64,000 bases of DNA from Leptolyngbya sp. PCC 6406 (GCF_000332095.2 NZ_KI913949.1:1884511-1948510); one strand, 5' to 3'; counted from the stretch's first letter, positions 1-64,000 are shown. Notes: generated by a model not told the origin, from the letters alone. Program-made: numbers and translations.

Positions 1-2
1 TC

Positions 3-389
3 GATAGCACTGCCCGTCGCTTTGAGATTTACTACGACGAAAACGGTCGCCGTTCCCGTCACACCCGTCCTTTTTATCTAGAAGACCTCGATCGCTTTGA
101 GAAACTTTGGGGAATTCTAAAAACTCTGGAAACCTCCCAACGCCATCAGGTGATTCACACCATTGAGGCGATCCGCGAAACCTGGCATGGGCAAAATGAG
201 CAGGAATTCCTTATGGATCCAGTATTTCAGCAATTCGTCGCTGACACACTCGCCAATGCCGCATGGCCGAAAAATAAGAAATGGCGAGATTTTTCTGAGG
301 GGGAGCGTCAGCAACTTATTCAAGCTGGAGTGCGGGGCGAACTGGCTGATCTGGCAGACTTGTATATGGAAATTTTAAAAGAGCGGTAA
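3..389 (+). CDS. C-terminal part of a type III CRISPR Cas10/Cmr2-like protein (cut by window start)
   Basis: The reading frame is open from base 3 to a TAA at 387-389, giving the last 128 residues of a protein that begins outside the window. The visible part is mostly charged helix, as in the C-terminal helical domain of Cas10. It contains the stretches RPFYLEDLDRFEKLW and AGVRGELADLADLYMEIL. It lies 11 bp upstream of a Cmr4-like gene, in the place where cyanobacterial Cmr operons carry the large Cas10 subunit or Cmr3. The HD and GGDEF/palm domains that would prove Cas10 are not in view, so the assignment rests on context and on the feel of the C-terminus. A Cmr3 or another large subunit remains possible. 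Confidence 0.55.
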   Translation, partial: DSTARRFEIYYDENGRRSRHTRPFYLEDLDRFEKLWGILKTLETSQRHQVIHTIEAIRETWHGQNEQEFLMDPVFQQFVADTLANAAWPKNKKWRDFSEGERQQLIQAGVRGELADLADLYMEILKER

Positions 390-400
390 GGAAAACACCT

Positions 401-1369
401 ATGGCAACCTATAAACGGCAACGCTACCTATTTATGACCCTCGACCCCGTGCATATTGGCACTGGTGGCTATCGCCTGGGACGGGTAGACAACAGCATCG
501 TGCGCGAACCGGGCACCAAAATTCCCAAAATTCCCGGCACTAGTTTGCATGGAGCCGCACGATCCTATGCCGCCCAAATGTATGGAACTCCAGAAGCCGC
601 AGGGCAAGATCAAAAAGGTATTACTGACCCTGAAACGAATCCAGTTTGTTACACCTTTGGCTATTTGAATTCAGGGAGTGGTGACGATCCATCAAAACCC
701 AAAAAGAAAGAAGTTGCTTATTCTGGTGTAGTAAATATCTTTGATGCCTATGTGTTGCTGTTTCCCGTGCATTCAATGGTGGGGCCAGTGTGGGTGAGTA
801 CGGTGGAGCGGTTAGAGGATGCAGGCTTTACCGTCAGCACTCTGCCTAATTCTTGGAATACTAACCAAGCAGTATTGAATTGGCAGCGTACTGATCCGCT
901 TAATTTGGGTTGGTTGATGTTGGGTGTTGCAGGGCAGGCAACGATAACGGCACCCTCAGATTGGCAAAATGAACCACGCTATCAGGCTGTCAAGAGAATT
1001 GTTCTTGTGCAAGATTCCCTCTTTAGCCAAATCGTGAACAGCAATCTGGAAGTGCGGACATCGGTGGCGATCAACCCTGAAACTGGAGCAGCCGAAGATG
1101 GCGCACTGTTTACCTACGAAGCCATTCCTCGTGCCACATTTCTCATCGCAGAGGTGGTGCTAGATGATTACCGTCACGCATTTCCTGAGATCACGAAAAC
1201 ATTACCAGGGGAAGATTCCTGGAATGATTCATTGGATGTAGTGAAATCAGGATTTCGTATGATCGAGTGGCTAGGTGTAGGGGGTCTGGGCACACGCGGG
1301 TTTGGACGAATGGCAGTCGTTGGTGAGCCAGCAGAGGTAACGTTTGCTAGCAACGGAGACAACCCATGA
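401..1369 (+). CDS. Cmr4-like RAMP (Cas7) backbone subunit of a type III effector
   Basis: This 322-residue protein has the Cas7/RAMP layout. Near the N-terminus are HIG (residues 18-20) and VDNSIVREPGTKIPKIPGTS (29-48), matching the Cmr4 pattern of a glycine-rich start, an Asp followed by a hydrophobic strand and Arg-Glu, then IPGTSLHG. Asp30 is the candidate target-RNA cleaving residue by comparison with Cmr4. A glycine-rich loop (292-303) closes the fold. In Cmr complexes this subunit polymerises along the crRNA and cuts bound target RNA at regular intervals. AAGGAA precedes the ATG. The stop overlaps the next start as ATGA at 1366-1369, so the two are translationally coupled. Confidence 0.8.
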   Translation: MATYKRQRYLFMTLDPVHIGTGGYRLGRVDNSIVREPGTKIPKIPGTSLHGAARSYAAQMYGTPEAAGQDQKGITDPETNPVCYTFGYLNSGSGDDPSKPKKKEVAYSGVVNIFDAYVLLFPVHSMVGPVWVSTVERLEDAGFTVSTLPNSWNTNQAVLNWQRTDPLNLGWLMLGVAGQATITAPSDWQNEPRYQAVKRIVLVQDSLFSQIVNSNLEVRTSVAINPETGAAEDGALFTYEAIPRATFLIAEVVLDDYRHAFPEITKTLPGEDSWNDSLDVVKSGFRMIEWLGVGGLGTRGFGRMAVVGEPAEVTFASNGDNP

Positions 1370-1806
1370 ATGATACGCCGATAAACCTCGATCGCCTCGC
1401 TGCGAAATATGCCCAAGTAGTAATTGTTAACACGGAAGATAGCAAGCCGAAAGACATAGAAAATACGGTTACTAAAGCATTGGGTGTACTGCAAGAAGAT
1501 GGCGTATATGCCTGCTTTCTTTACTTGCTAGCAAAAGAAAAGGAATCGGGTAAGAAAATTATTGAACAGATGCTGGATCTGCTTGAAGAATTAGGATTTG
1601 GCTGGAAGAAACCAGCGAAAGATAACAAAACCGATTTATCTCCTGATGTTGCTCTGAAGCATATTACCGATTATGTAACTCAAGATCTAGAGCGACTTTT
1701 GTTAACGAAAGAAACATTAGAGCAGATGCTAATTTATGCCCGCTATGGGGCAAAGGCGCGGAAAGATGCAGAGCCAGAGAATGGGCAAGCGGAGGAAAAA
1801 CAGTAA
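1366..1806 (+). CDS. Cmr5-like small subunit (Cas11) of the type III effector
   Basis: A 146-residue, strongly helical and charged protein. The block ENTVTKALGVLQEDGVYACF (28-47) followed by LYLLAKEKE is the typical Cmr5 helix pair, with the conserved pattern of a hydrophobic helix, Gly-Val and an aromatic. In Cmr complexes the small subunit forms the inner belly filament that contacts target RNA. It is wedged between Cmr4 and another RAMP gene, overlapping the first by 4 bp (ATGA) and the second by 1 bp (TAATG). The C-terminal tail (about 125-146) is rich in Glu, Lys and Gln and probably disordered. Position and length support the call more than any single motif. Confidence 0.7.
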   Translation: MNDTPINLDRLAAKYAQVVIVNTEDSKPKDIENTVTKALGVLQEDGVYACFLYLLAKEKESGKKIIEQMLDLLEELGFGWKKPAKDNKTDLSPDVALKHITDYVTQDLERLLLTKETLEQMLIYARYGAKARKDAEPENGQAEEKQ

Positions 1807-2675
1807 TGCCTTGGGCAGCTTATCGCGTAGTGTTTAAGCTCAAATCTCCCATGCACATTGGCTGCGGCAAAGTGGGCAACGTGCAGCGCACCCGCTCCTA
1901 TGTGACTGGACGAGTATTTTGGGGCGCACTCACGCTGCGGCTTACTCGTGATGCAACCAGTGGATCGGCAACCGATTCTAAGCAGTACAAGACTTTTGGA
2001 GATCAGGTAAATAGCCACTTAGCGTTCACCTATTTCTATCCAGCGATCGCAAAGCCTAAAAAAAGTCACTCAGAAGAGAATCAAAATAATCATCCAGATT
2101 ATGAAATTCCCTTTCCCTGGGATAACGAAAGTCAGTTTCGTCGGCGTTTTCTCAGCAGCTACACCAGCACTGCCCTGGCCTATCCCCAACAAGCAGTCGA
2201 TGAAGGGTTACTCCATGAAGTAGAGTTTCTCTCACCACGCACGTTAGACCAGGGCGAACAGGTTTATCTGGTGGGCTACGTGTTTGAGAAAGAAGGCTGT
2301 GACCTCCAGTGGCAAGATGCCTGTCAACGTTTACAAATGGGGGGGGAGCGGGGCTATGGCTGGGGTGATGTCAAATGTGGTGAGGTGAACCCACTAGGGA
2401 TAGGGGATCATCATTTGTTTGGTGGACGGGCGGTTTTTATCGACAACGAGGAACACGCGCTCGTCGAGACAACGCGACTGTTAGCCCACACTTCAGCAGC
2501 AGAGGTATCAGCAACGGGTGAGATTGAACCGTTAGTGGGTCGTGAATGGAAGGTGGCTAACCAGGCTGGACAGCATGTCGAAAAGTTTGCTGATCCTTGC
2601 TGGGTGCCGGGGAGTAACGTGGCGCGATCGCAGTTCTTCAAGATTGAAAAGTTTGGTATTTGGCATTCAGCGTAG
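1806..2675 (+). CDS. RAMP-superfamily protein, last gene of the type III operon (Cmr6/Cmr1/Csx10-like)
   Basis: This 289-residue protein starts with a RAMP strand and MHIGCG (16-21), then RSYVTGRVFWGALTLRL (30-46), which resembles the IPGS-K-G..R element of Cas7 and Cas5 relatives. GGERGYGWG (179-187) is the conserved glycine-rich loop. About 100 residues follow that I cannot assign. The protein may cap the crRNA filament, as Cmr1 or Cmr6 does; which of these it is cannot be decided by eye. The start codon shares its A with the stop of the Cmr5-like gene. No further cas gene follows: the operon ends at a 19-bp bidirectional terminator facing fusA. Confidence 0.65.
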   Translation: MPWAAYRVVFKLKSPMHIGCGKVGNVQRTRSYVTGRVFWGALTLRLTRDATSGSATDSKQYKTFGDQVNSHLAFTYFYPAIAKPKKSHSEENQNNHPDYEIPFPWDNESQFRRRFLSSYTSTALAYPQQAVDEGLLHEVEFLSPRTLDQGEQVYLVGYVFEKEGCDLQWQDACQRLQMGGERGYGWGDVKCGEVNPLGIGDHHLFGGRAVFIDNEEHALVETTRLLAHTSAAEVSATGEIEPLVGREWKVANQAGQHVEKFADPCWVPGSNVARSQFFKIEKFGIWHSA

Positions 2676-2747
2676 GTTTAACGTCCTATCCCTTAGTCAG
2701 CAAGCTCTCTAGGGGTTTGTTGCCCTTTAAGGAAAGAAAGAATCTAC

Positions 2748-2789
2748 AAAGAACAGCCCGATGGAACTTTTTCCATCGGGCTGTTCTTT
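2748..2789. terminator. Bidirectional intrinsic terminator
   Basis: A perfect 19-bp stem (2748-2766 with 2771-2789) and a 4-nt loop CTTT separate the converging Cmr-type operon and fusA. The stem starts with AAA and ends with TTT, so each direction has a short A/T tract. It can terminate both transcripts. Confidence 0.9.
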
Positions 2790-2812
2790 ATTTAGCGAAA
2801 GGGGAAGGTGGC

Positions 2813-4906
2813 CTAGGAAGCAGCAGCAGCCAAGCGTTCTTTGGTTTCTGCAATCACCTCTTCCGCCACATTCTTGGGACAGGGAGCGTAGTGGGAGAAG
2901 GACATGGAGAACTGGCCCCGTCCAGAGGACATGGTGCGCAGATCGCCGATGTAGCCAAACATCTCACTCAGGGGTACTTCAGACTTGATGCGGACCCCCG
3001 TGGGGCCAGCCTCTTGCCCTAGGATCATGCCGCGACGACGGTTGAGGTCGCCGATGACATCCCCCATGTAGTCCTCAGGCGTAAAGACATCCACCTTCAT
3101 AATCGGCTCCAGCAGTTGGGGGCCAGCCTTGGGTAGGGACTGACGGTAGGCCGCCTTAGCCGCAATCTCAAACGCGATCGCAGAGGAGTCCACCGGGTGA
3201 TAGCCGCCATCGGTGAGGGTCACCTTCAGGTCCACCACCGGGAAACTCGCCAAGGGACCCTTATCTACACTGGTGGCAAAGCCCTTCTGCACCGCAGGCC
3301 AAAATTCCCGAGGCACATTCCCCCCCGTCACCTTGGACTCAAACTGGAAGCTCGAGCCCACCTCACCGGGTTCGATGATGTAGTCGATCTTGGCGTATTG
3401 GCCTGAGCCCCCGGACTGCTTCTTGTGGGTGTAGCTGTCTTGCAGCACCTTGGTAATGGATTCTCGGTAGGCCACCTGAGGTTTGCCCACTTCCACTTCC
3501 ACACCGTAGGTACGACGCAGAATATCCACCTTGATGTCTAGATGAAGTTCCCCCATCCCCTTCATGATGGTTTCGCCGCTCTCCTGGTCCGTTTCCACAT
3601 AGAAAGAAGGATCCTCCTGCACCATCTTGGTGAGAGCCGCCCCCATCTTCTCGTTTTCCCCCTTTTTCTTGGGGAAGACGGCGATGGAAATCACCGGGTC
3701 GGGAAAGACCATGGGTTCCAGGGTCGCGGGTTGCTTGGGATCACAGAGGGTATGCCCAGTCTGGACATTTTTCAGACCCACTAGGGCCACGATGTCTCCG
3801 GCTTGGGCAGAATCCACCTCTTCCCGAGAGTTGGCATGCATTTCCACAATGCGGCCAATGCGCTCGGTTTTACCCGTGGCGGTATTCAATATCGTGTCCC
3901 CCTTATTCAGGGTGCCGGAGTAGAGACGGGTAAAGGTGAGGGCTCCAAAGCGGTCGTCCATGATCTTGAAGGCCAGCGATCGCAGGGGCTTCTCAGGATC
4001 CACAATGGCGAACTTGCCCGTCTCATTCCCCTCTAGATCCACCTCTGGCTGGGGATTCACCTCCGTCGGGTTGGGGAGATAATCGACCACCGCATCCAGC
4101 ACCAACTGCACCCCCTTGTTTTTAAAGGAGGAGCCGCAGTAAGTGGGGAAGAAGACCAGATCCCGAGTGCCCTTGCGGATGCAGCGCTGAATTTCCTCAA
4201 TGGAGATCTCTTCCCCATCCAGGTACTTCATCATCGCCTCATCGTCCTGCTCCACCGCTAGTTCCACTAGGGCTTCACGGTACTCCTCCACCTGATCCTT
4301 CATATTAGCGGGGACATCGGTGATCTCATAGTTCAGGGGATCCCCAGACTCATCCCAGATCCAGGCTTTGCGGGTGAGCAGATCCACCACGCCCTTGAAC
4401 TCCAGTTCCGTGCCGATGGGGAGCACCATCACCAAGGGTTGGGCAGCGAGGATTTCCTCCACCTGCTTCACCACACGGAAGAAATCCGCGCCAGTGCGGT
4501 CCAGCTTGTTCACATAGATGATCCGCGCCACCTTGGAGTCGTTGGCATAGCGCCAGTTGGTTTCTGACTGGGGCTCCACACCGCCGGAACCGCAGAACAC
4601 ACCAATACCGCCATCCAGCACCTTCAGAGAGCGGTATACCTCAATCGTGAAGTCCACGTGACCGGGGGTGTCAATAATGTTGAGCTGGTGCTCTTTCCAA
4701 AAACAAGAGGTCGCAGCGGACTGAATCGTAATACCGCGCTCTTGCTCCTGCTCCATGAAGTCGGTGGTAGCGGCACCGTCATGGACTTCACCAATTTTAT
4801 GAATTTTGCCCGTGAGCTTTAGAATCCGCTCAGTAGTGGTCGTCTTGCCTGCGTCCACGTGCGCGAAGATGCCAATGTTGCGATAGCGCGTGATGTCTTT
4901 TTTCAT
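2813..4906 (-). CDS. fusA: Translation elongation factor G, stand-alone paralogue
   Basis: EF-G, 697 residues from the ATG at 4906. GTPase motifs are clear: AHVDAGKT (15-22), the switch region [15 protein letters not shown] (56-70), DTPGH (79-83) and NKLD (133-136). Domains II to V follow, ending in the conserved [14 protein letters not shown] region. The upstream in-frame extension to 5020 lacks EF-G similarity and is rejected as a start. The gene stands alone, away from rpsL, rpsG and tuf, so it is probably the second cyanobacterial EF-G (the Synechocystis Sll1098-like paralogue) and not the str-operon copy; this is inferred from context and the [10 protein letters not shown] variant. It ends at the shared terminator with the CRISPR operon. 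Confidence 0.95.
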
Positions 4907-5202
4907 AACTGTGTCTCTTTCAGTGGGATAACCGTTTGTGACCACGTTTGGGGGGTGGCTCAGGATGGGCTGGCCTACCCTTGTAGTCATTGCGGACTGG
5001 ATCTCAATCACGCGGAACATGACTTCAAGCTTTCTGTGGCCGTGGCGACAGCGCCAGTGCTTAACACATTGTAAATCTTTGCAGTCCCCAGGTGAAAGAG
5101 GGCAGAAGGTTCAGGGACGAATCTGGCTCTACCCTGGGCGAAGCAGTACGTCTAAACTACAATAAAGATGAACTGGTTTTTGCGGTGATTTCTAGGTGAG
5201 AT

Positions 5203-5592
5203 ATGGCCATGGCTAGCCTTATTCCCTCTGGTGAGGTTTCCTTTGCTTCTCCCCTCTGGGAGAGCGTGCGCTTTCGCCGTGCTAAGGACAAGAAGGGCTG
5301 GGCGCTATTAGGCATTCCTCGGCCTGTATATCCCTTGGTGGCATTGCGACTGTTTGAACTTCAGGCACGAATGATCAGCCGCCATGAAACGGATGACTTT
5401 ACAAGTCTGCTCTTTGAAGCCTCTCCTAATCTAGCGGCAAAGTTGGCCTGTGTGTTTCCCGCCCCTCCGGGGTGTGACACGCTGAAGGTGTCGGAAACGC
5501 GCGATCGCATTCTCTCGGGCAAAGCCGCTAATTCTGCCAAAGCCCTCTCCCAACGCCCCGACCCCGCTGATTTAGAGGCAGAGGCCGCTTAG
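5203..5592 (+). CDS. Hypothetical protein, 129 aa
   Basis: No family is recognised. Two in-frame ATGs (5203 and 5209) are preceded by AGGTGA very close by; either could start translation. The protein has an Arg/Lys-rich first third with the run KDKKGWALLGIPRPVYP (29-45), a helical middle (about 45-85) and an Ala-rich tail (about 105-129). There is no signal peptide and no membrane segment. It is transcribed away from fusA, with which it shares a 296-bp upstream region. Codon use with HIP1 octamers inside the frame supports a real gene. Confidence 0.55.
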   Translation: MAMASLIPSGEVSFASPLWESVRFRRAKDKKGWALLGIPRPVYPLVALRLFELQARMISRHETDDFTSLLFEASPNLAAKLACVFPAPPGCDTLKVSETRDRILSGKAANSAKALSQRPDPADLEAEAA

Positions 5593-5630
5593 GGAGGTGC
5601 AATTAAATAACGCCGTCACCCCCCTGCATC

Positions 5631-5798
5631 GGGCGCGGAAACCGCGCCCCTACCGCGACATCCTGCATTGGGCGCGGCATCTCTGCGGTGCATTGCTTCG
5701 CGTTGTTGAAGCCACGCCTTAGCGTTATGCACCCTACGAGAAATTCAATTCAAAACTACGGCGACATTCTACATTGGGCGCGGAAACCGCGCCCCTAC
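5631..5798. repeat. GC-rich palindromic repeats (GGGCGCGG...CCGCGCCC family)
   Basis: The core GGGCGCGGAAACCGCGCCCC occurs at 5631-5650 and again at 5776-5795, with a partial copy near 5669-5678. The same core is present in reverse near 62436-62455. It is a short self-complementary intergenic repeat of the kind common in cyanobacteria. The stretch between copies holds no gene. Confidence 0.8.
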
Positions 5799-5936
5799 CC
5801 TCACACCCCTACCCTCACACCCCTACCCTCACACCCCATCACCCTCACACCCTCACACCCTCACACCCCATCACCCTCACACCCCATCACCCTCACACCC
5901 TCACACCCTCACACCCCATCACCCCATCACCCCCTA
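5791..5936. repeat. Tandem short repeat (CCCTCACA / CCCCATCA octamers)
   Basis: About 145 bp built from CCCTCACA, CCCCTA and CCCCATCA units in irregular order. The strand bias is extreme: almost no G on the plus strand. Open frames that cross it are products of the repeat, not genes. A related array of the complementary octamers lies at 62155-62325. Confidence 0.9.
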
Positions 5937-6100
5937 CAAATGAGACTTTAATCTCCATGCCGCACTGCCAGGGACGATACCCTGGGCGGATCGTGCTACA
6001 GTCACGCCATTAGTTGTGCTGTAGACACCCTTTCAGAAGGGGGAATCCAGGTTTCGGGTGGTCGTTGCTCGGATTAGGTGTTCCCCCATCTCCACCGCCC

Positions 6101-7060
6101 ATGGTCGAGGGAATTCCCCATCGTCGGATTAGCTATCGTCTATTGCTCACTACTCTGTGGGTAACACTATTGGTGGTGGGGGTAGAAGCGATCGCGGCCT
6201 GGACCAGCCAATCTTTACTTCTACTTGCCGAAGCGCTGCATACCCTCATTGATGCCTTTGGCACTGGCCTCAGCCTAGTGGCTGTCGCTGCCCCTCAGCG
6301 GCCTTTGGGGCGAGAGGTGCTGGGCCATGGTCGCACTGAGGTGGTGGGCAGTCTACTGATGGTGGCCTTTCTGGGGTTCACGGGCATCAGTCTGCTTTTA
6401 GCTGCCCTTCAGCAGGGCATGGCCGCTGTCAATCAGCGCAGCCCAGCCTTTCCCGTCACGATGGATCGCCCGGTGCTGTATTTGATCGGGAGCCTCATGG
6501 TTTGTTCCCTGGGACTGGCCCTCTATGTCCACTATCGCAGCCGCAGTTTGGGGAGCCTGTCCTTGGCCCTCAATGCCCGCCACCTGCTGACGGATGGCTG
6601 GCTATCGGGGGTGACTCTGGCAGGACTTGTGGCCATTTGGCAGGATCAGACCTGGGTTGATCCGCTGCTGGCGGCCATTCTCACGGTGCTGGCGGTGCGC
6701 AGTCTGTGGCGGGTGCTGAATAGCCATGTCCCCATGCTGCTGCGACCGATGGCGATCGCACCGGAGGCCATAGCCCACATTGCCACCCAGGTTGAGGGGG
6801 TGACCCGTTGTATCCGCATTCGTTCCCGAGGGCTGGTGGGGCGTCAGGTGTGGGTGGAGCTACACCTTGCCGTCCATCCGGAGTTTCTCGGGGTGGCCCA
6901 TCTGGTGGGGGAACGGGTGGATGCTGCTCTGCGCCACCAGTACGGCCCCATTCGCACTCAAATTTGGGTGGAGGAATCCCAACCGCCCCCTTCTGCCTAT
7001 CTGGAGCGACCCGATACCCCTTGGCCCCAAACCCCGTCTCCAGAGACGGATTGGTTGTGA
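6101..7060 (+). CDS. Cation diffusion facilitator (CDF) family metal exporter
   Basis: A polytopic membrane protein of 319 residues from the ATG at 6101; an in-frame TTG at 6014 would add 29 unlikely residues. The CDF zinc-site pattern is present twice: ALHTLIDAFG (His47, Asp51) in the second membrane segment and ARHLLTDGWLSG (His161, Asp165) in the fifth. A C-terminal cytoplasmic domain of about 90 residues follows, ending in a Pro-rich tail. Family members export Zn, Co, Fe or Mn by proton antiport as dimers. The His-x3-Asp form of both half sites is typical of Zn/Fe-type members, but the substrate cannot be read from sequence alone. Confidence 0.88.
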   Translation: MVEGIPHRRISYRLLLTTLWVTLLVVGVEAIAAWTSQSLLLLAEALHTLIDAFGTGLSLVAVAAPQRPLGREVLGHGRTEVVGSLLMVAFLGFTGISLLLAALQQGMAAVNQRSPAFPVTMDRPVLYLIGSLMVCSLGLALYVHYRSRSLGSLSLALNARHLLTDGWLSGVTLAGLVAIWQDQTWVDPLLAAILTVLAVRSLWRVLNSHVPMLLRPMAIAPEAIAHIATQVEGVTRCIRIRSRGLVGRQVWVELHLAVHPEFLGVAHLVGERVDAALRHQYGPIRTQIWVEESQPPPSAYLERPDTPWPQTPSPETDWL

Positions 7061-7105
7061 CTTTAGGGATCTGCGGGTTAATAGTTTACCCAGTGGCCAG
7101 GTTTT

Positions 7106-7131
7106 CTCCCTTCGGGAGACGCTACGCGAAC
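7106..7131. repeat. Short cyanobacterial intergenic repeat (CTTCGGGAGACGCTACGCG type)
   Basis: CCCTTCGGGAGACGCTACGC in the short gap after the CDF gene is a familiar dispersed cyanobacterial motif. A related but diverged GCTTCGCG-rich copy lies at about 44280-44340. No gene is present in 7061-7224. Confidence 0.5.
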
Positions 7132-7224
7132 GACATCGCTCAACCTTCAGTGATCGAGGGCTGAGCGGAGTCGAAGCCCGATCGGCGGGTAGTTTATTTT
7201 CCTGTAAGTCCCTTAGTTGTGACT

Positions 7225-7839
7225 CTACTGGGCGATGCCCATGGGGCCGAGGTAGCGAGTGAGGTAGGGGGAAAAGACTTCGTAGATCAGGGTCAGGGGG
7301 CTGCCGTGATGCCAAAACAGATAATGGCGACCCCAGAAGGGACCACGCTGGCCAAAGGCTCGCTCTAGATCGGGGGAGTGGCCGTAGTAGATGCCCTGAA
7401 CATCGCGATACAGTTCCGTCCTCAGTCGAGCTAGGTTGGCCCAGATGGGGAGGGCGCGGTTTTGCAGATATTCGTCTACGTGGCTAGCTTCCCACCAAGA
7501 GGTGGCGTAGGCTAGCCGTTGGCCGGAGGCGGTGCGGAGCCACACCTGACGCCGTAGCCGAGGGCCGGGGACGACGCGGATCACATCGGGGGCGCTGTCT
7601 AGATCCATGCCAATCAGGGACATGTCGATCACGTCTACTTCGGTGCGATCGCGGGTCAGTAGTTGCAAGTGCCGCGTGGGGGAGCCGTCTCCTAGCAGGA
7701 GCATCTGCCATGGGGGGGAGAGTTGATCGTGGGGAAGTCCCCGCTGCACTACCGTTTCACCTCCCTGCCAGAGGATATCCAAGGGATACCAGGGTGCGGG
7801 GCGGGCGGCGTCTTTGAGGGGGCTGACAGCGGAAACCAA
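7225..7839 (-). CDS. Chorismate lyase-like protein (DUF98), plastoquinone head-group synthesis
   Basis: The 204-residue protein belongs to the UbiC/DUF98 chorismate pyruvate-lyase superfamily. It matches the cyanobacterial branch (Synechocystis Sll1797 type), which makes 4-hydroxybenzoate from chorismate, the first step of plastoquinone-9 synthesis. The C-terminal half shows LRTELYRDVQGIYYG, then FWGRHYLFWHHGSPLTLIYE and VFSPYL; the Glu of LIYEVF corresponds to the conserved active-site acid of the family. There is no signal peptide. It is monocistronic and convergent with the CDF gene. Confidence 0.8.
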   Translation of the reverse strand: MVSAVSPLKDAARPAPWYPLDILWQGGETVVQRGLPHDQLSPPWQMLLLGDGSPTRHLQLLTRDRTEVDVIDMSLIGMDLDSAPDVIRVVPGPRLRRQVWLRTASGQRLAYATSWWEASHVDEYLQNRALPIWANLARLRTELYRDVQGIYYGHSPDLERAFGQRGPFWGRHYLFWHHGSPLTLIYEVFSPYLTRYLGPMGIAQ

Positions 7840-7936
7840 AATCGTTTACAGATTTACAAAAATTTATTTCCCCCTGTCATGATAGTACGGAAGCCTCTGT
7901 CCTGGGTGCTTCCTGGGATTATGCAGCGGCCTGGGA

Positions 7937-8518
7937 TCACGCTGGATGGGCGATGGCTTCAATCACTCGGCGCATTTGGGCGAGGCTGGTGGGGAGTTCT
8001 CGCCGCATACTCTGCTCCACAAAGAAGCCCGGTAGGGGAATCAGTGGTGTGGCTTGGACAGTGAAGGTGAGCAGGGTACCCAACCGCCAAGGAGCCAGGG
8101 CAAAACTGGCGGTAAAGTCCGCTAGGGTGCCCCGTTCCATGACAAATTGCAGGCGGTGGGGGGGATGGGTTTGGACTCGTAGGTATACCTCTACCTCGGC
8201 CCCTAGCCCTAGGATGGATTTCCGCCCCACCTGATAGATGCGGGGCTGGCCCTGGTCGGTGGGGGCAATCGCCTCGCTGTGGGTCATTTCAGGGAAGTAG
8301 TCTACCCAGCGGGGGTAGTCGGTGAGGTGGGGCCACAGGGCATCTGGGAAAATACGGAGGGATAGGGTGGCACTGACGTGGCCTCCGGTGAACCCATGGG
8401 GTTGGGCCGTGACCAGAATTTTCCCCCGACTCAGGGCATCGCGATCTCGGGTAGAGGGATATTGGTTATTGCCCTGCCAACTTGCGATCGCGCTTTGGGA
8501 TAAGGCTTGACTAACCAT
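7937..8518 (-). CDS. SRPBCC-family (polyketide cyclase/coenzyme Q-binding-like) protein
   Basis: The start is set at the ATG at 8516-8518 because GGAGG lies 7 nt upstream; a longer in-frame start at 8590 lacks such a site. The 193-residue product has the START/SRPBCC fold signature. A helix-loop FPDALWPHLTDYPRWVDYFP is followed by strands binding a hydrophobic ligand (YQVGRKSILGLGAEVEVYL, GTLADFTASFALAP) and a long C-terminal helix (FFVEQSMRRELPTSLAQMRR). Such proteins bind lipids or quinones; the ligand here is unknown. It is divergent from the small membrane protein at 8802. Confidence 0.7.
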   Translation of the reverse strand: MVSQALSQSAIASWQGNNQYPSTRDRDALSRGKILVTAQPHGFTGGHVSATLSLRIFPDALWPHLTDYPRWVDYFPEMTHSEAIAPTDQGQPRIYQVGRKSILGLGAEVEVYLRVQTHPPHRLQFVMERGTLADFTASFALAPWRLGTLLTFTVQATPLIPLPGFFVEQSMRRELPTSLAQMRRVIEAIAHPA

Positions 8519-8801
8519 GGGGATATCCTCCAGAGGGGAGATACTGAAGGGGCAAGGCGCGACCCACCTCAAGGATGGGGTTTTGACCATCGCGCCGACA
8601 CTCCATCCTTAGTATTTCCAAGGTGGCGCAGAATATATCGCCTGACTGTATCAATCTATGCAAAGAAATGATGTTTTTAGGGAGAAATGGGGAGAGGCGA
8701 AGCAACCCGTGCGCTATGGGGGACTTGATCTGGGAAAAGTAGCGAAAATCCCGCTCCATGGCAGAATGGGGACGCCCCCGTTAGACAGTGCTGCTGGACC
8801 C

Positions 8802-8987
8802 ATGCGCGGAAATTCTAACCTGGCCATGACCATTCTGCTCAACATTGTGGGGGTGATGCTGGTGCTGAGCGCCGCCCTGCTCTTGCTTCGAGGGGTGGGG
8901 TGGATTAACCAAATTCCCGGCTTTGTGATCTGGGCCATGGTTCTGGCCGCTATTGGCATCGGCATTCTGGGCGGCGTGCGGCGCTAA
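8802..8987 (+). CDS. Small two-helix membrane protein, paralogue 1
   Basis: A protein of about 61 residues from the ATG at 8802; a second ATG at 8826 is also possible. It has two hydrophobic helices (about 9-30 and 38-57) separated by a short loop. The second half, LLRGVGWINQIPGFVIWAM, lines up with TLRGLSLLAFLPGLVLWILL of the next gene, so the two are tandem paralogues with the shared pattern LRG..(8)..PG.V.W. There is no known function. The frame is open further upstream to 8658, but those residues are polar and unlike the paralogue. Confidence 0.6.
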   Translation: MRGNSNLAMTILLNIVGVMLVLSAALLLLRGVGWINQIPGFVIWAMVLAAIGIGILGGVRR

Positions 8988-8990
8988 GGC

Positions 8991-9119
8991 ACCCGGATCC
9001 TTAGTAATTCAATTCTTGTGGCCTAGGCATCTTGCCTGACCGTGGACAGCCGGGACGGCTATCCCACGTTATTTGATCTCTACTCTTTTTGATCTCTAAC
9101 TCTTTTTGATCTCTACTCT
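8991..9119. repeat. Dispersed palindromic repeat, copy 1, with a 3x TTTTTGATCTCTACTC tail
   Basis: Bases 8991-9080 match 20223-20313 at most positions, including the self-complementary pairs AGGCATCTTGCCT and AGCCGGGACGGCT. The tail 9070-9119 is a tandem run of TTTTTGATCTCTA(A)CTC. The copy begins just after a stop codon, as does the second copy. Confidence 0.85.
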
Positions 9120-9137
9120 CAAGGAGAGACTGCAACG

Positions 9138-9320
9138 ATGACATGGAGACGGCCTTCCCCTGCAAGTCAAGTATTTTTGGGCTTTTTAGCAATTACCGTC
9201 TTGGTTTGGACACTCCGGGGACTCAGCCTCCTCGCCTTTTTACCCGGTTTGGTGTTGTGGATTTTGCTGCTCTGCACCGTCGGGTCGGCGGTGTTCACCA
9301 GTCTCCAGCGGATGCGCTAG
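9138..9320 (+). CDS. Small two-helix membrane protein, paralogue 2
   Basis: A 60-residue protein with a clear ribosome site (AAGGAGA, 9 nt before the ATG). Hydrophobic helices lie at about 10-30 and 33-52, with a basic C-terminus (LQRMR). It shares the pattern LRG..(8)..PG.V.W with the gene at 8802. The TAG stop is also the left CTAG of a small mobile element. Function unknown; size and topology fit a small membrane-complex accessory protein. Confidence 0.65.
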   Translation: MTWRRPSPASQVFLGFLAITVLVWTLRGLSLLAFLPGLVLWILLLCTVGSAVFTSLQRMR

Positions 9321-9470
9321 TGCTCTGTCAAGCCTCAATTTGTAGGTTGGGTGCAGCGCTAGCGGAACCCAACAACAGGATGCTACCCACCTGTCTGTTG
9401 GGTTCCTGTTGGGTTCCATTTCATTTCACCCAACCTACGCAGACTAGGGCGTGGGAACAATTAACAGCGC
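9321..9470. mobile_element. Small non-coding element, GTAGGTTGGGTG family, copy 1
   Basis: Inner inverted repeats GTAGGTTGGGTG (left) and CACCCAACCTAC (right) enclose GGAACCCAACA/TGTTGGGTTCC pairs. The left end TGCTCTGTCAAGCC abuts CTAG at 9317-9320. The right end is diverged: a CTAG occurs at 9444-9447, but comparison with the better copy at 54675-54800 places the end nearer 9470. Probably a MITE-like element; it encodes nothing. Confidence 0.7.
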
Positions 9471-9480
9471 CTTTGCGCCC

Positions 9481-9864
9481 TCAGCGATCTTCTTCCACAG
9501 CGTGAAGGGTATTAGAGTCCGTCTTTAAGCTGTCGCAACAGAGGGGAACTAGGGCTCCTTGGGGCGTTAGGCCCAAAAGCATGGGGGCTTGGGGTGCGAT
9601 CGCAGTTCCGGTCAGAGCGCAGTATTCTAGCCGTTCCGCTGTTGCGGGAATCGTGGCGCGGATGTTGTTGCGGTTGAGAGTGGCGCTACACTGTCCTACC
9701 TGCTGATCCACATAGGTCCACAGCACATCCCGAATCAATGCTTGATACCCTCGACTACCCGCGATCGCCTTCAAGCGTTCCTTGAGGTCTTTCTCCAAGC
9801 GAATGCTGGTGACTTCCATTTCAGTGGTGGATAGACGAGGCAGGGTGGGCATCGGAATCAACAT
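9481..9864 (-). CDS. Ribbon-helix-helix (CopG-like) DNA-binding protein
   Basis: The N-terminal part EVTSIRLEKDLKERLKAIAG followed by SRGYQALIRDVLWTYVDQQ is the strand-helix-helix pattern of MetJ/CopG regulators: a DNA-contacting strand, then two helices. The remaining 70 residues contain four Cys, including YCALTG and a PLCCDS pair; a metal- or redox-sensing role is possible but unproved. The start may be 9864 (GGAG directly adjacent), 9852 or 9819. It is divergent from the small gene at 10029, with the promoter region between them. Confidence 0.7.
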   Translation of the reverse strand: MLIPMPTLPRLSTTEMEVTSIRLEKDLKERLKAIAGSRGYQALIRDVLWTYVDQQVGQCSATLNRNNIRATIPATAERLEYCALTGTAIAPQAPMLLGLTPQGALVPLCCDSLKTDSNTLHAVEEDR

Positions 9865-10028
9865 CTCCAGGAGTGAACAGGATTAGGGAATAGACTTGTA
9901 TTACAAGAAATCATAAAGCCCGCCAATAGTCTAGACAGACCCATACTACGAGTGTAATACTGTCGAGAGAATGTAACAGTGCCGAGCCACTGCCCAACTT
10001 CAGAAGGGGCTCAAAGGAGACTGAAACC

Positions 10029-10271
10029 ATGCCCGATCAGTTCACCAGCATCCAAAATCACTTCACAGGCGCGATCGCTGGCGATCTTCCCCTAGGGGCA
10101 CCGATCGGGGCAGGGTTCACAACTGGCCTAGGCTATCGCAGCCTAGGGCACGTGCTCGGTGGGTTCAAACCCCAGCTTATGGGAGGCCACCTGAGGGGTA
10201 GCGATTGCTATCGGCCTGATTGGTGGTATCGACACCGGCAGCTCACCCATTTGCAGTTGCAACTGGGTTAA
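10029..10271 (+). CDS. Small Gly-rich protein, possibly frameshifted
   Basis: AAGGAGA lies 7 nt before this ATG, one of the better ribosome sites in the region. The first 55 residues are Gly-rich and mildly hydrophobic; after that the frame becomes Arg/Trp/His-rich and unlike a folded protein. In another frame, near 10198-10240, the DNA reads VAIAIGLIGGIDTGS, a credible membrane segment. One lost or gained base could explain this. No homologue is recognised. It is either a short real gene or a decaying one. Confidence 0.4.
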   Translation: MPDQFTSIQNHFTGAIAGDLPLGAPIGAGFTTGLGYRSLGHVLGGFKPQLMGGHLRGSDCYRPDWWYRHRQLTHLQLQLG

Positions 10272-10653
10272 TCTTCCCTATTTTTCCCTACGCATACCCT
10301 TCTGGGGCTGGCCCCTAGGATTGCGGGTTTGCAGTCAATATTGCGGCGACGGCGGGGCGAAATCGTTCCGCGTTTGTCTTTGGGTTGTTCAGAAATCCTG
10401 GCAAATTGGGGGGCTTGCCGTAGTCCTCTGTTCACCGGGTTTTGCTTCTACTCGCCCCTGTTGTGCGGCCCCTGTTGCGCGCCCCCTGTTGCACGACATT
10501 GGCCAGGAGCACTCGGCCCGCCGTTGTTGATGGCCGGATCTGTACCCTATTTCCCCGGCTCCCACCCTAATGTCCCGCTGGGGCGTTCCTGGGGCATTCC
10601 AGTTTTGCCATGTTCTAGCGCGCTGATTCCACTTTCTTTTTCAGGTACCGTCC
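10272..10653. other. Gap without recognised gene
   Basis: About 380 bp. Frames here (for example 10321-10530) give Cys- and Arg-rich products with no ribosome site and are rejected. No tRNA or strong terminator was seen. Confidence 0.5.
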
Positions 10654-11034
10654 ATGTTGAAAGTTACCTTTACCGATACGGGGCTTTCCCTAGAATGCCT
10701 GCACGAACCCCTCGAAACCCTGCTGGCCGATCGAGTGGGGCTCTACGCCCGTAGCCGCTGTCCTGTGGTGGTGCAGCCCAGCGGAGCCAGCATCCCTCTC
10801 CCCGCTAATCTACCGGGATTGCAAAGCCTGCATCGCTTTAGCGAAATCAGTCTGACGCCCTGCGATCTCGATTGGGTTGAAGTGACTCTGCGAGGTCTCT
10901 GGATTGCGGAAGACACCGACCAAGATGAGGGCGTCTTTGTAGCGGAACTGAGTAGAGGTCTAGAGCAACGACTGTTGTATCTATGGCTCCTCACCCAGCG
11001 CCATGTATCTTGTCCTGCTCTCGGACGGTCCTAA
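10654..11034 (+). CDS. Conserved cyanobacterial protein of unknown function (alr0857-like)
   Basis: The 126-residue product begins MLKVTFTDTGLSLECL and has the layout I recall for the small cyanobacterial family typified by Anabaena alr0857: beta-rich, a central PSGASIPLPANLPGL, then WVEVTLRGLWIAEDTDQDEG followed by an acidic to hydrophobic C-terminus. No catalytic motif, signal peptide or membrane segment is visible. The family match is from memory and is moderate. The gene stands alone. Confidence 0.55.
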   Translation: MLKVTFTDTGLSLECLHEPLETLLADRVGLYARSRCPVVVQPSGASIPLPANLPGLQSLHRFSEISLTPCDLDWVEVTLRGLWIAEDTDQDEGVFVAELSRGLEQRLLYLWLLTQRHVSCPALGRS

Positions 11035-11100
11035 GGAATCTGCGGTCAGATATACGGTCAAATAACTAAAGGATGTTCGTTAATTGTCCACACGTCTTAG

Positions 11101-11238
11101 TACTGGGCGGCGGAAGTAATCTAACCGTTCTATCGTGGCACACCTTGGCCCCTCTCCCTAGCCTCTTCCCCTGGGAGAGGGGACCAGAAAATGTTGGGCC
11201 GATGCAACAATAGTGGGCTGATTTATGCCCTGCGGTAC
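11101..11238. mobile_element. CTAG/TTAG-flanked small element (about 135 bp), copy 1
   Basis: Shares the core CCGTTCTATCGTGGCACA, a GAGAGGGGACC(A/G)GAAAATGTTGGGC block and the right end CTGATTTA(T/C)GCCCTGCGGTA with copies at 11975, 23730 and (inverted) 62670. The left flank is TTAG (11097-11100); the right flank is degenerate. Non-coding. It belongs to the family with the 4-bp YTAG duplication. Confidence 0.8.
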
Positions 11239-11291
11239 GAGTACTGGGCCGATTAAATAGCCTTACCGTTTTCTAACGACGAGGCAGAGCC

Positions 11292-11378
11292 TCGGTGAGG
11301 ATTCCCAGGCAGAGCCTGGGAACCAGGAAAGGAGTTCGGTGAGGATTCCCAGGCAGAGCCTGGGAACCAGGAAAGAGG
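11292..11378. repeat. 44-bp tandem repeat, two copies
   Basis: Two 44-bp units start at 11292 and 11336. Each carries TTCCCAGGCAGAGCCTGGGAA, an almost perfect hairpin, followed by CCAGGAAA. A degenerate extra half unit (GAGGCAGAGCCTC) precedes them. Confidence 0.85.
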
Positions 11379-11503
11379 TTTCGTAGGGTGCAATGCACCG
11401 TCTAGGAGAAATGGACACAGGATTTCTGCCACCCAGTACTAGTATCGGTTGGCAGAAAAGGATCTACCATTAAAGAGTAGGGCGTAATTAAGGATACCCC
11501 CCC

Positions 11504-11974
11504 ATGCCAAGACTGGCCGCAGCCCCCATCACCTTAACAGCGTCAGAGCTGGCAGAACTGGAGACACTGGTTAGACGACCGAGCACCGCTCAGCAGATAG
11601 CACTACGAGCGAACATCATTCTACGAGCCAGCCGAGGCGAAAGCCACGGCCAGATATCGCGGGAGTTGGGCATCTGCAAAGGCATGAGCCGACTGTGGCG
11701 TAATCGCTGGCTCCAGGTCAGTCCCCAGGGCCTCCCCGTGGTAGAGCGGCTACGGGATGCGCCCCGACCAGGTGCTCCTGCCACCTTTAGCTTGGAACAA
11801 ATTACGCAACTCCATGCCCTGGCCTGTGCACTTCCTGAGCAATATGGGCGACCCATCAGTCATTGGAGCCCTCGGGAATTGGCCGACGAGATGGTAAAGC
11901 AGGGCATTGTTGAGCAGATCAGTACACGTCATGTGGGGCGATTGTTAGCCGAAGCCGAACTGAAACCACACTAG
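11504..11974 (+). pseudogene. IS630-family transposase, 5' part (interrupted)
   Basis: 156 residues of an IS630-type transposase: helix-turn-helix (ISRELGICKGMSRLWRNRWL, 54-73), a second winged-helix segment and ALPEQYGRPISHWSPRELAD, then RHVGRLLAEAELKPH at the end. Family members continue with an RYW...KV..IC..Y segment and then the DDE catalytic domain. Here a TAG follows KPH and the RYW segment reappears 326 bp later at 12304, in register with the old frame. All of the DDE domain is missing, so the copy is dead. Confidence 0.85.
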
Positions 11975-12296
11975 GACTGTGCGGTGTAAATACCCTGGCC
12001 GTTCCATCGTGGAACACTCGGCCCCTCACCCTAGCCCTCTCCCACGGGGTTACTGTGTACACACATCTCTCTGAGCAGTCACATTTTGGCGAATCCCCCG
12101 CGATCGCCGCCCCCTTTTCAAGGGGGCTACTCCAATTCTGGATAGGACTGCCCCCCTTGAAAAGGGGGGTTGGGGGGATCAAACCCTAAACAAGACTCAA
12201 CCGAAGACTTATGTATACACAGTAGCCCACGGGGAGAGGGGACCGGAAAATGTTGGGCTGGTGCGACCATAGTGGGCTGATTTACGCCCTGCGGTA
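11975..12296. mobile_element. CTAG-flanked small element, copy 2, carrying a nested MITE
   Basis: The element is flanked by CTAG at 11971-11974 and 12297-12300. Without the nested 176-bp insert and its 9-bp duplication it is 137 bp long, like the other copies. It lies exactly between the KPH and RYW parts of an IS630 transposase, which shows it is mobile and that it entered a coding sequence. Confidence 0.85.
12050..12225. mobile_element. 176-bp MITE with 9-bp target duplication
   Basis: Flanked by the exact direct repeat CCCACGGGG (12041-12049 and 12226-12234). Terminal inverted repeats: TTACTGTGTACACA at the left and TGTATACACAGTAG at the right, 12 of 14 complementary. Inside is a CCCTTTTCAAGGGGG / CCCCCTTGAAAAGGGGGG hairpin. 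It encodes no protein. It sits inside another element that sits inside a transposase gene. Confidence 0.9.
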
Positions 12297-12300
12297 CTAG

Positions 12301-12390
12301 AGCCGCTACTGGCCCCCCGACTGTGAGTTTGCCGCCAAAGTGACGGACATCTGTGAGGTCTACAAGCAGGCCATAAAGCGGGCGGAACAG
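12301..12390 (+). pseudogene. IS630-family transposase, second fragment
   Basis: Frame reads SRYWPPDCEFAAKVTDIC then EVYKQAIKRAEQ, the expected continuation of the transposase after KPH. It degenerates after about 30 codons. An ATTTCTGCCAGCCAGTATTA motif at 12418-12437 repeats the one at 11422-11441, so direct repeats bracket the whole remnant. Confidence 0.75.
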
Positions 12391-12777
12391 GGGCGGGCGG
12401 AACAGGGGGAAATACCCATTTCTGCCAGCCAGTATTAACCTGAGTTCGACTTAAGCTTCGCTGCCCATCCGCCAGGGAATAAATTGCCCTGGCTCATAGC
12501 AGAAGTCCGTTAAAACGGACTCGCCCCCCTATCCCCAGCCCAGCTCCCAGTCCATTTTTAATGGACTTAAGGGGTATCAACTCAAAGCGGGACAAATCTC
12601 GTGGGGAGGAGTTAGGAGTTAGGAGCCAGAATCTAGGAGAGTACTGACTCCTGACTCCTAAATTCCTCGGAAGCAATATTGTCTCGGCTTACGTTGATAC
12701 CCCTTCGTAGCGTGGGTGAAGCGAAGCTTAACCCACGGAACAAGATGCTTACTCAAAGGTCATGCAGGATCGCTATA
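12391..12777. repeat. Repeat-rich intergenic scar
   Basis: Holds AAGTCCGTTAAAACGGACT (a palindrome at about 12504-12522), a second GTCCATTTTTAATGGAC palindrome (about 12551-12567), and AGGAGTTAGGAGTTAGGAG facing ACTCCTGACTCCT (about 12606-12661). No gene is supported. Confidence 0.7.
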
Positions 12778-14487
12778 TCAAAACAGAAAATAGCGCTGGG
12801 CCATGGGCAGTACATCGGCGGGCTCACAGGTGAGCAAGTCACCATCGGCGCGCACCTCGTAGGTTTCGGGATTAACCTCCATGTGGGGCTGGTAATCGTT
12901 CAGCTTCATATCCGCCTTGCGGATGGTGCGACAGTTTTTCACTGCTGCCACGGGTTTTTGCAGACCAATCTGCTCAGCAATACCGGCGTCCACGGCGGCC
13001 TGGGAGACAAAGGTGAGGCTGGTGGCCGCGATCGCACCCCCAAAACTGCCAAACATGGGACGCATGTGAATGGGTTGGGGGGTAGGAATACTGGCATTGG
13101 GGTCGCCCATTTGCGCCCAGGCGATCGCCCCGCCCTTGATCACAATTTCTGGTTTCACCCCAAAGAAGGCCGGCTTCCATAGACACAGATCCGCTAGCTT
13201 CCCCGCCTCTACGGAACCAATGTGATCGGCAAAGCCGTGGGTCAGGGCTGGGTTAATGGTGTATTTAGCCACGTAGCGCTTAGCCCGGAAGTTGTCATTA
13301 CGGTCAGAGTCCTGTGGCAATGGCCCCCGCTGCACCTTCATCTTGTGGGCAGTCTGCCAGGTGCGGAGGATCACCTCCCCCACCCGACCCATAGCCTGGG
13401 AGTCCGAGGCGATCATGCTGAAGGCCCCTAGGTCGTGGAGGATATCCTCGGCGGCGATGGTTTCTCGGCGAATCCGGGACTCGGCAAAGGCTACATCTTC
13501 AGGAATACTACGGCTGAGGTGGTGGCACACCATCAGCATGTCTAGGTGTTCCTCCAGAGTATTCACTGTATAGGGGCGAGTCGGGTTTGTAGATGAAGGC
13601 AAGACATTGGCTAACCCACACACCTTGATAATATCCGGCGCGTGGCCGCCCCCGGCCCCTTCGGTGTGGTAGGTGTGGATAGCCCGCCCCTTGAAGGCAG
13701 CAATGGTGTCTTCCACAAAACCGGCTTCGTTCAAGGTGTCTGTGTGAATGGCTACCTGTATGTCGTAGTCGTCAGCGACGCTGAGACAGGTGTCGATCGT
13801 CGCTGGGGTGGTGCCCCAGTCTTCATGGAGTTTCAGCCCCATTACCCCAGCCTGGACCTGTTCAATCAGCCCCGGTTGCAGGGCGCTATTTCCCTTGCCC
13901 AGAAAACCAAAGTTCAACGGAAAGGCATCGGCCCCCTGTAACATGCGGGCAATGTGCCACGCACCAGGGGTGCAGGTGGTGGCGTTGGTGCCGGTGGCGG
14001 GGCCAGTGCCGCCCCCCAGCATGGTGGTAACGCCAGATGCGATCGCGGTTTCGATCTGCTGAGGACAAATAAAGTGAATGTGGGTATCGATCCCCCCGGC
14101 GGTGAGGATCATGCCTTCCCCCGCGATCGCTTCGGTGCTGGGGCCAATGATGATGTCTACGTTGTCTTGAATATAGGGGTTGCCCGCCTTGCCAATTTTG
14201 ACAATACGGCCATCCCTAATCCCTACATCCGCCTTGACGATGCCCCACCAGTCCAAAATCAGGGCATTGGTGATTACCGTATCCACCGCCCCCTCGGCCC
14301 TGGAAATGGGGGACTGACCCATGCCGTCCCGAATCACCTTGCCGCCGCCAAACTTGACCTCGTCCCCGTAGGTGGTGAAGTCCTGCTCCACTTCGATGAT
14401 CAGCTCTGTATCTGCAAGGCGGATGCGATCGCCTACCGTGGGGCCATAGGTCTCGCCATAGGCACGTCGATCCATCCGATAGCTCAT
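12778..14487 (-). CDS. ureC: Urease alpha subunit
   Basis: Full-length UreC (569 residues), the catalytic subunit that hydrolyses urea to ammonia and carbamate in the cytoplasm. All active-site residues are present, shifted by two from the Klebsiella numbering: nickel ligands His136, His138, carbamylated Lys219, His248, His274 and Asp362, and the flap Cys321-His322. GAGGAG lies upstream of the ATG. The rest of the urease genes (ureA, ureB, the accessory ureD to ureG) are not adjacent: a Uma2 gene follows on one side and a repeat scar on the other. Scattered ure genes are known in cyanobacteria. Confidence 0.97.
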
Positions 14488-14796
14488 GGGGCACTCCTCA
14501 GCGGCTCAAAAATGCAGTTCACAGGCCAATTGTAGGGAAAATCGACGCAATCCACTGCATAATCGCCTACAGTTGGCATTATTCTACGGTGACTTGCTGC
14601 TAGCGAGTGGGGGTTGCCGCGATTTGTTTTGTAACGATACGCCGCAGGGCTGCTTTGGCTATCTCAATCCACAGCGGCGTTATTCTCCACAACACTATTT
14701 TGCGTGGGATAGGGCCATGCCTGCCTGCAGCGCAATGATTCCCGGCGGCAGTTCAATTAAGTTTGAGAACGACGAAGATTTTTCAGCAACCTCTGG
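14488..14796. other. Intergenic, ureC leader
   Basis: 309 bp between the ureC start and the Uma2 stop. Apart from the ureC ribosome site, I see no gene, NtcA box or hairpin that I can defend. Confidence 0.4.
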
Positions 14797-15381
14797 CTAC
14801 AAAAGGTCTCGAACGTCAATTTCGATATCGGGAAACGCCAGCGGCGCAATGAATCCGTCTCGCAACCGTTGCTCAAGCCGATAGTCGTTGCCCTGGGGCT
14901 CTCGATAGACAATCAGTTCGCCCTGCTTGAGATTCGCCACCCAATATTCCGCAATTCCGGCGGCGGCGTAGACTTGCCGCTTCTCTTCGGTGTCTTTCTC
15001 TAAAGATGAGTTGGCAAACTCGATCAGCAAGAACACATCAGCGGGGGTTGGATGCCCCTGGCGATAGGCTTGCCGTCGCACCAGGGCAATGTCAGGTTCG
15101 GGCTCACTACCTGTCTCAGCGATGGTGATGGGCTTGGCGACGCGCACCCGATAACGGCCACGTGCTTGAGCCGCAAACAATTCATCGGCATCCGTGGACA
15201 GATCAGCATGGTCTGGGCCTTCAGGAGCCATTTCTAGGATCAATCCATTCAGTAACTCGACACGGCGATCGCCTAACAACCCCACGGCAATCATGCGGTG
15301 GTAGTCAGCGATCGTCCAACGTAGTAGGGTCGTAGCCACACCACCCTCCCCCTCAACAAACCCTTCAAGCATTTCTATCAA
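14797..15381 (-). CDS. Uma2-family (DUF820) restriction-endonuclease-fold protein
   Basis: 194 residues with the PD-(D/E)XK core: PDIALV (Asp97), LLIEFANSS (Glu121) and EEKRQVYAAAGIAEYWV (Lys134). The N-terminal RWTIADYHRMIAVGLLGDRR and VELLNGLILEMAPEG are the family hallmark. Uma2 proteins are hugely expanded in cyanobacteria and are thought to be nucleases, but their targets are not known. It follows ureC at a distance on the same strand. There is a DUF433 gene upstream. Confidence 0.9.
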   Translation of the reverse strand: MIEMLEGFVEGEGGVATTLLRWTIADYHRMIAVGLLGDRRVELLNGLILEMAPEGPDHADLSTDADELFAAQARGRYRVRVAKPITIAETGSEPEPDIALVRRQAYRQGHPTPADVFLLIEFANSSLEKDTEEKRQVYAAAGIAEYWVANLKQGELIVYREPQGNDYRLEQRLRDGFIAPLAFPDIEIDVRDLL

Positions 15382-15485
15382 GCTAAATTATAATAACGTA
15401 CTCAACCCCGACTGAGAGCCACCGACTCGACTCAACCATCACATTTTTTACAGTGTCAAAAATTAGTAAAGACAAGCAAATTCGT

Positions 15486-15686
15486 TCACTCACGGTCGGC
15501 TTCATAAGCGATACATGCCTTGAAATCTTCCCGCGTCAGATCAGGAAAATCGTCGAGAATTTCTGTTTCGGTCATCTCGGAAGCCAAATACTCAAGCACT
15601 TCATAAACTGTAATTCGCAAGCCACGTACGCAAGGCTTGCCACCACGTTTATTGGGTTCGATCGTGATGTGGTCTCTGTAATTCAT
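15486..15686 (-). CDS. DUF433 antitoxin-like protein (orphan)
   Basis: 66 residues matching DUF433: ITIEPNKRGGKPCVRGLRIT followed by VYEVLEYLASEMTETEILDDFPDLTREDFKACIAYEADRE. DUF433 proteins are usually the antitoxin half of a pair with a DUF5615 PIN-like nuclease gene immediately downstream. Here only about 100 bp separate its stop from a Uma2 gene, and no PIN-like frame is present, so the antitoxin seems to be alone. The cysteine-containing CVRGLRI segment is the winged helix-turn-helix core. Confidence 0.85.
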   Translation of the reverse strand: MNYRDHITIEPNKRGGKPCVRGLRITVYEVLEYLASEMTETEILDDFPDLTREDFKACIAYEADRE

Positions 15687-16269
15687 AGCTGAGATTCCAA
15701 AGCAGTTTGGCTTACATCCAAAATTGCGGGTGCCGTTGCTCTACTAAACATCTATAAATTTTTGTGATTGGCGGGGGCGTTAATCATCGTTTCGGCCACT
15801 CTGACTGAGCAAGCCTTCTCCTCAGTAATCCATAACCCTTGTTGGACAAGCTCTTTGTAGGGTGGGCATGGCCTACCATCCCTGGGCCGGAGAATGTACG
15901 ACGTTTACGCTATGCCATGGCTACCATCAAAGCCGGTATGCCTTTTGGGGATGTGAGAATGTTGAGTGTTCGGGGAGGTGGTTGGAGGTGGGGGAGCGAG
16001 TTTGAGCGGTGGGCAATACCACCCTACGACTGTCCTCGCAACACTAGATAAAGTCACCTAAAATTAGGTTTTGATGGCAATTGCCCTCTTGCACAGTAGT
16101 GGAAGAGGGCTCTCTTGGGATCGCGACTGAAACTGTATCTGATAATACATTTTATTTTTTCAAGTCCTTGTGCTTCCTGGGTTTCAAGGTTTAGCTCCTT
16201 CCGCTATCCCCGCAATCCCAGGAGAGCCCCAAGCTTAGCTTTTATGTATGTTCGTTGAAACTATATCAT
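15687..16269. repeat. Intergenic region with dispersed and inverted repeats
   Basis: GCGTTAATCATCGTTTCGGCC at about 15777-15797 recurs at about 16650-16670 with a further 60 bp of weaker match. GTAGGGTGGGCA near 15857 and CCACCCTAC near 16021 form the ends of a possible 175-bp element. GGCTCTCTTGGGAT (16108-16121) pairs with ATCCCAGGAGAGCC (16215-16228). No coding region is supported. Confidence 0.6.
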
Positions 16270-16512
16270 TTAATATAAGACCTTGATTTCAGGCCAGTCA
16301 CAAAACGCTAGTCCCTCTTTTTGTGCCACATACATTATTTGCGATTGGCTATGAAAATCCTCACTCAGTTGAGCCTTCTGCAATGCGTGAGCGGCTTCAG
16401 TTACATCTGTGACTTCTGGAACATACTGCTCATTGTTGAGGGAGTAAGCTCCTCTCGGAAGATTCAGAGCTTCGTTTATTGGGCGTTCGTAAAACCAAGC
16501 ATTAGAGGCCAT
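16270..16512 (-). CDS. Hypothetical protein, 80 aa
   Basis: An AAGGA lies 7 nt before the ATG. The product MASNAWFYERPINEALNLPR begins a small acidic protein with no recognisable family, membrane segment or signal. Composition is protein-like and it lacks the repeat signature of its surroundings. It may be a small cargo gene between repeats. Confidence 0.4.
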   Translation of the reverse strand: MASNAWFYERPINEALNLPRGAYSLNNEQYVPEVTDVTEAAHALQKAQLSEDFHSQSQIMYVAQKEGLAFCDWPEIKVLY

Positions 16513-17112
16513 ATTTCAGTCCTTGATAGTATTCTGTGCCTGACACAGGTGTAAAATGCACTGACTAGAGGGCTAAAACGATTTCAGGAGGTGAGACTGA
16601 ACCGCCAACACAAGGATTTCCAGACCTCTACTCTACTGGCTTAGTTGGGCGTTAATCATCGTTTCGGCCACTCGGACTAAGTAAACGTAGTCTCCAGGAA
16701 GCCGTAACCCTTGGGGAACAAGGCTTTAGAGTTCAATAGTTCAGATAAACTATCCATGAATGAGCGTAGGTGGCCGAAACACGATGACAGTGGCCCTTAG
16801 TTGCCACCTAGTATAACTGTTCCGATTTGGTTCATCCTGCTTCCGGCACAGCAGATAGTCAAAGATGGTTATGCACTGAGAAAGTGAAGCGATCGCCCTC
16901 AATGCAAAGCACGATCGCCCCCCAGTACCGCCTAGTAAGAGCAGCGTTAACCTCTTGACTCCCCCACTCCCTGGCAGGGCGAGCACCGCTCGCCCCTACC
17001 ACTCCCCATCCTTGCCTAATCAGGGCTTTCCAGAGCAGAACTGGAAAGCCAAGCCCGACTAACAGCGGGTGTTACGGTTAAGATCACCGCAATGGGTTCA
17101 GGAACCTGAAAG
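16513..17112. other. Long gap with repeat remnants, no gene
   Basis: Holds the second copy of the GCGTTAATCATCGTTTCGGCC repeat (about 16650) and an inverted GTGGCCGAAACACGATGA at about 16770. The frame at 16750-16986 on the minus strand shows no ribosome site or family and is not called. AGGAACCTGAAAG at its end is the ribosome site of the next gene. Confidence 0.5.
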
Positions 17113-17997
17113 ATGACCTATCGCCCCGGTACCCTCGTCCATTACCCCGAGTCCGATGGCCAGCCCATGACCGAGAGTGACCCCACCCGTGACTACTTGA
17201 CCTACTGCGTCGAAGCCCTGAACCTCTTCTTCCAAGGCCGCAGCCAAGTCTATGTTTCGGGCAATCTCTTCATCTACTACGAAGAAGGCAATCCCCGCGC
17301 CGTGGTCTCCCCCGATGTTTTTGTCATTTTCGGGGTGACAAAACGGCAGCGCCGCATCTACAAAACCTGGGAAGAAGGGGGTAAGGTGCCCGCCTTTGTC
17401 ATGGAAATTACCTCTCGCACCACTCGCAAACAGGATGAGGTCACCAAGCCCCAACTCTATGCCCACTTAGGGATACAGGAGTATTTTCAGTACGATCCCA
17501 CTGGCGACTACCTCATCCCTCAACTGAAGGGATTTACCTTAGTTAACGGCACCTACCAGCCCTTGCCCCTAGAGGAACTGCCCGATGGTCGTTGGCGCAT
17601 AGCCAGTGCTGCCCTGGGGCTAGATCTGTGCCTGCCCCCATCGGACTTAACGGCCCTGAGCGTGGTCGTCAATGGTCAAATTTCCCGCCCGCTGCGCCTC
17701 TATGATCCCCGTACAGGGGAGCGTCTAGTGACCTATGCTGAATCCGTAGCCGCTCGCAACGAAGAGCGGGAGCGGACGGCTCGCGCCCAAGAGCGGGCAG
17801 AACAGGAACGGGAACGGGCAGAACAGGAGCGAGTACGGGCAGAGCAGGAGCGGGAACGGGCAGAGCAGGCGGAACAGGCTCGTCTAGCTGCTGTGCCTAA
17901 GTTATTAGCTCTGGGTATGACTCCAGCCCAGATTGCTGACACGCTGAACCTGCCCCTTGAAGACGTGAATCAAATCACACCGCCAACGGAGCAATAG
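17113..17997 (+). CDS. Uma2-family protein with C-terminal coiled coil
   Basis: 294 residues. The nuclease-like core shows SPDVFVIFG (Asp68), AFVMEITSRTTRKQD (Glu98) and EVTKPQLYAHLGIQEYFQYD (Lys112). Residues about 211-258 are an uninterrupted charged coiled coil of imperfect ERAEQER repeats. It ends with LLALGMTPAQIADTLNLPLE (264-283), a helix-turn-helix-like tail also seen on Rpn/PD-(D/E)XK transposase-like nucleases. The repeat part of the gene is GC-rich and likely to slip in replication. It is 26 bp upstream of an AAA ATPase gene, perhaps in one transcript. Confidence 0.88.
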   Translation: MTYRPGTLVHYPESDGQPMTESDPTRDYLTYCVEALNLFFQGRSQVYVSGNLFIYYEEGNPRAVVSPDVFVIFGVTKRQRRIYKTWEEGGKVPAFVMEITSRTTRKQDEVTKPQLYAHLGIQEYFQYDPTGDYLIPQLKGFTLVNGTYQPLPLEELPDGRWRIASAALGLDLCLPPSDLTALSVVVNGQISRPLRLYDPRTGERLVTYAESVAARNEERERTARAQERAEQERERAEQERVRAEQERERAEQAEQARLAAVPKLLALGMTPAQIADTLNLPLEDVNQITPPTEQ

Positions 17998-18023
17998 CGC
18001 CCTCTTCACCAAACTTTTCTCCC

Positions 18024-19535
18024 ATGTTGACCCGCCTCAAAGTCTCCGGCTTCAAAAACTTAATCGATGTTGATATCCGCTTTGGCCCTTTCACCTGCAT
18101 TGCCGGGGCCAATGGTGTGGGCAAGTCAAACCTCTTTGATGCGATTCGTTTTCTCAGTGCATTAGCAGAAATGCCACTCATTGAAGCGGCCCTCTCTGTA
18201 CGGGACGAACAGAGCAAAACTGGCGATATCCGCAGCCTATTCCATCAAGTAGGTGAGGATCATGATCCTCAGATTTTCTTCGAGGCAGAAATGATTGTGC
18301 CCCATGATGCCATTGATGAGTTGGGGCAAAAGGCTGATGCAAGTATCACATCTTTGCAATATTCGTTAATTTTAACCTATCGCACCGATGAAGATTCTCA
18401 TCCTCTTGGTGCCCTCGAAATTCAGAAAGAAGAACTGATTCACATTAACCGAGGAGAAGCTAGTAAGCATTTTCTGTTTCCCCACACCGTTAAAACTTGG
18501 CGCAAAACAGCCATCACTGGAGAACGGAGATCTCCCTACTTTATCTCTACTGAGGATAAGGATTCAGGTCGAGTTATTAGGCTACATCAGGATGGGGGCA
18601 GCAGCGGACAGCCCGTTTCCCGATTGGCATCGAGCTTGCCCAGAACGGTGCTTTCGGCCACGAATGCTGCTGAGAGTCCAACCGCCTTGGTCGCTAGACA
18701 AGAAATGAGATCATGGCGACTGTTGCAGCTAGAGCCCTCAGCCTTGCGGAAACCAGATCAGGTCTTCAATACCCCCACCAGCTTGAGTGCAGATGGCTCC
18801 CATTTAGCTGCAACTCTCTATCACCTGGCTAGAACCCCTATTCATAACGGGAACAATGCTTCTCCTGAAGTGAGGGCTGCGCAGGTATATGCCCAAGTAG
18901 CCAATCGGTTATCAGAGCTAATTTCAGATGTAGGTCAAGTCTGGGTAGAACGGGATGATCGCCGAGAGCTTTTGACCTTAATGCTATCCGATCGAGAGGG
19001 AACCGCTTATCCGGCTAGAGCCCTATCCGATGGCACCCTCCGGTTCTTGGCGTTAACAGTCCTAGAACTTGATACCCGAAATCAGGGGGTTCTGTGTTTG
19101 GAAGAGCCAGAAAATGGCATTCATCCAGAACGTATTCCTAAGATTCTTCAGTTACTTCAAGATATTGCCTGCGATCCCGATGAAGAGGTTGGCTCTGATA
19201 ACCCCTTACGTCAGGTCATTATTAATACTCACTCTCCATCTGTCGTACAGAAAATCCCTGACGATGATCTGATTGTTGCTGAGCTAAAAGACACCTTGCG
19301 GAACGGCAAGCGGTTTAAGCGAGTCAACTTCGCATTTTTGTCAGATACTTGGCGCGAGAAAAAAACCTCCGCGCCTGAATGCTTAAATACTCTCTCCCGA
19401 GGAATTCTGCTGGCTTATCTTAACCCAGTCTCGACATCTCCTCCTCAAGAATTCACCCAGAGATCTAAGAGAAGGGTGATTGATAGAGAGGATTTAACCC
19501 CACTCATTCCAGGCTTATCTGAGCAGATCCAATGA
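18024..19535 (+). CDS. AAA ATPase (OLD/ABC-like), first gene of a two-gene defence-type module
   Basis: 503 residues. N-terminal MLTRLKVSGFKNLIDVDIRF and GANGVGKS (28-35) are the OLD/RecF-type Walker A start; ALSDGTLRFLAL (333-344) is the signature-like motif; GVLCLEEPENGIHP (355-368) is Walker B with the catalytic Glu. Between them lies a long insert in place of a coiled coil. Related ATPases (AriA of PARIS, GajA and OLD) work with TOPRIM nucleases in phage defence. The stop overlaps the next start as ATGA (19532-19535), so the pair is coupled. It shows no TOPRIM domain of its own; the partner supplies one. Confidence 0.85.
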   Translation: MLTRLKVSGFKNLIDVDIRFGPFTCIAGANGVGKSNLFDAIRFLSALAEMPLIEAALSVRDEQSKTGDIRSLFHQVGEDHDPQIFFEAEMIVPHDAIDELGQKADASITSLQYSLILTYRTDEDSHPLGALEIQKEELIHINRGEASKHFLFPHTVKTWRKTAITGERRSPYFISTEDKDSGRVIRLHQDGGSSGQPVSRLASSLPRTVLSATNAAESPTALVARQEMRSWRLLQLEPSALRKPDQVFNTPTSLSADGSHLAATLYHLARTPIHNGNNASPEVRAAQVYAQVANRLSELISDVGQVWVERDDRRELLTLMLSDREGTAYPARALSDGTLRFLALTVLELDTRNQGVLCLEEPENGIHPERIPKILQLLQDIACDPDEEVGSDNPLRQVIINTHSPSVVQKIPDDDLIVAELKDTLRNGKRFKRVNFAFLSDTWREKKTSAPECLNTLSRGILLAYLNPVSTSPPQEFTQRSKRRVIDREDLTPLIPGLSEQIQ

Positions 19536-20179
19536 GGGAAATAAAATATACACTCCTGGCAGAAGGAACATCAGACCAGGCATTGATACCAATTCTAAAC
19601 TGGTTGCTGCGGCAACACTTTGAAGATTATGAAATTCAATCAACTTGGGCTGACTTGGCAGGTTTACCAAAACCGCCGAAATCTTTGTCTGACAAAGTAA
19701 AAACGAGCTTGCACCTCTACCCTTGTGATGTTCTCTTTGTCCATCGAGATACAGATAATCAGGGCTGGGAACAAAGGGATGGAGAAATCCATACTGCCTG
19801 GGATGCTGTCAATGAGCATATACGGGAATCGCTCTCAGCCAAACTGGTTCCGGTGATTCCAGTACGTATGACTGAGGCTTGGTTGCTACTGGATGAGGCT
19901 GCTATTCGGCAGGCAGCAGATAACCCTCGGGGGACTGTACCCTTGGATTTGCCGACGGTGAAAACGGTTGAGAATTTGGCCGATCCAAAAGCCAAGCTCC
20001 AGGACCTGCTCCAGCGGGCTAGTGGTGCTTCTGGGAGACGACTGAAACAATTCAACCGGCGGGCTAGCGACCGCATGATTCGGATTGCAAACTCGATGGT
20101 AGACTTCAAGCTTCTTCGTGCTTTGACCGCATTTCAACGCTTGGAATCTCAAGTGCAGGCGTTGACCCAGCAGTTCTGA
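19532..20179 (+). CDS. DUF4276-type TOPRIM-like partner of the AAA ATPase
   Basis: 215 residues with a TOPRIM pattern: LLAEGTSDQALIPIL (Glu11 as the acidic residue), CDVLFVHRDTDNQG (Asp73 and Asp75 as the DxD) and VRMTEAWLLLDE (Glu115, Trp117), the latter typical of DUF4276. TOPRIM domains cut or nick nucleic acid with divalent metal. Coupled by 4-bp overlap to the ATPase. Two-gene ATPase plus TOPRIM modules are known in PARIS, where the TOPRIM protein is a tRNA-cutting toxin held by the ATPase. Whether this pair works that way is inference. Confidence 0.8.
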   Translation: MREIKYTLLAEGTSDQALIPILNWLLRQHFEDYEIQSTWADLAGLPKPPKSLSDKVKTSLHLYPCDVLFVHRDTDNQGWEQRDGEIHTAWDAVNEHIRESLSAKLVPVIPVRMTEAWLLLDEAAIRQAADNPRGTVPLDLPTVKTVENLADPKAKLQDLLQRASGASGRRLKQFNRRASDRMIRIANSMVDFKLLRALTAFQRLESQVQALTQQF

Positions 20180-20222
20180 GTTAGAGCATTGTCCTAACGA
20201 TAGAGCCAGGGAATGCTTAGGA

Positions 20223-20313
20223 ACCCGGATCCTTTAACATGCAATTCTTGTGGGTCAGGCATCTTGCCTGACCATGGACAGCCGGGACGGCTATCCCACG
20301 TTATTTAATCTCT
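20223..20313. repeat. Dispersed palindromic repeat, copy 2
   Basis: Second copy of the repeat at 8991-9080; both start with ACCCGGATCC and contain CAGGCATCTTGCCTG and AGCCGGGACGGCT hairpins. It lies just after the DUF4276 stop codon. Confidence 0.85.
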
Positions 20314-20342
20314 ATTCCTGACTATCAATCAAGGCCAAATCA

Positions 20343-20618
20343 TTAACGCTCAATGTTGAAGGAGGGAAATTCTCCTTGGGCGTCACTGTAGGTCACGTCG
20401 GTGTGGCTGACTTTGGCAGCGGTTGGCCCTTCTTTAGCCCAGTTCAGCAGTTGGGTGAGGGCTTCGGGATGACCTTCGGCAACGATTTTCACGGTGCCCT
20501 CGGGGCAGCAGTTGAGCACGTACCCCGTTAACCCCAATTGAATGGCTTTAACGCGGGTGTGATAGCGATAGCCCACACCCTGGACGATGCCGTGGACGAT
20601 GATCGTAATCCGCTGCAT
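20343..20618 (-). CDS. acyP: Acylphosphatase
   Basis: A 91-residue standard-length acylphosphatase that hydrolyses carboxyl-phosphate bonds. The phosphate-binding loop GIVQGVGYRYH carries Arg18, and the catalytic Asn is Asn36 in TGYVLNCCPEG. The two adjacent Cys after Asn36 are unusual (the family usually has a Pro/Asp-Gly-Ser-Val loop), but the Gly is kept. Monocistronic and divergent from the double ArsA-type gene. Confidence 0.92.
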   Translation of the reverse strand: MQRITIIVHGIVQGVGYRYHTRVKAIQLGLTGYVLNCCPEGTVKIVAEGHPEALTQLLNWAKEGPTAAKVSHTDVTYSDAQGEFPSFNIER

Positions 20619-20801
20619 TCCTCCCCCATGGTTGCTAAGTTTGTCCTGTCATCTCAGAGTATAGGGCGGAGAGCAGAGGTGGGGGGTGGATAGTTCTCTG
20701 GTGAATATCAGAGATCTGGAGCTTCAGCACCCCCGTTGGAACTGTGGAGAATGGGTACTCTGGGGGCGCTGACTACATTATTAGTTGTTCGCTGGGGGCC
20801 T

Positions 20802-22661
20802 ATGGCTGTATTCGATCTGACCCAACTGACCTTGATTAGCGGTAAGGGGGGGGTAGGAAAAACCACGAGTGCCTGTGCGATCGCGCTAACCCGAGCCGCT
20901 GAGTATCCCCAGGAGACGGTACTGTTGCTCTCTACGGACCCCGCCCATTCCCTGGGGGATGTCTTGGGGGTGGCGGTGGATGACGAGGCGCGATCGCATC
21001 CCAGCTTGGCCAATTTGAAACTCCGGGCTCTGGATGCGGACCGTCTCTTGGCGATGTTTAAGGCCGACTATGGGGCGGTGTTGGAAACCCTGGTAGAGCG
21101 GGGCAGCTTTGTGGAGGGGGATGATCTGTCTCCAGTGTGGGACATGGACTGGCCGGGGTTGAATGAGTTGATGAGCCTGCTGGAAATTCAGCGTATTCTC
21201 CGGGCCAAGGAGGCGGATCGGGTGGTGGTGGATATGGCTCCCAGTGGTCATACCCTCAATCTGTTTGGCCTGATGGATTTTTTGGATACCTTTCTCCAGG
21301 CATTGACTCTATTTCAGGACAAGCACCGCTACATGGTGCAGGCGCTCTCGGGCCGCTACAGCAAAGATGAGGAGGATCGCTTTCTGACCCAAATGACGGC
21401 GGATTTGGCCTCGGGGCGATCTCAACTTCAGGATCCTGTCCGCACCGCCTGCTGGGTGGTGGCATTGGCGGAATCCCTGAGTCTGCGCGAAACGGAGCGC
21501 TTTGTCGCCGCCCTAGCAAATCTCGCTATTCCCCTGGGGGGCATCCTTATCAACCGTCTCACGGGTAGCCCCACCCAATTGGATCACCTGACGGCCTTTG
21601 ACCGCATTGCCCCCCAGACTCCGGTCCTGGGGTTGCCTCTGCGGCAGCAGGAACCCATTGGCGTCGAGGCTCTACGGGAGCTGTGGGGAGCGATCGCCCC
21701 AGCCGCCACTTGGCACAGCTTGGCCCCGATAGCCGTTACGCTCCCCCACCTTCACCCTATCCCCCCTGGTTGCAGTGACTTTATCACCGAGGGAAGACGG
21801 TTGGTAATTGTGGGGGGCAAGGGGGGGGTGGGAAAAACCACGGTGGCTGCCGCGATCGCAACTGCCATGGCCCACCGCCACCCTGAAGCTACCGTGCGCG
21901 TGATCTCCATCGACCCGGCCCATTCCCTGGGAGACGCCTTTGAGCAAAACTTAGGCCATACCCCCTTGGCCCTGACGGCAAACCTCAGTGCCCAGGAGGT
22001 AGATGCGATCGCAATGCTAGAGCAATTTCGCCAAGATTACCTTTGGGAACTGGCCAGCATGATGGGAGGCGATGAAGATCTGGGGGGTTTGCAAGTGGCC
22101 TATGGTCCTGAGGGCTGGCGGCAGATTGTCTCCCAGGCGTTACCGGGCATTGATGAAATGCTGGCCCTGATTACAGTAATGGAATTACTAGAGCAGGACA
22201 AAGAAACCCTGATCGTTCTGGATACCGCCCCCACAGGACATCTCCTCGGATTTCTCGCCATGCCCACCGCCCTAGGGGACTGGCTAGGCTGGATTTTCAA
22301 ACTGTGGATTAAATATCAGGACGTGGTGGGCCGGGTAGAGCTGATGGGGCGACTGCGGGGACTCCGCAAGCAGGTGCTCCAAGCCCAACAGCGTCTCACC
22401 GATGGCCAATACACCGAGTTTATCGGCGTGGTGCAGCCTCAATCTGCCATTCTGGCGGAGGCCACCCGCCTTAGCACCACGTTACAGACGATGGGGGTTG
22501 TCCAGCGCTACATTGTCCACAACCGCTATAGCACTGGTTATGAATTGCCCCCAGACAGCTTTCCCCATCAGACCATTGTGCGACTGCCCACCCTACCAGA
22601 AACCCCCCACCCCCGGCAGCAGGTAGAAGAGGCCGCCCATCTCTTGTTCGAGGAACCCTAG
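20802..22661 (+). CDS. Double ArsA/Get3-type ATPase
   Basis: 619 residues from the ATG at 20802; a longer frame from 20736 adds 22 residues without family character. Two ArsA domains are fused. Each has its own deviant Walker A (GKGGVGKTT at 14-22 and 339-347) and a DPAHSLGD switch, followed by a Walker B-type MAPSGHT or DTAPTGH. The layout mimics bacterial ArsA, the arsenite pump ATPase, but no arsenite Cys triad or arsB is visible. Single-domain relatives target tail-anchored membrane proteins. It converges, with a 4-bp overlap, on a gas-vesicle gvpL/F gene, and may be a chaperone or sorting ATPase. Confidence 0.85.
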   Translation: MAVFDLTQLTLISGKGGVGKTTSACAIALTRAAEYPQETVLLLSTDPAHSLGDVLGVAVDDEARSHPSLANLKLRALDADRLLAMFKADYGAVLETLVERGSFVEGDDLSPVWDMDWPGLNELMSLLEIQRILRAKEADRVVVDMAPSGHTLNLFGLMDFLDTFLQALTLFQDKHRYMVQALSGRYSKDEEDRFLTQMTADLASGRSQLQDPVRTACWVVALAESLSLRETERFVAALANLAIPLGGILINRLTGSPTQLDHLTAFDRIAPQTPVLGLPLRQQEPIGVEALRELWGAIAPAATWHSLAPIAVTLPHLHPIPPGCSDFITEGRRLVIVGGKGGVGKTTVAAAIATAMAHRHPEATVRVISIDPAHSLGDAFEQNLGHTPLALTANLSAQEVDAIAMLEQFRQDYLWELASMMGGDEDLGGLQVAYGPEGWRQIVSQALPGIDEMLALITVMELLEQDKETLIVLDTAPTGHLLGFLAMPTALGDWLGWIFKLWIKYQDVVGRVELMGRLRGLRKQVLQAQQRLTDGQYTEFIGVVQPQSAILAEATRLSTTLQTMGVVQRYIVHNRYSTGYELPPDSFPHQTIVRLPTLPETPHPRQQVEEAAHLLFEEP

Positions 22662-23329
22662 GGAATGAAATGGTAGGGGGGTAAGGGAACGCTGCGGTGA
22701 ATAGTCCAACCGGGGGCCAGCATCCCGGCCTCAGCCAAGTCTGCATCCACGGCCTCGCTCTGGCGCGATCCCAGCAAGTACAGGCGCTCTAGGCCATCCT
22801 GGGCGGTGCCAAGGTGCAGGCCCTGGCCGTGGCGCTGGAGGTAGTCAATCAGGGCAGCGAGTTCCTGGTCCTGCTGCCGCTGGTAATCTCCTTGGACCTG
22901 GAGACGACGCTTCTTTTCTGCAAAATACTCCCGTCCCTTAAGCTCGGTCGCTAGGGGCGGCAGGTTTAGAGACTTGGGGGTCAACTCCACTCGGTATTCA
23001 GCTTTGCCCCGTAGTTGGGCCAGTTGCATCCCGTGGCGGGCTCCGTTCTGCTCTAGATAGGACCGCAGGGCCGTTGGGTCAGAAAATTGGGTGCCAAACC
23101 GCAGTGGCAGCACGTCGGTCTGGGCAAAGAGGTCCTGAAGAACACGATCGTGGCTGAGCACCGCCGTCATCAACTGCTGATCGTTGGTTTTCAAGCCAGA
23201 AACATCCAGATCCAATTCTGCGATCGCGGCCACTGCCCCCACCGTTATCAGGGTCGTGGGGTTGGCAATGCCCTCTGGGAGTTCCCAGGGGCTGACCGGG
23301 GTTGGGCAAAAACCGTAAACGTATATCAA
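22658..23329 (-). CDS. Gas vesicle protein GvpL/GvpF family
   Basis: 223 residues with the N-terminal and C-terminal alpha/beta domains of GvpF/GvpL. Diagnostic stretches: LSHDRVLQDLFAQTDVLPLRFGT, and KAEYRVELTP with LKGREYFAEKKRR. GvpF/L proteins are accessory or surface parts needed to assemble gas vesicles. No gvpA, gvpC or gvpN is in the window, so it may be a detached accessory gene or part of a locus elsewhere. It follows a small gene at 23337 with 7 bp spacing and overlaps the convergent ATPase by 4 bp. Confidence 0.85.
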   Translation of the reverse strand: MIYVYGFCPTPVSPWELPEGIANPTTLITVGAVAAIAELDLDVSGLKTNDQQLMTAVLSHDRVLQDLFAQTDVLPLRFGTQFSDPTALRSYLEQNGARHGMQLAQLRGKAEYRVELTPKSLNLPPLATELKGREYFAEKKRRLQVQGDYQRQQDQELAALIDYLQRHGQGLHLGTAQDGLERLYLLGSRQSEAVDADLAEAGMLAPGWTIHRSVPLPPYHFIP

Positions 23330-23336
23330 GGCAGGC

Positions 23337-23558
23337 TTAGCTCAGGGCAGAGATATCTGATACGACCTGGTAGCGGCGGCGGCGAATCCCTTGCAGGATA
23401 CGATCGATCGCTTCCCGTTCTTCTACCGAAAGGGATTCGTCAAAGGCGGCGGCCATCAGACCAAAGCGATCGGCAAGGGTGATCTGTCCCGTTGCACTAA
23501 TACGGGCAAAGAGTTCAGAAACGGCGGTGGGGATGAGGCAAAGGGGGGCAACCATGGG
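23337..23558 (-). CDS. Small conserved protein in a gvpL/F operon
   Basis: The credible part is the last 60 residues, AVSELFARISATGQITLADR and then FGLMAAAFDESLSVEEREAI, a helical protein of a type common in cyanobacteria with the pattern ISATGQITLADR(F/Y)GL. The start is uncertain: the open frame reaches 23687, but the residues before the ATG at 23558 look non-conserved. Function unknown; it is 7 bp from gvpL/F and so likely co-transcribed with it. Confidence 0.6.
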   Translation of the reverse strand, partial: PMVAPLCLIPTAVSELFARISATGQITLADRFGLMAAAFDESLSVEEREAIDRILQGIRRRRYQVVSDISALS

Positions 23559-23729
23559 GCAAGGCAGGAACTCGATGCTTGTAGTATCCCCCTTGGGGAA
23601 AGGACTTGCGGTGATGACTGAGGGGATGCCAGCGTGATTGTACGGAGGTTGCCCTGTAACTGAAGCCAAGAAAATCTGTGATTTCACTCACAACGGGAGG
23701 GCTTGTAAATGGGCTCAAGGCCAGATTAG

Positions 23730-23889
23730 GAATGGGCGGCGGAAATACCCTGGCCGTTCTATCGTGGCACACTCGGCCCCTCACCGTTCGATTGAGCTCA
23801 CGCCGAAGCCCTAGCCCTCTCCCAGGGGGCGAGGGGACCGGAAAATGTTGGGCTGGTGCGACAATAGTGAGCTGATTTACGCCCTGCGG
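23730..23889. mobile_element. TTAG-flanked small element, copy 3
   Basis: Flanked by exact TTAG (23726-23729 and 23890-23893). Carries the family core and right end GATTTACGCCCTGCGG. About 25 bp longer than the other copies because of an extra block around GATTGAGCTCACGCCGAAG. Non-coding. Confidence 0.85.
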
Positions 23890-23917
23890 TTAGAGGGTCG
23901 CAGCTCAGGGTAATTTC

Positions 23918-24895
23918 TTAGCCAGAACCTTTTGGTGCATGATCACAGACCCATTGCATGACTTGCAAGCCCAAGGTAACGCCGTCTAGGCGGTCAATTT
24001 CCCGAATGCCTGTAGGACTAGTGACGTTCACCTCCGTTAAGTAGCCGCCAATAATATCGATGCCCACAAAGATCAGGCCATCTCGTCGCAGGGCCGGGGC
24101 CAGTTGGCTACAAATAGTGCGATCGCGCTCCGTCACGACCGCCGCCTCTACCCGGCCCCCCACCGCCATATTGCCGCGAAACTCATTACCCGTGGGGATT
24201 CGATTCACCGCGCCAATAGGTTCCCCATGCAAGACAATCACCCGCTTGTCCCCCGCCTTAGCCTCCGGCAGGTAAGTTTGGATCATCACCGGTTCGCGGC
24301 CTCGGCCTGTACTGATCTCCACCATGGAATTGAGATTGCGATCACCCGCCGAGAGAAACAGAATCCCCTCCCCCGCCTTGCCCCCCAGCGGTTTCAACAC
24401 CGCCTGCCCCCACCGCTCCACCACCGAGCGAATCACCCCCTTATCCCGGCTGACAATGGTTTCAGGAATGGCATCAGCAAACTGGAGAGCATACATTTTT
24501 TCATTGGCCGTCCGTAGACCCTGGGGCGAGTTCACCACCAAGGTTTTAGCCGCATCCACGTAGTCCAGCACATAGGTGGTATAGAGGTAGGGCACCGTCA
24601 CCGGGGGGTCGGTGCGCATGAAAATCGCGTCCATCGTCTCCAGGGGCTGATACACCGCCTCTCCCAAGCGATACCACTCCGCCACCGCCACCCAGCGATT
24701 TTCCCCCAGAGTCACGGGCTCCAGTGCCAGCGGTTGCAGCCAACCCATGGCCTTGCCCTCCTCCACCCCCAAGGTTTCAGCCTGGGTAATCCAAACCCTA
24801 TGGCCCAAGGCTTGGGCGGCCTCCATCAGCGCAACGCTGGTGTCATGGCCGGGGTCAAGACGATCAATGGGGTCAATGATGAAAGCAAAATCCAC
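23918..24895 (-). CDS. gshB: Glutathione synthetase
   Basis: 325 residues with the prokaryotic GshB layout: an N-terminal MDFAFIIDPIDRLDPGHDTS, then MRTDPPVTVPYLY, VVNSPQGLRTANEKMYALQF, the ATP-grasp segment VLKPLGGKAGEGI and, near the end, VGIDIIGGYLTEVNVTSPTG. It ligates glycine to gamma-glutamylcysteine with ATP in the cytoplasm. Length is normal. The glutaredoxin gene often next to gshB in cyanobacteria is absent; the right neighbour is instead a putative caspase-like protein. Confidence 0.96.
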   Translation of the reverse strand: MDFAFIIDPIDRLDPGHDTSVALMEAAQALGHRVWITQAETLGVEEGKAMGWLQPLALEPVTLGENRWVAVAEWYRLGEAVYQPLETMDAIFMRTDPPVTVPYLYTTYVLDYVDAAKTLVVNSPQGLRTANEKMYALQFADAIPETIVSRDKGVIRSVVERWGQAVLKPLGGKAGEGILFLSAGDRNLNSMVEISTGRGREPVMIQTYLPEAKAGDKRVIVLHGEPIGAVNRIPTGNEFRGNMAVGGRVEAAVVTERDRTICSQLAPALRRDGLIFVGIDIIGGYLTEVNVTSPTGIREIDRLDGVTLGLQVMQWVCDHAPKGSG

Positions 24896-25108
24896 GGGAA
24901 TCCTGAACTGATTAAGGGTGCAGCCCTATTATCCCGGTTGATCTGGCAAATTGACTGAGAAAGGGGATAGCCTATCCAGATTTGGTATTACCTAAGTTTT
25001 TAGCCCCAAAAAATACTGAGGCGAGGTCAGCTCTACCCAGGACGGTCCCTGGACGGGGTGCCATCATTAACCCACGGGTGCGAACCGTCGCTCGGGTAAT
25101 TCTCTGCT

Positions 25109-26110
25109 ATGTCTAGCTATTCCCCCGCCCCACGAGACTCAACTCCGGCTAGCCCAACCCTATCGCGACCCCTCAGCGCTCTCCAGGCAGAGCACTGCCA
25201 ACCCCGTGATGGGCAATCCCTATCGCGCCCCCTAGTCCCTGGCTTCCCCACCGACGCCCATCGTCCCTGGGGCGAGCGCCCGATGATCCCTGACGCTAGC
25301 GTCCCAGGTATGGCAGGGGGCAGAACGCTACAGCGCACATCCCACGCCGCCAACTTCAGTACTGCCCACATCAGCATTTTTCCCCAGAGTCACTCCTCTA
25401 CTCCACCTAGCCACGTTATGCCAAAACGACTTGGCGGAGAGACGACAACAAATGAGTCTGGTGAGTCTGGCGGAATTCCAGATCGAAGCGAATACGTCAG
25501 TGGCAGAAACCATATCTTAGTCATAGATGGCACAAGATACACTCTGGTGCCATCGAGACCTAACGGAAGGACATTATACTTTTTCTTTGGCTTCCCTCCC
25601 GGTAGCACCAGTGATCAAGAAATGAGAGAAGAGGAAGCTCCATTCATTGAGGACGATGTTATTTATGCCGCTGAACAAGGATTCACTGTCATTTATGACT
25701 TGGAAGGAACAGCACAGGACTTGGGTAATGCAATATTTGATCCACAAGCCTATGGAATTTACTGGAGTGGACATGGAAATGGAAGAGGCTATATTTGGAC
25801 ATCTGATGATCGGCTAATTGCCCCTGAAAGTATTCGTTCAGGAGTAGCGGCAGGAAGACAAGTTGCCCCTAATTTAAGTTATTTTATATTGGCAGCCTGT
25901 AATAGCGCTCAAATAGCAGAAGAATGGCAGGGTGTCCTGCCTAGCCAATGTCGCTTTGAAGGATGGGTCGATACGGTATCTACGTCTCAGGGAATTGACT
26001 TTACTGACTCCGGACGCTTTGGCGATAGCTTGTTTCCCCATGGCGGGACAAATCCAGATATGGAGCTTCGTGATTATATTGACGCAGCTTTACGAGAAAC
26101 GCGGGATTAA
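25109..26110 (+). CDS. Putative caspase-like (clan CD) protease with a Pro/Ser-rich leader
   Basis: 333 residues in two parts. Residues 1 to about 120 are Pro/Ser/Arg-rich and probably unfolded, with GGRTLQRTSHAANFSTAHIS then IFPQ (70-93). That resembles the leader of extracellular contractile injection system cargo proteins (LQR...F..I.I.P), which is an impression from memory. The rest (about 130-333) has a caspase/gingipain-like order: a strand with YWSGHGNGRGYIW (His222 in SGHG), then YFILAACNSAQIAEEW (Cys264 in AACNSA). His-Gly followed by a buried strand and Ala-Cys is the clan CD dyad. No known family can be named. The ribosome site is weak. Confidence 0.5.
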   Translation: MSSYSPAPRDSTPASPTLSRPLSALQAEHCQPRDGQSLSRPLVPGFPTDAHRPWGERPMIPDASVPGMAGGRTLQRTSHAANFSTAHISIFPQSHSSTPPSHVMPKRLGGETTTNESGESGGIPDRSEYVSGRNHILVIDGTRYTLVPSRPNGRTLYFFFGFPPGSTSDQEMREEEAPFIEDDVIYAAEQGFTVIYDLEGTAQDLGNAIFDPQAYGIYWSGHGNGRGYIWTSDDRLIAPESIRSGVAAGRQVAPNLSYFILAACNSAQIAEEWQGVLPSQCRFEGWVDTVSTSQGIDFTDSGRFGDSLFPHGGTNPDMELRDYIDAALRETRD

Positions 26111-26183
26111 GAAAACCAGCGTGTCGCTTATAGCGGTTTCCTAATGTATGAGGTACACCTCAACTTAATGACACTTTGGCGAA

Positions 26184-26203
26184 CAAGGGGCTTAAGCCCC
26201 TTG
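26184..26203. repeat. Perfect 20-bp palindrome
   Basis: CAAGGGGCTTAAGCCCCTTG is perfectly self-complementary. It lies between the caspase-like gene and a Uma2 remnant and may act as a terminator for either, though no T-run follows. Confidence 0.7.
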
Positions 26204-26223
26204 CCTGCACTTAACCCGAGTGA

Positions 26224-26532
26224 GAACCGCTATATGAATGTCCACCTATTGAGCAGCCTCATGGTGAATCCCTTTCCTGGGTGGATCTCACCCCTACAGA
26301 CATTAATAAAAATGCACTTTATGCCTGTATGGGGGTGCCGGAATTATGGCGGTTCAATGGGCGGGAGTGGCAGATTCTGTGTCAGGCGGAGGAGGGTTAT
26401 AGGGAATGCGATCGCACTCCCACCTTTCCCTTCCTTGAAAAAGCTGATTTGTACCGCTTCTTGGAAATAGCATGGGTGGATGAAGTAGCCGCAGAATCCG
26501 ACTTCCGTGAGTGGGTGCACCAGCAACTCTAG
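26224..26532 (+). pseudogene. Uma2-family remnant (C-terminal half)
   Basis: The open frame starts directly after a TGA. It reads LSWVDLTPTDINKNALYACM then GVPELWRFNGREWQILCQAE, the typical C-terminal half of a Uma2 protein around its catalytic Lys (TDINKNALYACMGVPELWR). The first half, with the Asp of the PD motif, is missing, and the sequence upstream is repeat. A GTG at 26281 could start a fragment, but no ribosome site is obvious. Confidence 0.8.
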
Positions 26533-26626
26533 CTGTGGTTGAGCGACAGAGATTGCGGTCCCGGTGGGCAGATGGCTGATATTGGGGTATGGGGGTCTGC
26601 TGTGATAGATTAGACTAGACAAGCTA

Positions 26627-26700
26627 CGGGATGTAGCGCAGCTTGGTAGCGCACTTCGTTCGGGACGAAGGGGCCGTGGGTTCGAATCCCGCCATCCCGA
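26627..26700 (+). tRNA. tRNA-Pro (anticodon CGG)
   Basis: A 74-nt cloverleaf: acceptor CGGGATG pairs with CATCCCG plus discriminator A at 26700; D-arm region GCGCAGCTTGGTAGCGC; anticodon stem CTTCG/CGAAG around the loop TTCGGGA; T-arm GTGGGTTCGAATCCCGC. The loop gives anticodon CGG, which reads CCG proline codons. The CCA end is not encoded. The defence island starts just downstream; tRNA genes are common integration sites, but no repeated tRNA end was found at the other edge. Confidence 0.97.
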
Positions 26701-26841
26701 TTCTTCTAAAGCCTAATGCGGAAGCGCCTTGTAGCCGACGCATCAACCTTTTGATCACCCTAATATATTGTCAATAAGGGGCTTGGGTTGGCTACTTTTG
26801 GACGCTGTTAGCCGTCTGAGTGGTAGGAAATTGGTAGCAAG

Positions 26842-27465
26842 ATGACTACGATACCCCCCCGTAGCGGCACGCTCCAGGAGACATTGCTAGTGCCTGTGCA
26901 ACGGCTGGGGAAGTATTTGACGCTGACAGAGTTCTGCACTTGTACGCAGACCTACCAGCGGTTTGCTGACCAGATTGACCCGTTTCCCAAAAACTTGGAT
27001 GAGACGTTGCCAGCGCTTGAGGCGCTGTGTCGGCACATCATTGACCCAGTAATTGATGAGTTTGGGCGCGATCTCGTTCAGCTCACCTACGGCTTTTGCT
27101 CCACCGATCTGAAGCGGTGGCTGGCGAAGAAAGACCCGGTGACGGGAAAAAAGCATGGTATCGCTAGCCCCAGCCTGGATCAACACATGGCCCATGAGGT
27201 GAATCGGAATGGGCGGTACTACTGCGATCGATTGGGGGCTGCCTGCGATTTCAGAATCCTCGATCTGCCCAGCGATGAACTGGTGGCCTGGATTTTAGCC
27301 CAGGGCTTGCCCTTCGACTCGCTCTATTTTTATGGGGTAGATCGCCCCATCCACATCAGCTATGGCCCTCAGCACAAGCGCGCTATCTGGACATTTACCG
27401 AACAGGGGACACCGACGCGCCAACACCCTTGGGCCTCAGTGGCTAATCCCACCAGTAGCAGATAA
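26842..27465 (+). CDS. DD-peptidase/Hedgehog-fold (M15-like) protein linked to the Dnd island
   Basis: 207 residues. The C-terminal half has the M15 order: DQHMAHEVN (His115, His118), GAACDFRI (Asp136) and DRPIHISYGP (His171), a possible Zn site. The His that usually precedes the G.A.DF segment by three residues is replaced (CDRLGAACDF), so activity is uncertain. It is followed on the same strand by a PP-loop sulfurtransferase-like gene. I recall this pair next to phosphorothioation genes in other cyanobacteria; that is memory, not shown here. Role unknown; proteins with this fold are often phage-type endolysins. Confidence 0.6.
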   Translation: MTTIPPRSGTLQETLLVPVQRLGKYLTLTEFCTCTQTYQRFADQIDPFPKNLDETLPALEALCRHIIDPVIDEFGRDLVQLTYGFCSTDLKRWLAKKDPVTGKKHGIASPSLDQHMAHEVNRNGRYYCDRLGAACDFRILDLPSDELVAWILAQGLPFDSLYFYGVDRPIHISYGPQHKRAIWTFTEQGTPTRQHPWASVANPTSSR

Positions 27466-27570
27466 GGACGGAGGTCGTTATCTAAAGAAAGTCCTATATC
27501 TAGCGTTTGGCTACTCCTTTGCCGTTAGAATGGCGCTACCCAGAGTTTGCCGCTGTGATGCTTGGCTTGA

Positions 27571-28773
27571 ATGAGAACGCTCAGCCTATTTGAGAATGAC
27601 CGCCTCTCCCTCGACCGCAGCATTGAGCTATCGGCTGAGTCGTTGCGCCACTATGGTTCTTTGTATAAGCATTGGGCGATCGCGTTCTCGGGCGGCAAAG
27701 ATTCGACCGCCACTGTTACATTAGTTGCCGATTTGATCGAGCGGGGGCTGGTACCTCGACCCGAGAGCGTCACTGTACTTTATGCCGACACCCGCCAGGA
27801 GTTGCCGCCGCTGCACAATGCCGCCATGGCACTGTTGGACAACCTCAAGGAGCGCGGCTTTGACACCCGTGTCGTCCTGCCCAAGCTTGACCATCGCTAC
27901 TTCGTCTATATGCTGGGGCGGGGGGTACCGCCACCATCCAACACCTTCCGCTGGTGTACCCCCAAGTTGAAAGTAATGAGCATGGAACGGGAACTGGAAA
28001 CCCTGCGCCAAGAGCGGGGGGAAAAGTTTTTGATGCTGACGGGGGTGCGCATTGGCGAAAGCGCCGCCCGTGACCAACGCATTGCCCTGAGCTGTACAAA
28101 GGATGGGGGCGAGTGTGGCCAGGGCTGGTTTCAGCAGACTACCTCGACAGCCGTGGCCGATACCCTGGCCCCATTGCTGCACTGGCGGGTGTGCCATGTG
28201 TGGGACTGGCTGGTGCAGGCGGATATTGAGCTGGGTTTCCCCACCTTTGAGGTTGCCGAGGTCTATGGCCATGACCCGCAGGATGACCTGGGGGAAACGG
28301 AGCCGATGAATGCGCGGACAGGCTGTATTGGGTGCCCGCTGGTGCAGGAAGATGCGGCTCTGGAGCGGGTCTTGGCAAATCCGAAATGGGCGTATTTAGC
28401 GCCATTGCGCCAGTTGCGCCCCCTGTATCGCGAGGTGAAGAAGCCCCAATACCGGCTGCGAAAACATGGAGAAGTCAAAAAGGATGGATCTTTAGCTGCA
28501 AAGCAGGGTCGCCTGGGACCGCTGACCTTAGACACGCGGCGGTGGATGCTGGGGGAAATTCTGCGCATTGAATCGGAGGTCAATACCGGGGCTGTTTTAG
28601 CTGGACAGCCGGAGATTTGCCTGATCGACGGCGAAGAACTGACCCGGATTCGGGAGCTGATTGCCGCTGAGACTTGGCCGGACAAGTGGGACGGCACCGA
28701 ACACCGGGGCGATGAGTGGCTGCCAGAGATTTTGGCAGATGGTAGCGTACAGCCGTTACTCTTTAGTCCTTAG
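27571..28773 (+). CDS. PP-loop (PAPS-reductase/DndC-like) sulfurtransferase family protein
   Basis: 400 residues with the ATP pyrophosphatase motif SGGKDST (40-46), then FRWCTPKLK and a closing ARTGCIGCPLVQED with Cys-x2-Cys. The layout is that of a PAPS reductase-family domain as in DndC, and it lacks the extra C-terminal region of the true DndC at 32139-33803. A helical tail (about 290-400) is specific to this subfamily. It lies divergent in direction but tail-to-tail with dndE: the stops overlap by 11 bp (28763-28773). Two PP-loop enzymes in one island suggest a second thiolation or PT-like activity. Confidence 0.75.
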   Translation: MRTLSLFENDRLSLDRSIELSAESLRHYGSLYKHWAIAFSGGKDSTATVTLVADLIERGLVPRPESVTVLYADTRQELPPLHNAAMALLDNLKERGFDTRVVLPKLDHRYFVYMLGRGVPPPSNTFRWCTPKLKVMSMERELETLRQERGEKFLMLTGVRIGESAARDQRIALSCTKDGGECGQGWFQQTTSTAVADTLAPLLHWRVCHVWDWLVQADIELGFPTFEVAEVYGHDPQDDLGETEPMNARTGCIGCPLVQEDAALERVLANPKWAYLAPLRQLRPLYREVKKPQYRLRKHGEVKKDGSLAAKQGRLGPLTLDTRRWMLGEILRIESEVNTGAVLAGQPEICLIDGEELTRIRELIAAETWPDKWDGTEHRGDEWLPEILADGSVQPLLFSP

Positions 28774-29152
28774 ACAATGCGAGTTTGCAAAAATCTTCAA
28801 TGGATTTTAGGTTTAGATCGCCTGCTAGATATCCGATACCCCGGTGCAGGTGCAACCGTAGCTGGGTAGCAAGGGTTTCTGTGTCTGTGCCTAGATTGTC
28901 TTGATGGCAGCGCTGCTTAAGGGCAATGAGCAACTGATCAGCGATCGCCCCCCCAAACACTTGCCAAGTCATTTCTAGATTGCTATCGGCGGGGATGGGC
29001 ACTGGTGAGGGGATGGAGGGCTCGGCCAAGGAGCGGCAGAGTGCCCAGCGGCACAACACGTTCCAGGTGGGAATTTTGGTGACGCGCTTGAGCTTGATGA
29101 GCTGGTCTTTGGCGGCTTGGGAGAATTTGATGCGATCGACTGGGGACTGCAT
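28763..29152 (-). CDS. dndE: DNA phosphorothioation protein DndE
   Basis: 129 residues with the DndE pattern: DRIKFSQAAKDQLIKLKRVT then KIPTWNVLCRWALCRSLAEP. DndE is a small, basic, helical protein that binds nicked DNA and is needed with DndC and DndD to put sulfur into the backbone. It is the last gene of the minus-strand dnd unit, about 160 bp after dndD. Confidence 0.88.
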   Translation of the reverse strand: MQSPVDRIKFSQAAKDQLIKLKRVTKIPTWNVLCRWALCRSLAEPSIPSPVPIPADSNLEMTWQVFGGAIADQLLIALKQRCHQDNLGTDTETLATQLRLHLHRGIGYLAGDLNLKSIEDFCKLALSKD

Positions 29153-29311
29153 GGGTGGTAGTGGGATTTAAGGGTTATTGAGCCTGGGTCTAGATCATCC
29201 TGGCTCCTGCATTGCATAAAGCTTTGGGAAAGAGGGATAATCTGCGGATATGATGGCGCTGGCAAAAGTCAGCCAGAGTTGATTGGGGCAGGTTAATGGG
29301 AAGGGGATGCT

Positions 29312-31282
29312 TCAACAGAAATAGCCCTCTTTCACGGTGGTTTGTCTATGAGCAGGATCGTATTCCAACAAGTATTCACGGGCGATCGCCCCTTGCTCCC
29401 TCAACCGCTCCACCTCTTCGGCGCGAATTTCGGTATCGGTGGAGAGCAGAATAACTTGGTGGCTGGCCTGGGGAAAGTAGCGATCGACCAGGTGGCGGCG
29501 GTGGGCGGAGTCGAGGCGACCGAGGGGGGTATCGATCGCCACAGGCAGTTGTCGGCCCGAAACCCTGGCCAGCCCCCAGAGGAAAGCGATCGCGAGTAGC
29601 TGTTTTTCGCCCGCAGAGAGGCGTTGGATGGGCAGGGGATCGCCGTCGGTGTCATACAGGTCAAGGCGGAAGGTTACAGCATCGACCATGACCCGATGCA
29701 CCAAGCCAGATTTGTGGAGCAGCAGTAAAAAGTACTGGGTGATGGCTTGCTCCAATTGGCCCAACTTCTTTTCAGTCAGGCGTTGGCGGAAATGGATGAG
29801 GGTTTGCTGGACGCGGGGAGCGGTGGCTAGCAGGGCATTGTCTTTACTGGCATCGATCGCTTGGGAACCATAGTCCGCAAGTTTTTTTCTGAGGGTCTGG
29901 CGATCGCGTTCCAACTCAGCATAATGGCGGCGATGGAGTTCTAAGGTAAATTGGCACTCGTCGCGATGCAGGCAAGCGCGATCGCGGTCGGACTTGAGGC
30001 GATCGTAGTCTTCGGGGGAAGCGGCTTTGGCGAGTTTGGTCTCCAGGGCATCAACGACAGTGGTGAGCGTTTGAATCTGGGTGAGATGGGATTGAGCCAG
30101 TTGCTGTTCGGCGGCGAGTTGGTGGTGCAGGAGGTGATGGAGCTGGGTTAACGCATCATCAGACGCTTGCAGCCATGCCTCGCCGCTGGCGTTGGCGCTG
30201 AGGGCTGCCGTCTCTTGGGCAAGAAAGGCTTGAATCGTCTGCTTCTGGGTGGGTTTGAGCTGGAGCTGGTTCAGGACTGCGAGCAGGCGCTGATCCCGCT
30301 CGGTGAGGGCATCGCGGGCAATGACGGCTTTTTGCTGGGCCTGTTCGTGCTGTCCCTGCTCAGCGGCCTGGGTCAGCAGATCTTGGACGAGGGCCAGGGG
30401 CAGGGTCGAAGCAGCCAGGTCTTGAAGCACCTGGGTTTGGACTTTGATTTCGGTTTGCTGGGTCTTTAACTGCGCCTTGAGCGATGCGGCCTGTTCGGTG
30501 ATGTGGCCCCCGCTGGCGAAGAAGTTATCTTCGGCGACTTGCAGTTCGGTTGCGGCGACAGCGAATGCCGCTTCACGGTCTGCTAGGGTGGCTGCTGCTG
30601 CTGGCAATTCGGTTTCGACTTGTTCGATTTGGCGGCTGAGGGCTTGGAAGGCTTGTTGAGTAGCTTCGTCGCCGAGTTCGGCTTTTTTGCGACTGACGAG
30701 AATGGTGAGGTCATGGGCGAGGCGATCCACCAGTTCTAGCCCCAATACGGCGCGAATGGCGCTGATGACATTGGGGGGTGGGGTTTCTTGTTCGGCGAGG
30801 GCTTTGACTTGTTCGCCATCAAAGAGAAACAGGTTCGATAAACCGACGGGGAGCCAGTCTTCAACCTGTTCATCCCAGGTTTGGGTCAGGATTTCGTTGG
30901 GCCAGCCGTCGAGGTCAACGGTGAGGGTGTCTTTGGTGCCCCGTCGCCAGGTGCGGATGATGCGGATTTTGCCGAGTTTTTCGATACCGCTGATGTGGAG
31001 TACCCGCTCGAATTCAAGGGCGATCGCGGCTTCGGCTTCGGGGGAGGCTTGGGTGTTGACGCATTGGGCGAGGAAGTCGGCGTAGGCCAGATTACGGCGG
31101 CGATCGATGGGGGCACGCTGACCATACAGCACCAGGCGGAGGGCATCCATCAGGGTGGTTTTGCCGCCACCGTTGAGGCCCCCAATGAGGATGATGGGCT
31201 GTTCCGGGGTGGGGCGCAGATCGAGGCGGTGACTTCCGTGGTAGGGGCCGAAATTTTGTAGGATGAGTTCTTGGAGAATCAC
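29312..31282 (-). CDS. dndD: DNA phosphorothioation ATPase DndD (SMC/Rad50-like)
   Basis: 656 residues from the GTG at 31282, chosen because it overlaps the TGA of the HEPN gene as GTGA and starts VILQELILQNFGPYHGSHRL, the conserved DndD opening. Walker A is GLNGGGKT (35-42). A coiled-coil arm (about 200-480) separates it from the C-terminal ATPase half, with the signature-like LSAGEKQLLAIAFLWGLA and a Walker B near LPVAIDTPLGRLDSAHR. DndD supplies ATP-driven DNA handling for phosphorothioation. A longer frame to 31348 exists but would run across the HEPN stop. Confidence 0.92.
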   Translation of the reverse strand: MILQELILQNFGPYHGSHRLDLRPTPEQPIILIGGLNGGGKTTLMDALRLVLYGQRAPIDRRRNLAYADFLAQCVNTQASPEAEAAIALEFERVLHISGIEKLGKIRIIRTWRRGTKDTLTVDLDGWPNEILTQTWDEQVEDWLPVGLSNLFLFDGEQVKALAEQETPPPNVISAIRAVLGLELVDRLAHDLTILVSRKKAELGDEATQQAFQALSRQIEQVETELPAAAATLADREAAFAVAATELQVAEDNFFASGGHITEQAASLKAQLKTQQTEIKVQTQVLQDLAASTLPLALVQDLLTQAAEQGQHEQAQQKAVIARDALTERDQRLLAVLNQLQLKPTQKQTIQAFLAQETAALSANASGEAWLQASDDALTQLHHLLHHQLAAEQQLAQSHLTQIQTLTTVVDALETKLAKAASPEDYDRLKSDRDRACLHRDECQFTLELHRRHYAELERDRQTLRKKLADYGSQAIDASKDNALLATAPRVQQTLIHFRQRLTEKKLGQLEQAITQYFLLLLHKSGLVHRVMVDAVTFRLDLYDTDGDPLPIQRLSAGEKQLLAIAFLWGLARVSGRQLPVAIDTPLGRLDSAHRRHLVDRYFPQASHQVILLSTDTEIRAEEVERLREQGAIAREYLLEYDPAHRQTTVKEGYFC

Positions 31283-31686
31283 GATCGCTCTGAGTTGGTT
31301 AAAAAATCTCTCACTCGCTGAAGGAATTCGCTTGCTTGGCTGTAGCATTCTTCAGCTTGCGCCGCTGAAATATCGGTCAGTTCAGCATAGTCTGCGGTTA
31401 GCCGTAGCTCGAAACTACTGTGTAGCCAGACAGACATTTCTTTGTTGAAAATGCCGGGTTTAACAAAGTCACGGTCAAATAAAGATATGACACCCTTGTG
31501 TTTCGATGTTTCTAGTTGTCGCGCCACCAAAAGCGCCAGAACGGCATAAAACATTGCGTAATAAAATCGATTGATGGCACCTTTGTAGAATTTTGATTGC
31601 ATAAGTAAACGTCCCTCAGACACAGCATCCTGTGACTGTTGTAGTCGGTCTGCAACCAGAATTTGAATATCCTCTGGTTGGCTCAT
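31279..31686 (-). CDS. HEPN-domain protein embedded in the dnd operon
   Basis: 135 residues from the ATG at 31686, which overlaps the nucleotidyltransferase stop as ATGA. The region YKGAINRFYYAMFYAVLALL is the HEPN helix pair; RFYYAMFYA replaces the more usual YYAMFHA, so the conserved His is a Tyr. HEPN proteins of this type are RNases held or modified by an MNT partner. The stop overlaps the dndD start (GTGA), so HEPN and DndD are translated in tandem. Confidence 0.85.
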   Translation of the reverse strand: MSQPEDIQILVADRLQQSQDAVSEGRLLMQSKFYKGAINRFYYAMFYAVLALLVARQLETSKHKGVISLFDRDFVKPGIFNKEMSVWLHSSFELRLTADYAELTDISAAQAEECYSQASEFLQRVRDFLTNSERS

Positions 31687-32003
31687 GCGGCAATTCCTTC
31701 TCTCAAGATATTTCGAACAAGGGGACTCGCAGAACAAGGACTCTGCTCAAACTTCTGGCGGGAATATTTGATCGTCGTAATCAGAACCTCGTGTTCAAAG
31801 CCGACAGACCAAGCGATATGACTAATGACATTCCAGGTTGCATCATTTAGCGTTTCTACAACAACGCAAATATCGAAATCGGAGTCAGGTTTGGCATCGC
31901 CTCTGGCTCGTGAACCAAAGGCCCAGATTTGAGCGTCTGGAAATTTTTGACGCACTTGATCTGAAAACTCGTTGAGAATGGTGCGATCGCGGGGAGACAT
32001 CAT
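31683..32003 (-). CDS. Minimal nucleotidyltransferase (MNT) antitoxin partner
   Basis: 106 residues with the MNT signature FGSRARGDAKPDSDFDICV, that is GSxARGxxxxxSDxD, the metal-binding Asp pair of nucleotidyltransferases. In MNT-HEPN pairs this enzyme adds AMP to the HEPN toxin to silence it. It follows dndC by 135 bp and overlaps the HEPN gene by 4 bp. It opens the three-gene coupled run MNT-HEPN-DndD. Confidence 0.9.
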   Translation of the reverse strand: MMSPRDRTILNEFSDQVRQKFPDAQIWAFGSRARGDAKPDSDFDICVVVETLNDATWNVISHIAWSVGFEHEVLITTIKYSRQKFEQSPCSASPLVRNILREGIAA

Positions 32004-32138
32004 CGTTAATTCAATCCCATTGATAGCTCAGAATAATTATCGGCCAAGGTCGCCATACATCTCCTTGCGGCGGCGGGAAAGATGAGTTGAGCGACAAGAA
32101 CATCAATACTCGATTGAGTTGGGCTGCCCAGTTTAATC

Positions 32139-33803
32139 TTACTCAGTTTCAGCCGGGGATTGGCCGAATTTGAGGCGGCTCCAGGCAGTTTGAAAGGCGG
32201 CAACATCGATGCTGCCGTTGTTTTGCTCGTCGGCTTTGTTTTTTTTGGGTTTTTGCGTTTCGGCTGGCTGGCTTTTGGGGTTGGGGGCAACCCCTTGGGC
32301 TTGTTTCATGTCGCGGATGGCTTCCGCTTGTTGGATGGCGACGGTTTTGGGTAGGGCGCTGGTCTCGAAGCAGGATTCGAGGGCTTTGTAGACACCCATG
32401 CGGCGGCTCATGGTGTAGTATTTGCGCTCGGTGTCGAGGAGTTTGGTGACGAGTTCGAGATACATGGGGTCTTCGTCGCAGAGGGTGGACAAGATGGCCC
32501 ATTCGTCGGGGCCGAGGATGGTGGTATCGGCGGGGGGGCGGGGGTCTTGGAATTTTTGGTTAGTGACTTCGTGGTAGATAGAGGGGAGAGAATCATCGAA
32601 TTCATGTTTCTCTTCGCGCCAAATACGGCGAATTTCGCTAAGTTCTTGGAGACTAATTAGCTCAATATCTCGCATTTCTTCGGGAGCATTTTCTTTCGCA
32701 TTTATCTGAGCTTGGAGTAGCCGTCTTAGCCATTCTTCACGCCAATAGCGAGTATAAGGGCCAGGAATTGGAACAATTTGAGTCTCATTGTCTTTGCGGC
32801 GCTCAAAAAGCTGAACTTTACCCGTCATACGTCGGAAATCACGTCGATCATGGTCATCATAGACATCCAGTTCATTACGCAGATCAAGTAATGGCTGCAT
32901 CCAGGCTTTCTCATCATCATTCTGGATCATTGCAGACATCGACTTATCTTCGCTGACCAGGGTACAGACCCAACAGCCAAAGCGCGAATCCCCACAACTA
33001 GGGGTAGAGGTATCAATCACAAATGGACATTCGTTATCTTCCGTTGCTCCCCGATACAGAGTGAATAAGTCCTTATTGCTATGTCCCCAAGGATTAGGGA
33101 ATTGCATTAGGTAAAGCCAGACCTCATCATCCCGCCAGTTTGCTAATGGGCTATAAACCAAGGAGTTAGGTAACTGTCCCCTGTATAAAAGAGAACTTTT
33201 GAGATTTTCAGATCTATTTAGTCGATCGCTAACTGTGCCAACCTCATGATCATTCATGACACCAGCTCGACGGGCGCTCTCGGCTTTACGGGTGCCTAGA
33301 ACTACAATTACTTCGCCTTTGACCCGAACTACGTTTTGGATGTAGCGATTAGAAGGCCAAATCTTGAGTCGTTCAGTACACCAGCGGAACATGTGCCTTG
33401 GGGCTGGATAACCTTTACCAATCAGGTTTACCCAAAAGGTGTCTTTGACCTCTGGCTGCAAAAGACGCGGAACAAAGGGCAGATTTTGCTCTTTGGCAAC
33501 TAAACCCATTCGGTCAAGAGACTGGCGCATCCAGGCCGCCACGATTGGGTTTTCGACCAAAGTATCGGTTGTTAGAACGTGGATTGGCTTAGTTCGCTTG
33601 TCTTCTGGCAACTCAGCTACAGCATTCCAAATGAGTTGTAGAACACAGGTACTATCTTTGCCCCCTGAATAACCAACCACCCAAGGAATTGAGTCTAAGC
33701 AGTAAAGCTCCTGAATCTCAGCCTTCAGTGTCTTGATGTCTTCAATTAGTTCAGGAACGGTACGCTGACCTTGAGGCTTTTGGGCCTCGTCTATCATGAC
33801 CAT
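32139..33803 (-). CDS. dndC: DNA phosphorothioation sulfurtransferase DndC
   Basis: 554 residues. The PP-loop motif is SGGKDST (46-52) in WVVGYSGGKDSTCVLQ, then FRWCTERLKIWPSNRYI. A Cys cluster TPSCGDSRFGCWVCTLVSED can hold the 4Fe-4S centre of DndC. DndC takes sulfur from a cysteine desulfurase (DndA or IscS; not in the window) and activates it for insertion into DNA. GAGG lies 7 nt before the ATG at 33803. The last 70 residues are Pro/Lys/Gln-rich and probably flexible. Confidence 0.95.
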   Translation of the reverse strand: MVMIDEAQKPQGQRTVPELIEDIKTLKAEIQELYCLDSIPWVVGYSGGKDSTCVLQLIWNAVAELPEDKRTKPIHVLTTDTLVENPIVAAWMRQSLDRMGLVAKEQNLPFVPRLLQPEVKDTFWVNLIGKGYPAPRHMFRWCTERLKIWPSNRYIQNVVRVKGEVIVVLGTRKAESARRAGVMNDHEVGTVSDRLNRSENLKSSLLYRGQLPNSLVYSPLANWRDDEVWLYLMQFPNPWGHSNKDLFTLYRGATEDNECPFVIDTSTPSCGDSRFGCWVCTLVSEDKSMSAMIQNDDEKAWMQPLLDLRNELDVYDDHDRRDFRRMTGKVQLFERRKDNETQIVPIPGPYTRYWREEWLRRLLQAQINAKENAPEEMRDIELISLQELSEIRRIWREEKHEFDDSLPSIYHEVTNQKFQDPRPPADTTILGPDEWAILSTLCDEDPMYLELVTKLLDTERKYYTMSRRMGVYKALESCFETSALPKTVAIQQAEAIRDMKQAQGVAPNPKSQPAETQKPKKNKADEQNNGSIDVAAFQTAWSRLKFGQSPAETE

Positions 33804-33894
33804 TGATCATCCTCACACTTCACCAGGGCTGGCTGTAATAGACCATTGTTCAACGACGCCAGCGAAATTCGTTGTGTTGCAACGAACTCTTAAG

Positions 33895-34149
33895 CTAATC
33901 GAGCAAAATATGCCGAAAAAGAACACTAATGTACTCCCCAGGGTTGCTTGTTGGCTGGGGCTTACTCCATTCGTTGACCTCAGCAAAGTTTTTGCGATGT
34001 AGCGAGTGCGTAACGGCCTTGATTCCTTCTAAAGAACCGACCAGGTAAATCTTGATTAGCTCGTGCCTTGGCCCCTGAATTAGCCCAGGGTCAAGGGTTA
34101 CAGAAATTGACAAGGATGGGCTTTGCCCAATGAAGCTGTGCGTTTGCAT
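33895..34149 (-). CDS. Small protein, divergent from the XRE regulator
   Basis: 84 residues preceded by a strong GGAGG 10 nt before the ATG. It begins MQTHSFIGQSPSLSISVTLD and has no recognised family. The stop is about 90 bp before dndC on the same strand, so it is probably the first gene of the dnd transcript. Its promoter region holds the long inverted repeat at 34174-34236. The strong ribosome site is the main reason to call it. Confidence 0.6.
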   Translation of the reverse strand: MQTHSFIGQSPSLSISVTLDPGLIQGPRHELIKIYLVGSLEGIKAVTHSLHRKNFAEVNEWSKPQPTSNPGEYISVLFRHILLD

Positions 34150-34173
34150 GACGCTTTGACCTCCATCTCAATA

Positions 34174-34236
34174 GGTGTCTTTTGGTTGACAACTCAATTT
34201 AGAGCCTAAATGGTTGACCGTCAACCAAAAGACACC
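34174..34236. promoter_or_regulatory. Operator-like 17-bp inverted repeat between divergent genes
   Basis: GGTGTCTTTTGGTTGAC (34174-34190) and its exact complement (34220-34236) are 29 bp apart. A second, tighter repeat TGGTTGAC-C-GTCAACCA sits at 34211-34227. Thus GGTTGAC occurs three times in 45 bp. It lies between the small dnd-side gene (start 34149) and the XRE gene (start 34274), so XRE autoregulation and control of the island are likely. Confidence 0.75.
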
Positions 34237-34273
34237 GTTTCCCTCGTGGGAAAGCTCTGAGACGATCAGAGAC

Positions 34274-34504
34274 ATGGGAAAAGCAGGGCAAGCGCTAAGG
34301 CAAACGCTAGAGAAGCATGGAATCAGCCAATATAGATTGGCTGAGGTTATGGGCATTGAGCGCAATAATATTTCGCGTTGGGTTAGAGAAGAAAGAGACC
34401 CAACGGCAGAAAAGGTAGAAGCCATAGCAGAAGCGTTGAGAGTGCTTGACCCTGAAGCCTGTCGAGAATTTGTAACACTCTATTTAGGGGAATATATGGC
34501 TTGA
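34274..34504 (+). CDS. XRE-family transcriptional regulator
   Basis: 76 residues from the ATG at 34274 (an earlier TTG at 34214 is inside the operator). A single helix-turn-helix runs through QALRQTLEKHGISQYRLAEV then MGIERNNISRWVREERDPTA, followed by a helix VEAIAEALRVLDPEACREFV. It is a stand-alone DNA-binding domain. Position next to a strong inverted repeat and opposite the dnd-side promoter suggests it sets the level of the island genes. Confidence 0.88.
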   Translation: MGKAGQALRQTLEKHGISQYRLAEVMGIERNNISRWVREERDPTAEKVEAIAEALRVLDPEACREFVTLYLGEYMA

Positions 34505-34687
34505 TACATGATGACCTTTTCCTTGGTGCTTCATAGAACAGAGAATAATGCTTGCAAAAATAATCCAATTGGTATACAGTAGGTATATCGAAGCAAAGGC
34601 ACCCCTACTCGTGCAAGAGTAAAGGTGCCAAGGGTTAGTAAGAGAGCAATGGGTTCAGATTACATTTTTTGGCCACTTGGAGGAAAT

Positions 34688-34765
34688 ATGCTCAAAGTAA
34701 AGCCCCCAGAACTCTTTTTGGCCAATGAAGAGCCTACGAAGTTAAGCTCTTGTATAGAGAGGTGA
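34688..34765 (+). CDS. Possible 25-aa peptide
   Basis: TTGGAGGAAAT directly precedes this ATG, the best ribosome site nearby, and the frame encodes MLKVKPPELFLANEEPTKLS plus five more residues. It overlaps the end of the convergent AIPR gene by 32 bp. It may be the start of a lost gene. Only the ribosome site supports it. Confidence 0.2.
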   Translation: MLKVKPPELFLANEEPTKLSSCIER

Positions 34766-35966
34766 TCTCATGGAGGGAAAGATAGCAGGCCTTGCTTTTT
34801 CCCATAGTTGGAGGATCTGAGCTAGCCATCTCCATGAAAGCTCTTTTAGCAGCCTCAATAAGGATCTTTTCTTGAAAAGAAGGTGGAAAATCAATCTTCC
34901 ATCCTTCTTCAGACTTAGCAACAAACGCCGAAAAGGAAGCTAAAATTGGAAAAACAACACCATCTGGAATCTCCAAGATATTGCCGTTCTCGTCACGCTT
35001 AAAAGCGTCTTTGTCTTTTCCTTTTCTGCCTTTAAGTCTAGTACCTTTGAATCCTTGATGAGATTTCCAGCGCAGATATAGATCGTATGCTTCTGGAGCA
35101 ATATCTAAATAAAATTGATAAAGCTCCTTGTAATCATCAATCGTTAACTTGCTATTGCTGCCAAGCTCTTTTTTTGAGTTCGCGATCTCATAAATTTCGC
35201 GAAATTCTTTTAAGCACCTAGCCTTCTGGCTAAAAGCATATGCTTTGCTTGCACTACTTGATTCCTTTCCTTGGCGTAAGTACAGAGAATCAGGAACGAG
35301 GGCTGTAATTACTTGAAGCAACCGTTCTGTTGGTAAATAGTCATCAGAAACGTCTGTCTCCGATTTTTTAAGCTTCAGGCCAGGAAAAGCATCAGTTATC
35401 TTCTTCTCTAGCTCTTCTAATTGGCCTAGACTACCTACTATTGAGATGGCTTCAACACTATTTTGGGAGTTGCGAGCGATAGATGTTTCGGAGATGAGAT
35501 CTTCGTCGTTAGTGACAATCAACTCATAAGTCACATAGATGACTGGCAGATCATCTTCGTTAGCTTGCAGATCTCGGTAAAAATCTCGCAAGACTCCCTG
35601 TGTCTGGGCTCCATTGATGATGCTTGGCCCCTTTAAGGAAAGTCTCTTAGTTTTCTCATCAACGTCATAGCCGCGTGCGACTATGACTACTCCGCCGTTG
35701 AGAACTGGGAAATTATAAGGATAGTTCTCTAACGTATCCTTAATTCTTCGGTGAACGTCAGTAGGGCGTTTTCGCTTCTTACCTTCAACACCCAGAAGAT
35801 AATCTCTAACGTTTTCATCCGTTGGCAACTCTAGCAGAGACGTAGCTGGGACTCGCCCGCACAGCACTCTTCGTCCGTTTACCTCATCCTCAGGACAAGT
35901 TATATTCCTGCAAGAATGGTACTCTAGCTGAAATTGACCGTTCGTATCAGCCGGTTTGCGCGCCAT
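34734..35966 (-). CDS. AIPR-family (abortive phage infection) protein in the dnd island
   Basis: 410 residues from the ATG at 35966, which has AGGAGA upstream. The core YNFPVLNGGVVIVARGYDVD followed by LSLKGPSIINGAQTQGVLRD matches the AIPR signature (LNNG.TI.A ... IVNG.QT). AIPR proteins come from abortive-infection systems and occur in modification islands. DndB, the usual regulator next to DndC-E, has a different DGQHR motif that I do not see here; this gene may take its place. It ends about 230 bp from the XRE gene, tail to tail. Confidence 0.7.
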   Translation of the reverse strand: MARKPADTNGQFQLEYHSCRNITCPEDEVNGRRVLCGRVPATSLLELPTDENVRDYLLGVEGKKRKRPTDVHRRIKDTLENYPYNFPVLNGGVVIVARGYDVDEKTKRLSLKGPSIINGAQTQGVLRDFYRDLQANEDDLPVIYVTYELIVTNDEDLISETSIARNSQNSVEAISIVGSLGQLEELEKKITDAFPGLKLKKSETDVSDDYLPTERLLQVITALVPDSLYLRQGKESSSASKAYAFSQKARCLKEFREIYEIANSKKELGSNSKLTIDDYKELYQFYLDIAPEAYDLYLRWKSHQGFKGTRLKGRKGKDKDAFKRDENGNILEIPDGVVFPILASFSAFVAKSEEGWKIDFPPSFQEKILIEAAKRAFMEMASSDPPTMGKSKACYLSLHEITSLYKSLTS

Positions 35967-36144
35967 ATTAACTTTTCTCCTGTTGTATCGCCCTCTAAGC
36001 GCCGCTGGCCACTGGCCAGGGCAGGACGGATTAACAGATTTAACATAGCACACATATCACGGAAAATGTCTAGTACTCTGAGGAAGAAATTTGTCCACCA
36101 TCGCGCTTGCGCGACAATAGGCGACAGAGATCCGCCCTTGAGGA

Positions 36145-36612
36145 CTAGTCCTCAAGCAGGCTAATGTCAAACAAGTCGCTCACGAATTCACTCTTTTGTC
36201 TCTCTGAGAGTAATAACAGCTGTAGCTGGCTAGTATAATTGCTGGAACCTAGCATAGCTTCTTGAATAATAGATAAACCACCATTTGCATAGCCTTCAAA
36301 TATTTCCACACAGTCGAGTTCACTTCTTTCGCTATTCCCGAGGACTTTAGGGTTTTGAGTCGTACTGACGGCTAATAAGTTTAATATCTGGCTTTTGTTT
36401 CTAGACGCGAAGTGATCCCAAGGTATCGGATCAGGATCTTTACGAGATGCTTCTTCAATAGGAATATACTTATCGCGCTTAACCCCTAAGCATGCAGCGA
36501 ATATCATCAAATCTACATAAGTCTGAAATGGCCCGGTCGATCCCTCCCCCGCCCGCAGCGCCTTCACCAGCTTCGCCTTATCCTTCGCCACCTTAATTCT
36601 GATATCAGCCAT
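36145..36612 (-). CDS. Dnd system-associated protein 4
   Basis: 155 residues. The start MADIRIKVAKDKAKLVKALR followed by FQTYVDLMIFAACLGVKRDK and KDPDPIPWDHF matches the family named dnd system-associated protein 4 from memory. Members occur in PT restriction clusters, where they may support the restriction arm. The first 51-76 bp of this gene are duplicated at 37191-37241 and at 43183-43258. It is followed by the AIPR gene. Confidence 0.75.
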   Translation of the reverse strand: MADIRIKVAKDKAKLVKALRAGEGSTGPFQTYVDLMIFAACLGVKRDKYIPIEEASRKDPDPIPWDHFASRNKSQILNLLAVSTTQNPKVLGNSERSELDCVEIFEGYANGGLSIIQEAMLGSSNYTSQLQLLLLSERQKSEFVSDLFDISLLED

Positions 36613-36643
36613 TTTTCTGTACAGTAAAGAGCAGAAGCAAAAG

Positions 36644-36976
36644 CTAGGTATTCAATATTTCAACAAGCTTAGTAATTATTTCTCCTACCTTGTCAGATGT
36701 AATGCTTCCTGCCTTGTAAAGCAAAATCTTTTTGTCAGCCGTAAAAATTCTGTTAGGGCGGACATTGCTATCGCGTTGCAAGCTTCCAGTCAAAAAATCA
36801 GCCTCAGTCAGTAGAACAGCATATTCATCCCTTACACCCTGGCTTGTAATTTGACAAAGAATCACATCATCGCCTCGCAGATTTGCAATCACCAAAGCCG
36901 GACGTCGCTTCGACTGAGACAAATCTGAAAACGGAAACGGTACTACCACCACATCACCCTTTACAAATCTTGCCAA
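36644..36976 (-). CDS. MazF/PemK-type toxin
   Basis: 110 residues with the MazF/PemK opening FVKGDVVVVPFPFSDLSQSK and then RRPALVIANLRGDDVILCQI. The RPALVI segment and the following strand are the RNase core of the fold. Toxins of this type cut mRNA. The gene overlaps its antitoxin by 16 bp (36961-36976). A copy of the Dnd-protein 4 start lies just beyond the antitoxin. Confidence 0.9.
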   Translation of the reverse strand: MARFVKGDVVVVPFPFSDLSQSKRRPALVIANLRGDDVILCQITSQGVRDEYAVLLTEADFLTGSLQRDSNVRPNRIFTADKKILLYKAGSITSDKVGEIITKLVEILNT

Positions 36977-37155
36977 GCCTCATCCTCCTCCGGCAACAAC
37001 CAATCTTTCTGCAAAGTTGATTCGCTTAGTAAAGCAGTTTCTAAGCTTTCTTGTCCATACTCCAGCCTTAAAAATCTCAAAAAAACTAGCACCTGGTCTA
37101 GAAGATAATTAGGCAAGTGCTCCAATTCTTGCAAAATCAAATCTCTTGGTGTCAT
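36961..37155 (-). CDS. DUF2281-like antitoxin of the MazF pair
   Basis: 64 residues. MTPRDLILQELEHLPNYLLDQVLVFLRFL is the DUF2281 pattern: an N-terminal helix, a short loop and a Leu-rich helix that often precedes MazF or PIN toxins. The acidic tail LPEEDEAWQDL would cover the toxin. Translation is coupled by overlap to the toxin. Confidence 0.82.
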   Translation of the reverse strand: MTPRDLILQELEHLPNYLLDQVLVFLRFLRLEYGQESLETALLSESTLQKDWLLPEEDEAWQDL

Positions 37156-37190
37156 AGTAACTCCCCCTCAAAATTTGATTGAACTTTCGC

Positions 37191-37241
37191 ATTCACCAGC
37201 TTCGCCTTATCCTTCGCCACCTTAATTCTGATATCAGCCAT
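37191..37241 (-). repeat. Duplicated start of the Dnd-associated protein 4 gene (copy 2)
   Basis: 51 bp identical to the first 17 codons of the gene at 36145-36612 (MADIRIKVAKDKAKLVN). The frame stops soon after. It ends at the ATG, the same end as the other duplicate at 43183-43258. Confidence 0.9.
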
Positions 37242-37270
37242 TGTGCTTGAGGAGAGTAGTGGACGTGAGG

Positions 37271-37657
37271 TTATTGGGTAAGGGCGTTTTCGACAGTGGT
37301 GTAGAGAGATTGTACCTGGGCTATAGCCACTTGTCGATTTATCGGCTCATCTACTGCCACTAAAGCATCATAGCGCAACTGCACAGCAAACAAATTAAAC
37401 TCCACTAATTCCCAAAATTCGGAAACATCACACTCTAAATCTTCCAACTCTTGTAATAGTAGACTCAAATCATGAGTGTAAGGAAAGTCCACTGCAAAAT
37501 AGCTAAGCCAAGCCTTCAAAGCCTTTTCTGCTGTCTGCTGTACATGGAACCCGAAAATTTCATCGGCAAAGGTGTCTCGATCTAGCATTCCATACAACGC
37601 CCTCAGATCTCGTAAAGCTGCTTCCAGCAAAATCCTAGCGGCTTCCAGATTTCTCAT
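37271..37657 (-). CDS. HEPN-domain protein, second MNT-HEPN pair
   Basis: 128 residues with the HEPN core EIFGFHVQQTAEKALKAWLS, the usual FH.QQ.AEK.LKA pattern of the MNT partner. A helix bundle follows with THDLSLLLQELE. It overlaps the nucleotidyltransferase gene by 23 bp (37635-37657). It is a different subfamily from the HEPN in the dnd operon. Confidence 0.88.
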   Translation of the reverse strand: MRNLEAARILLEAALRDLRALYGMLDRDTFADEIFGFHVQQTAEKALKAWLSYFAVDFPYTHDLSLLLQELEDLECDVSEFWELVEFNLFAVQLRYDALVAVDEPINRQVAIAQVQSLYTTVENALTQ

Positions 37658-37988
37658 AAATCACTTGTCCCTCTCTGATGGCCCTAGCGATAACATGATT
37701 TTTAGTTTGGCTCCATTCAGCCACCTCGTCAGCGCTATACAGCAGAATGTCAATGGGCAATTTGAATCTAGCCAAGGCTCGCCAAACCTTAGCGGCTTCC
37801 TTACGACGACTCCGGTTAACGCCAAATGGTTTGTTCTCCACAATGAGTAGGTCAACATCAGACTGTTGATTGGCCTCTCCCCTCGCCTGAGAACCAAACA
37901 AAATCACTGTGTCAGGATCGACTTCTCCGACAATCGTATTCGTCATGTCTTGCAGGAGTTCCGCCGTCAATGTAGCTGTTTTGGCCAT
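37635..37988 (-). CDS. MNT nucleotidyltransferase, second MNT-HEPN pair
   Basis: 117 residues from the ATG at 37988 (AAAGGT upstream; an earlier ATG at 38000 is possible). LFGSQARGEANQQSDVDLLIV is the GSxARGxxxxxSDxD motif. Like other MNT enzymes, it probably modifies its HEPN partner. Pairs of this kind are frequent in cyanobacterial islands and are independent of the one in the dnd operon. Confidence 0.88.
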   Translation of the reverse strand: MAKTATLTAELLQDMTNTIVGEVDPDTVILFGSQARGEANQQSDVDLLIVENKPFGVNRSRRKEAAKVWRALARFKLPIDILLYSADEVAEWSQTKNHVIARAIREGQVIYEKSGSR

Positions 37989-38011
37989 AACCTTTACCAT
38001 CCTGATTGCCT

Positions 38012-38095
38012 TTAGTCCAAGGGTAAGACGTATTGCTCTACCGCCACAACTTCCGTCCATCCATAGTCATAGGCACTCGGTTTCAAATACGCCAT
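38012..38095 (-). pseudogene. Short remnant ORF, 27 aa
   Basis: Frame MAYLKPSAYDYGWTEVVAVE plus seven residues, then TAA. It looks like the first residues of a lost gene. It lies between Uma2 and the MNT gene. I cannot name its family. Confidence 0.3.
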
Positions 38096-38107
38096 TTATT
38101 CCTATCC

Positions 38108-38671
38108 TTAGCGCTTTGGCGACAAAACCTGAGCCACCGACAGCGTTACCCCTGCAAACTGAGGCGACTGCAACACCCCATCCACCCCCAGCTCCTCAGC
38201 CTCATACCACCCATCCACCAGCTTTAGCACCGTCACCACCGCCTTTGCCGGGTCAACAATCCAGTATTCAGGAATCCCCCGCGCCGCATACTCAGAGCGT
38301 TTGTAGCGATAATCGCGGTCTTCGTTCTCCTTGCCCGGTGACACCACCTCCACTACCAACAGCGGCGCAGGCATCTCTTCTGTAATCGTGCTGCGACGAC
38401 GACCTGCCAGGGCTGTTACTAGGTCTTCACCAATAATCATTAAATCCGGTAACCGTGCCCGACCCGCCACAATCATCTCGGTCTCATTTCGCCGCACTCG
38501 GTTAAAGGGCAACACCTTCAAAAACTGGGCCATTAAATATCCAGCAACCAGCACATTCCCTTCACTCTCCGGCGGCATTTCAATAATTTCCCCGTCCACA
38601 AATTCGCAGAGAGCTTCCGGGCCATCCTCAAAGCTTAGATAATCCACCAGCGAGAGTTTTGTCGCAACCAT
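38108..38671 (-). CDS. Uma2-family protein in the dnd island
   Basis: 187 residues. LSLVDYLSFEDGPEALCEFV and DGEIIEMPPES open the fold; LPDLMI gives the PD Asp, VVEVVSPGKENEDRDYRYKR the catalytic Glu and Lys, and YAARGIPEYWIVDPAK the final segment. A complete domain with no coiled coil. It lies 62 bp downstream of the SMC-like gene. Confidence 0.9.
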   Translation of the reverse strand: MVATKLSLVDYLSFEDGPEALCEFVDGEIIEMPPESEGNVLVAGYLMAQFLKVLPFNRVRRNETEMIVAGRARLPDLMIIGEDLVTALAGRRRSTITEEMPAPLLVVEVVSPGKENEDRDYRYKRSEYAARGIPEYWIVDPAKAVVTVLKLVDGWYEAEELGVDGVLQSPQFAGVTLSVAQVLSPKR

Positions 38672-38733
38672 CGTCTAATTAACGCTTAACTGCCATCCAC
38701 GCTTGCCCCCATTCTACTCACCCCAATACCCCA

Positions 38734-40785
38734 TCACATCTCCACCTTCACCACCTCCGTCCAAGTAAATTTATTCGGGCTGCGCTTCACCAGCGGATAG
38801 CTACGCCCGTGCCGCTCCATCGCTTCCAACTCAGCATCCTCCTTAGCGGTGTAGTACACCAGCACATACTCCGCCCCCACCGATGGCTCCATCTCCCGCT
38901 CCACCTCATTCAGCCATTGAGTCTTGCTCACCAGCACCACCAATTGATCCGCCAGGGTGGTAATCGCCTCAGCAATGTTGCTGCGGTTCACCGAGTCCAA
39001 ACTGCCAAAGGGCGAATCCATCACAATCGGGAAGCCACCCCCATCGAGCCCAATGGCCGAGTGCTTCTTACTCCAGTAGCGCACCCGCTCAATCACGCTG
39101 CCAATAAAGGCCAGACTCAGAATCTGGTTTTGCCCCGTGGAGGTCGCCACCGTTGCCTCCCCCTCCAAGCTAGGGTCGATCAGCCGCAGCTCATAGTTCT
39201 CCGTCAGCTTCGGCAGGTAGGGCGTAAAGGAAATTCGGCGAAAAATTTCCCGCACCTTCAGTTCCAGCACCGCCCGAAACTTGAGATCCACCCGGTGCTT
39301 GACCTCATTCAGTCGGGCCACCGCATCCTGGGCCGCTTCGATTTGCCGCTTCACACGGGCCTGTTCCTTATCCTTCGCCTTGTGGGCTTTGATTTGCTTA
39401 TCCACCTCCGCGATCGCATCATCCAACCGCTGAATTTCATCCTTCAGCACCGCATCCTCCCGGTGACGGTCGGTGATGGCTTGCTCCGTTGCCTCCAGCC
39501 GCTGCTCAATGCCCTGCACATTCACATCTTCGCTGCCCTTGAGCTGGTCGCGAATATCACTGACTTGGTTTTGCAGACGGACAATGCGCTGACGCAGACG
39601 CTCAATACTGGCCTGCTCTTGGTCAATTTCGGCCCAAAATTCCGGGATCTGCCGCTCCAAGCTTTCCACCTCACCACTCATCTTGATCACGGCTTCTTCC
39701 ACATCCTGCAAGCCCCCCTTCCCCAGCCAGGTCTCAACTTCCCGGCGGTGGGTCGTGCCTGCCGTGAGGTGGGCACCGCAAATACAAGTTTCTTGATCGA
39801 GCAAATCTTGCACAAACTGGCGCTTAATGCCCGCAGGTAGCTCCCCCTTACGCCGCAGATCCGCAGCCAGCTCCTTGAACTGGGTAATGGTGTCGTCCAA
39901 AAACACCATATAGCCCCGCGAAGAAATCGTGCGCCGCAAGCGATCTTCGCTGCGCCCAAGCTGCTGCTCTAGGTTTTCCATTTCATCTTGCAGCGCCTTG
40001 CGCCGCTCCTGAATCTCCTTAACGCTAGCTAGATCCATGAGCTGGGCGTTGTACCGTTGCTTCAGGTCTTCCTGGTCGAGCAAATCCTGGACGATCGCTG
40101 CACGGCGGGTTTCTTTCTGCGCTTTTTCGGCTTCTAGGCTGGCTTTTTCCGTCATCAGCCGCTTGGTTTCGGTGTCGCCAATGTCCCGGAGTTCTTTTTC
40201 CAGTTGTTTGCGGGCATAGTCGAGGTGATTAATGCCCCGCTCCAGCATTTCCACACTCAACAGGGTTTTAATGGCGGTGGCCATATCGGCCCGGTTTTCG
40301 GTTTTGACAATTTGCTCAATGCGCTCCCCGTCAAAGAAGAAGTAGCGGTGCAGGCTAATGGGCAGCACACTGCCAATGGCATCTTCCACCTCGTCCTTGT
40401 CTGGAATGAGCTTGCCGTTAATTTTGAGCTGTAGGGTGCTAGCGCTCTCCGATGACTCACCCTCGGCGGTTTTGGTGCCCAGACAAGACCGCCGCGCCTG
40501 GTATTCTTTGCCGTTGTGCTCAAACAGCACCTCGGCCCAGCATTCCACTTGGCTACCGGGGGCGGTTTCGGCCACGGCGCGGTTGTTGATCAAGGGGCCA
40601 GGGGCAAAGGCGGGGCTGCGCTGGTCATAGAGCACCCAGGTAAACCCGTTAAGCAGGGTGGTTTTGCCCGCCCCGTTGTTGCCATGGATAATTGTGACGC
40701 TGCGGCCATTTTGATGGGCCAGCTCTAGGGCAACCTCGCCCCAAAACTGCCGAAAGTTAAACAGCTTCAGCGACAACAGCTTCAT
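38734..40785 (-). CDS. SMC/Rad50-like ATPase of the PT restriction module
   Basis: 683 residues. Walker A is GNNGAGKTT (35-43), in a DndD-like opening LLSLKLFNFRQFWGEVAL. Long coiled coils (about 190-500) carry a CICGAHL zinc-hook-like turn near residue 332. The ATPase half ends with a Q-rich signature TSTGQNQILSLAFIGSVIER and IVMDSPFGSLD as Walker B. It overlaps the 62-aa gene by 4 bp. This is the restriction-side ATPase; the modification-side DndD is the separate gene at 29312. Confidence 0.8.
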   Translation of the reverse strand: MKLLSLKLFNFRQFWGEVALELAHQNGRSVTIIHGNNGAGKTTLLNGFTWVLYDQRSPAFAPGPLINNRAVAETAPGSQVECWAEVLFEHNGKEYQARRSCLGTKTAEGESSESASTLQLKINGKLIPDKDEVEDAIGSVLPISLHRYFFFDGERIEQIVKTENRADMATAIKTLLSVEMLERGINHLDYARKQLEKELRDIGDTETKRLMTEKASLEAEKAQKETRRAAIVQDLLDQEDLKQRYNAQLMDLASVKEIQERRKALQDEMENLEQQLGRSEDRLRRTISSRGYMVFLDDTITQFKELAADLRRKGELPAGIKRQFVQDLLDQETCICGAHLTAGTTHRREVETWLGKGGLQDVEEAVIKMSGEVESLERQIPEFWAEIDQEQASIERLRQRIVRLQNQVSDIRDQLKGSEDVNVQGIEQRLEATEQAITDRHREDAVLKDEIQRLDDAIAEVDKQIKAHKAKDKEQARVKRQIEAAQDAVARLNEVKHRVDLKFRAVLELKVREIFRRISFTPYLPKLTENYELRLIDPSLEGEATVATSTGQNQILSLAFIGSVIERVRYWSKKHSAIGLDGGGFPIVMDSPFGSLDSVNRSNIAEAITTLADQLVVLVSKTQWLNEVEREMEPSVGAEYVLVYYTAKEDAELEAMERHGRSYPLVKRSPNKFTWTEVVKVEM

Positions 40786-40970
40786 TTGACACTATCCTTC
40801 ACAATTTTGAGCACGTCGGCTCGAATCCGGGGGCGATCGCTGGACAAATTGGCTTTCTCTAGCCGAATCACCTCCCGAATGATCCGCTCCACCGCTGGGG
40901 GAGCCGTGGTGATGGGCGCTTCGATGTCGTCTTGGCTGGGGTTGGAGGGAGAAGCCATGGGATTGATCAC
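40782..40970 (-). CDS. 62-aa DNA-modification-system-associated small protein
   Basis: 62 residues: a Pro/Ser-rich head, then PAVERIIREVIRLEKANLSS DRPRIRADVLKIVKD forming two helices. Small proteins of this kind are annotated as DNA modification system-associated small proteins in other PT islands. It overlaps both neighbours by 4 bp (ATGA), which fixes its start and shows the three are made together. It may bridge the helicase and the SMC-like protein. Confidence 0.7.
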   Translation of the reverse strand: MINPMASPSNPSQDDIEAPITTAPPAVERIIREVIRLEKANLSSDRPRIRADVLKIVKDSVK

Positions 40971-43096
40971 AAATCTAACAAGTCATACCGTTCTTGCAGG
41001 GGATATAGAATTTTACGCGCTGCCCCGGCATTCAGCGCCAGATCGGCAAATTCCACAAATCGGGTCAGCTCCCCCCGCAAGACCCGGCGCTCTATCTGCC
41101 AATAGTCCTCGCCCAAATCCGGGGGCACCACCACCATGTCAAACAGTTCCGCCTGGTGTTTACCCGGCGATCGCCGCAGAATCCGCCCCCGCCGCTGAAT
41201 AAATTGGCGTGGGTTGCTACTGCTGGCCAGGATCACAGCGGTTCGGATGGCGGGGATATCGACCCCTTCATCTAGGCAGCGAATCGCGACCAGTCCCTTG
41301 AGATGGCCTTTCTCAAAGGCATAGCGCAGATCATCCCGTTCCCCCAGGGAGGTCTCGGCGATATAGGGTTCGACCTTGTAGCCCAGACGGTAGTTGAGCA
41401 GTTCCGTCACCGCCTCTAGCTGGCGGCGACTTTCGGCGGTGGTGTCATCTTCTACGGAGCCATCGCCGCAATAGAACAGGGTGTGGTCGGTGTGGAGTCG
41501 GTTTGCCATTAACGCCCTAAGCTGGGTGAGCTTGTTCTCGGCAGTGCAAATGAGCCTAGCCCGCTCAAACAACAGTCGCTCTAAGGCGGTGTTGTCTTGC
41601 CTGCCACCGATGCCCAGGGCGCGGCCAATGGCGGCGGTGAGTTCGGCGTAGCGCTCCACCTCCTCTGGGGTCAGATCGATCAGGATTGGGGTGTAGGTGT
41701 ACTGCACCAGCGCCCCCGCCTGGATGGCATCCTTTAAGGTGAATTCGGGCTCTAGCACGGGGCCAAAATAATCAAAAATGCGATCGCTACCGGCCTGATC
41801 AAAATGGCGCTCTGGGGTCGCCGATAGGGCCAGCCGCAGTTTAATCCTTTCCGGTAAGCAATTGGCTAGGTTCTCGGCCCCCAGGTTGTGGGCTTCATCG
41901 CCAATGATCATCACCAACTGGGGCAGGAACGACAGTTGAGACTGAAGCGAGTCTTGCCGCAGGGTGGCGTTGGTCGTAATGACGGTAACAAAGGGTTGTC
42001 GCCCCCCCATCAGGGCTAATAACTGAGATTGCAGGTCACGCTGCCAGGTTTGCACCCGGTCAAAGGCCAAAATCGGCTGTAGGCCAAACTTGCGGCTTTC
42101 TGCGGCCCACTGGGTGACCAAGTGACGATAGGGACAGACAATGAGCAGGGCTTGCAGGGATTTGTTTTGGGCTTGGCACTTTTGGTAGAGTTCTGCCGCG
42201 ATCGCCAGCGCCGTAATCGTCTTGCCGCTGCCCGTCGCCATCTTCAGTGTGCCCCGTCCCTTGTTCTTGAACCAGTTCGCGATCGCCTGTTGCTGATAGG
42301 GGCGCAGGCTGATCTCCCCAGGCAGCACGGGAACCCCGTTCGAGACGGAAGGGAAATTGGGCTGGGTCACCTCATAATGCCCTGGGGGACTGGCAGCCGT
42401 GGGTTCCCGGTGGGGGGGAGTCGCGGGGCCATAGCGCTGGATCAGCGATCGCGCCACCGCTTCCGGAAAGGTGATCACCTCCACCTGGGGGGTCTGGTCA
42501 TGCCACAACGTCTGAAAGTGCTGGGCCTTTTGTAAAGCCCGCTGACTCACCCGCTGATCCCACGAGCAATAGACATCCAAACACTCAAAGTTATCCACCA
42601 AGGCACTGGCGCTTTCATTGGCAGAGCCAGTAAAGGCCACCACCTGCCCCTCGCCATCCTCAAAAATCCCTAGCTTTTCGTGATAGATCCCCTGTTGGCC
42701 CAGCGTTTTGGGAATCGCCAGCTTGATTTCTAGTAAGCCCCGACTCAGCAACCACGCCAAGGCCCCTAGCCGATCCTGTAGCACCTGGGGCAGCTCCACC
42801 GCTAACTCTCGCAACAGCGCCGCTTCAATCACCGCTTCCCGCTGGCTCAGCCCCTGCTCAATCGCTTGCACATCCGATGCAGACAATTGCGGCGAAGTGA
42901 TTAACCGCATCCGTCCCCCAGAGCGGATAAAGGCCGTCAACCCCTGGGCCACCGCCGCCATGGATGAGCTGGAGAAGAAACCCACCGCCCGGTCATAGGT
43001 CGTAGCCTGCTCCAGACAAGGGATGTAGAAATCTTGAATCAGGCGATCGCGATCGCTGCGATACTCATCCCGAATCTGTAGCGCTTTCAGGCTCAA
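40967..43096 (-). CDS. PT-system restriction protein: PLD nuclease fused to a DEAH helicase
   Basis: 709 residues. The N-terminal phospholipase-D-type half has IYHEKLGIFEDG (His139, Lys141) and FTGSANESASAL (157-162). A superfamily 2 helicase follows: LRPYQQQAIANWF, ATGSGKT (287-293), GDEAHN (DEAH at 400-403), LALSATPERHF and the C-terminal QRRGRILR. This is the architecture of the family called DNA phosphorothioation system restriction enzyme. It should cut DNA lacking the PT mark. The module begins with this gene and is read into the small protein and the SMC-like ATPase. Confidence 0.82.
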   Translation of the reverse strand: MSLKALQIRDEYRSDRDRLIQDFYIPCLEQATTYDRAVGFFSSSSMAAVAQGLTAFIRSGGRMRLITSPQLSASDVQAIEQGLSQREAVIEAALLRELAVELPQVLQDRLGALAWLLSRGLLEIKLAIPKTLGQQGIYHEKLGIFEDGEGQVVAFTGSANESASALVDNFECLDVYCSWDQRVSQRALQKAQHFQTLWHDQTPQVEVITFPEAVARSLIQRYGPATPPHREPTAASPPGHYEVTQPNFPSVSNGVPVLPGEISLRPYQQQAIANWFKNKGRGTLKMATGSGKTITALAIAAELYQKCQAQNKSLQALLIVCPYRHLVTQWAAESRKFGLQPILAFDRVQTWQRDLQSQLLALMGGRQPFVTVITTNATLRQDSLQSQLSFLPQLVMIIGDEAHNLGAENLANCLPERIKLRLALSATPERHFDQAGSDRIFDYFGPVLEPEFTLKDAIQAGALVQYTYTPILIDLTPEEVERYAELTAAIGRALGIGGRQDNTALERLLFERARLICTAENKLTQLRALMANRLHTDHTLFYCGDGSVEDDTTAESRRQLEAVTELLNYRLGYKVEPYIAETSLGERDDLRYAFEKGHLKGLVAIRCLDEGVDIPAIRTAVILASSSNPRQFIQRRGRILRRSPGKHQAELFDMVVVPPDLGEDYWQIERRVLRGELTRFVEFADLALNAGAARKILYPLQERYDLLDL

Positions 43097-43182
43097 GGTG
43101 CAACGCTCAACAGCAGGTTGCCTTCGAGTATAGACAAGGCACTGGAGCAGGGTTCGCAGTTCATAACCTAATGTTCATAAAG

Positions 43183-43258
43183 TCGATCCATCCCCCGCCC
43201 GCAGCGCCTTCACCAGCTTTGCCTTATCCTTCGCCACCTTAATTCTGATATCAGCCAT
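43183..43258 (-). repeat. Duplicated start of the Dnd-associated protein 4 gene (copy 3)
   Basis: 76 bp nearly identical to the start of the gene at 36145-36612, coding MADIRIKVAKDKAKLVKALR and a few more. It ends at the ATG. Sits between the PLD-helicase gene and a Uma2 fragment, near the outer edge of the island. Confidence 0.9.
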
Positions 43259-43264
43259 TCCAAA

Positions 43265-43387
43265 TTAGGGTTGATCATAAATTTCTCCGCGCAAAATCTC
43301 CGCCTTGCGATCGCCCAAAGTCCCCATATCAACCATGGGATGATAATCGTCAATGCTCCACTTCACCGTGGTCAGAGTAGCGACCAT
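43265..43387 (-). pseudogene. Uma2 N-terminal fragment (40 aa)
   Basis: Reads MVATLTTVKWSIDDYHPMVD then MGTLGDRKAEILRGEIYDQP and stop. This is the opening of a Uma2 domain, as in the gene at 14797 (RWTIADYHRM, LLGDRRVELLNG). The ATG follows the TAG of the full Uma2 gene with no gap. The rest of the domain is missing; next comes the Dnd-gene start copy. Confidence 0.8.
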
Positions 43388-44053
43388 CTAGCCTCCCTGC
43401 CTGTCTTGGCTAAACAGCTCAAGCAGCCAACGGGTAATGGCGGTATCATCCTCACCCTGGGAGCGCTCCAGCGCCGTCTCTAGGGTCGCCATTGCCAACC
43501 CCGGCAGCACCTGAGACTCAGTAATTTGACCACTGCGGCGATCGGCAATCTCAAAGGCAATCACCTGAGCCGCCTGCACATCCACCACCCAGTATTCGGT
43601 ACTGCCCAGCCGCTCATACAGCAATCTCTTTTTGCCCAAATCGTCATTCAGCGTCGTCGAGGCAATTTCAATCACCAGTTGCGGCGGACCATATTGCAAC
43701 ACATCAATTGGTCGATTGTCGCGCGGCGGCAGGCCAAATCCCTGTCCCACATAAAAAGCAATATCGGGCTGGGCATCTTGCAGACCCGTTTTGCGAAACG
43801 TGGTGTTAGTCAGCTCCACCATGCGTAGACCCTTCAGCGTGGCATACAGCACCACCAACGTCGAAACAATCGAGTTTTCCCGTCCGTGTAAGGCACCCAG
43901 GGGCGACATCTCCACCCTCATCCAACCGTCATCAAAATAGCAGCGGGCATCCTGCGGCACCCCAGATTCCAAAAGCGCCCCATACTCCGCCCAAGTCGCC
44001 CGCACCCACTCATCCGTGACAATGGGTTGCGATACTGAGGCTGTGCTAACCAT
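43388..44053 (-). CDS. Uma2-family protein at the island edge
   Basis: 221 residues from the ATG at 44053 (an earlier in-frame codon lies at 44071). QDAQPDIAFYVGQ has the PD Asp, QLVIEIASTTLNDDLGKKRL the Glu and Lys, and YERLGSTEYWVVDVQ the last segment. A C-terminal tail of about 50 residues is Ala/Glu/Leu-rich. It is the fourth complete Uma2 gene in the window and the outermost gene of the island. Confidence 0.9.
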   Translation of the reverse strand: MVSTASVSQPIVTDEWVRATWAEYGALLESGVPQDARCYFDDGWMRVEMSPLGALHGRENSIVSTLVVLYATLKGLRMVELTNTTFRKTGLQDAQPDIAFYVGQGFGLPPRDNRPIDVLQYGPPQLVIEIASTTLNDDLGKKRLLYERLGSTEYWVVDVQAAQVIAFEIADRRSGQITESQVLPGLAMATLETALERSQGEDDTAITRWLLELFSQDRQGG

Positions 44054-44380
44054 AACGTTCCCCACTGCCATCCACGCTTGCCCCCATTCTACTCACCCCA
44101 TCCCCCCAATATCGGGCACCCGCCCACCGGGCAACCACCCTATAGCTTCGTTGCTCAGGAGGAGCAACCGACCCAACCCAAAAGGTTGGGTAATGCCCGG
44201 AAGAAACAGAGGAAAGCCTGTCATTGCGATCGCAGGGAGGGATCCTGGTCTGGCTACACCGAGATGCTACTCCCAGAGAATCCGCTTCGCGTCTACGACT
44301 CCGCTTCGCTCCATTACTCCTGCGGAGTCGCTTCGCGAACAACATGACAAAGGAGAGCCTGTCATTCCATTTATTTGTGC
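44054..44380. repeat. Gap with GCTTCGCG-type repeats
   Basis: 327 bp. GCCTGTCATT is present twice (about 44217 and 44359), and GCTTCGCG/CGCTTCGC pairs lie at about 44283-44338. No gene, integrase fragment or copy of the tRNA-Pro end was found. Confidence 0.5.
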
Positions 44381-45478
44381 TTATGCTGCGATATCGCCAT
44401 AAAAATCTATGACCTCTGTTTGAATTACCTTTTTAATAAACGGCGATGTCATCGCCGTCAGTAGGCTACCGTAATCCAGATTAAAATTTACTTCATCACC
44501 AACTTTTAGGCCATGATTTTTGCTGGTGACAATGGTGTGATCACTACTAGAACCTAGTATTTCTAAGGTGTTGTCAGATTTCAAGCCAGAGACCAACACA
44601 TCCTGTCGTCCCAAGGCAAGAATTGCTCTCTGGTGAAGACCTCGGTCCTGGAAGACAGGAACATGGCCAAACGCATCTTGACAAATCTCTCCCCAGGGCA
44701 AAGATGGCTTAATTTTGGCCTCAATGACTTCAGCAAAAAGTTGAAAAGCCCGAGTATGCAAGCCTGGGATAATCTTGCGGCCTATAGTTTCGCGGCCTAG
44801 AAGGATAGATTCACCCAGGCGAAGATTGTTGATTCTACCAACGCCTTGGGCGGTTTTATACCACTCATAGTTGGCTGAGTTTCCGCCCGAAATCACGCCC
44901 AAATTAATCCGAAATTCTTTCTCAAGTTTATCAACGCGCTCAGAGAGTTCTCGCATATTTCTGTCATCGGGTCTGACCCCGCCATAGCAAGCGAGATTGC
45001 AGCCAATGCCAGCAATCTTCAGATGAGGAAGAGACAGAGCTTTATGGATAAAACTAGAGAGATCTGCGAGAAGGATTCCTTCCCGCAGATCGCCCATCTC
45101 TACCATGACAATGATCTGATGACTTTTGTTGTGGATTTGCGCATAGTAGGAGAGATTTTTGAGGGTTTCGATCTCAGAGTTAAGACTGATATCTACCACC
45201 TTAACAATGGCTTCTGCCTGACTTAACGGCGTGCGCAACAGCACAAACTGAGTTGTCACCCCCGCAGCTTTCATCCTTTGGATATTTTCAAGCCGAGAGT
45301 CAGCAATAAACTCAACTCCGCCTTGAATCATCGCAGCAGCGATGGCGGGCTCTCCTAACACTGCCTTAGAAACGCCCATCAAGGAAATACCCTGTTGTCC
45401 ATAGAGTTCAGACAGTATTCGGGCATTGTCCTGTATTTTTGCCAGAGAAATTTCTATTCTTGGCATGAACAATGTCAT
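44381..45478 (-). CDS. PLP-dependent alanine/ornithine-racemase family protein
   Basis: 365 residues of the bacterial alanine-racemase N-terminal barrel type, single-domain form. The PLP lysine is Lys38 in LMGVSKAVLG. Typical parts follow: VEMGDLREGI, a GIGCNLACYGGVRPDDRNM segment, ISGGNSANYEW and RLGESILLGRE. Relatives racemise ornithine or other amino acids and some are of unknown substrate. It is 23 bp after a DUF1611 gene on the same strand. The start may be 45478 or 45466; neither has a strong ribosome site. Confidence 0.82.
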   Translation of the reverse strand: MTLFMPRIEISLAKIQDNARILSELYGQQGISLMGVSKAVLGEPAIAAAMIQGGVEFIADSRLENIQRMKAAGVTTQFVLLRTPLSQAEAIVKVVDISLNSEIETLKNLSYYAQIHNKSHQIIVMVEMGDLREGILLADLSSFIHKALSLPHLKIAGIGCNLACYGGVRPDDRNMRELSERVDKLEKEFRINLGVISGGNSANYEWYKTAQGVGRINNLRLGESILLGRETIGRKIIPGLHTRAFQLFAEVIEAKIKPSLPWGEICQDAFGHVPVFQDRGLHQRAILALGRQDVLVSGLKSDNTLEILGSSSDHTIVTSKNHGLKVGDEVNFNLDYGSLLTAMTSPFIKKVIQTEVIDFYGDIAA

Positions 45479-45501
45479 GGTTTCGTGTTAGACAGTAATG
45501 T

Positions 45502-46623
45502 CTACCTCATTGCCAAGACAGGAACTTGTTCTAAGCTCGCCTGCTGGATTTTTTGCTTTAGCTTGGGGAATTGATTGCCTAAAGCTTGAACGAGTTTTTG
45601 GCATCCATAGCTCAAGACATCAGTGGTCGGCAACTGAAACTGCTGCTCATATGCCGCTATAAGGGACAGGATTTCTGTCTCGGCTAAGTTTTCATGGCTG
45701 AGTGTGATCGCCATTACCCTCGCCTGAGAAATGGTCTCGATCAGTTTAATTTCGCTTTCAACGGTGGGCATAACTAAGCGTGGAAAGTCACACCGAAACC
45801 TTCTGCCAGGGGGATGTTGCAGGATGATGCCATCAGGCATGCTCCCTTTCAAGATGCCGAGAGAACTCATAAAGGCAGGATGACTCACCGCGCTTTGTCC
45901 CTCAACCAAAATGATGTCAGGGCTTTCATGCTCAAAGGCTTTAACTACTGAGTGCTCTAGTTCACCAATCACGAACTGGGAAATTAGAGCATCGATTGAG
46001 ACCCCATACTGGGCTCCCTGGAGCAAACTAGTCTGACCCGTTGCGACTAATACAGACTTGATGCCTACATGATTGAGAGCTTTGTTGAGCTCTACTGCCG
46101 TAGTCATTTTTCCGCATGCACAGTCAGTCCCTAATATGGCGACGACTGGGACATTGACATCAGATATTTGCCCAGTAAAGACATGTAAATCCTTTAGTTG
46201 GGGAGGCTTTCGAATATCTTTAATATGAACATTATTCTTAGCAGCAACACTGACAAATTCTTGATCGTCGGAGAAGAATTGATGGAGGCCATTAATGATA
46301 TCCATGCCACAGTTCATTGCTTCTACGATCAGCAATCTTTCTGCATTGGCTAGACAGGCATCTAAGGGGGCTTTGCCGTAGATGTAACAGTTTGGCACCT
46401 CAGGCAGGTGCTCTAGAGCATGATGCAAGTCAGAGAATATGGGAATATTACTCTTTCCTTCCCCTAATTCTTCTCCGGCATCTCTGCCGGCCAATGAACT
46501 ATCGATCACCCCAACAATGGTATAAATTTGAGAATGTCGGACTAATGCCGCAGCAGTTTTGCCGTCTACCAAACCAAACTGGTTTTCGCAGTAGACTAGA
46601 GCCGTTTCTTTTTCAATGTTCAT
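45502..46623 (-). CDS. DUF1611 protein (DgcN-like N-acetyltransferase family)
   Basis: 373 residues with both DUF1611 parts: an N-terminal Rossmann-like half and a C-terminal P-loop half with GTDCACGKMTT (165-175), ATGQTSLLQGAQYG and ILVEGQSAVSHPAF. Family members include DgcN, a D-glutamate N-acetyltransferase that works with a racemase. With the PLP racemase 23 bp downstream, the pair probably handles a D-amino acid or a related derivative. The substrate is unknown. Confidence 0.78.
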   Translation of the reverse strand: MNIEKETALVYCENQFGLVDGKTAAALVRHSQIYTIVGVIDSSLAGRDAGEELGEGKSNIPIFSDLHHALEHLPEVPNCYIYGKAPLDACLANAERLLIVEAMNCGMDIINGLHQFFSDDQEFVSVAAKNNVHIKDIRKPPQLKDLHVFTGQISDVNVPVVAILGTDCACGKMTTAVELNKALNHVGIKSVLVATGQTSLLQGAQYGVSIDALISQFVIGELEHSVVKAFEHESPDIILVEGQSAVSHPAFMSSLGILKGSMPDGIILQHPPGRRFRCDFPRLVMPTVESEIKLIETISQARVMAITLSHENLAETEILSLIAAYEQQFQLPTTDVLSYGCQKLVQALGNQFPKLKQKIQQASLEQVPVLAMR

Positions 46624-47023
46624 TAAGTAGTTGTTTTAAATTATTCCTGAAATCTCAGAAGATTGTTGAGCATGGGCAAACAAATCCTGAAATTTCAGGA
46701 TTTGTTTGCCCACGAAAACCGCACAGAGCATAGCTTGGCGGGAGGGTAGTGTTTTTATGCATTAACTCAAAAGCTATGCAGCAAAAAACTATTGGGTCTA
46801 ATAAATCTTAAATCGTCTAAGTCATGCAGGCTTTTCAGTGAAGCTCTCAAGCCTTAATTGGGTTTTCTTTCAACACTTATGTTCGCTAACTGTAGCATAG
46901 ATTGCTTTTTTTGAGTTGGGCCGCCTAAAAAGGCGGGCTCAACGGGAATGAATATGAAAATGCTCCGATTTCTAAGCCACTAATTCCTCCAGGATTCAGC
47001 CTTGCCCGATCGCTTGAGGGGGG
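46624..47023. other. Intergenic region with a 38-bp perfect palindrome
   Basis: 400 bp upstream of the DUF1611 gene and downstream of the vWA gene. It contains the palindrome given separately. Otherwise it is AT-rich, with no gene or tRNA. Confidence 0.5.
46674..46711. repeat. 38-bp perfect palindrome
   Basis: GGGCAAACAAATCCTGAAA (46674-46692) is followed without spacer by its exact complement (46693-46711). It lies about 50 bp before the DUF1611 ATG on the minus strand, in leader position, so it may be an operator or an RNA hairpin and not a terminator. Confidence 0.8.
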
Positions 47024-48262
47024 TTATTGCAGCGTGGTTTTGGAGACAATGCGGGTGCGTTTGCGATCGCGTTCTGACAGATCCTCTCCCGCCTGTAGGC
47101 GCGTGGCGTTTTCCTGTAACACCGTTGCCGCTCCTGTGTCCCCCATTTGCAGTGCCGTTTTTGCTGCCGATTGTAGTAGGGTAGCGGCTCCAACCCGATC
47201 CCCGGCCTGAAGCTTCTGCTCCGCGATCTGGGTTTGGCGATACTTGGCCAGGGTCAGGACATGGCGCTGCACCCGCTGATCAAGCTGGGGTTGGTAAGCG
47301 GTCTGCGCGATCGCGCTCACCGTCACCGCCTCCGAAGCCACCTCTACCTCGCCAGTACCGGGAGAATCGTAGCGGATCTGGACTTGGGCGATGGGAAAAT
47401 TCCCCTCCCCCTGGGCTCCGATGTAGAGATTGGTCAATACGACCCGAGGCGCATCCACCATCAAATCCCCCAGGCGTACAACGATGGTATCTCCCTCCAA
47501 CTGGGGGGACAATTCCACCGTCTCCGGAGCCACCTGGGCCATGGGCTTGAGTTCCGCCAGCCGCACCCCCGGCATCAGGGTGAGGTATAGATAGGCATTG
47601 GTCAGGGACACCGCCTGGGCGCGAGTGAGAAGACGGTTGAATTCCGCCACCGCCGTCTCCGGGGAGGGGATATAGGAGAGGGTGCCCCCACCCGCATCGG
47701 CGATTTGCTCCAGCACATCCTGGTTCCAATGATCCCCAAAGCCCAGGGTATTGAGGGTCAGGGTATAGTCGGCGGCAACCTGGGCCAGCTTCAGACAGCG
47801 CTCGTTGCTGCCGTGCTCATTTTCCCCATCGGTGAGCAGAAACAGTTGGGAGACCTTGCCCTGACGGCCCTGGGCAGCCTGTTCAATCCCCAGCTTCATC
47901 CCCTCATCAATGGCGGTGCCGCCACTGGGCCGCAGTGTGGAGATTTGGCGCTTGATCTGGTCGCGATCGCTCACCCCTTGCAGCGGTACCAGCACCTTAG
48001 CCTTGTGGTCAAAGACCACTACCGATAAGGAATCCGCTGGGGTCAACTGGTCCACAATGCGTCCGGCAGCCTCTTTTACCGTAGTCAACGGAGGGCCATT
48101 CATGGAGCCGCTATGGTCCAAAATTAGCCCCAAATTTAGGGGGGCATGGCCCTGGGCCGGAGCCGCGATCGCTTGCATGGAAATGGCCAGTTGCCGCTGG
48201 CTGGTGGCCTGATGGCTATCCAGATAGGGATCACTCAGGGCGCACTGTAGAACGACGCTCAT
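47024..48262 (-). CDS. von Willebrand factor A domain protein
   Basis: 412 residues from the ATG at 48262 (GGAG upstream; the open frame to 48400 is non-conserved). The metal-ion-dependent adhesion site is complete: DHSGSM (49-54), the Thr in GGTAIDEG and the Asp in LLTDGENEHGSN. After the domain come a beta-rich region and a C-terminal helical segment (about 320-395). vWA proteins bind partners through a metal. This cyanobacterial form has no signal peptide and is probably cytoplasmic; the partner is unknown. Confidence 0.88.
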   Translation of the reverse strand: MSVVLQCALSDPYLDSHQATSQRQLAISMQAIAAPAQGHAPLNLGLILDHSGSMNGPPLTTVKEAAGRIVDQLTPADSLSVVVFDHKAKVLVPLQGVSDRDQIKRQISTLRPSGGTAIDEGMKLGIEQAAQGRQGKVSQLFLLTDGENEHGSNERCLKLAQVAADYTLTLNTLGFGDHWNQDVLEQIADAGGGTLSYIPSPETAVAEFNRLLTRAQAVSLTNAYLYLTLMPGVRLAELKPMAQVAPETVELSPQLEGDTIVVRLGDLMVDAPRVVLTNLYIGAQGEGNFPIAQVQIRYDSPGTGEVEVASEAVTVSAIAQTAYQPQLDQRVQRHVLTLAKYRQTQIAEQKLQAGDRVGAATLLQSAAKTALQMGDTGAATVLQENATRLQAGEDLSERDRKRTRIVSKTTLQ

Positions 48263-48423
48263 AGGATGGCTCCAGGAATAACGAACCGACCAAACACCAC
48301 CATAACCAATCCTCAATGGGGCTGGGCTAATTGACGATAAACCAGGGTGAACGGAAAAAAGCCGGATGTTCTGTGCCGGATGATTCCGTATCCCTATCAC
48401 CCTGATGAAAGCGCGATGGGCAA

Positions 48424-51400
48424 TTAACCCAATCGATAGGTGGCAATGGTCCAGGGGGCTAGGGTGTGGGGATGGGCCATGTCTTGGGAAATTTCCAGCA
48501 GATTGGTGCGGGTCCAGTGGTCAATACCCCAGGCCGTCTCGGGCTGTAACTCGCCCCCCTGACCGTAGAGATCCCAGCAGCGCAGAATCCAGCCCTCTCC
48601 ATCCTCCGCCTGTTTCAAGGCCGCTAGGGCCACCGCCTCGGTGCCCAGGGAGAGAAAGCTGTGGCGGTGGGGCGCAATCCGGGACTCGCATTCGGGGAAC
48701 GGGTGACTCTGGGTCAGAGGGGCTGGGGACGGTTGGCTCTGGGATGGCCCCACCGGGAATGAATCGTGCTCCGGCACCAGTATCGCCTGGAGGGGTTGGC
48801 TAAAGGCGATGGCCTGGTGCGGCGTCCGCCCCTGCCGCCAGTCCCCTGGGTGGGGAAACAGGGCATAGCTAAACCCATGGCAACCCCGATCCGTTTCTGG
48901 ATCGGGCCAGAGGGGCGCTTTGAGCAGGGTCAGGCGAAGTTGCTGGGGGGTGGCATCGAACCCATGCTTGTAATCCGTCAGGACTGCTACGCCGTAATCC
49001 CCATCGCTCAGGTCGGCCCAGCGCAGGGCGGACACCTCCCACTTTGCCCCCTGGTGAGGATCGGGAGATTGGATGGGGCGGGCAATGGCCCCAAAGGGAA
49101 TCTCGTAGGTGGCCTCGGTGGCGGTCACCGTCAGGGGAAAAGCCGCTTTCACCACCACCTGGGTTTCCCGCCAGTCCGCCACGGTCTCTACCTTGAGGAG
49201 GGGACTGCCCTGATCTAGAACATAGTCTTGCTGAAAGGTGGATTGGCCCAATTGGCGCACCACCCGCAGCCGTTGCCGCAGGGGGCCAGATTCAATCCAG
49301 GCGATGTCCTTGAGGAGGGTGGGGGGTAGGGGATGGTCTTTGTAGTTGGGATCAATATTCCAGGCGTCCCAATACTGGCCAGCGTCTTGAAATCCCTGGA
49401 TCTGGTTAGCGGAGGCCGCGATCGCATTTCGCGCCTCCCGCCGATCCCACAGCTTGACCAGATCCCCGCTCTGGGGATCTATGACGGCAATCAGAAATTC
49501 GTTCTCCAGTTGCCAGGAGGCGGGGGTGGGGGGAACGGTCACAGGCCCATCCTGGGGTACCAGCCAATACCAGCCATAACCCACGGAGGGAAGGTTCGTG
49601 GCGGGGAACAACAGGATTTCATCAACGCGATCGCAATTTCCCAAACATCCCGGCGGGAGTACGTGGCGACGCTGACTGCGTTGGCTGGGTAGGATCTGTC
49701 CCGCCCCATCCATCACCTGCCAATGGCCTGTGGCCCAGTCTCCTGGCAGCCCCAGTTCCACCACCTCACTCCGGTTCCAGTTGAGGCTGTTGAATACGGC
49801 AATGGGAATCGCCTCGGGGTGAGGGGCGGGGGGGTGGGTCAGATGGGACAGCAGTGCCGCGATCGCACCTCGCCAGACCTGTTCCCCTATCTCTAGCGAC
49901 TGCTGCCAACCTTGGTTTGCGGTGGCGAAAACCGGCGCGATCGCGGTTCCCGGCAGAATGTCGTGGAATTGGTTAAAGAGGGCTTGCTTCCAAGCAGTTT
50001 CCAGCTCTGCCTGGGGATAGGGATGGTGGGCGACTAACGTTGCGATCGCGGCCCACAGTTCCGCCTGCCCCAGCGTAATTTCGCAGCGGCGGTTGTACCA
50101 CTTCTGATCGGCATGGGTGGTATAGCAGCCCCGGTGTAGTTCCAAATAGAGTTCGTCCCGCCAGACCGGGAGCCTATTCGTATCGGGAGTCTCCAAGGTT
50201 GCCTCTGGGGTCTCCAAGGTTGCCTCCGGGGTCTCCAATGCTGGCGATTCCCCAGGCTTACCAGCCCCCGGATCAGTCCCCATGGAATTAGGGGAGCCCA
50301 TGCCCAAGGACGCTAAGGACGCTTCTGGCCCCGGTTCCATCCCCTGCAAAAACGTTGCCACCTGGCCAAAGGTGAGCCGGGGGAAAAACGGTGATCGGCT
50401 CCAGCGGCGGGCCTTTTCCAGCATGTCGCGGGTCGGCCCCCCACCGTGATCCCCCATTCCCGGCAGCCACAGCGCCTGGGACAAGCCGGTATGCTGCTCC
50501 CACAGCGCCCCCTGTTCCGCCATGGCCACCGGGTCTATATCACTGCCAATGGGGGGCAGCGTCAGGCTGAGAATGTCGGTTCCATCTAACCCCCGCCACC
50601 AGAACAGGTGGTGGGGAAAAATAGTGGTGTCATTCCACCGCAGCTTTTGGGTGGCAAAGTAGCGAATTTCTCCCTGTCGGAAAAGTTGGGGCAACTGCCC
50701 AGAAAATCCGAAGCTATCCGGTAGCCAAGCCACCGAACTTACCGACCCGAACCGAGTTTGGCAGTAGCGCTGACCGTAGAGAATCTGCCGCGCCAGGGAT
50801 TCTCCCCCCAGGGTGTTCAACTCTGGCTCCACCCACAACCCGGCGTCAATGGCCCACCATCCCTGCCGCACCGCCGATTGTGCCGCCTGGAACAGGGCGG
50901 GCTCGTTGTCCTCTAACCACTGGAACAGGGCTGGACTGGAATGGGTATAGGTCAATTCCGGAAAGGACTGCTGTAATTCCAGCACCGATGTAAAGGTGCG
51001 CTGGGCCGCATCCCAGGTCTCCTCTAGGGGCCAGAGCCAAGCCAAATCCAGGTGGGCGTGGCCGACACAGACCAACTCCCGCTGTTTGATCCAATCGCTC
51101 AGGGGCAGCAGTCGTTGGCGCAGGGCTTGCAGTTCCGCTAGAAAGACGGGCTGATTCCCCAGATGGGACCAGTCCAGAGGCGCGATGGTCCCTTTGGACC
51201 GGTCCCCGACCATCGCAGCGACTACTGTCTCTAAAAGCTCGGGGGCCAATTTCTCTAAGTACCGGGTCAGCACTGCAAGTTCATCGGCGACAAATCCCGG
51301 CTCGACCCCCAAGGATTCCGGGGCTTCGTAGACTAATTGCGATCGCACTAGGGCTCCGTCATCATGGCCGGGACTGATCAGGTGCAGCGCCAGATCAAAG

Positions 51401-51837
51401 CTATCCCCCGGCTGGACATCATCACTGAGCAGGATTCGGGTGAAGCATTCAAATAAATCCCCGGTTTGCACCCGCTCCCCGTTGACAAATATCTCGGCCA
51501 AATCCGCCCACCACGTCAGCCCCAATCGCAGCCAGTGCCCCTGGATGGGATAGTGCTGCACAGATGGCGGCACTTGAATCCGCTGGTATAGCCAGAGCTG
51601 GCGCTGACCTCGGGGCCAGGGAATATGGTGGCGCTCGTTAAGGTTGGCAATCTCCCAAGTGTCCCCCACCTCAATCACCTGCTGGGAGGACAAGTCCTGG
51701 AGGTCCAGACACTGGTGCCAGGTGGCTTGCACCGATTGTTCGGTTTGCGATCGCAATTTCGCGATCGCAGACTCAATCACCTCAATCCAGTCCAAAACCT
51801 GAGTCCGAGGGGCAGTTTGGGAAAAGAGCAGAGCCAT
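48424..51837 (-). CDS. Alpha-mannosidase, glycoside hydrolase family 38
   Basis: 1137 residues from the ATG at 51837. The GH38 zinc-site motif VGHAHLDLAWLWPLEETW lies near residue 258, and the nucleophile Asp sits in WLPDSFGFSGQLPQLF near 374. A C-terminal beta domain follows. An inserted, low-complexity segment (about residues 510-565) holds ETPEATL repeats made by three 24-bp units and seems a flexible loop. Homologues remove mannose from glycans or storage polymers. Cytoplasmic; no signal peptide. Confidence 0.93.
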   Translation of the reverse strand: MALLFSQTAPRTQVLDWIEVIESAIAKLRSQTEQSVQATWHQCLDLQDLSSQQVIEVGDTWEIANLNERHHIPWPRGQRQLWLYQRIQVPPSVQHYPIQGHWLRLGLTWWADLAEIFVNGERVQTGDLFECFTRILLSDDVQPGDSFDLALHLISPGHDDGALVRSQLVYEAPESLGVEPGFVADELAVLTRYLEKLAPELLETVVAAMVGDRSKGTIAPLDWSHLGNQPVFLAELQALRQRLLPLSDWIKQRELVCVGHAHLDLAWLWPLEETWDAAQRTFTSVLELQQSFPELTYTHSSPALFQWLEDNEPALFQAAQSAVRQGWWAIDAGLWVEPELNTLGGESLARQILYGQRYCQTRFGSVSSVAWLPDSFGFSGQLPQLFRQGEIRYFATQKLRWNDTTIFPHHLFWWRGLDGTDILSLTLPPIGSDIDPVAMAEQGALWEQHTGLSQALWLPGMGDHGGGPTRDMLEKARRWSRSPFFPRLTFGQVATFLQGMEPGPEASLASLGMGSPNSMGTDPGAGKPGESPALETPEATLETPEATLETPDTNRLPVWRDELYLELHRGCYTTHADQKWYNRRCEITLGQAELWAAIATLVAHHPYPQAELETAWKQALFNQFHDILPGTAIAPVFATANQGWQQSLEIGEQVWRGAIAALLSHLTHPPAPHPEAIPIAVFNSLNWNRSEVVELGLPGDWATGHWQVMDGAGQILPSQRSQRRHVLPPGCLGNCDRVDEILLFPATNLPSVGYGWYWLVPQDGPVTVPPTPASWQLENEFLIAVIDPQSGDLVKLWDRREARNAIAASANQIQGFQDAGQYWDAWNIDPNYKDHPLPPTLLKDIAWIESGPLRQRLRVVRQLGQSTFQQDYVLDQGSPLLKVETVADWRETQVVVKAAFPLTVTATEATYEIPFGAIARPIQSPDPHQGAKWEVSALRWADLSDGDYGVAVLTDYKHGFDATPQQLRLTLLKAPLWPDPETDRGCHGFSYALFPHPGDWRQGRTPHQAIAFSQPLQAILVPEHDSFPVGPSQSQPSPAPLTQSHPFPECESRIAPHRHSFLSLGTEAVALAALKQAEDGEGWILRCWDLYGQGGELQPETAWGIDHWTRTNLLEISQDMAHPHTLAPWTIATYRLG

Positions 51838-52048
51838 AGGGGAAGAACCATCACAGGTTTTCCCATCATCTCCCCTCATTCAGAAAAAGGACCGCCGGGA
51901 TACCCTCGGATCTTATCGAGCATCACTCTGGAACCCCCAGCCCCCAACACCGTCACTCCAAAGGAATAGATAACAGCATCGAGCATCGGTTCATTTGGCG
52001 ATATCATAGGCAATACTGATTGCCGTCTGTATATTTAGGGAGTCTTCA

Positions 52049-52165
52049 ATGTTAACGCTGAAGATTGTCGTTTATCTCGTCGTTGCCTTCTTCGTTGGGC
52101 TGTTCATCTTCGGGTTTTTGAGTGGTGATCCCGCCCGGAATCCCGGTCGTCAAGATCTTGAGTAA
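52049..52165 (+). CDS. psbI: Photosystem II reaction center protein I
   Basis: A 38-residue protein: [20 protein letters not shown] then [18 protein letters not shown]. This is the conserved PsbI, one membrane helix (about 5-25) and a short stromal tail ending in the near-invariant DPARNPGR. It sits beside D1 and CP43 in photosystem II and aids assembly. GGGAG lies 6 nt upstream of the ATG. A hairpin terminator lies downstream at 52232. Confidence 0.98.
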
Positions 52166-52231
52166 TTGTTAGGAAGGGTCCTATCAATCTCCATAGCTGT
52201 CCCAATGCTATTGCATTGAGAACGCTGTTTT

Positions 52232-52256
52232 AAGCCCGCTTGTCGGGCTTTAATTT
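52232..52256 (+). terminator. Intrinsic terminator after psbI
   Basis: AAGCCCG (52232-52238), a loop, then CGGGCTT (52244-52250) and TAATTTT. It lies 67 bp after the psbI stop and just before the DUF3769 start. Confidence 0.75.
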
Positions 52257-52262
52257 TGAGTC

Positions 52263-54674
52263 GTGGCGGTTTTGCCCATGCCCTATCCTCTGCCTCCTCC
52301 AGAGCCTCCTCCCATTATTGAGATCGCCCCCGACCTCAGGGAAGAAGACTTTCTCCTCTCTTTTCCAGGGCATCTCGTTCCAGGCAGAACCGCAATTGCC
52401 CCCAACACCTCCCTGCAACCGCTGCCCGCCCCGTCCCCTGAGTTTGGGCAGACCACTGCACCCAGCGTAGCCAGAACTGCGCCCCCGAGTCCCGAGCCGG
52501 AGGTGATCGATCTGTCGTCCCAATCAGGACGCGATCGCCTGTTTCCCGAACGGGCCGAAGATTCAGCCCAATCTCTAGGAACATCCCTCCAGGTTGGCCG
52601 GGGTGTTCCCCCAGCTCCCCGGCGAGCCCCCTTCCCCCTTGCCCCTAGCGGTCAGGCCCAGGCAATCCCCTCTCAAGCCCTTAGCCAGAGTTCACCCCCA
52701 GCCGCCCCAGAACGCCAATCACCGGAGTACGCAATTCCCCGTGTCCCCCGAGGGGCAACGCCAGAACCCAATTGGAGCAACGGCGCTGTCACTGGAGAAG
52801 GTCAGTTACTCCCCCCTACCCTTCCTACCAGTAGCCCCGCCATTCCCCTCGATTTAATTGCCGACTCCCAAATCTTTGACCCCGAACGCGAGGTGGTCAT
52901 CGCACGGGGCAATGTACGTCTCAGGGTTGGCAATGGCCTTCTCTATGCCGATCGCCTGTGGGTCAACCTGATCAATCGCTTTGTTCTGGCGGAGGGCAAT
53001 GTGGTTCTGCTGCGAGGAGACCAGCGCATCGAAGGGGAACGCCTGGAGTACAACCTATTGCAGGGAGATGGGAGTCTCTACCAGGCTCGGGGGGAAATCT
53101 TCTTGCCCACGGCGGGCGAGGATTTCGCCAACATTCTGCCGGGGGATGCCTCGGTGGCCGCAAATCGCCCCATTACCCAACGTCTCCGCGATACCGGCCC
53201 CGTCCGCAATGTCACTTCCCTGGGGGGCAGCAGCTTGGCCACGGGTACCTTAATTACTGGCCCCCTTCAAGAAGAGGGAGATATTCAACGCTTTCGATTT
53301 GAAGCAGATCGGATTGACTTGGATGCTACGGGTTGGACCGCAGACGAAATTCGCCTCACCAGCGATCCCTTTTCACCCCCGGAGCTAGAATTTCGCGGCA
53401 ACTCTGCTCGCCTGGTGCGGATCAATGAGAATGAAGACGAGTTGCAAATTGAAAATGCTCGTCTCGTCTTTGACCAAGCCTTTACGGTGCCCCTCCTCCG
53501 TTCTCGAATCCGCTTTAGTCGCGGCGGAGTGGATGAAGAAGACCTGAATCCCCTGCCCACGGGCATCGGCATTGATGGCAGGGACCGAGATGGGCTGTTT
53601 GTGGAGCGGTCCTTTTCCATTGCCACCGCCGACCCTTGGAAATTGACGATTACACCCCAGTTTTTGATCGGGCGGTTTCTGAGCAATTCGGATCTGGGCA
53701 GCTTGGCTAACTTTGGCGCGATCGCAGATCTGACCGGACAATTTGGCCCCAGAACCGCCGTCACCGCCACCGCCAACCTCGCAGGTCTAGATCTAGAGAA
53801 CTTTGACAATCGCCTACGTGCCAGTGTTCGAGTGGCGCAACAGATCTCCTCCCATACCCTCGACTTTGAAGCCAGCTACCGCGATCGCCTCTTCAATGGA
53901 TCCCTCGGCTTTCAGGACGTTCAGAGCAGCGTTGGCCTTGTCCTCCGGTCCCCCAACTTCGTCCTCGGCGATACCGGCATTAACCTCAGCTATCAGGTGG
54001 GCGCTCAGTACATTACCGCCATAACCGATCGCCCCGAACTCCTGGCCCTCAACCCCCTCAACAACTTTGCCAGTCTGGGCCGATTTCAGGGCAGCCTTGC
54101 CCTCAGCCGATCCATCAACCTGTGGCAGGGCACAGCCCTCCCCGCCACCGCCGATCAAGGACTCCGGTTCAGCCCCCGCCCCCTGACCCCCTACATCAAT
54201 TTAAATCTGGGCACCCGAGGCACCTTCACCTACTACACCAACGCCGATAGCCAAGAAAACGTCAGTGCCAGCGTCGGTCTTCAGGGTCAATTCGGCCACT
54301 TTGCCGAAGATTTCTTTGACTACACCCAGTGGAACATCACCTACTCCAAATCCTTTGTGGGGGACAGCACTTCTCCCTTCGTCTTCGACCGTAACGTTGA
54401 CCAAAACACCCTGTCCTTCGGCATTATTCAACAACTCTATGGCCCGGTGCGGGTGGGGTTTCAAACCGCCATCAACCTTGATACAGGGGCCATCATCAGC
54501 ACCGATTATCTTTTGGAATATAGCCGTCGCACCTATGGCTTCATTCTGCAAATCAATCCCGAGCGAGCTACGGGATTCGTCGGCTTTCGCATCAGCGCCT
54601 TTGATTGGATTGGCCGCTCCGCCGCCTTTGATGGCGCAGAAGTCCGCTCCGTCGAAGGTGGAGTCATTTACTAG
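52263..54674 (+). CDS. DUF3769 outer-membrane protein, cyanobacterial LptD-like
   Basis: 803 residues from a GTG at 52263 (an ATG at 52278 is also possible). Residues 1-190 are Pro-rich and disordered. Next comes an OstA/LptA-like repeat (about 195-290; SQIFDPEREVVIARGNVRLR, VLAEGNVVLLRGDQRIEGER), then a long beta-barrel (about 390-803) ending in an aromatic C-terminus. This is the proposed cyanobacterial homologue of LptD, which inserts LPS into the outer membrane. The stop TAG is the left CTAG of the small element after it. Confidence 0.85.
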   Translation: MAVLPMPYPLPPPEPPPIIEIAPDLREEDFLLSFPGHLVPGRTAIAPNTSLQPLPAPSPEFGQTTAPSVARTAPPSPEPEVIDLSSQSGRDRLFPERAEDSAQSLGTSLQVGRGVPPAPRRAPFPLAPSGQAQAIPSQALSQSSPPAAPERQSPEYAIPRVPRGATPEPNWSNGAVTGEGQLLPPTLPTSSPAIPLDLIADSQIFDPEREVVIARGNVRLRVGNGLLYADRLWVNLINRFVLAEGNVVLLRGDQRIEGERLEYNLLQGDGSLYQARGEIFLPTAGEDFANILPGDASVAANRPITQRLRDTGPVRNVTSLGGSSLATGTLITGPLQEEGDIQRFRFEADRIDLDATGWTADEIRLTSDPFSPPELEFRGNSARLVRINENEDELQIENARLVFDQAFTVPLLRSRIRFSRGGVDEEDLNPLPTGIGIDGRDRDGLFVERSFSIATADPWKLTITPQFLIGRFLSNSDLGSLANFGAIADLTGQFGPRTAVTATANLAGLDLENFDNRLRASVRVAQQISSHTLDFEASYRDRLFNGSLGFQDVQSSVGLVLRSPNFVLGDTGINLSYQVGAQYITAITDRPELLALNPLNNFASLGRFQGSLALSRSINLWQGTALPATADQGLRFSPRPLTPYINLNLGTRGTFTYYTNADSQENVSASVGLQGQFGHFAEDFFDYTQWNITYSKSFVGDSTSPFVFDRNVDQNTLSFGIIQQLYGPVRVGFQTAINLDTGAIISTDYLLEYSRRTYGFILQINPERATGFVGFRISAFDWIGRSAAFDGAEVRSVEGGVIY

Positions 54675-54800
54675 TGGCCTGTCAAACCTAATTTTGTAGA
54701 TTGGGTGAAACGAAGTGGAACCCAACAGCGGTGGGCCATGTTGGGTTCCACTTCGTTTCACCCAACCTACGCAGACTCCCAAAGGTAAAGTTGACAGCCC
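54675..54800. mobile_element. Small non-coding element, GTAGGTTGGGTG family, copy 2 (CTAG-flanked)
   Basis: 126 bp flanked by CTAG at 54671-54674 and 54801-54804. The ends TGGCCTGTCAA and (inverted) GGGCTGTCAA are near-matching, with inner GGTTGGGTG arms and GTGGAACCCAACA/TGTTGGGTTCCAC. The left CTAG contains the DUF3769 stop codon. Confidence 0.85.
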
Positions 54801-54987
54801 CTAGCTTGATTCAGTAGGGCGGGCGTAGTCATGTCTACCCTGCAAGGGTTTCCTCGTTAATTCTCCACACGCCCTAACCGCCTCTAGAACAAAGCCGGAA
54901 CGCCCCTTCCCGTGCAGAAGTCCCAGTAAACCTTATACAGTGGGAGCAACGTTACGTTTCTTCAACTCAGTAAAGGCAAAGGTTTTC

Positions 54988-56178
54988 ATGCGCGTGATTT
55001 TGATGACCGGGAAAGGGGGGGTTGGCAAGACCTCCGTAGCCGCCGCCACCGGTTTGCGCTGTGCCGAACTCGGCTACAAGACTCTGGTGCTCAGCACCGA
55101 TCCGGCCCATTCTCTGGCCGACAGCTTTGACCAAGAACTAGAACACGAACCCCGTCTGGTGCGCCCCAACCTCTGGGGGGCAGAGCTAGATGCTCTGATG
55201 GAACTGGAGGGAAATTGGGGAGCTGTCAAGCGCTACATCACCGATGTGCTCCAAGCCCGAGGTTTAGACGGCATTGAAGCAGAGGAACTGGCGATCCTCC
55301 CTGGTATGGATGAGATCTTCAGCCTGGTGCGGATGAAGCGCCACTACGACGAAGGAGAGTTCGACGTACTGATCATCGACTCGGCCCCGACGGGCACGGC
55401 CCTGCGCCTGCTGAGTCTGCCGGAGGTGGCGGGTTGGTATATGCGCCGTCTCTACAAGCCCTTTCAAGCAGTGTCCGCCGCCCTGCGGCCCCTGGTAGAA
55501 CCGCTGTTTCGCCCCATTGCGGGCTTTTCCCTGCCCACCACTGAGGTTATGGATGCGCCCTACGAGTTCTACGAGCAGCTAGAGGCCCTGGAAAAAGTAC
55601 TCAGCGACCCTAGCATCACCTCGGTACGGTTGGTGACCAACCCCGAAAAGATGGTGATTAAGGAGTCTCTGCGCGCCCATGCCTACCTGAGCCTCTACAA
55701 CGTGGGGACGGATCTGGTGATTGCCAACCGCATCATTCCTGACTCAGTGCAGGATCCCTTCTTTCTGCGCTGGAAGGAACAGCAGCAAAAGTATCGCCAG
55801 GAAATCCACGACAATTTCAGCCCCTTGCCCGTCAAGGAGGTGCCCCTGTATTCCGAAGAGATGTGTGGTCTTGCCGCCCTAGAGCGCCTGAAGGAGGTGC
55901 TCTATGCCGACGAAGATCCCACCCAGGTCTATTACAAGGAGACGACCTTGCGGGTGGTGCAAGTTGAGGGAGCCTACAGTCTAGAAATCTACCTCCCCGG
56001 TATTCCCAAGGACAAGGTGGAGTTGAGCAAGACGGCGGATGAACTGAATATCCGCATCGGCAACCATCGCCGCAACCTAGTGCTACCCCAAGCCCTAGCT
56101 GCCCTCAGTCCCTCCGGTGCCAAGATGGAGGACGATTACCTCAAAATCCGTTTTGCCTCTGTACCGGCTGCGGTATAG
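54988..56178 (+). CDS. Get3d-type ArsA/Get3 ATPase with a C-terminal alpha-crystallin domain
   Basis: 396 residues from the ATG at 54988 (the frame from 54940 is unlikely). The deviant Walker [10 protein letters not shown] lies at 8-16, with [11 protein letters not shown] and [13 protein letters not shown] as switch and Walker B-type motifs. After the ATPase comes a beta-sandwich [38 protein letters not shown] (about 318-360), a small-heat-shock (alpha-crystallin-like) domain. This fusion marks Get3d, the form found in cyanobacteria and chloroplasts, likely a chaperone for hydrophobic clients. Single-domain; the double ATPase at 20802 is a distant relative. Confidence 0.88.
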
Positions 56179-56200
56179 GCATGATTCAGTAGGCGTCATC

Positions 56201-56692
56201 ATGGTTCAACCTATCATTCCTGGTCCCGGACAGGAGTCAGTCTGGGACTACCCCCGTCCCCCTCGACTAGAGCCCTCTTCCCGCCGCATTCGGGTGGTGT
56301 TTAATGGGGTCACGATTGCGGACACGACCCAAACTTACCGGGTGCTGGAAACCAGCCATCCTCCGGTCTATTACCTGCCACCAGAAGCGGTGCCGTCGCA
56401 GTATTTGACCCTGACCCAGCGATCCACTTTTTGCGAATGGAAGGGGATGGCTCAGTACTACACGCTGACGGTGGGCGATCGCACTGCCGAGGATGTGTTT
56501 TGGTCCTATCCCACGCCCACGGAACAATTTTCCCAGATCGCCCATTACCTGGCGGTTTATCCCAGCCGTATGGATGCCTGCTACGTAGATGAGGAGCAGG
56601 TCCAGCCCCAACCCGGAGACTTCTACGGCGGCTGGATTACCTCCGACATTGTGGGACCATTCAAAGGCAGTATGGGTACCTGGGGCTGGTAG
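56201..56692 (+). CDS. DUF427 family protein
   Basis: 163 residues from the ATG at 56201, 22 bp after the Get3d gene. YPRPPRLEPSSRRIRVVFNG VTIADTTQTYRVLETSHPPV and YYLPPEAV open the fold; FCEWKGMAQYYTLTVGD and YVDEEQVQPQPGDFYGGWIT close it. The fold is a small beta-barrel. Function is not known. It probably shares a transcript with the Get3d ATPase. Confidence 0.88.
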   Translation: MVQPIIPGPGQESVWDYPRPPRLEPSSRRIRVVFNGVTIADTTQTYRVLETSHPPVYYLPPEAVPSQYLTLTQRSTFCEWKGMAQYYTLTVGDRTAEDVFWSYPTPTEQFSQIAHYLAVYPSRMDACYVDEEQVQPQPGDFYGGWITSDIVGPFKGSMGTWGW

Positions 56693-56693
56693 C

Positions 56694-58055
56694 CTATTCG
56701 GCGCTATCTTCCGGCGAAGATCGACCCAATTGGCGAGGTGATTGGCCCCCCTGGCGTTGGGCGATGATGGTGGTTTCTAGGGCGGTAACGGCTTGCCAAA
56801 ATTGGGGATCGGCTTCCGTGCCCAGGAGTCGGGGATCTCCAAAGAGCACCTGTTGATCTCGACCACTCATGGCCACCTCAATGTCTGGGGTGATCCCCCT
56901 GGTACTAATATCGGTGCCGTTGGGGGTGTAGTAGTGAGCTACGGTAACCGTCAGACCAGAACCATCCGCCAGACCATAGAGAGACTGCACCAGAGCCTTG
57001 CCGTAGGTGGTGGTACCCACCACCACCGCCCGATCGTTGTCCTTGAGGGCTCCCGTCACAATCTCACTGGAACTGGCGGAACGAGCATTCACGAGTACGG
57101 CTAGGGGAGCCTGAGTCAGGGCGGTACGGTTAGCGCTAATCTGTTCCGATGCGCCGCTACGGCCCTGGGTCAATACAATTGGTCCTCGCTGGAGCCACAT
57201 ACGGCTGATTTCAATACTGGCGGAGAGCAGTCCCCCTGGATTACCCCTCAGGTCTAGAACAAAGCCATCAATTCCCAGATCGGTGAGGGTATTGATGGCG
57301 GTGGTCATTTGCTCGGCGGCGTGGGCGTTGAATTCATCAAGGCGGATGTACCCAATCCGGTAATCTCCCACTTGTCGTAGGGCGTAGTGGACCGTGGGCA
57401 GTTCTAAGCGCACCCGTGTCAGAATTACCGTGCGGTTTTGGCCACCATTGCGGGAAAAGGTGAGGGTGACTTGGCTGTTTTCAGCTCCCCGCAGCAGTCG
57501 AGCAACCCCGGCGGCGGTGAGGCGATCAGTGGCCTGACTATCCACGAGAACGATGCGATCGCCGACTTGTAACCCAGCTTGCTCAGCGGGAGATCCGGGC
57601 AGAATTTCCATCACCAGAACGGTCTGGCTTTCGCTATCGCGGCGCAGTTGTAGCCCGACCCCCGAGGCTTCCCCAGAGGTTTGATCCGTCAGGTCCGAAT
57701 ATTCCTGAGGATCGAGAAAGCGAGTATAGGGATCGTTGAGGCGGTTCAACTCCTGGCGCAGGGCAGCATAGGCTGCATCCCGAGAGCTGTATTCCCCTCC
57801 TAGCAAGCGCTGTCGGGCCGCGTCCCAGTCCACCTGATTAAAGGTGGGATCTACGTATTCCCGATTAACCAGTTGCCAAGCCTCATCCAATACCGCCTTT
57901 GGCCCTTCTTCAAAGGTGGCCTCGGTTTGGGCCGCAACAGGGTAAGCGGGCCAGAGAAAGGTGAGGGCTGTGGTCGCGATGGTCACAGACTGGCCCATTA
58001 GGGCCATCGCACCACCCAGGGAGCCAAGAGCAGAGGGAGAGCGGAAGTGGGTCAT
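56694..58055 (-). CDS. C-terminal processing peptidase (S41, Ctp)
   Basis: 453 residues. The signal peptide ends near AAQTEA (about 40-43), so the protein is exported. A PDZ domain spans about 130-215 (VGLQLRRDSESQTVLVMEIL, PGSPAEQAGLQVGDRI). The protease has Ser328 in RSASSSEIVTG and Lys353 in TTTYGKALVQ, 25 apart as in D1 protease (Ser372/Lys397). Cyanobacterial Ctp proteins process D1 (CtpA) or other lumen/periplasm proteins (CtpB, CtpC); which one this is cannot be told. It is convergent with the DUF427 gene with almost no gap. Confidence 0.92.
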   Translation of the reverse strand: MTHFRSPSALGSLGGAMALMGQSVTIATTALTFLWPAYPVAAQTEATFEEGPKAVLDEAWQLVNREYVDPTFNQVDWDAARQRLLGGEYSSRDAAYAALRQELNRLNDPYTRFLDPQEYSDLTDQTSGEASGVGLQLRRDSESQTVLVMEILPGSPAEQAGLQVGDRIVLVDSQATDRLTAAGVARLLRGAENSQVTLTFSRNGGQNRTVILTRVRLELPTVHYALRQVGDYRIGYIRLDEFNAHAAEQMTTAINTLTDLGIDGFVLDLRGNPGGLLSASIEISRMWLQRGPIVLTQGRSGASEQISANRTALTQAPLAVLVNARSASSSEIVTGALKDNDRAVVVGTTTYGKALVQSLYGLADGSGLTVTVAHYYTPNGTDISTRGITPDIEVAMSGRDQQVLFGDPRLLGTEADPQFWQAVTALETTIIAQRQGGQSPRQLGRSSPEDSAE

Positions 58056-58168
58056 GGAGGCACCAGCACGGAGGCGTCAGGGGTATTGAGGCAAAAACCT
58101 GCCCCAAGTCTAGCCAAGATTAGGGGTATCGCCTATGAAACACTCTAAGAGTCCAGGGTGGTGCTCCC

Positions 58169-61100
58169 CTAGTTCCACCTTTCTAACTGGCCTAGCCACT
58201 CATCCATCAGGGCTATCGCTTGACTGCGGCGAGATTCAAAGGTGGCCGCTAGCCAGATTAAGGCCAACCCCACTAGAATTCCCAGTCCCCACAGCAATAA
58301 TGCCTGATTGCTGATAAAGGTCCACAGCAGATTCATCACCTCTAGGGCAAAGGTGATCGTGCCGGCATAGAGATAGGCCCGCACTCGCAACCCCAACCCC
58401 AGTGCCCCTAGGCCCAGCCCCAAGAGGGCTACTAGTAGGGCGGGGCCAAGCTGATTTCCCGCCTGGATTAGGGCGGTGAGACAGACCAGCCCCACCGCCA
58501 GCGATCGCATCCAGTGCCGTTGTTGACGGCGATCGCCGGCTTGCAATGCCGGATCGACCTGGGCGATGTACAGCAGGGATACACTCAGGAGCGTGATCGG
58601 CAGCAGTACCCAGTCTGCAAACCAGGTGTCGCTGAGCTGGAAAAGGGCAATATCTGCTAGGACAATGCCCACATAGCTGAGACGGACCTGCTGTTCTCGT
58701 AGCGCCATCCAACCGTAGAATCCCCCCACGAGGAGATAGCTGGCGGGGCTAGTATCGTAGAAGCTGATGAGGTGATTGTAGAAGCTAATGTAGGCAATCA
58801 CGCCGGGAAAAATGAGTTGAGATCGCTGCCAGGGGCGCAGGGGCCAACCCCAACGATTCCAGGGCAACTCATAGAGGACAACGGCGATCGCGGCCACGAT
58901 CGCCGCTGCCCAAGGCTCCACAATTCCCCAGGGTAGCCAATAGAGGACCGTCGCCATCAAAGCGGCTACGCCCCAATAAACCCAGCCTCGCTGCCGCCGC
59001 CCCTGCCAGAGAGCGTACCCTGCCAACCCTAGGGCTAGGGCCAGCCCCCAGGCATGGAAGGTCGGACTCATACCGGCTGTCGCCGCCGCGATGGTCTGAA
59101 TCACCGCCAAGCCCCAGTGCAGATGGCCTACCCAGGCCACCCGTTCCTGGGGCCACCGCCACCAGCGCCGCAGTCCCCCTAGACCTAACCCAACGCCTAC
59201 CGCGATCGCGGCAGCCAACAGACCACAGAGAACAAAAGCATCCCCCAATTCCCCCCCACTGCCCTGGAGGATCTGGTAACCCAGTAGCTCATAGGCTCCC
59301 AGACTCAGCAGCCCAATACCGCCAACGGTGAATAGACCCCAGGCCCGCTGGCGTCGCCCCACGCCAATCCCCACCACCCCCGTAGCCAGGGTGTACAGCC
59401 CCGTACTAGCGGCGAATTCCAGATGGGCCAGCCCGAAAGCCAGTGCCCCAAAAGCCAGGGGAACCACCGCCCAACTGAGTCGGACCCGAGGCCGTTGCCG
59501 GCGACGACGGGCCAGGGCCAAGGCCCCATCCCCCGCCAGTTGGGTGCCCAGGGCTAGGGCAGTATGCCAGGTCGCTAAAACCATTAGGGACTGTCCCCGC
59601 AGGACAAAGCCATACAACAACAAGAGTTCTGCGCCCCAAGCCAGGGCCAGATAACCCAGGTTTGTCGGTTGCTGCCAGAGACGAAAAGCGATAGCCGCCA
59701 CCGTCAAGCCCAGCGCAGGCAACACCTGTTCCGGCAGCATCGGTTCCACCCCCCCCCAGGACCCTAAATGTTGAGGTAGAACCAGGGTTGCCCCTAGCAA
59801 GATCACCCAAGCTACCGCGATCGCCCAACCATTCAAAGCGTCAACATAGCGCTGGGCTAGGGGACCAGCACCGCGACTCACCACTGCCCGCAGTCCCCAC
59901 AGTCCCCACAGGATCAGGGCTGACCCAGTCGAATCCAATAGACCCCAGGGTTGGTAATGCACCACCACCACGAGGCCCGCCATCACCCCCCAGCCCACCG
60001 CCATGATTGCTAATATCCGCTGGGGCAGCCGACCGCTGATCACCCCTGTACAGAGGGCCGCTGTGCCCAGACTCACCAAGGCTGTCGGTGCAGAGATCAT
60101 CCCCAGACCTACCCCCAGCCAACTGGCTCCAGCCCCCAGTCCCCCCGCCAGAGGACGTTGATCCGGCAGGGGATGTTGATAGTTGAGGAACGTGAGGAGA
60201 ACAGGCACCGCCAGCCATGGCAAAGCCCAATAGCTCTGGGTGGGGGGAAGCGCCTGATTCCAAGCCTCCCATCCCTCCCCTAGAGAAAGCTGAAACAAGT
60301 GACCTTGAAACAGGACATAGCTAATGCTGGCGAGAACCAAGCCCCAGTGCCAGCCCATGGTTTTCCATAGAGATCCCGACCCCAAGAGTCCCGCACCCAC
60401 CGCCCGCAGCCCCCAGGCCAGCCCCCACTCCACCCCCGTCAGCCCCAGGAACACCAGGCCCCAAAAGCCCAACGAGGCGGTGGGGAAGGCCCAATCCACG
60501 ATGGAAAGCAGAGCTAACACCGTCACCCCATGGGCCAGATAGGCCAGCCAAGCCGGACGTTGACGGCCTAGGCGGTAGCCGCTGATCAGCGTAATTGCCC
60601 CCAGGATCAGCGACAGCGATCGCACTGCAACATTGCCCACACCGGGGACTAGCGCCAATCCCCCCAATCCCAGAGCCACGACCTCCGTCAGATAGGCCAG
60701 GGGAAGGTGCTCCCGCCGCCGCAGCCCTCCCGCCACCACCACCAACCCGATGACATAGGGAAACAGCGCCAGTCCCAGCAGTTGTTCCCCCGACAGCGAT
60801 GTCCGGAGCAGAGTTTCCAAGCTGGAGACAAACTGCGATCGCACTGTCTCCGGCACCCAGCGCCAAAGCTGGATATAGATCTGCAACCCCATCGCTAAAG
60901 CCAGTCCCCAGAGGCCCAAATTTCTCGTGCGCCGCACCTGGACCAGCAACACCCCGAGGATTAACCCACCGACAGCAATGGACTGGAGGGGATGGGCTCC
61001 CACCGTTACTAACCAACCCAAGAGCAATCCCGTCGCCCCCAACCCTTGAATACCCCGCCGCTGAGCCTCAGAATGGGCCACCTTCGGAGCCTGTACCCAC

Positions 61101-62107
61101 AAACTCCAGCCCAAGAGAGCCACCGCCAGACCCAGGGCAGTCCCCGGTACCCCCGCCGTCAACCACCCCCGCCCCATCAGCAACAGATTGGCAAAAACCA
61201 GCAGAATCAGTCCCCGACGAGAACGGGGCGCAGTGAAGCGCCAGCTCATCACCGCCGTCCCCAGAACACCGCCATAAATGGCCACCAAGGGCACCCCTGG
61301 AAAAGCCCAACCCCAATGCAACCAACTCAGCCCCAAGGCATTGAGCCACACCCACCGAGGCCGCGACCCCAGCAATTGTCGAGTCATGGCAGACAGAACC
61401 AGAGCCGCGATCGCGGCCACCCCCAAACCACTCACCCCCCGCTGCCCCAGGCCAAAGGCCGCAATGGTCCAGAAGTTAATCGGGATAATTAGCAACGTTG
61501 TGACCTGTAACATGCGGCTCGTCGCCTGCAAGTTATCCTGACGAGCTGTCCACTGCCCCATTTGCCAAAAAGCCAGGGTATAGACCAGCAAAATGGTGTA
61601 CTGACCCACCGGCGAGACCTGCTGCCACTGGGTTGCCGCCAGCACCACCGACGACACGACGACAAGAAAAACCCCCAGTAACAACAGCCAGATGACCGTT
61701 AGCTCGTCCATAAAGGCCCGGACCACGCGAGGAACCGGGGGGACTGGGGGGACCGGGGGGACCGGGGGGACCGGGGGGACCGGGGGAGAAGGCTGCACCT
61801 CAGGTTGGGAACTGGACTCCCCTTCCTCCACCCTGGGCACAGATGCAAAGGGAGACATCACAGCGCTATCGTACCCAGTCGGATCCAGCCGCAGCCCCGC
61901 TGGAGGGTGTGCTAGACCACCGAGTTCCGGAACATTAATCCTTGGAAAAGGCACCGCACAGATCAAGTGCTCCTCACAGAGGGATCGCAGTTGAGCCTCT
62001 GATATCAGCCCCAATTGCATCCATGCTTCCAGCCCCTGAAGCAAATTGGGGTGGTTGCTTGGCAAGGACACCCGAAGGTTAGGCAGAGGGTCAACAGGGG
62101 GAGCCAT
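58169..62107 (-). CDS. Giant DUF2157-type polytopic membrane protein
   Basis: 1312 residues from the ATG at 62107 (a TTG at 62119 is an alternative). Residues 1 to about 110 are soluble, with a VPPVPP run coded by 9-bp repeats (61737-61787). Then follow dozens of hydrophobic helices to the end. The first helices, VIWLLLLGVFLVVVSSVVLA then ATQWQQVSPVGQY, match DUF2157 proteins of cyanobacteria. No catalytic motif is visible. The gene is among the longest in the window, free of introns or frameshifts. Confidence 0.8.
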   Translation of the reverse strand: MAPPVDPLPNLRVSLPSNHPNLLQGLEAWMQLGLISEAQLRSLCEEHLICAVPFPRINVPELGGLAHPPAGLRLDPTGYDSAVMSPFASVPRVEEGESSSQPEVQPSPPVPPVPPVPPVPPVPPVPRVVRAFMDELTVIWLLLLGVFLVVVSSVVLAATQWQQVSPVGQYTILLVYTLAFWQMGQWTARQDNLQATSRMLQVTTLLIIPINFWTIAAFGLGQRGVSGLGVAAIAALVLSAMTRQLLGSRPRWVWLNALGLSWLHWGWAFPGVPLVAIYGGVLGTAVMSWRFTAPRSRRGLILLVFANLLLMGRGWLTAGVPGTALGLAVALLGWSLWVQAPKVAHSEAQRRGIQGLGATGLLLGWLVTVGAHPLQSIAVGGLILGVLLVQVRRTRNLGLWGLALAMGLQIYIQLWRWVPETVRSQFVSSLETLLRTSLSGEQLLGLALFPYVIGLVVVAGGLRRREHLPLAYLTEVVALGLGGLALVPGVGNVAVRSLSLILGAITLISGYRLGRQRPAWLAYLAHGVTVLALLSIVDWAFPTASLGFWGLVFLGLTGVEWGLAWGLRAVGAGLLGSGSLWKTMGWHWGLVLASISYVLFQGHLFQLSLGEGWEAWNQALPPTQSYWALPWLAVPVLLTFLNYQHPLPDQRPLAGGLGAGASWLGVGLGMISAPTALVSLGTAALCTGVISGRLPQRILAIMAVGWGVMAGLVVVVHYQPWGLLDSTGSALILWGLWGLRAVVSRGAGPLAQRYVDALNGWAIAVAWVILLGATLVLPQHLGSWGGVEPMLPEQVLPALGLTVAAIAFRLWQQPTNLGYLALAWGAELLLLYGFVLRGQSLMVLATWHTALALGTQLAGDGALALARRRRQRPRVRLSWAVVPLAFGALAFGLAHLEFAASTGLYTLATGVVGIGVGRRQRAWGLFTVGGIGLLSLGAYELLGYQILQGSGGELGDAFVLCGLLAAAIAVGVGLGLGGLRRWWRWPQERVAWVGHLHWGLAVIQTIAAATAGMSPTFHAWGLALALGLAGYALWQGRRQRGWVYWGVAALMATVLYWLPWGIVEPWAAAIVAAIAVVLYELPWNRWGWPLRPWQRSQLIFPGVIAYISFYNHLISFYDTSPASYLLVGGFYGWMALREQQVRLSYVGIVLADIALFQLSDTWFADWVLLPITLLSVSLLYIAQVDPALQAGDRRQQRHWMRSLAVGLVCLTALIQAGNQLGPALLVALLGLGLGALGLGLRVRAYLYAGTITFALEVMNLLWTFISNQALLLWGLGILVGLALIWLAATFESRRSQAIALMDEWLGQLERWN

Positions 62108-62154
62108 AGAACCATGCAAGAAAATATGCGCCTATCATGGCAGTCTTTTAGACC

Positions 62155-62325
62155 TAAGGGGAGGGTGATGGGGTGATGGGGTATTGGGGTGATGGGGTAT
62201 TGGGGTGATGAGGTATTGGGGTGATGAGGTATTGGGGTGATGAGGTATTGGGGTGATGGGGTATTGGGGTGATGGGGTATTGGGGTGATGGGGTATTGGG
62301 GTATTGGGGTATTGGGGTGATGGGA
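62155..62325. repeat. Tandem array of GGGGTGAT and GGGGTATT octamers
   Basis: About 170 bp of two 8-bp units that alternate to 16-bp repeats. Plus strand almost lacks C. It is the complement of the array at 5791-5936. Frames across it yield PNTPSPQYP-type artefacts. Confidence 0.92.
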
Positions 62326-62329
62326 TAAA

Positions 62330-62470
62330 TCCCGTAGGGGCGGGTTTGGCTCGTGTCTACGGGGAAATCCCAAATGGGAGGCTCAAAACCCGCCCTACCC
62401 AGTGCCGGGTAATCCAAGATTGAAGTTAATCCCGTAGGGGCGGTTTCCGCGCCCAATGCAGGGACAGCAA
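62330..62470. repeat. GTAGGGGCGG-type palindromic repeats
   Basis: CCCGTAGGGGCGG is present at about 62332 and about 62429; the second leads into GTTTCCGCGCCCAATGCA, the same family as 5631 and 5776. No gene. Confidence 0.75.
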
Positions 62471-62669
62471 CACGAAAAAACCATTGACTCTCGTCAATGG
62501 CTGCGGAGAGCGGATTTCGTGCAACACTGCTTAACAAAGCAACGGTGGCATCTGTATTTTTCTATACTATTGTGTAGCTACTGCAAAAGATTTAGGGAAG
62601 CAGATTTTTCTCTTTCAGCCTAATAAACAAGCTGTGACATCACCCCTAAAACGATTCTTTTAGCCCTAG

Positions 62670-62802
62670 TACCGCAGGGCGTAAATCAGCCCACTATTGT
62701 CGCGTCAGCCCAACAATTTCTAGTCCCCTCTCCCCTCGGAAGAGGGCTGGGGGGCCGAGGTTTCCCACGATAGAACGGTGAGGATATTGACGCCGCAGAG
62801 TA
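62670..62802. mobile_element. CTAG-flanked small element, copy 4 (inverted)
   Basis: 133 bp flanked by CTAG at 62666-62669 and 62803-62806. Reverse complement of the family at 11101, 11975 and 23730: TACCGCAGGGCGTAAATCAG at one end and GATAGAACGGT near the other. Non-coding. Confidence 0.88.
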
Positions 62803-62885
62803 CTAGTTTCAGGCTTCCCAGGGGGAACCTTAGAAAGCTCCCCAGCGGTTTCAGTGTGTTCACTCCCATAGGAGATGAGGCGTCC

Positions 62886-64000
62886 GTGGTTCAGTCTCAG
62901 TTCTCGCAAATGAAGCGCTACGATCCCCAAGCGATTGCCCGCTATTATCGCAAGCGCCCCTGGCGGGTGTTCCTCCGTGCCCTCCAAGTCATTCTGATGC
63001 TGGGCAGTTTTGTGTTTGGGCTGTTGTGCGATCGCTGGTTTCATCAAGAAGCCCGAAACCAGCCCCAGCGGGCTACCCAACTCCGGCAATTACTAACCCG
63101 CCTCGGCCCCACCTTTATTAAAGTGGGTCAGGCCCTCTCCACCCGACCTGACCTAATTCGCCCCGATTTCCTCGACGAACTCGCCAAACTTCAGGATCAA
63201 CTGCCCCCCTGCGATAACGCCACGGCCTGGGCCATCATCGAGCGAGAACTGGGGGCCGCCCCTGAAGACTTGTTTAGCTATATCACGCCTGACCCCATCG
63301 CCGCCGCCAGCCTGGGGCAGGTTTATCGCGCCCGCCTCTTCACTGGCGAAGAAGTGGCAGTCAAGGTACAGCGCCCCAACCTCTTACCGACGCTCACCTG
63401 CGATCTGCACCTGATGCGCTGGGCCGCTGGCTGGCTGCGGCACTTTTTGCCCCTAAATCTTGGTCATGACTTGACCCTGATTGTGGACGAGTTTGGCACT
63501 AAGCTGTTTGAGGAAATTGACTACTTGAATGAAGGCCGCAACGCCGAAGCCTTTGCCGTCAACTTTCAAGACGATCCTAAAGTCAAGGTGCCCTGCATCT
63601 ACTGGCGCTACAGCAGCGGTAAAGTGCTTACCCTAGAGTGGATCAACGGCTTCAAACTCACTGATACCGAGCGTGTACAGCAGGCTGAACTCAGCACCGA
63701 CACTCTGATTGAAATTGGAGTCACGGCGGGGCTAAGGCAGCTCCTAGAGTTTGGCTTCTTCCATGCCGACCCCCATCCCGGTAATCTCTTCGCCCTACCC
63801 GATGGGCGCATGGCCTACATCGACTTCGGCATGATGGACAAGCTAGATCAGGAGACAAAGGAAACCCTGGTGGATTCCGTTGTCCATCTAATCAACCAGG
63901 ACTACGTCAAACTAGCAGCAGACTTTGTCAAGCTGGGGTTTCTCACCCCTGACACTGACATTACTCCCATCATCCCCGCTCTGGAATCAGTGCTGGGGGA
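62886..64000 (+). CDS. ABC1/UbiB-family atypical kinase (cut by window end)
   Basis: At least 371 residues. A GTG at 62886 is preferred because GAGG lies 5 nt upstream; an ATG at 62910 lacks a site. Family marks: FIKVGQALSTRPDLIRPDFL (KxGQ near 79), AAASLGQVYRARLF (Ala-rich loop), VAVKVQRP (Lys), ELFEEIDYLNE-type segment (FEEIDYLNEGRNAEAF), FFHADPHPGNLF and YIDFGMMD (DFG-like). A hydrophobic stretch (about 35-48) may be membrane-associated. UbiB homologues support quinone or prenyl-lipid synthesis. The C-terminus is outside. Confidence 0.93.
   Translation, partial: MVQSQFSQMKRYDPQAIARYYRKRPWRVFLRALQVILMLGSFVFGLLCDRWFHQEARNQPQRATQLRQLLTRLGPTFIKVGQALSTRPDLIRPDFLDELAKLQDQLPPCDNATAWAIIERELGAAPEDLFSYITPDPIAAASLGQVYRARLFTGEEVAVKVQRPNLLPTLTCDLHLMRWAAGWLRHFLPLNLGHDLTLIVDEFGTKLFEEIDYLNEGRNAEAFAVNFQDDPKVKVPCIYWRYSSGKVLTLEWINGFKLTDTERVQQAELSTDTLIEIGVTAGLRQLLEFGFFHADPHPGNLFALPDGRMAYIDFGMMDKLDQETKETLVDSVVHLINQDYVKLAADFVKLGFLTPDTDITPIIPALESVLG

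Follow-up and report, generated by a model that had tools for sequence, protein, structure and literature searches.

The Pbe defence island of Leptolyngbya sp. PCC 6406

The window, that is, the whole 64,000-nucleotide stretch of the Leptolyngbya sp. PCC 6406 genome analysed here, contains a core of putative pbe defence genes, a group of small cargo genes and two truncated copies of the start of one gene (Table 1). The intact gene to which these starts belong encodes a product that NCBIfam names DNA phosphorothioation-associated protein 4 (TIGR04062), and genes for DndC (32139-33803) and DndD (29312-31348), both scoring above their cut-offs, lie in the same island. PbeABCD has been described as a phosphorothioation-linked antiviral system in archaea, with a PbeB of 66 aa and a PbeD of 152 aa (Xiong et al. 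2019, PMC6459918), and PMC10853773 reinterprets PbeD as a cognate of DndE and PbeC as a CxC ABC ATPase.

In Ruegeria and two haloarchaea, we found the order pbeA, a small protein, pbeC and then a 142-152-aa protein, with pbeC and the gene that follows it abutting or overlapping. The protein right after PbeC matches TIGR04062 in Ruegeria, while the haloarchaeal ones do so at E 1e-11, below the curated cut-off, and the proteins at this position share 20-30% identity with that of the window. Judged by synteny, the gene at 36145-36612 is predicted to be the pbeD of a PbeABCD system, and the repeated gene start would therefore be that of pbeD. The window shares with PbeABCD pbeA, pbeC, a small open reading frame (ORF) in the place of pbeB, a TIGR04062 protein of ~150 aa in the place of pbeD, and dndC and dndD nearby. 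The candidate pbeB product has no PADLOC match; it is 45% identical to a small Pseudanabaena protein encoded at the same place and 16-19% identical to others.

Table 1 Features of the pbe region of the window
Feature	Position	Strand	Basis or context
Intact pbeD ('Dnd-associated protein 4'; mosaic)	36145..36612	-	TIGR04062, 135.9 bits; synteny
MazF/PemK toxin, cargo	36644..36976	-	Directly upstream of pbeD
MazE-like antitoxin candidate, cargo	36961..37155	-	Named by adjacency to MazF; no family match
Inner stub (scar), first ~51 nt of pbeD	37191..37241	-	Between HEPN gene and MazE
HEPN toxin-like gene, slot cargo	37271..37657	-	Domain search
MNT nucleotidyltransferase (type VII antitoxin-like), cargo	37635..38060	-	NF047752 below its cut-off
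Uma2-1, slot cargo	38108..38671	-	Found right after pbeC in G390 as well
Repeat D2, inner copy (Uma2 leader)	38689..38733	-	Directly after pbeC stop
pbeC (ABC ATPase), core; left edge of slot	38734..40785	-	PADLOC PbeC E=2.8e-240
62-aa ORF, pbeB candidate by position	40782..40970	-	Between pbeA and pbeC
pbeA (PLD/HKD domain + SF2 helicase), core	40967..43096	-	PADLOC PbeA E=1.9e-244; TIGR04095
Outer stub (scar), first 76-78 nt of pbeD	43182..43258	-	Joined directly to native pbeA upstream region
Third Uma2 gene, 5' remnant (40 codons)	43259..43387	-	Joined to the ATG of the outer stub
Uma2-2, displaced cargo	43388..44071	-	Pfam Uma2; preceded by D2 leader
Repeat D2, outer copy (Uma2-2 leader, TAGAAT box)	44064..44108	-	Repeat comparison

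A cargo slot between pbeC and pbeD

Between pbeC and pbeD lies a stretch of variable gene content. Across ~75 cyanobacterial islands it measures from 8 to 3779 bp, with pbeA and pbeC always upstream and pbeD downstream, and what lies between them changes among relatives from Uma2, MNT/HEPN, MazE/MazF or PIN genes to almost nothing. PIN and HEPN genes in Dnd and Pbe neighbourhoods have already been noted (PMC10853773). In the window this slot spans 2.1 kb and reads Uma2-1, MNT, HEPN, a pbeD stub, MazE and MazF, splitting pbeC from pbeD so that the four genes do not form one contiguous unit. None of the slot genes carries a recombinase or transposase domain.

The window also holds a second repeat, D2, overlooked in the original prediction, whose two copies are 93% identical. 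We considered D2 as a motif marking cassette ends and rejected it: it proved to be the leader that the Uma2 cassettes carry, a TAnAAT box lying ahead of their Uma2 genes. In G312, D2 also precedes a Uma2-2 that stands beside glmS and is not in a Dnd island.

Three copies of one gene start

The pbeD start is present in three in-register copies, at 36536-36613 (the reference, in the intact gene), 43182-43259 and 37191-37242. The outer copy is 97% identical to the reference over 78 bp and matches the intact gene at 75 of 77 positions, and the inner copy (~51 nt) matches it at 50 of 51. A search of the whole 5.78-Mb genome returned these three copies and no more, the two extra ones with E = 1.4e-31 and 9.6e-21. 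Upstream of the ATG, 14-17 of 60 positions are common among the copies and local alignment scores equal those of shuffled sequence, so that no similarity is seen and homology stops at the ATG. Both the threefold presence of the gene start and the common end at the ATG, as given in the original prediction, were therefore confirmed. The inner stub opens a frame of 29 codons, the TGA of which overlaps the ATG of MazE, 36 nt past the stub. The native sequence upstream of the window MazE, sought in relatives as a means of fixing the inner joint, was not recovered.

On one side of the outer stub, the pbeA upstream region remains homologous to L089 and L090 up to 43181, precisely the edge of the stub. 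On its other side, the Uma2 remnant translates as MVATLTTVKWSIDDYHPMVDMGTLGDRKAEILRGEIYDQP up to a stop codon; in G250 the full third Uma2 gene comes after Uma2-2. Uma2-2 lies between pbeC and pbeD in the relatives L051, L054 and L106, and upstream of pbeA in the window. In G341, G303 and LEGE 06152, Uma2-2 lies upstream of the only full pbeD, although the cargo has other edges. The outer stub and Uma2-2 are thus a displaced piece of the slot, either the leftover of an older arrangement or a copy of the slot. The earlier proposal that the two stubs bracket one cargo block running from MazF to the PLD-helicase is not supported: pbeA, the pbeB candidate and pbeC are conserved core rather than cargo, and the outer stub belongs to this displaced piece and does not bound a cargo block.

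Stubs of pbeD in other islands

Using pbeD proteins cut into four parts, we searched 100 islands for further pbeD fragments. All extra fragments were of the 5' end only; two were those of the window and six further islands of the family carried one each (G329, G196, G189, G303 (C131), G264 and G082). The other ~80% of pbeD left no genuine fragment in the 100 islands, where the few further hits were unrelated coiled coils or matches by chance. Extending the search at the DNA level brought in two more stubs, in G247 and G099, which belong to another family. Most islands have no stub. In 63 genomes of the family, no pbeD start was found away from pbeD-bearing islands. The possibility that stubs travel as the ends of cassettes was rejected, as there is no solo stub in these genomes.

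In all eight of these other islands, the stub sits just upstream of an intact pbeD (type B) that is a different allele from the stub. Simple duplication therefore cannot account for them, and their stubs are the remains of a former gene. One pair of islands represents before and after: G135 has a Uma2 gene followed by a full pbeD-A, and G247 has a homologous Uma2 gene, a 63-nt stub of pbeD-A and then pbeD-B, the two islands also being homologous in pbeA and pbeC. The breakpoints fall into about four that we judge independent, located at nt ~53, 63, ~75 and 78. If breakpoints are uniform, and with independence judged by eye, the chance that four of four fall within nt 53-78 is ~2e-5.

Mosaic pbeD genes

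The intact pbeD of the window is itself a mosaic. Over its first 102 nt it is 92% identical to Nodosilinea-type genes, and ~50% identical thereafter, where it represents another allele. None of 2,000 permutations reached the contrast at this break (nt ~102), and four pairs involving the window gene were the top outliers among 2,556 pairs. Three Nostoc pbeD genes are likewise mosaic, with breaks at nt ~143-155 (0 of 2,000 permutations). The breaks in the window and in Nostoc show the 5' third of pbeD to be a place where homology switches partner in separate lineages. Because both window stubs carry the same 5' type, the inner stub may stem from a different event than the break at nt 102.

Proposed recombination at the 5' end of pbeD

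On the basis of these observations, we propose that a donor segment bringing cargo and a pbeD of its own probably recombined at the conserved 5' end of a resident pbeD and left a stub behind. Donor DNA carrying other cargo, perhaps taken up by natural transformation, would recombine with the resident island through a homologous downstream join, in pbeD or beyond. The upstream join could then take one of two forms. A homologous join in the conserved first ~100-150 nt of pbeD would yield a clean swap of cargo, while a non-homologous join at nt ~50-80 of the resident pbeD would strand the first 53-78 nt of the resident gene, now dead, ahead of the incoming copy. With homology on one side, the stubs would begin at the ATG, since that is where sequence sharing starts and the cargo further upstream is unshared, and would be cut at their 3' side because the homologous anchor lies downstream. 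For the window, we would reconstruct the order of events such that exchange left one stub, the inner, between HEPN and MazEF, and the other upstream of pbeA, where it follows an older piece of the slot, D2-Uma2-2-Uma2-3'.

The original prediction had put forward insertion of cargo, or exchange of cassettes, at the start of this gene. Both ideas are largely upheld by the variable cargo, the recurrent stubs and the breaks in the 5' third of pbeD; that the stubs are ends of a mobile cassette is not. It had also named related islands as the place to look, and there pbeD stubs do recur, with a full pbeD on one side and differing cargo on the other. Several points speak against exchange: the closeness of the window stubs to the intact gene, which fits local duplication as well, the coding-like substitution pattern of the stubs in type-B islands, joints at which microhomology could not be demonstrated, and the failure to find a relative in which HEPN is directly followed by a pbeD of the window type.

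It is conceivable, if doubtful, that the 5' end of pbeD is a built-in joint for exchange in both directions, with cargo replaced upstream of it and the body of PbeD downstream. Published work has suggested that PbeD, as a DndE-like subunit, determines DNA specificity, and stubs would in that case record replacement of the specificity subunit.

Alternatively, each extra start could be a local product that needed no incoming pbeD: a tandem duplication, or an insertion with long target duplication, with some cargo or core genes deleted afterwards. In the window itself several features agree with such local duplication. Identity of the two stubs to the intact gene is 97-98%, against 92% (first 84 nt) to the closest relative found; the outer stub runs into the native upstream region of pbeA, which is the junction expected of a tandem duplication from pbeA to pbeD; D2 and Uma2-2 upstream of pbeA repeat slot content; and insertion with long target duplication has been reported for restriction-modification (RM) genes (PMC1643837, PMC3031569). 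However, the tandem form requires the loss of a whole pbeA-pbeC copy, two duplications would by coincidence both have to start exactly at the ATG, and simple duplication is impossible in the eight other islands, in which the alleles of stub and intact gene differ. We consider local duplication unlikely overall, though it may account for the two stubs of the window.

A third explanation holds that the pbeD 5' end is retained for a function, as a leader peptide, translational coupler, operator or recombination site. The open frame of the inner stub and the overlap of its stop with the MazE start would suit such a role, as would the pN/pS of 0.27 in stubs of type-B islands, close to the 0.24 of the intact gene start (a small sample of five stubs of 25 codons), and the stub of G247, whose match to the window gene is perfect over 21 codons although many synonymous changes separate the two. 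Coding-like divergence can, however, predate the loss of intactness, so that the pN/pS of stubs can reflect the divergence of once-intact source genes. Stubs also decay, having lost the ATG in G264 and G099 and acquired non-conservative changes in G196 and G082, and a function is further contradicted by the majority of islands being stubless, by type-B pbeD standing without a stub in the gene order of G180, G161, G006 and G040, and by the lack of stubs away from pbeD islands. Retention for a function is thus improbable.

Least probable is duplication of the whole gene followed by decay that left only its start recognisable: the start is indeed the most conserved part of pbeD, but searches with the middle and the 3' portion of 14 pbeD proteins revealed no remnant beyond the start in any island, and in the window other sequence follows the stubs at once (native pbeA upstream sequence and the MazE start). 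Full, decaying copies of pbeD, named beforehand as the finding that would overturn the exchange idea, were not found at these places, and fragments from the rest of the gene were only unrelated coiled-coil matches in distant genes.

Comparison with known systems

The archaeal PbeABCD is reported to be a single transcriptional unit; most surveyed cyanobacterial islands, the window among them, differ from it in having the slot, with pbeD 5' stubs as probable marks of past exchange. Insertion of RM genes with long target duplication (Nobusato et al. 2000, as cited in PMC1643837 and PMC3031569) resembles the present case in placing defence genes between long direct repeats of neighbouring gene sequence. 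It differs in that the ATG of a single gene marks where the repeats begin, and in that the flanking 'repeat' is a different allele in the eight other islands. A single target for both repeats is accordingly compatible with the identity seen in the window, but not with the eight other stub islands.

Homology-facilitated illegitimate recombination (PMC3240628) offers another analogy, as one homologous and one non-homologous join would give one-sided stubs. The modular defence hotspots of genomic islands described for Pseudomonas (PMC12629846) similarly hold variable defence and toxin-antitoxin cargo between conserved neighbours; here, in contrast, the slot lies inside a defence operon and retains shortened starts of the core gene that follows it. 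Unlike a site-specific mobile cassette, the slot comes with no recombinase or transposase, and its end sequence occurs at no other site in the 63 family genomes. The literature passages covered by our limited search contain no description of the slot or the stubs, and the pbeC-pbeD cargo slot, together with recurrent pbeD 5' stubs as marks of exchange, is likely to be new.

These findings have several implications. They place a defined cargo slot within an anti-phage operon of a characterised type, and the 5' stub of the downstream core gene would be a simple mark of islands that have exchanged cargo or PbeD allele, by which the turnover of defence cargo could be counted across cyanobacteria. 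If exchange also swaps the bodies of PbeD, these islands would amount to a natural experiment on what PbeD recognises.

The Uma2 group moves between loci

In two relatives (loci L092 of genome G312 and L093 of G250), we found the cassette of Uma2-2, a cargo gene of the pbeC–pbeD slot, outside Dnd islands, with glmS directly upstream and with Uma2-1 or Uma2-3 included in the cassette. The Uma2 group has therefore been relocated between loci.

Genes within the slot also decay, as G341 and G298 show (L051 2466–2612; L050): in the stretch from Uma2-2 to pbeD, both have remnants of the toxin gene mazF with internal deletions. Separately, pbeD is cut off after ~70 codons in L058 of G371 (4912–5166), on a contig without an intact copy, and a full Uma2-3-like gene lies directly upstream of the shortened gene.

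Variation in the remainder of the island

The pbeA–pbeC interval spans 1.0–1.8 kb in L048, L052, L053 and L055, all type-B islands (intact pbeD of allele B), compared with ~0.2 kb otherwise, which suggests a second variable slot around pbeB. The PbeA-like gene of L089 (G329, contig C4; 5109–8005) looks, from its sequence, like a mosaic, with 73% identity to window PbeA over the first ~80 residues and ~30% over the remainder.

On its left side the island holds the divergent DndC-like gene (table), the second of its kind and oppositely oriented; several relatives have this gene too. At the right edge, a dispersed repeat separates D2, the leader repeat before the Uma2 genes, from the ornithine racemase gene; it has three further genomic copies (86–89%). 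Flank homology to G341 starts at this edge too, at 44373.

Features towards the two sides of the island in the window
Feature	Position	Strand	Remarks
Second, divergent DndC-like gene	27571–28773	+	TIGR03183, 133.5 bits, below cut-off
Dispersed repeat	44161–44368		~200 bp
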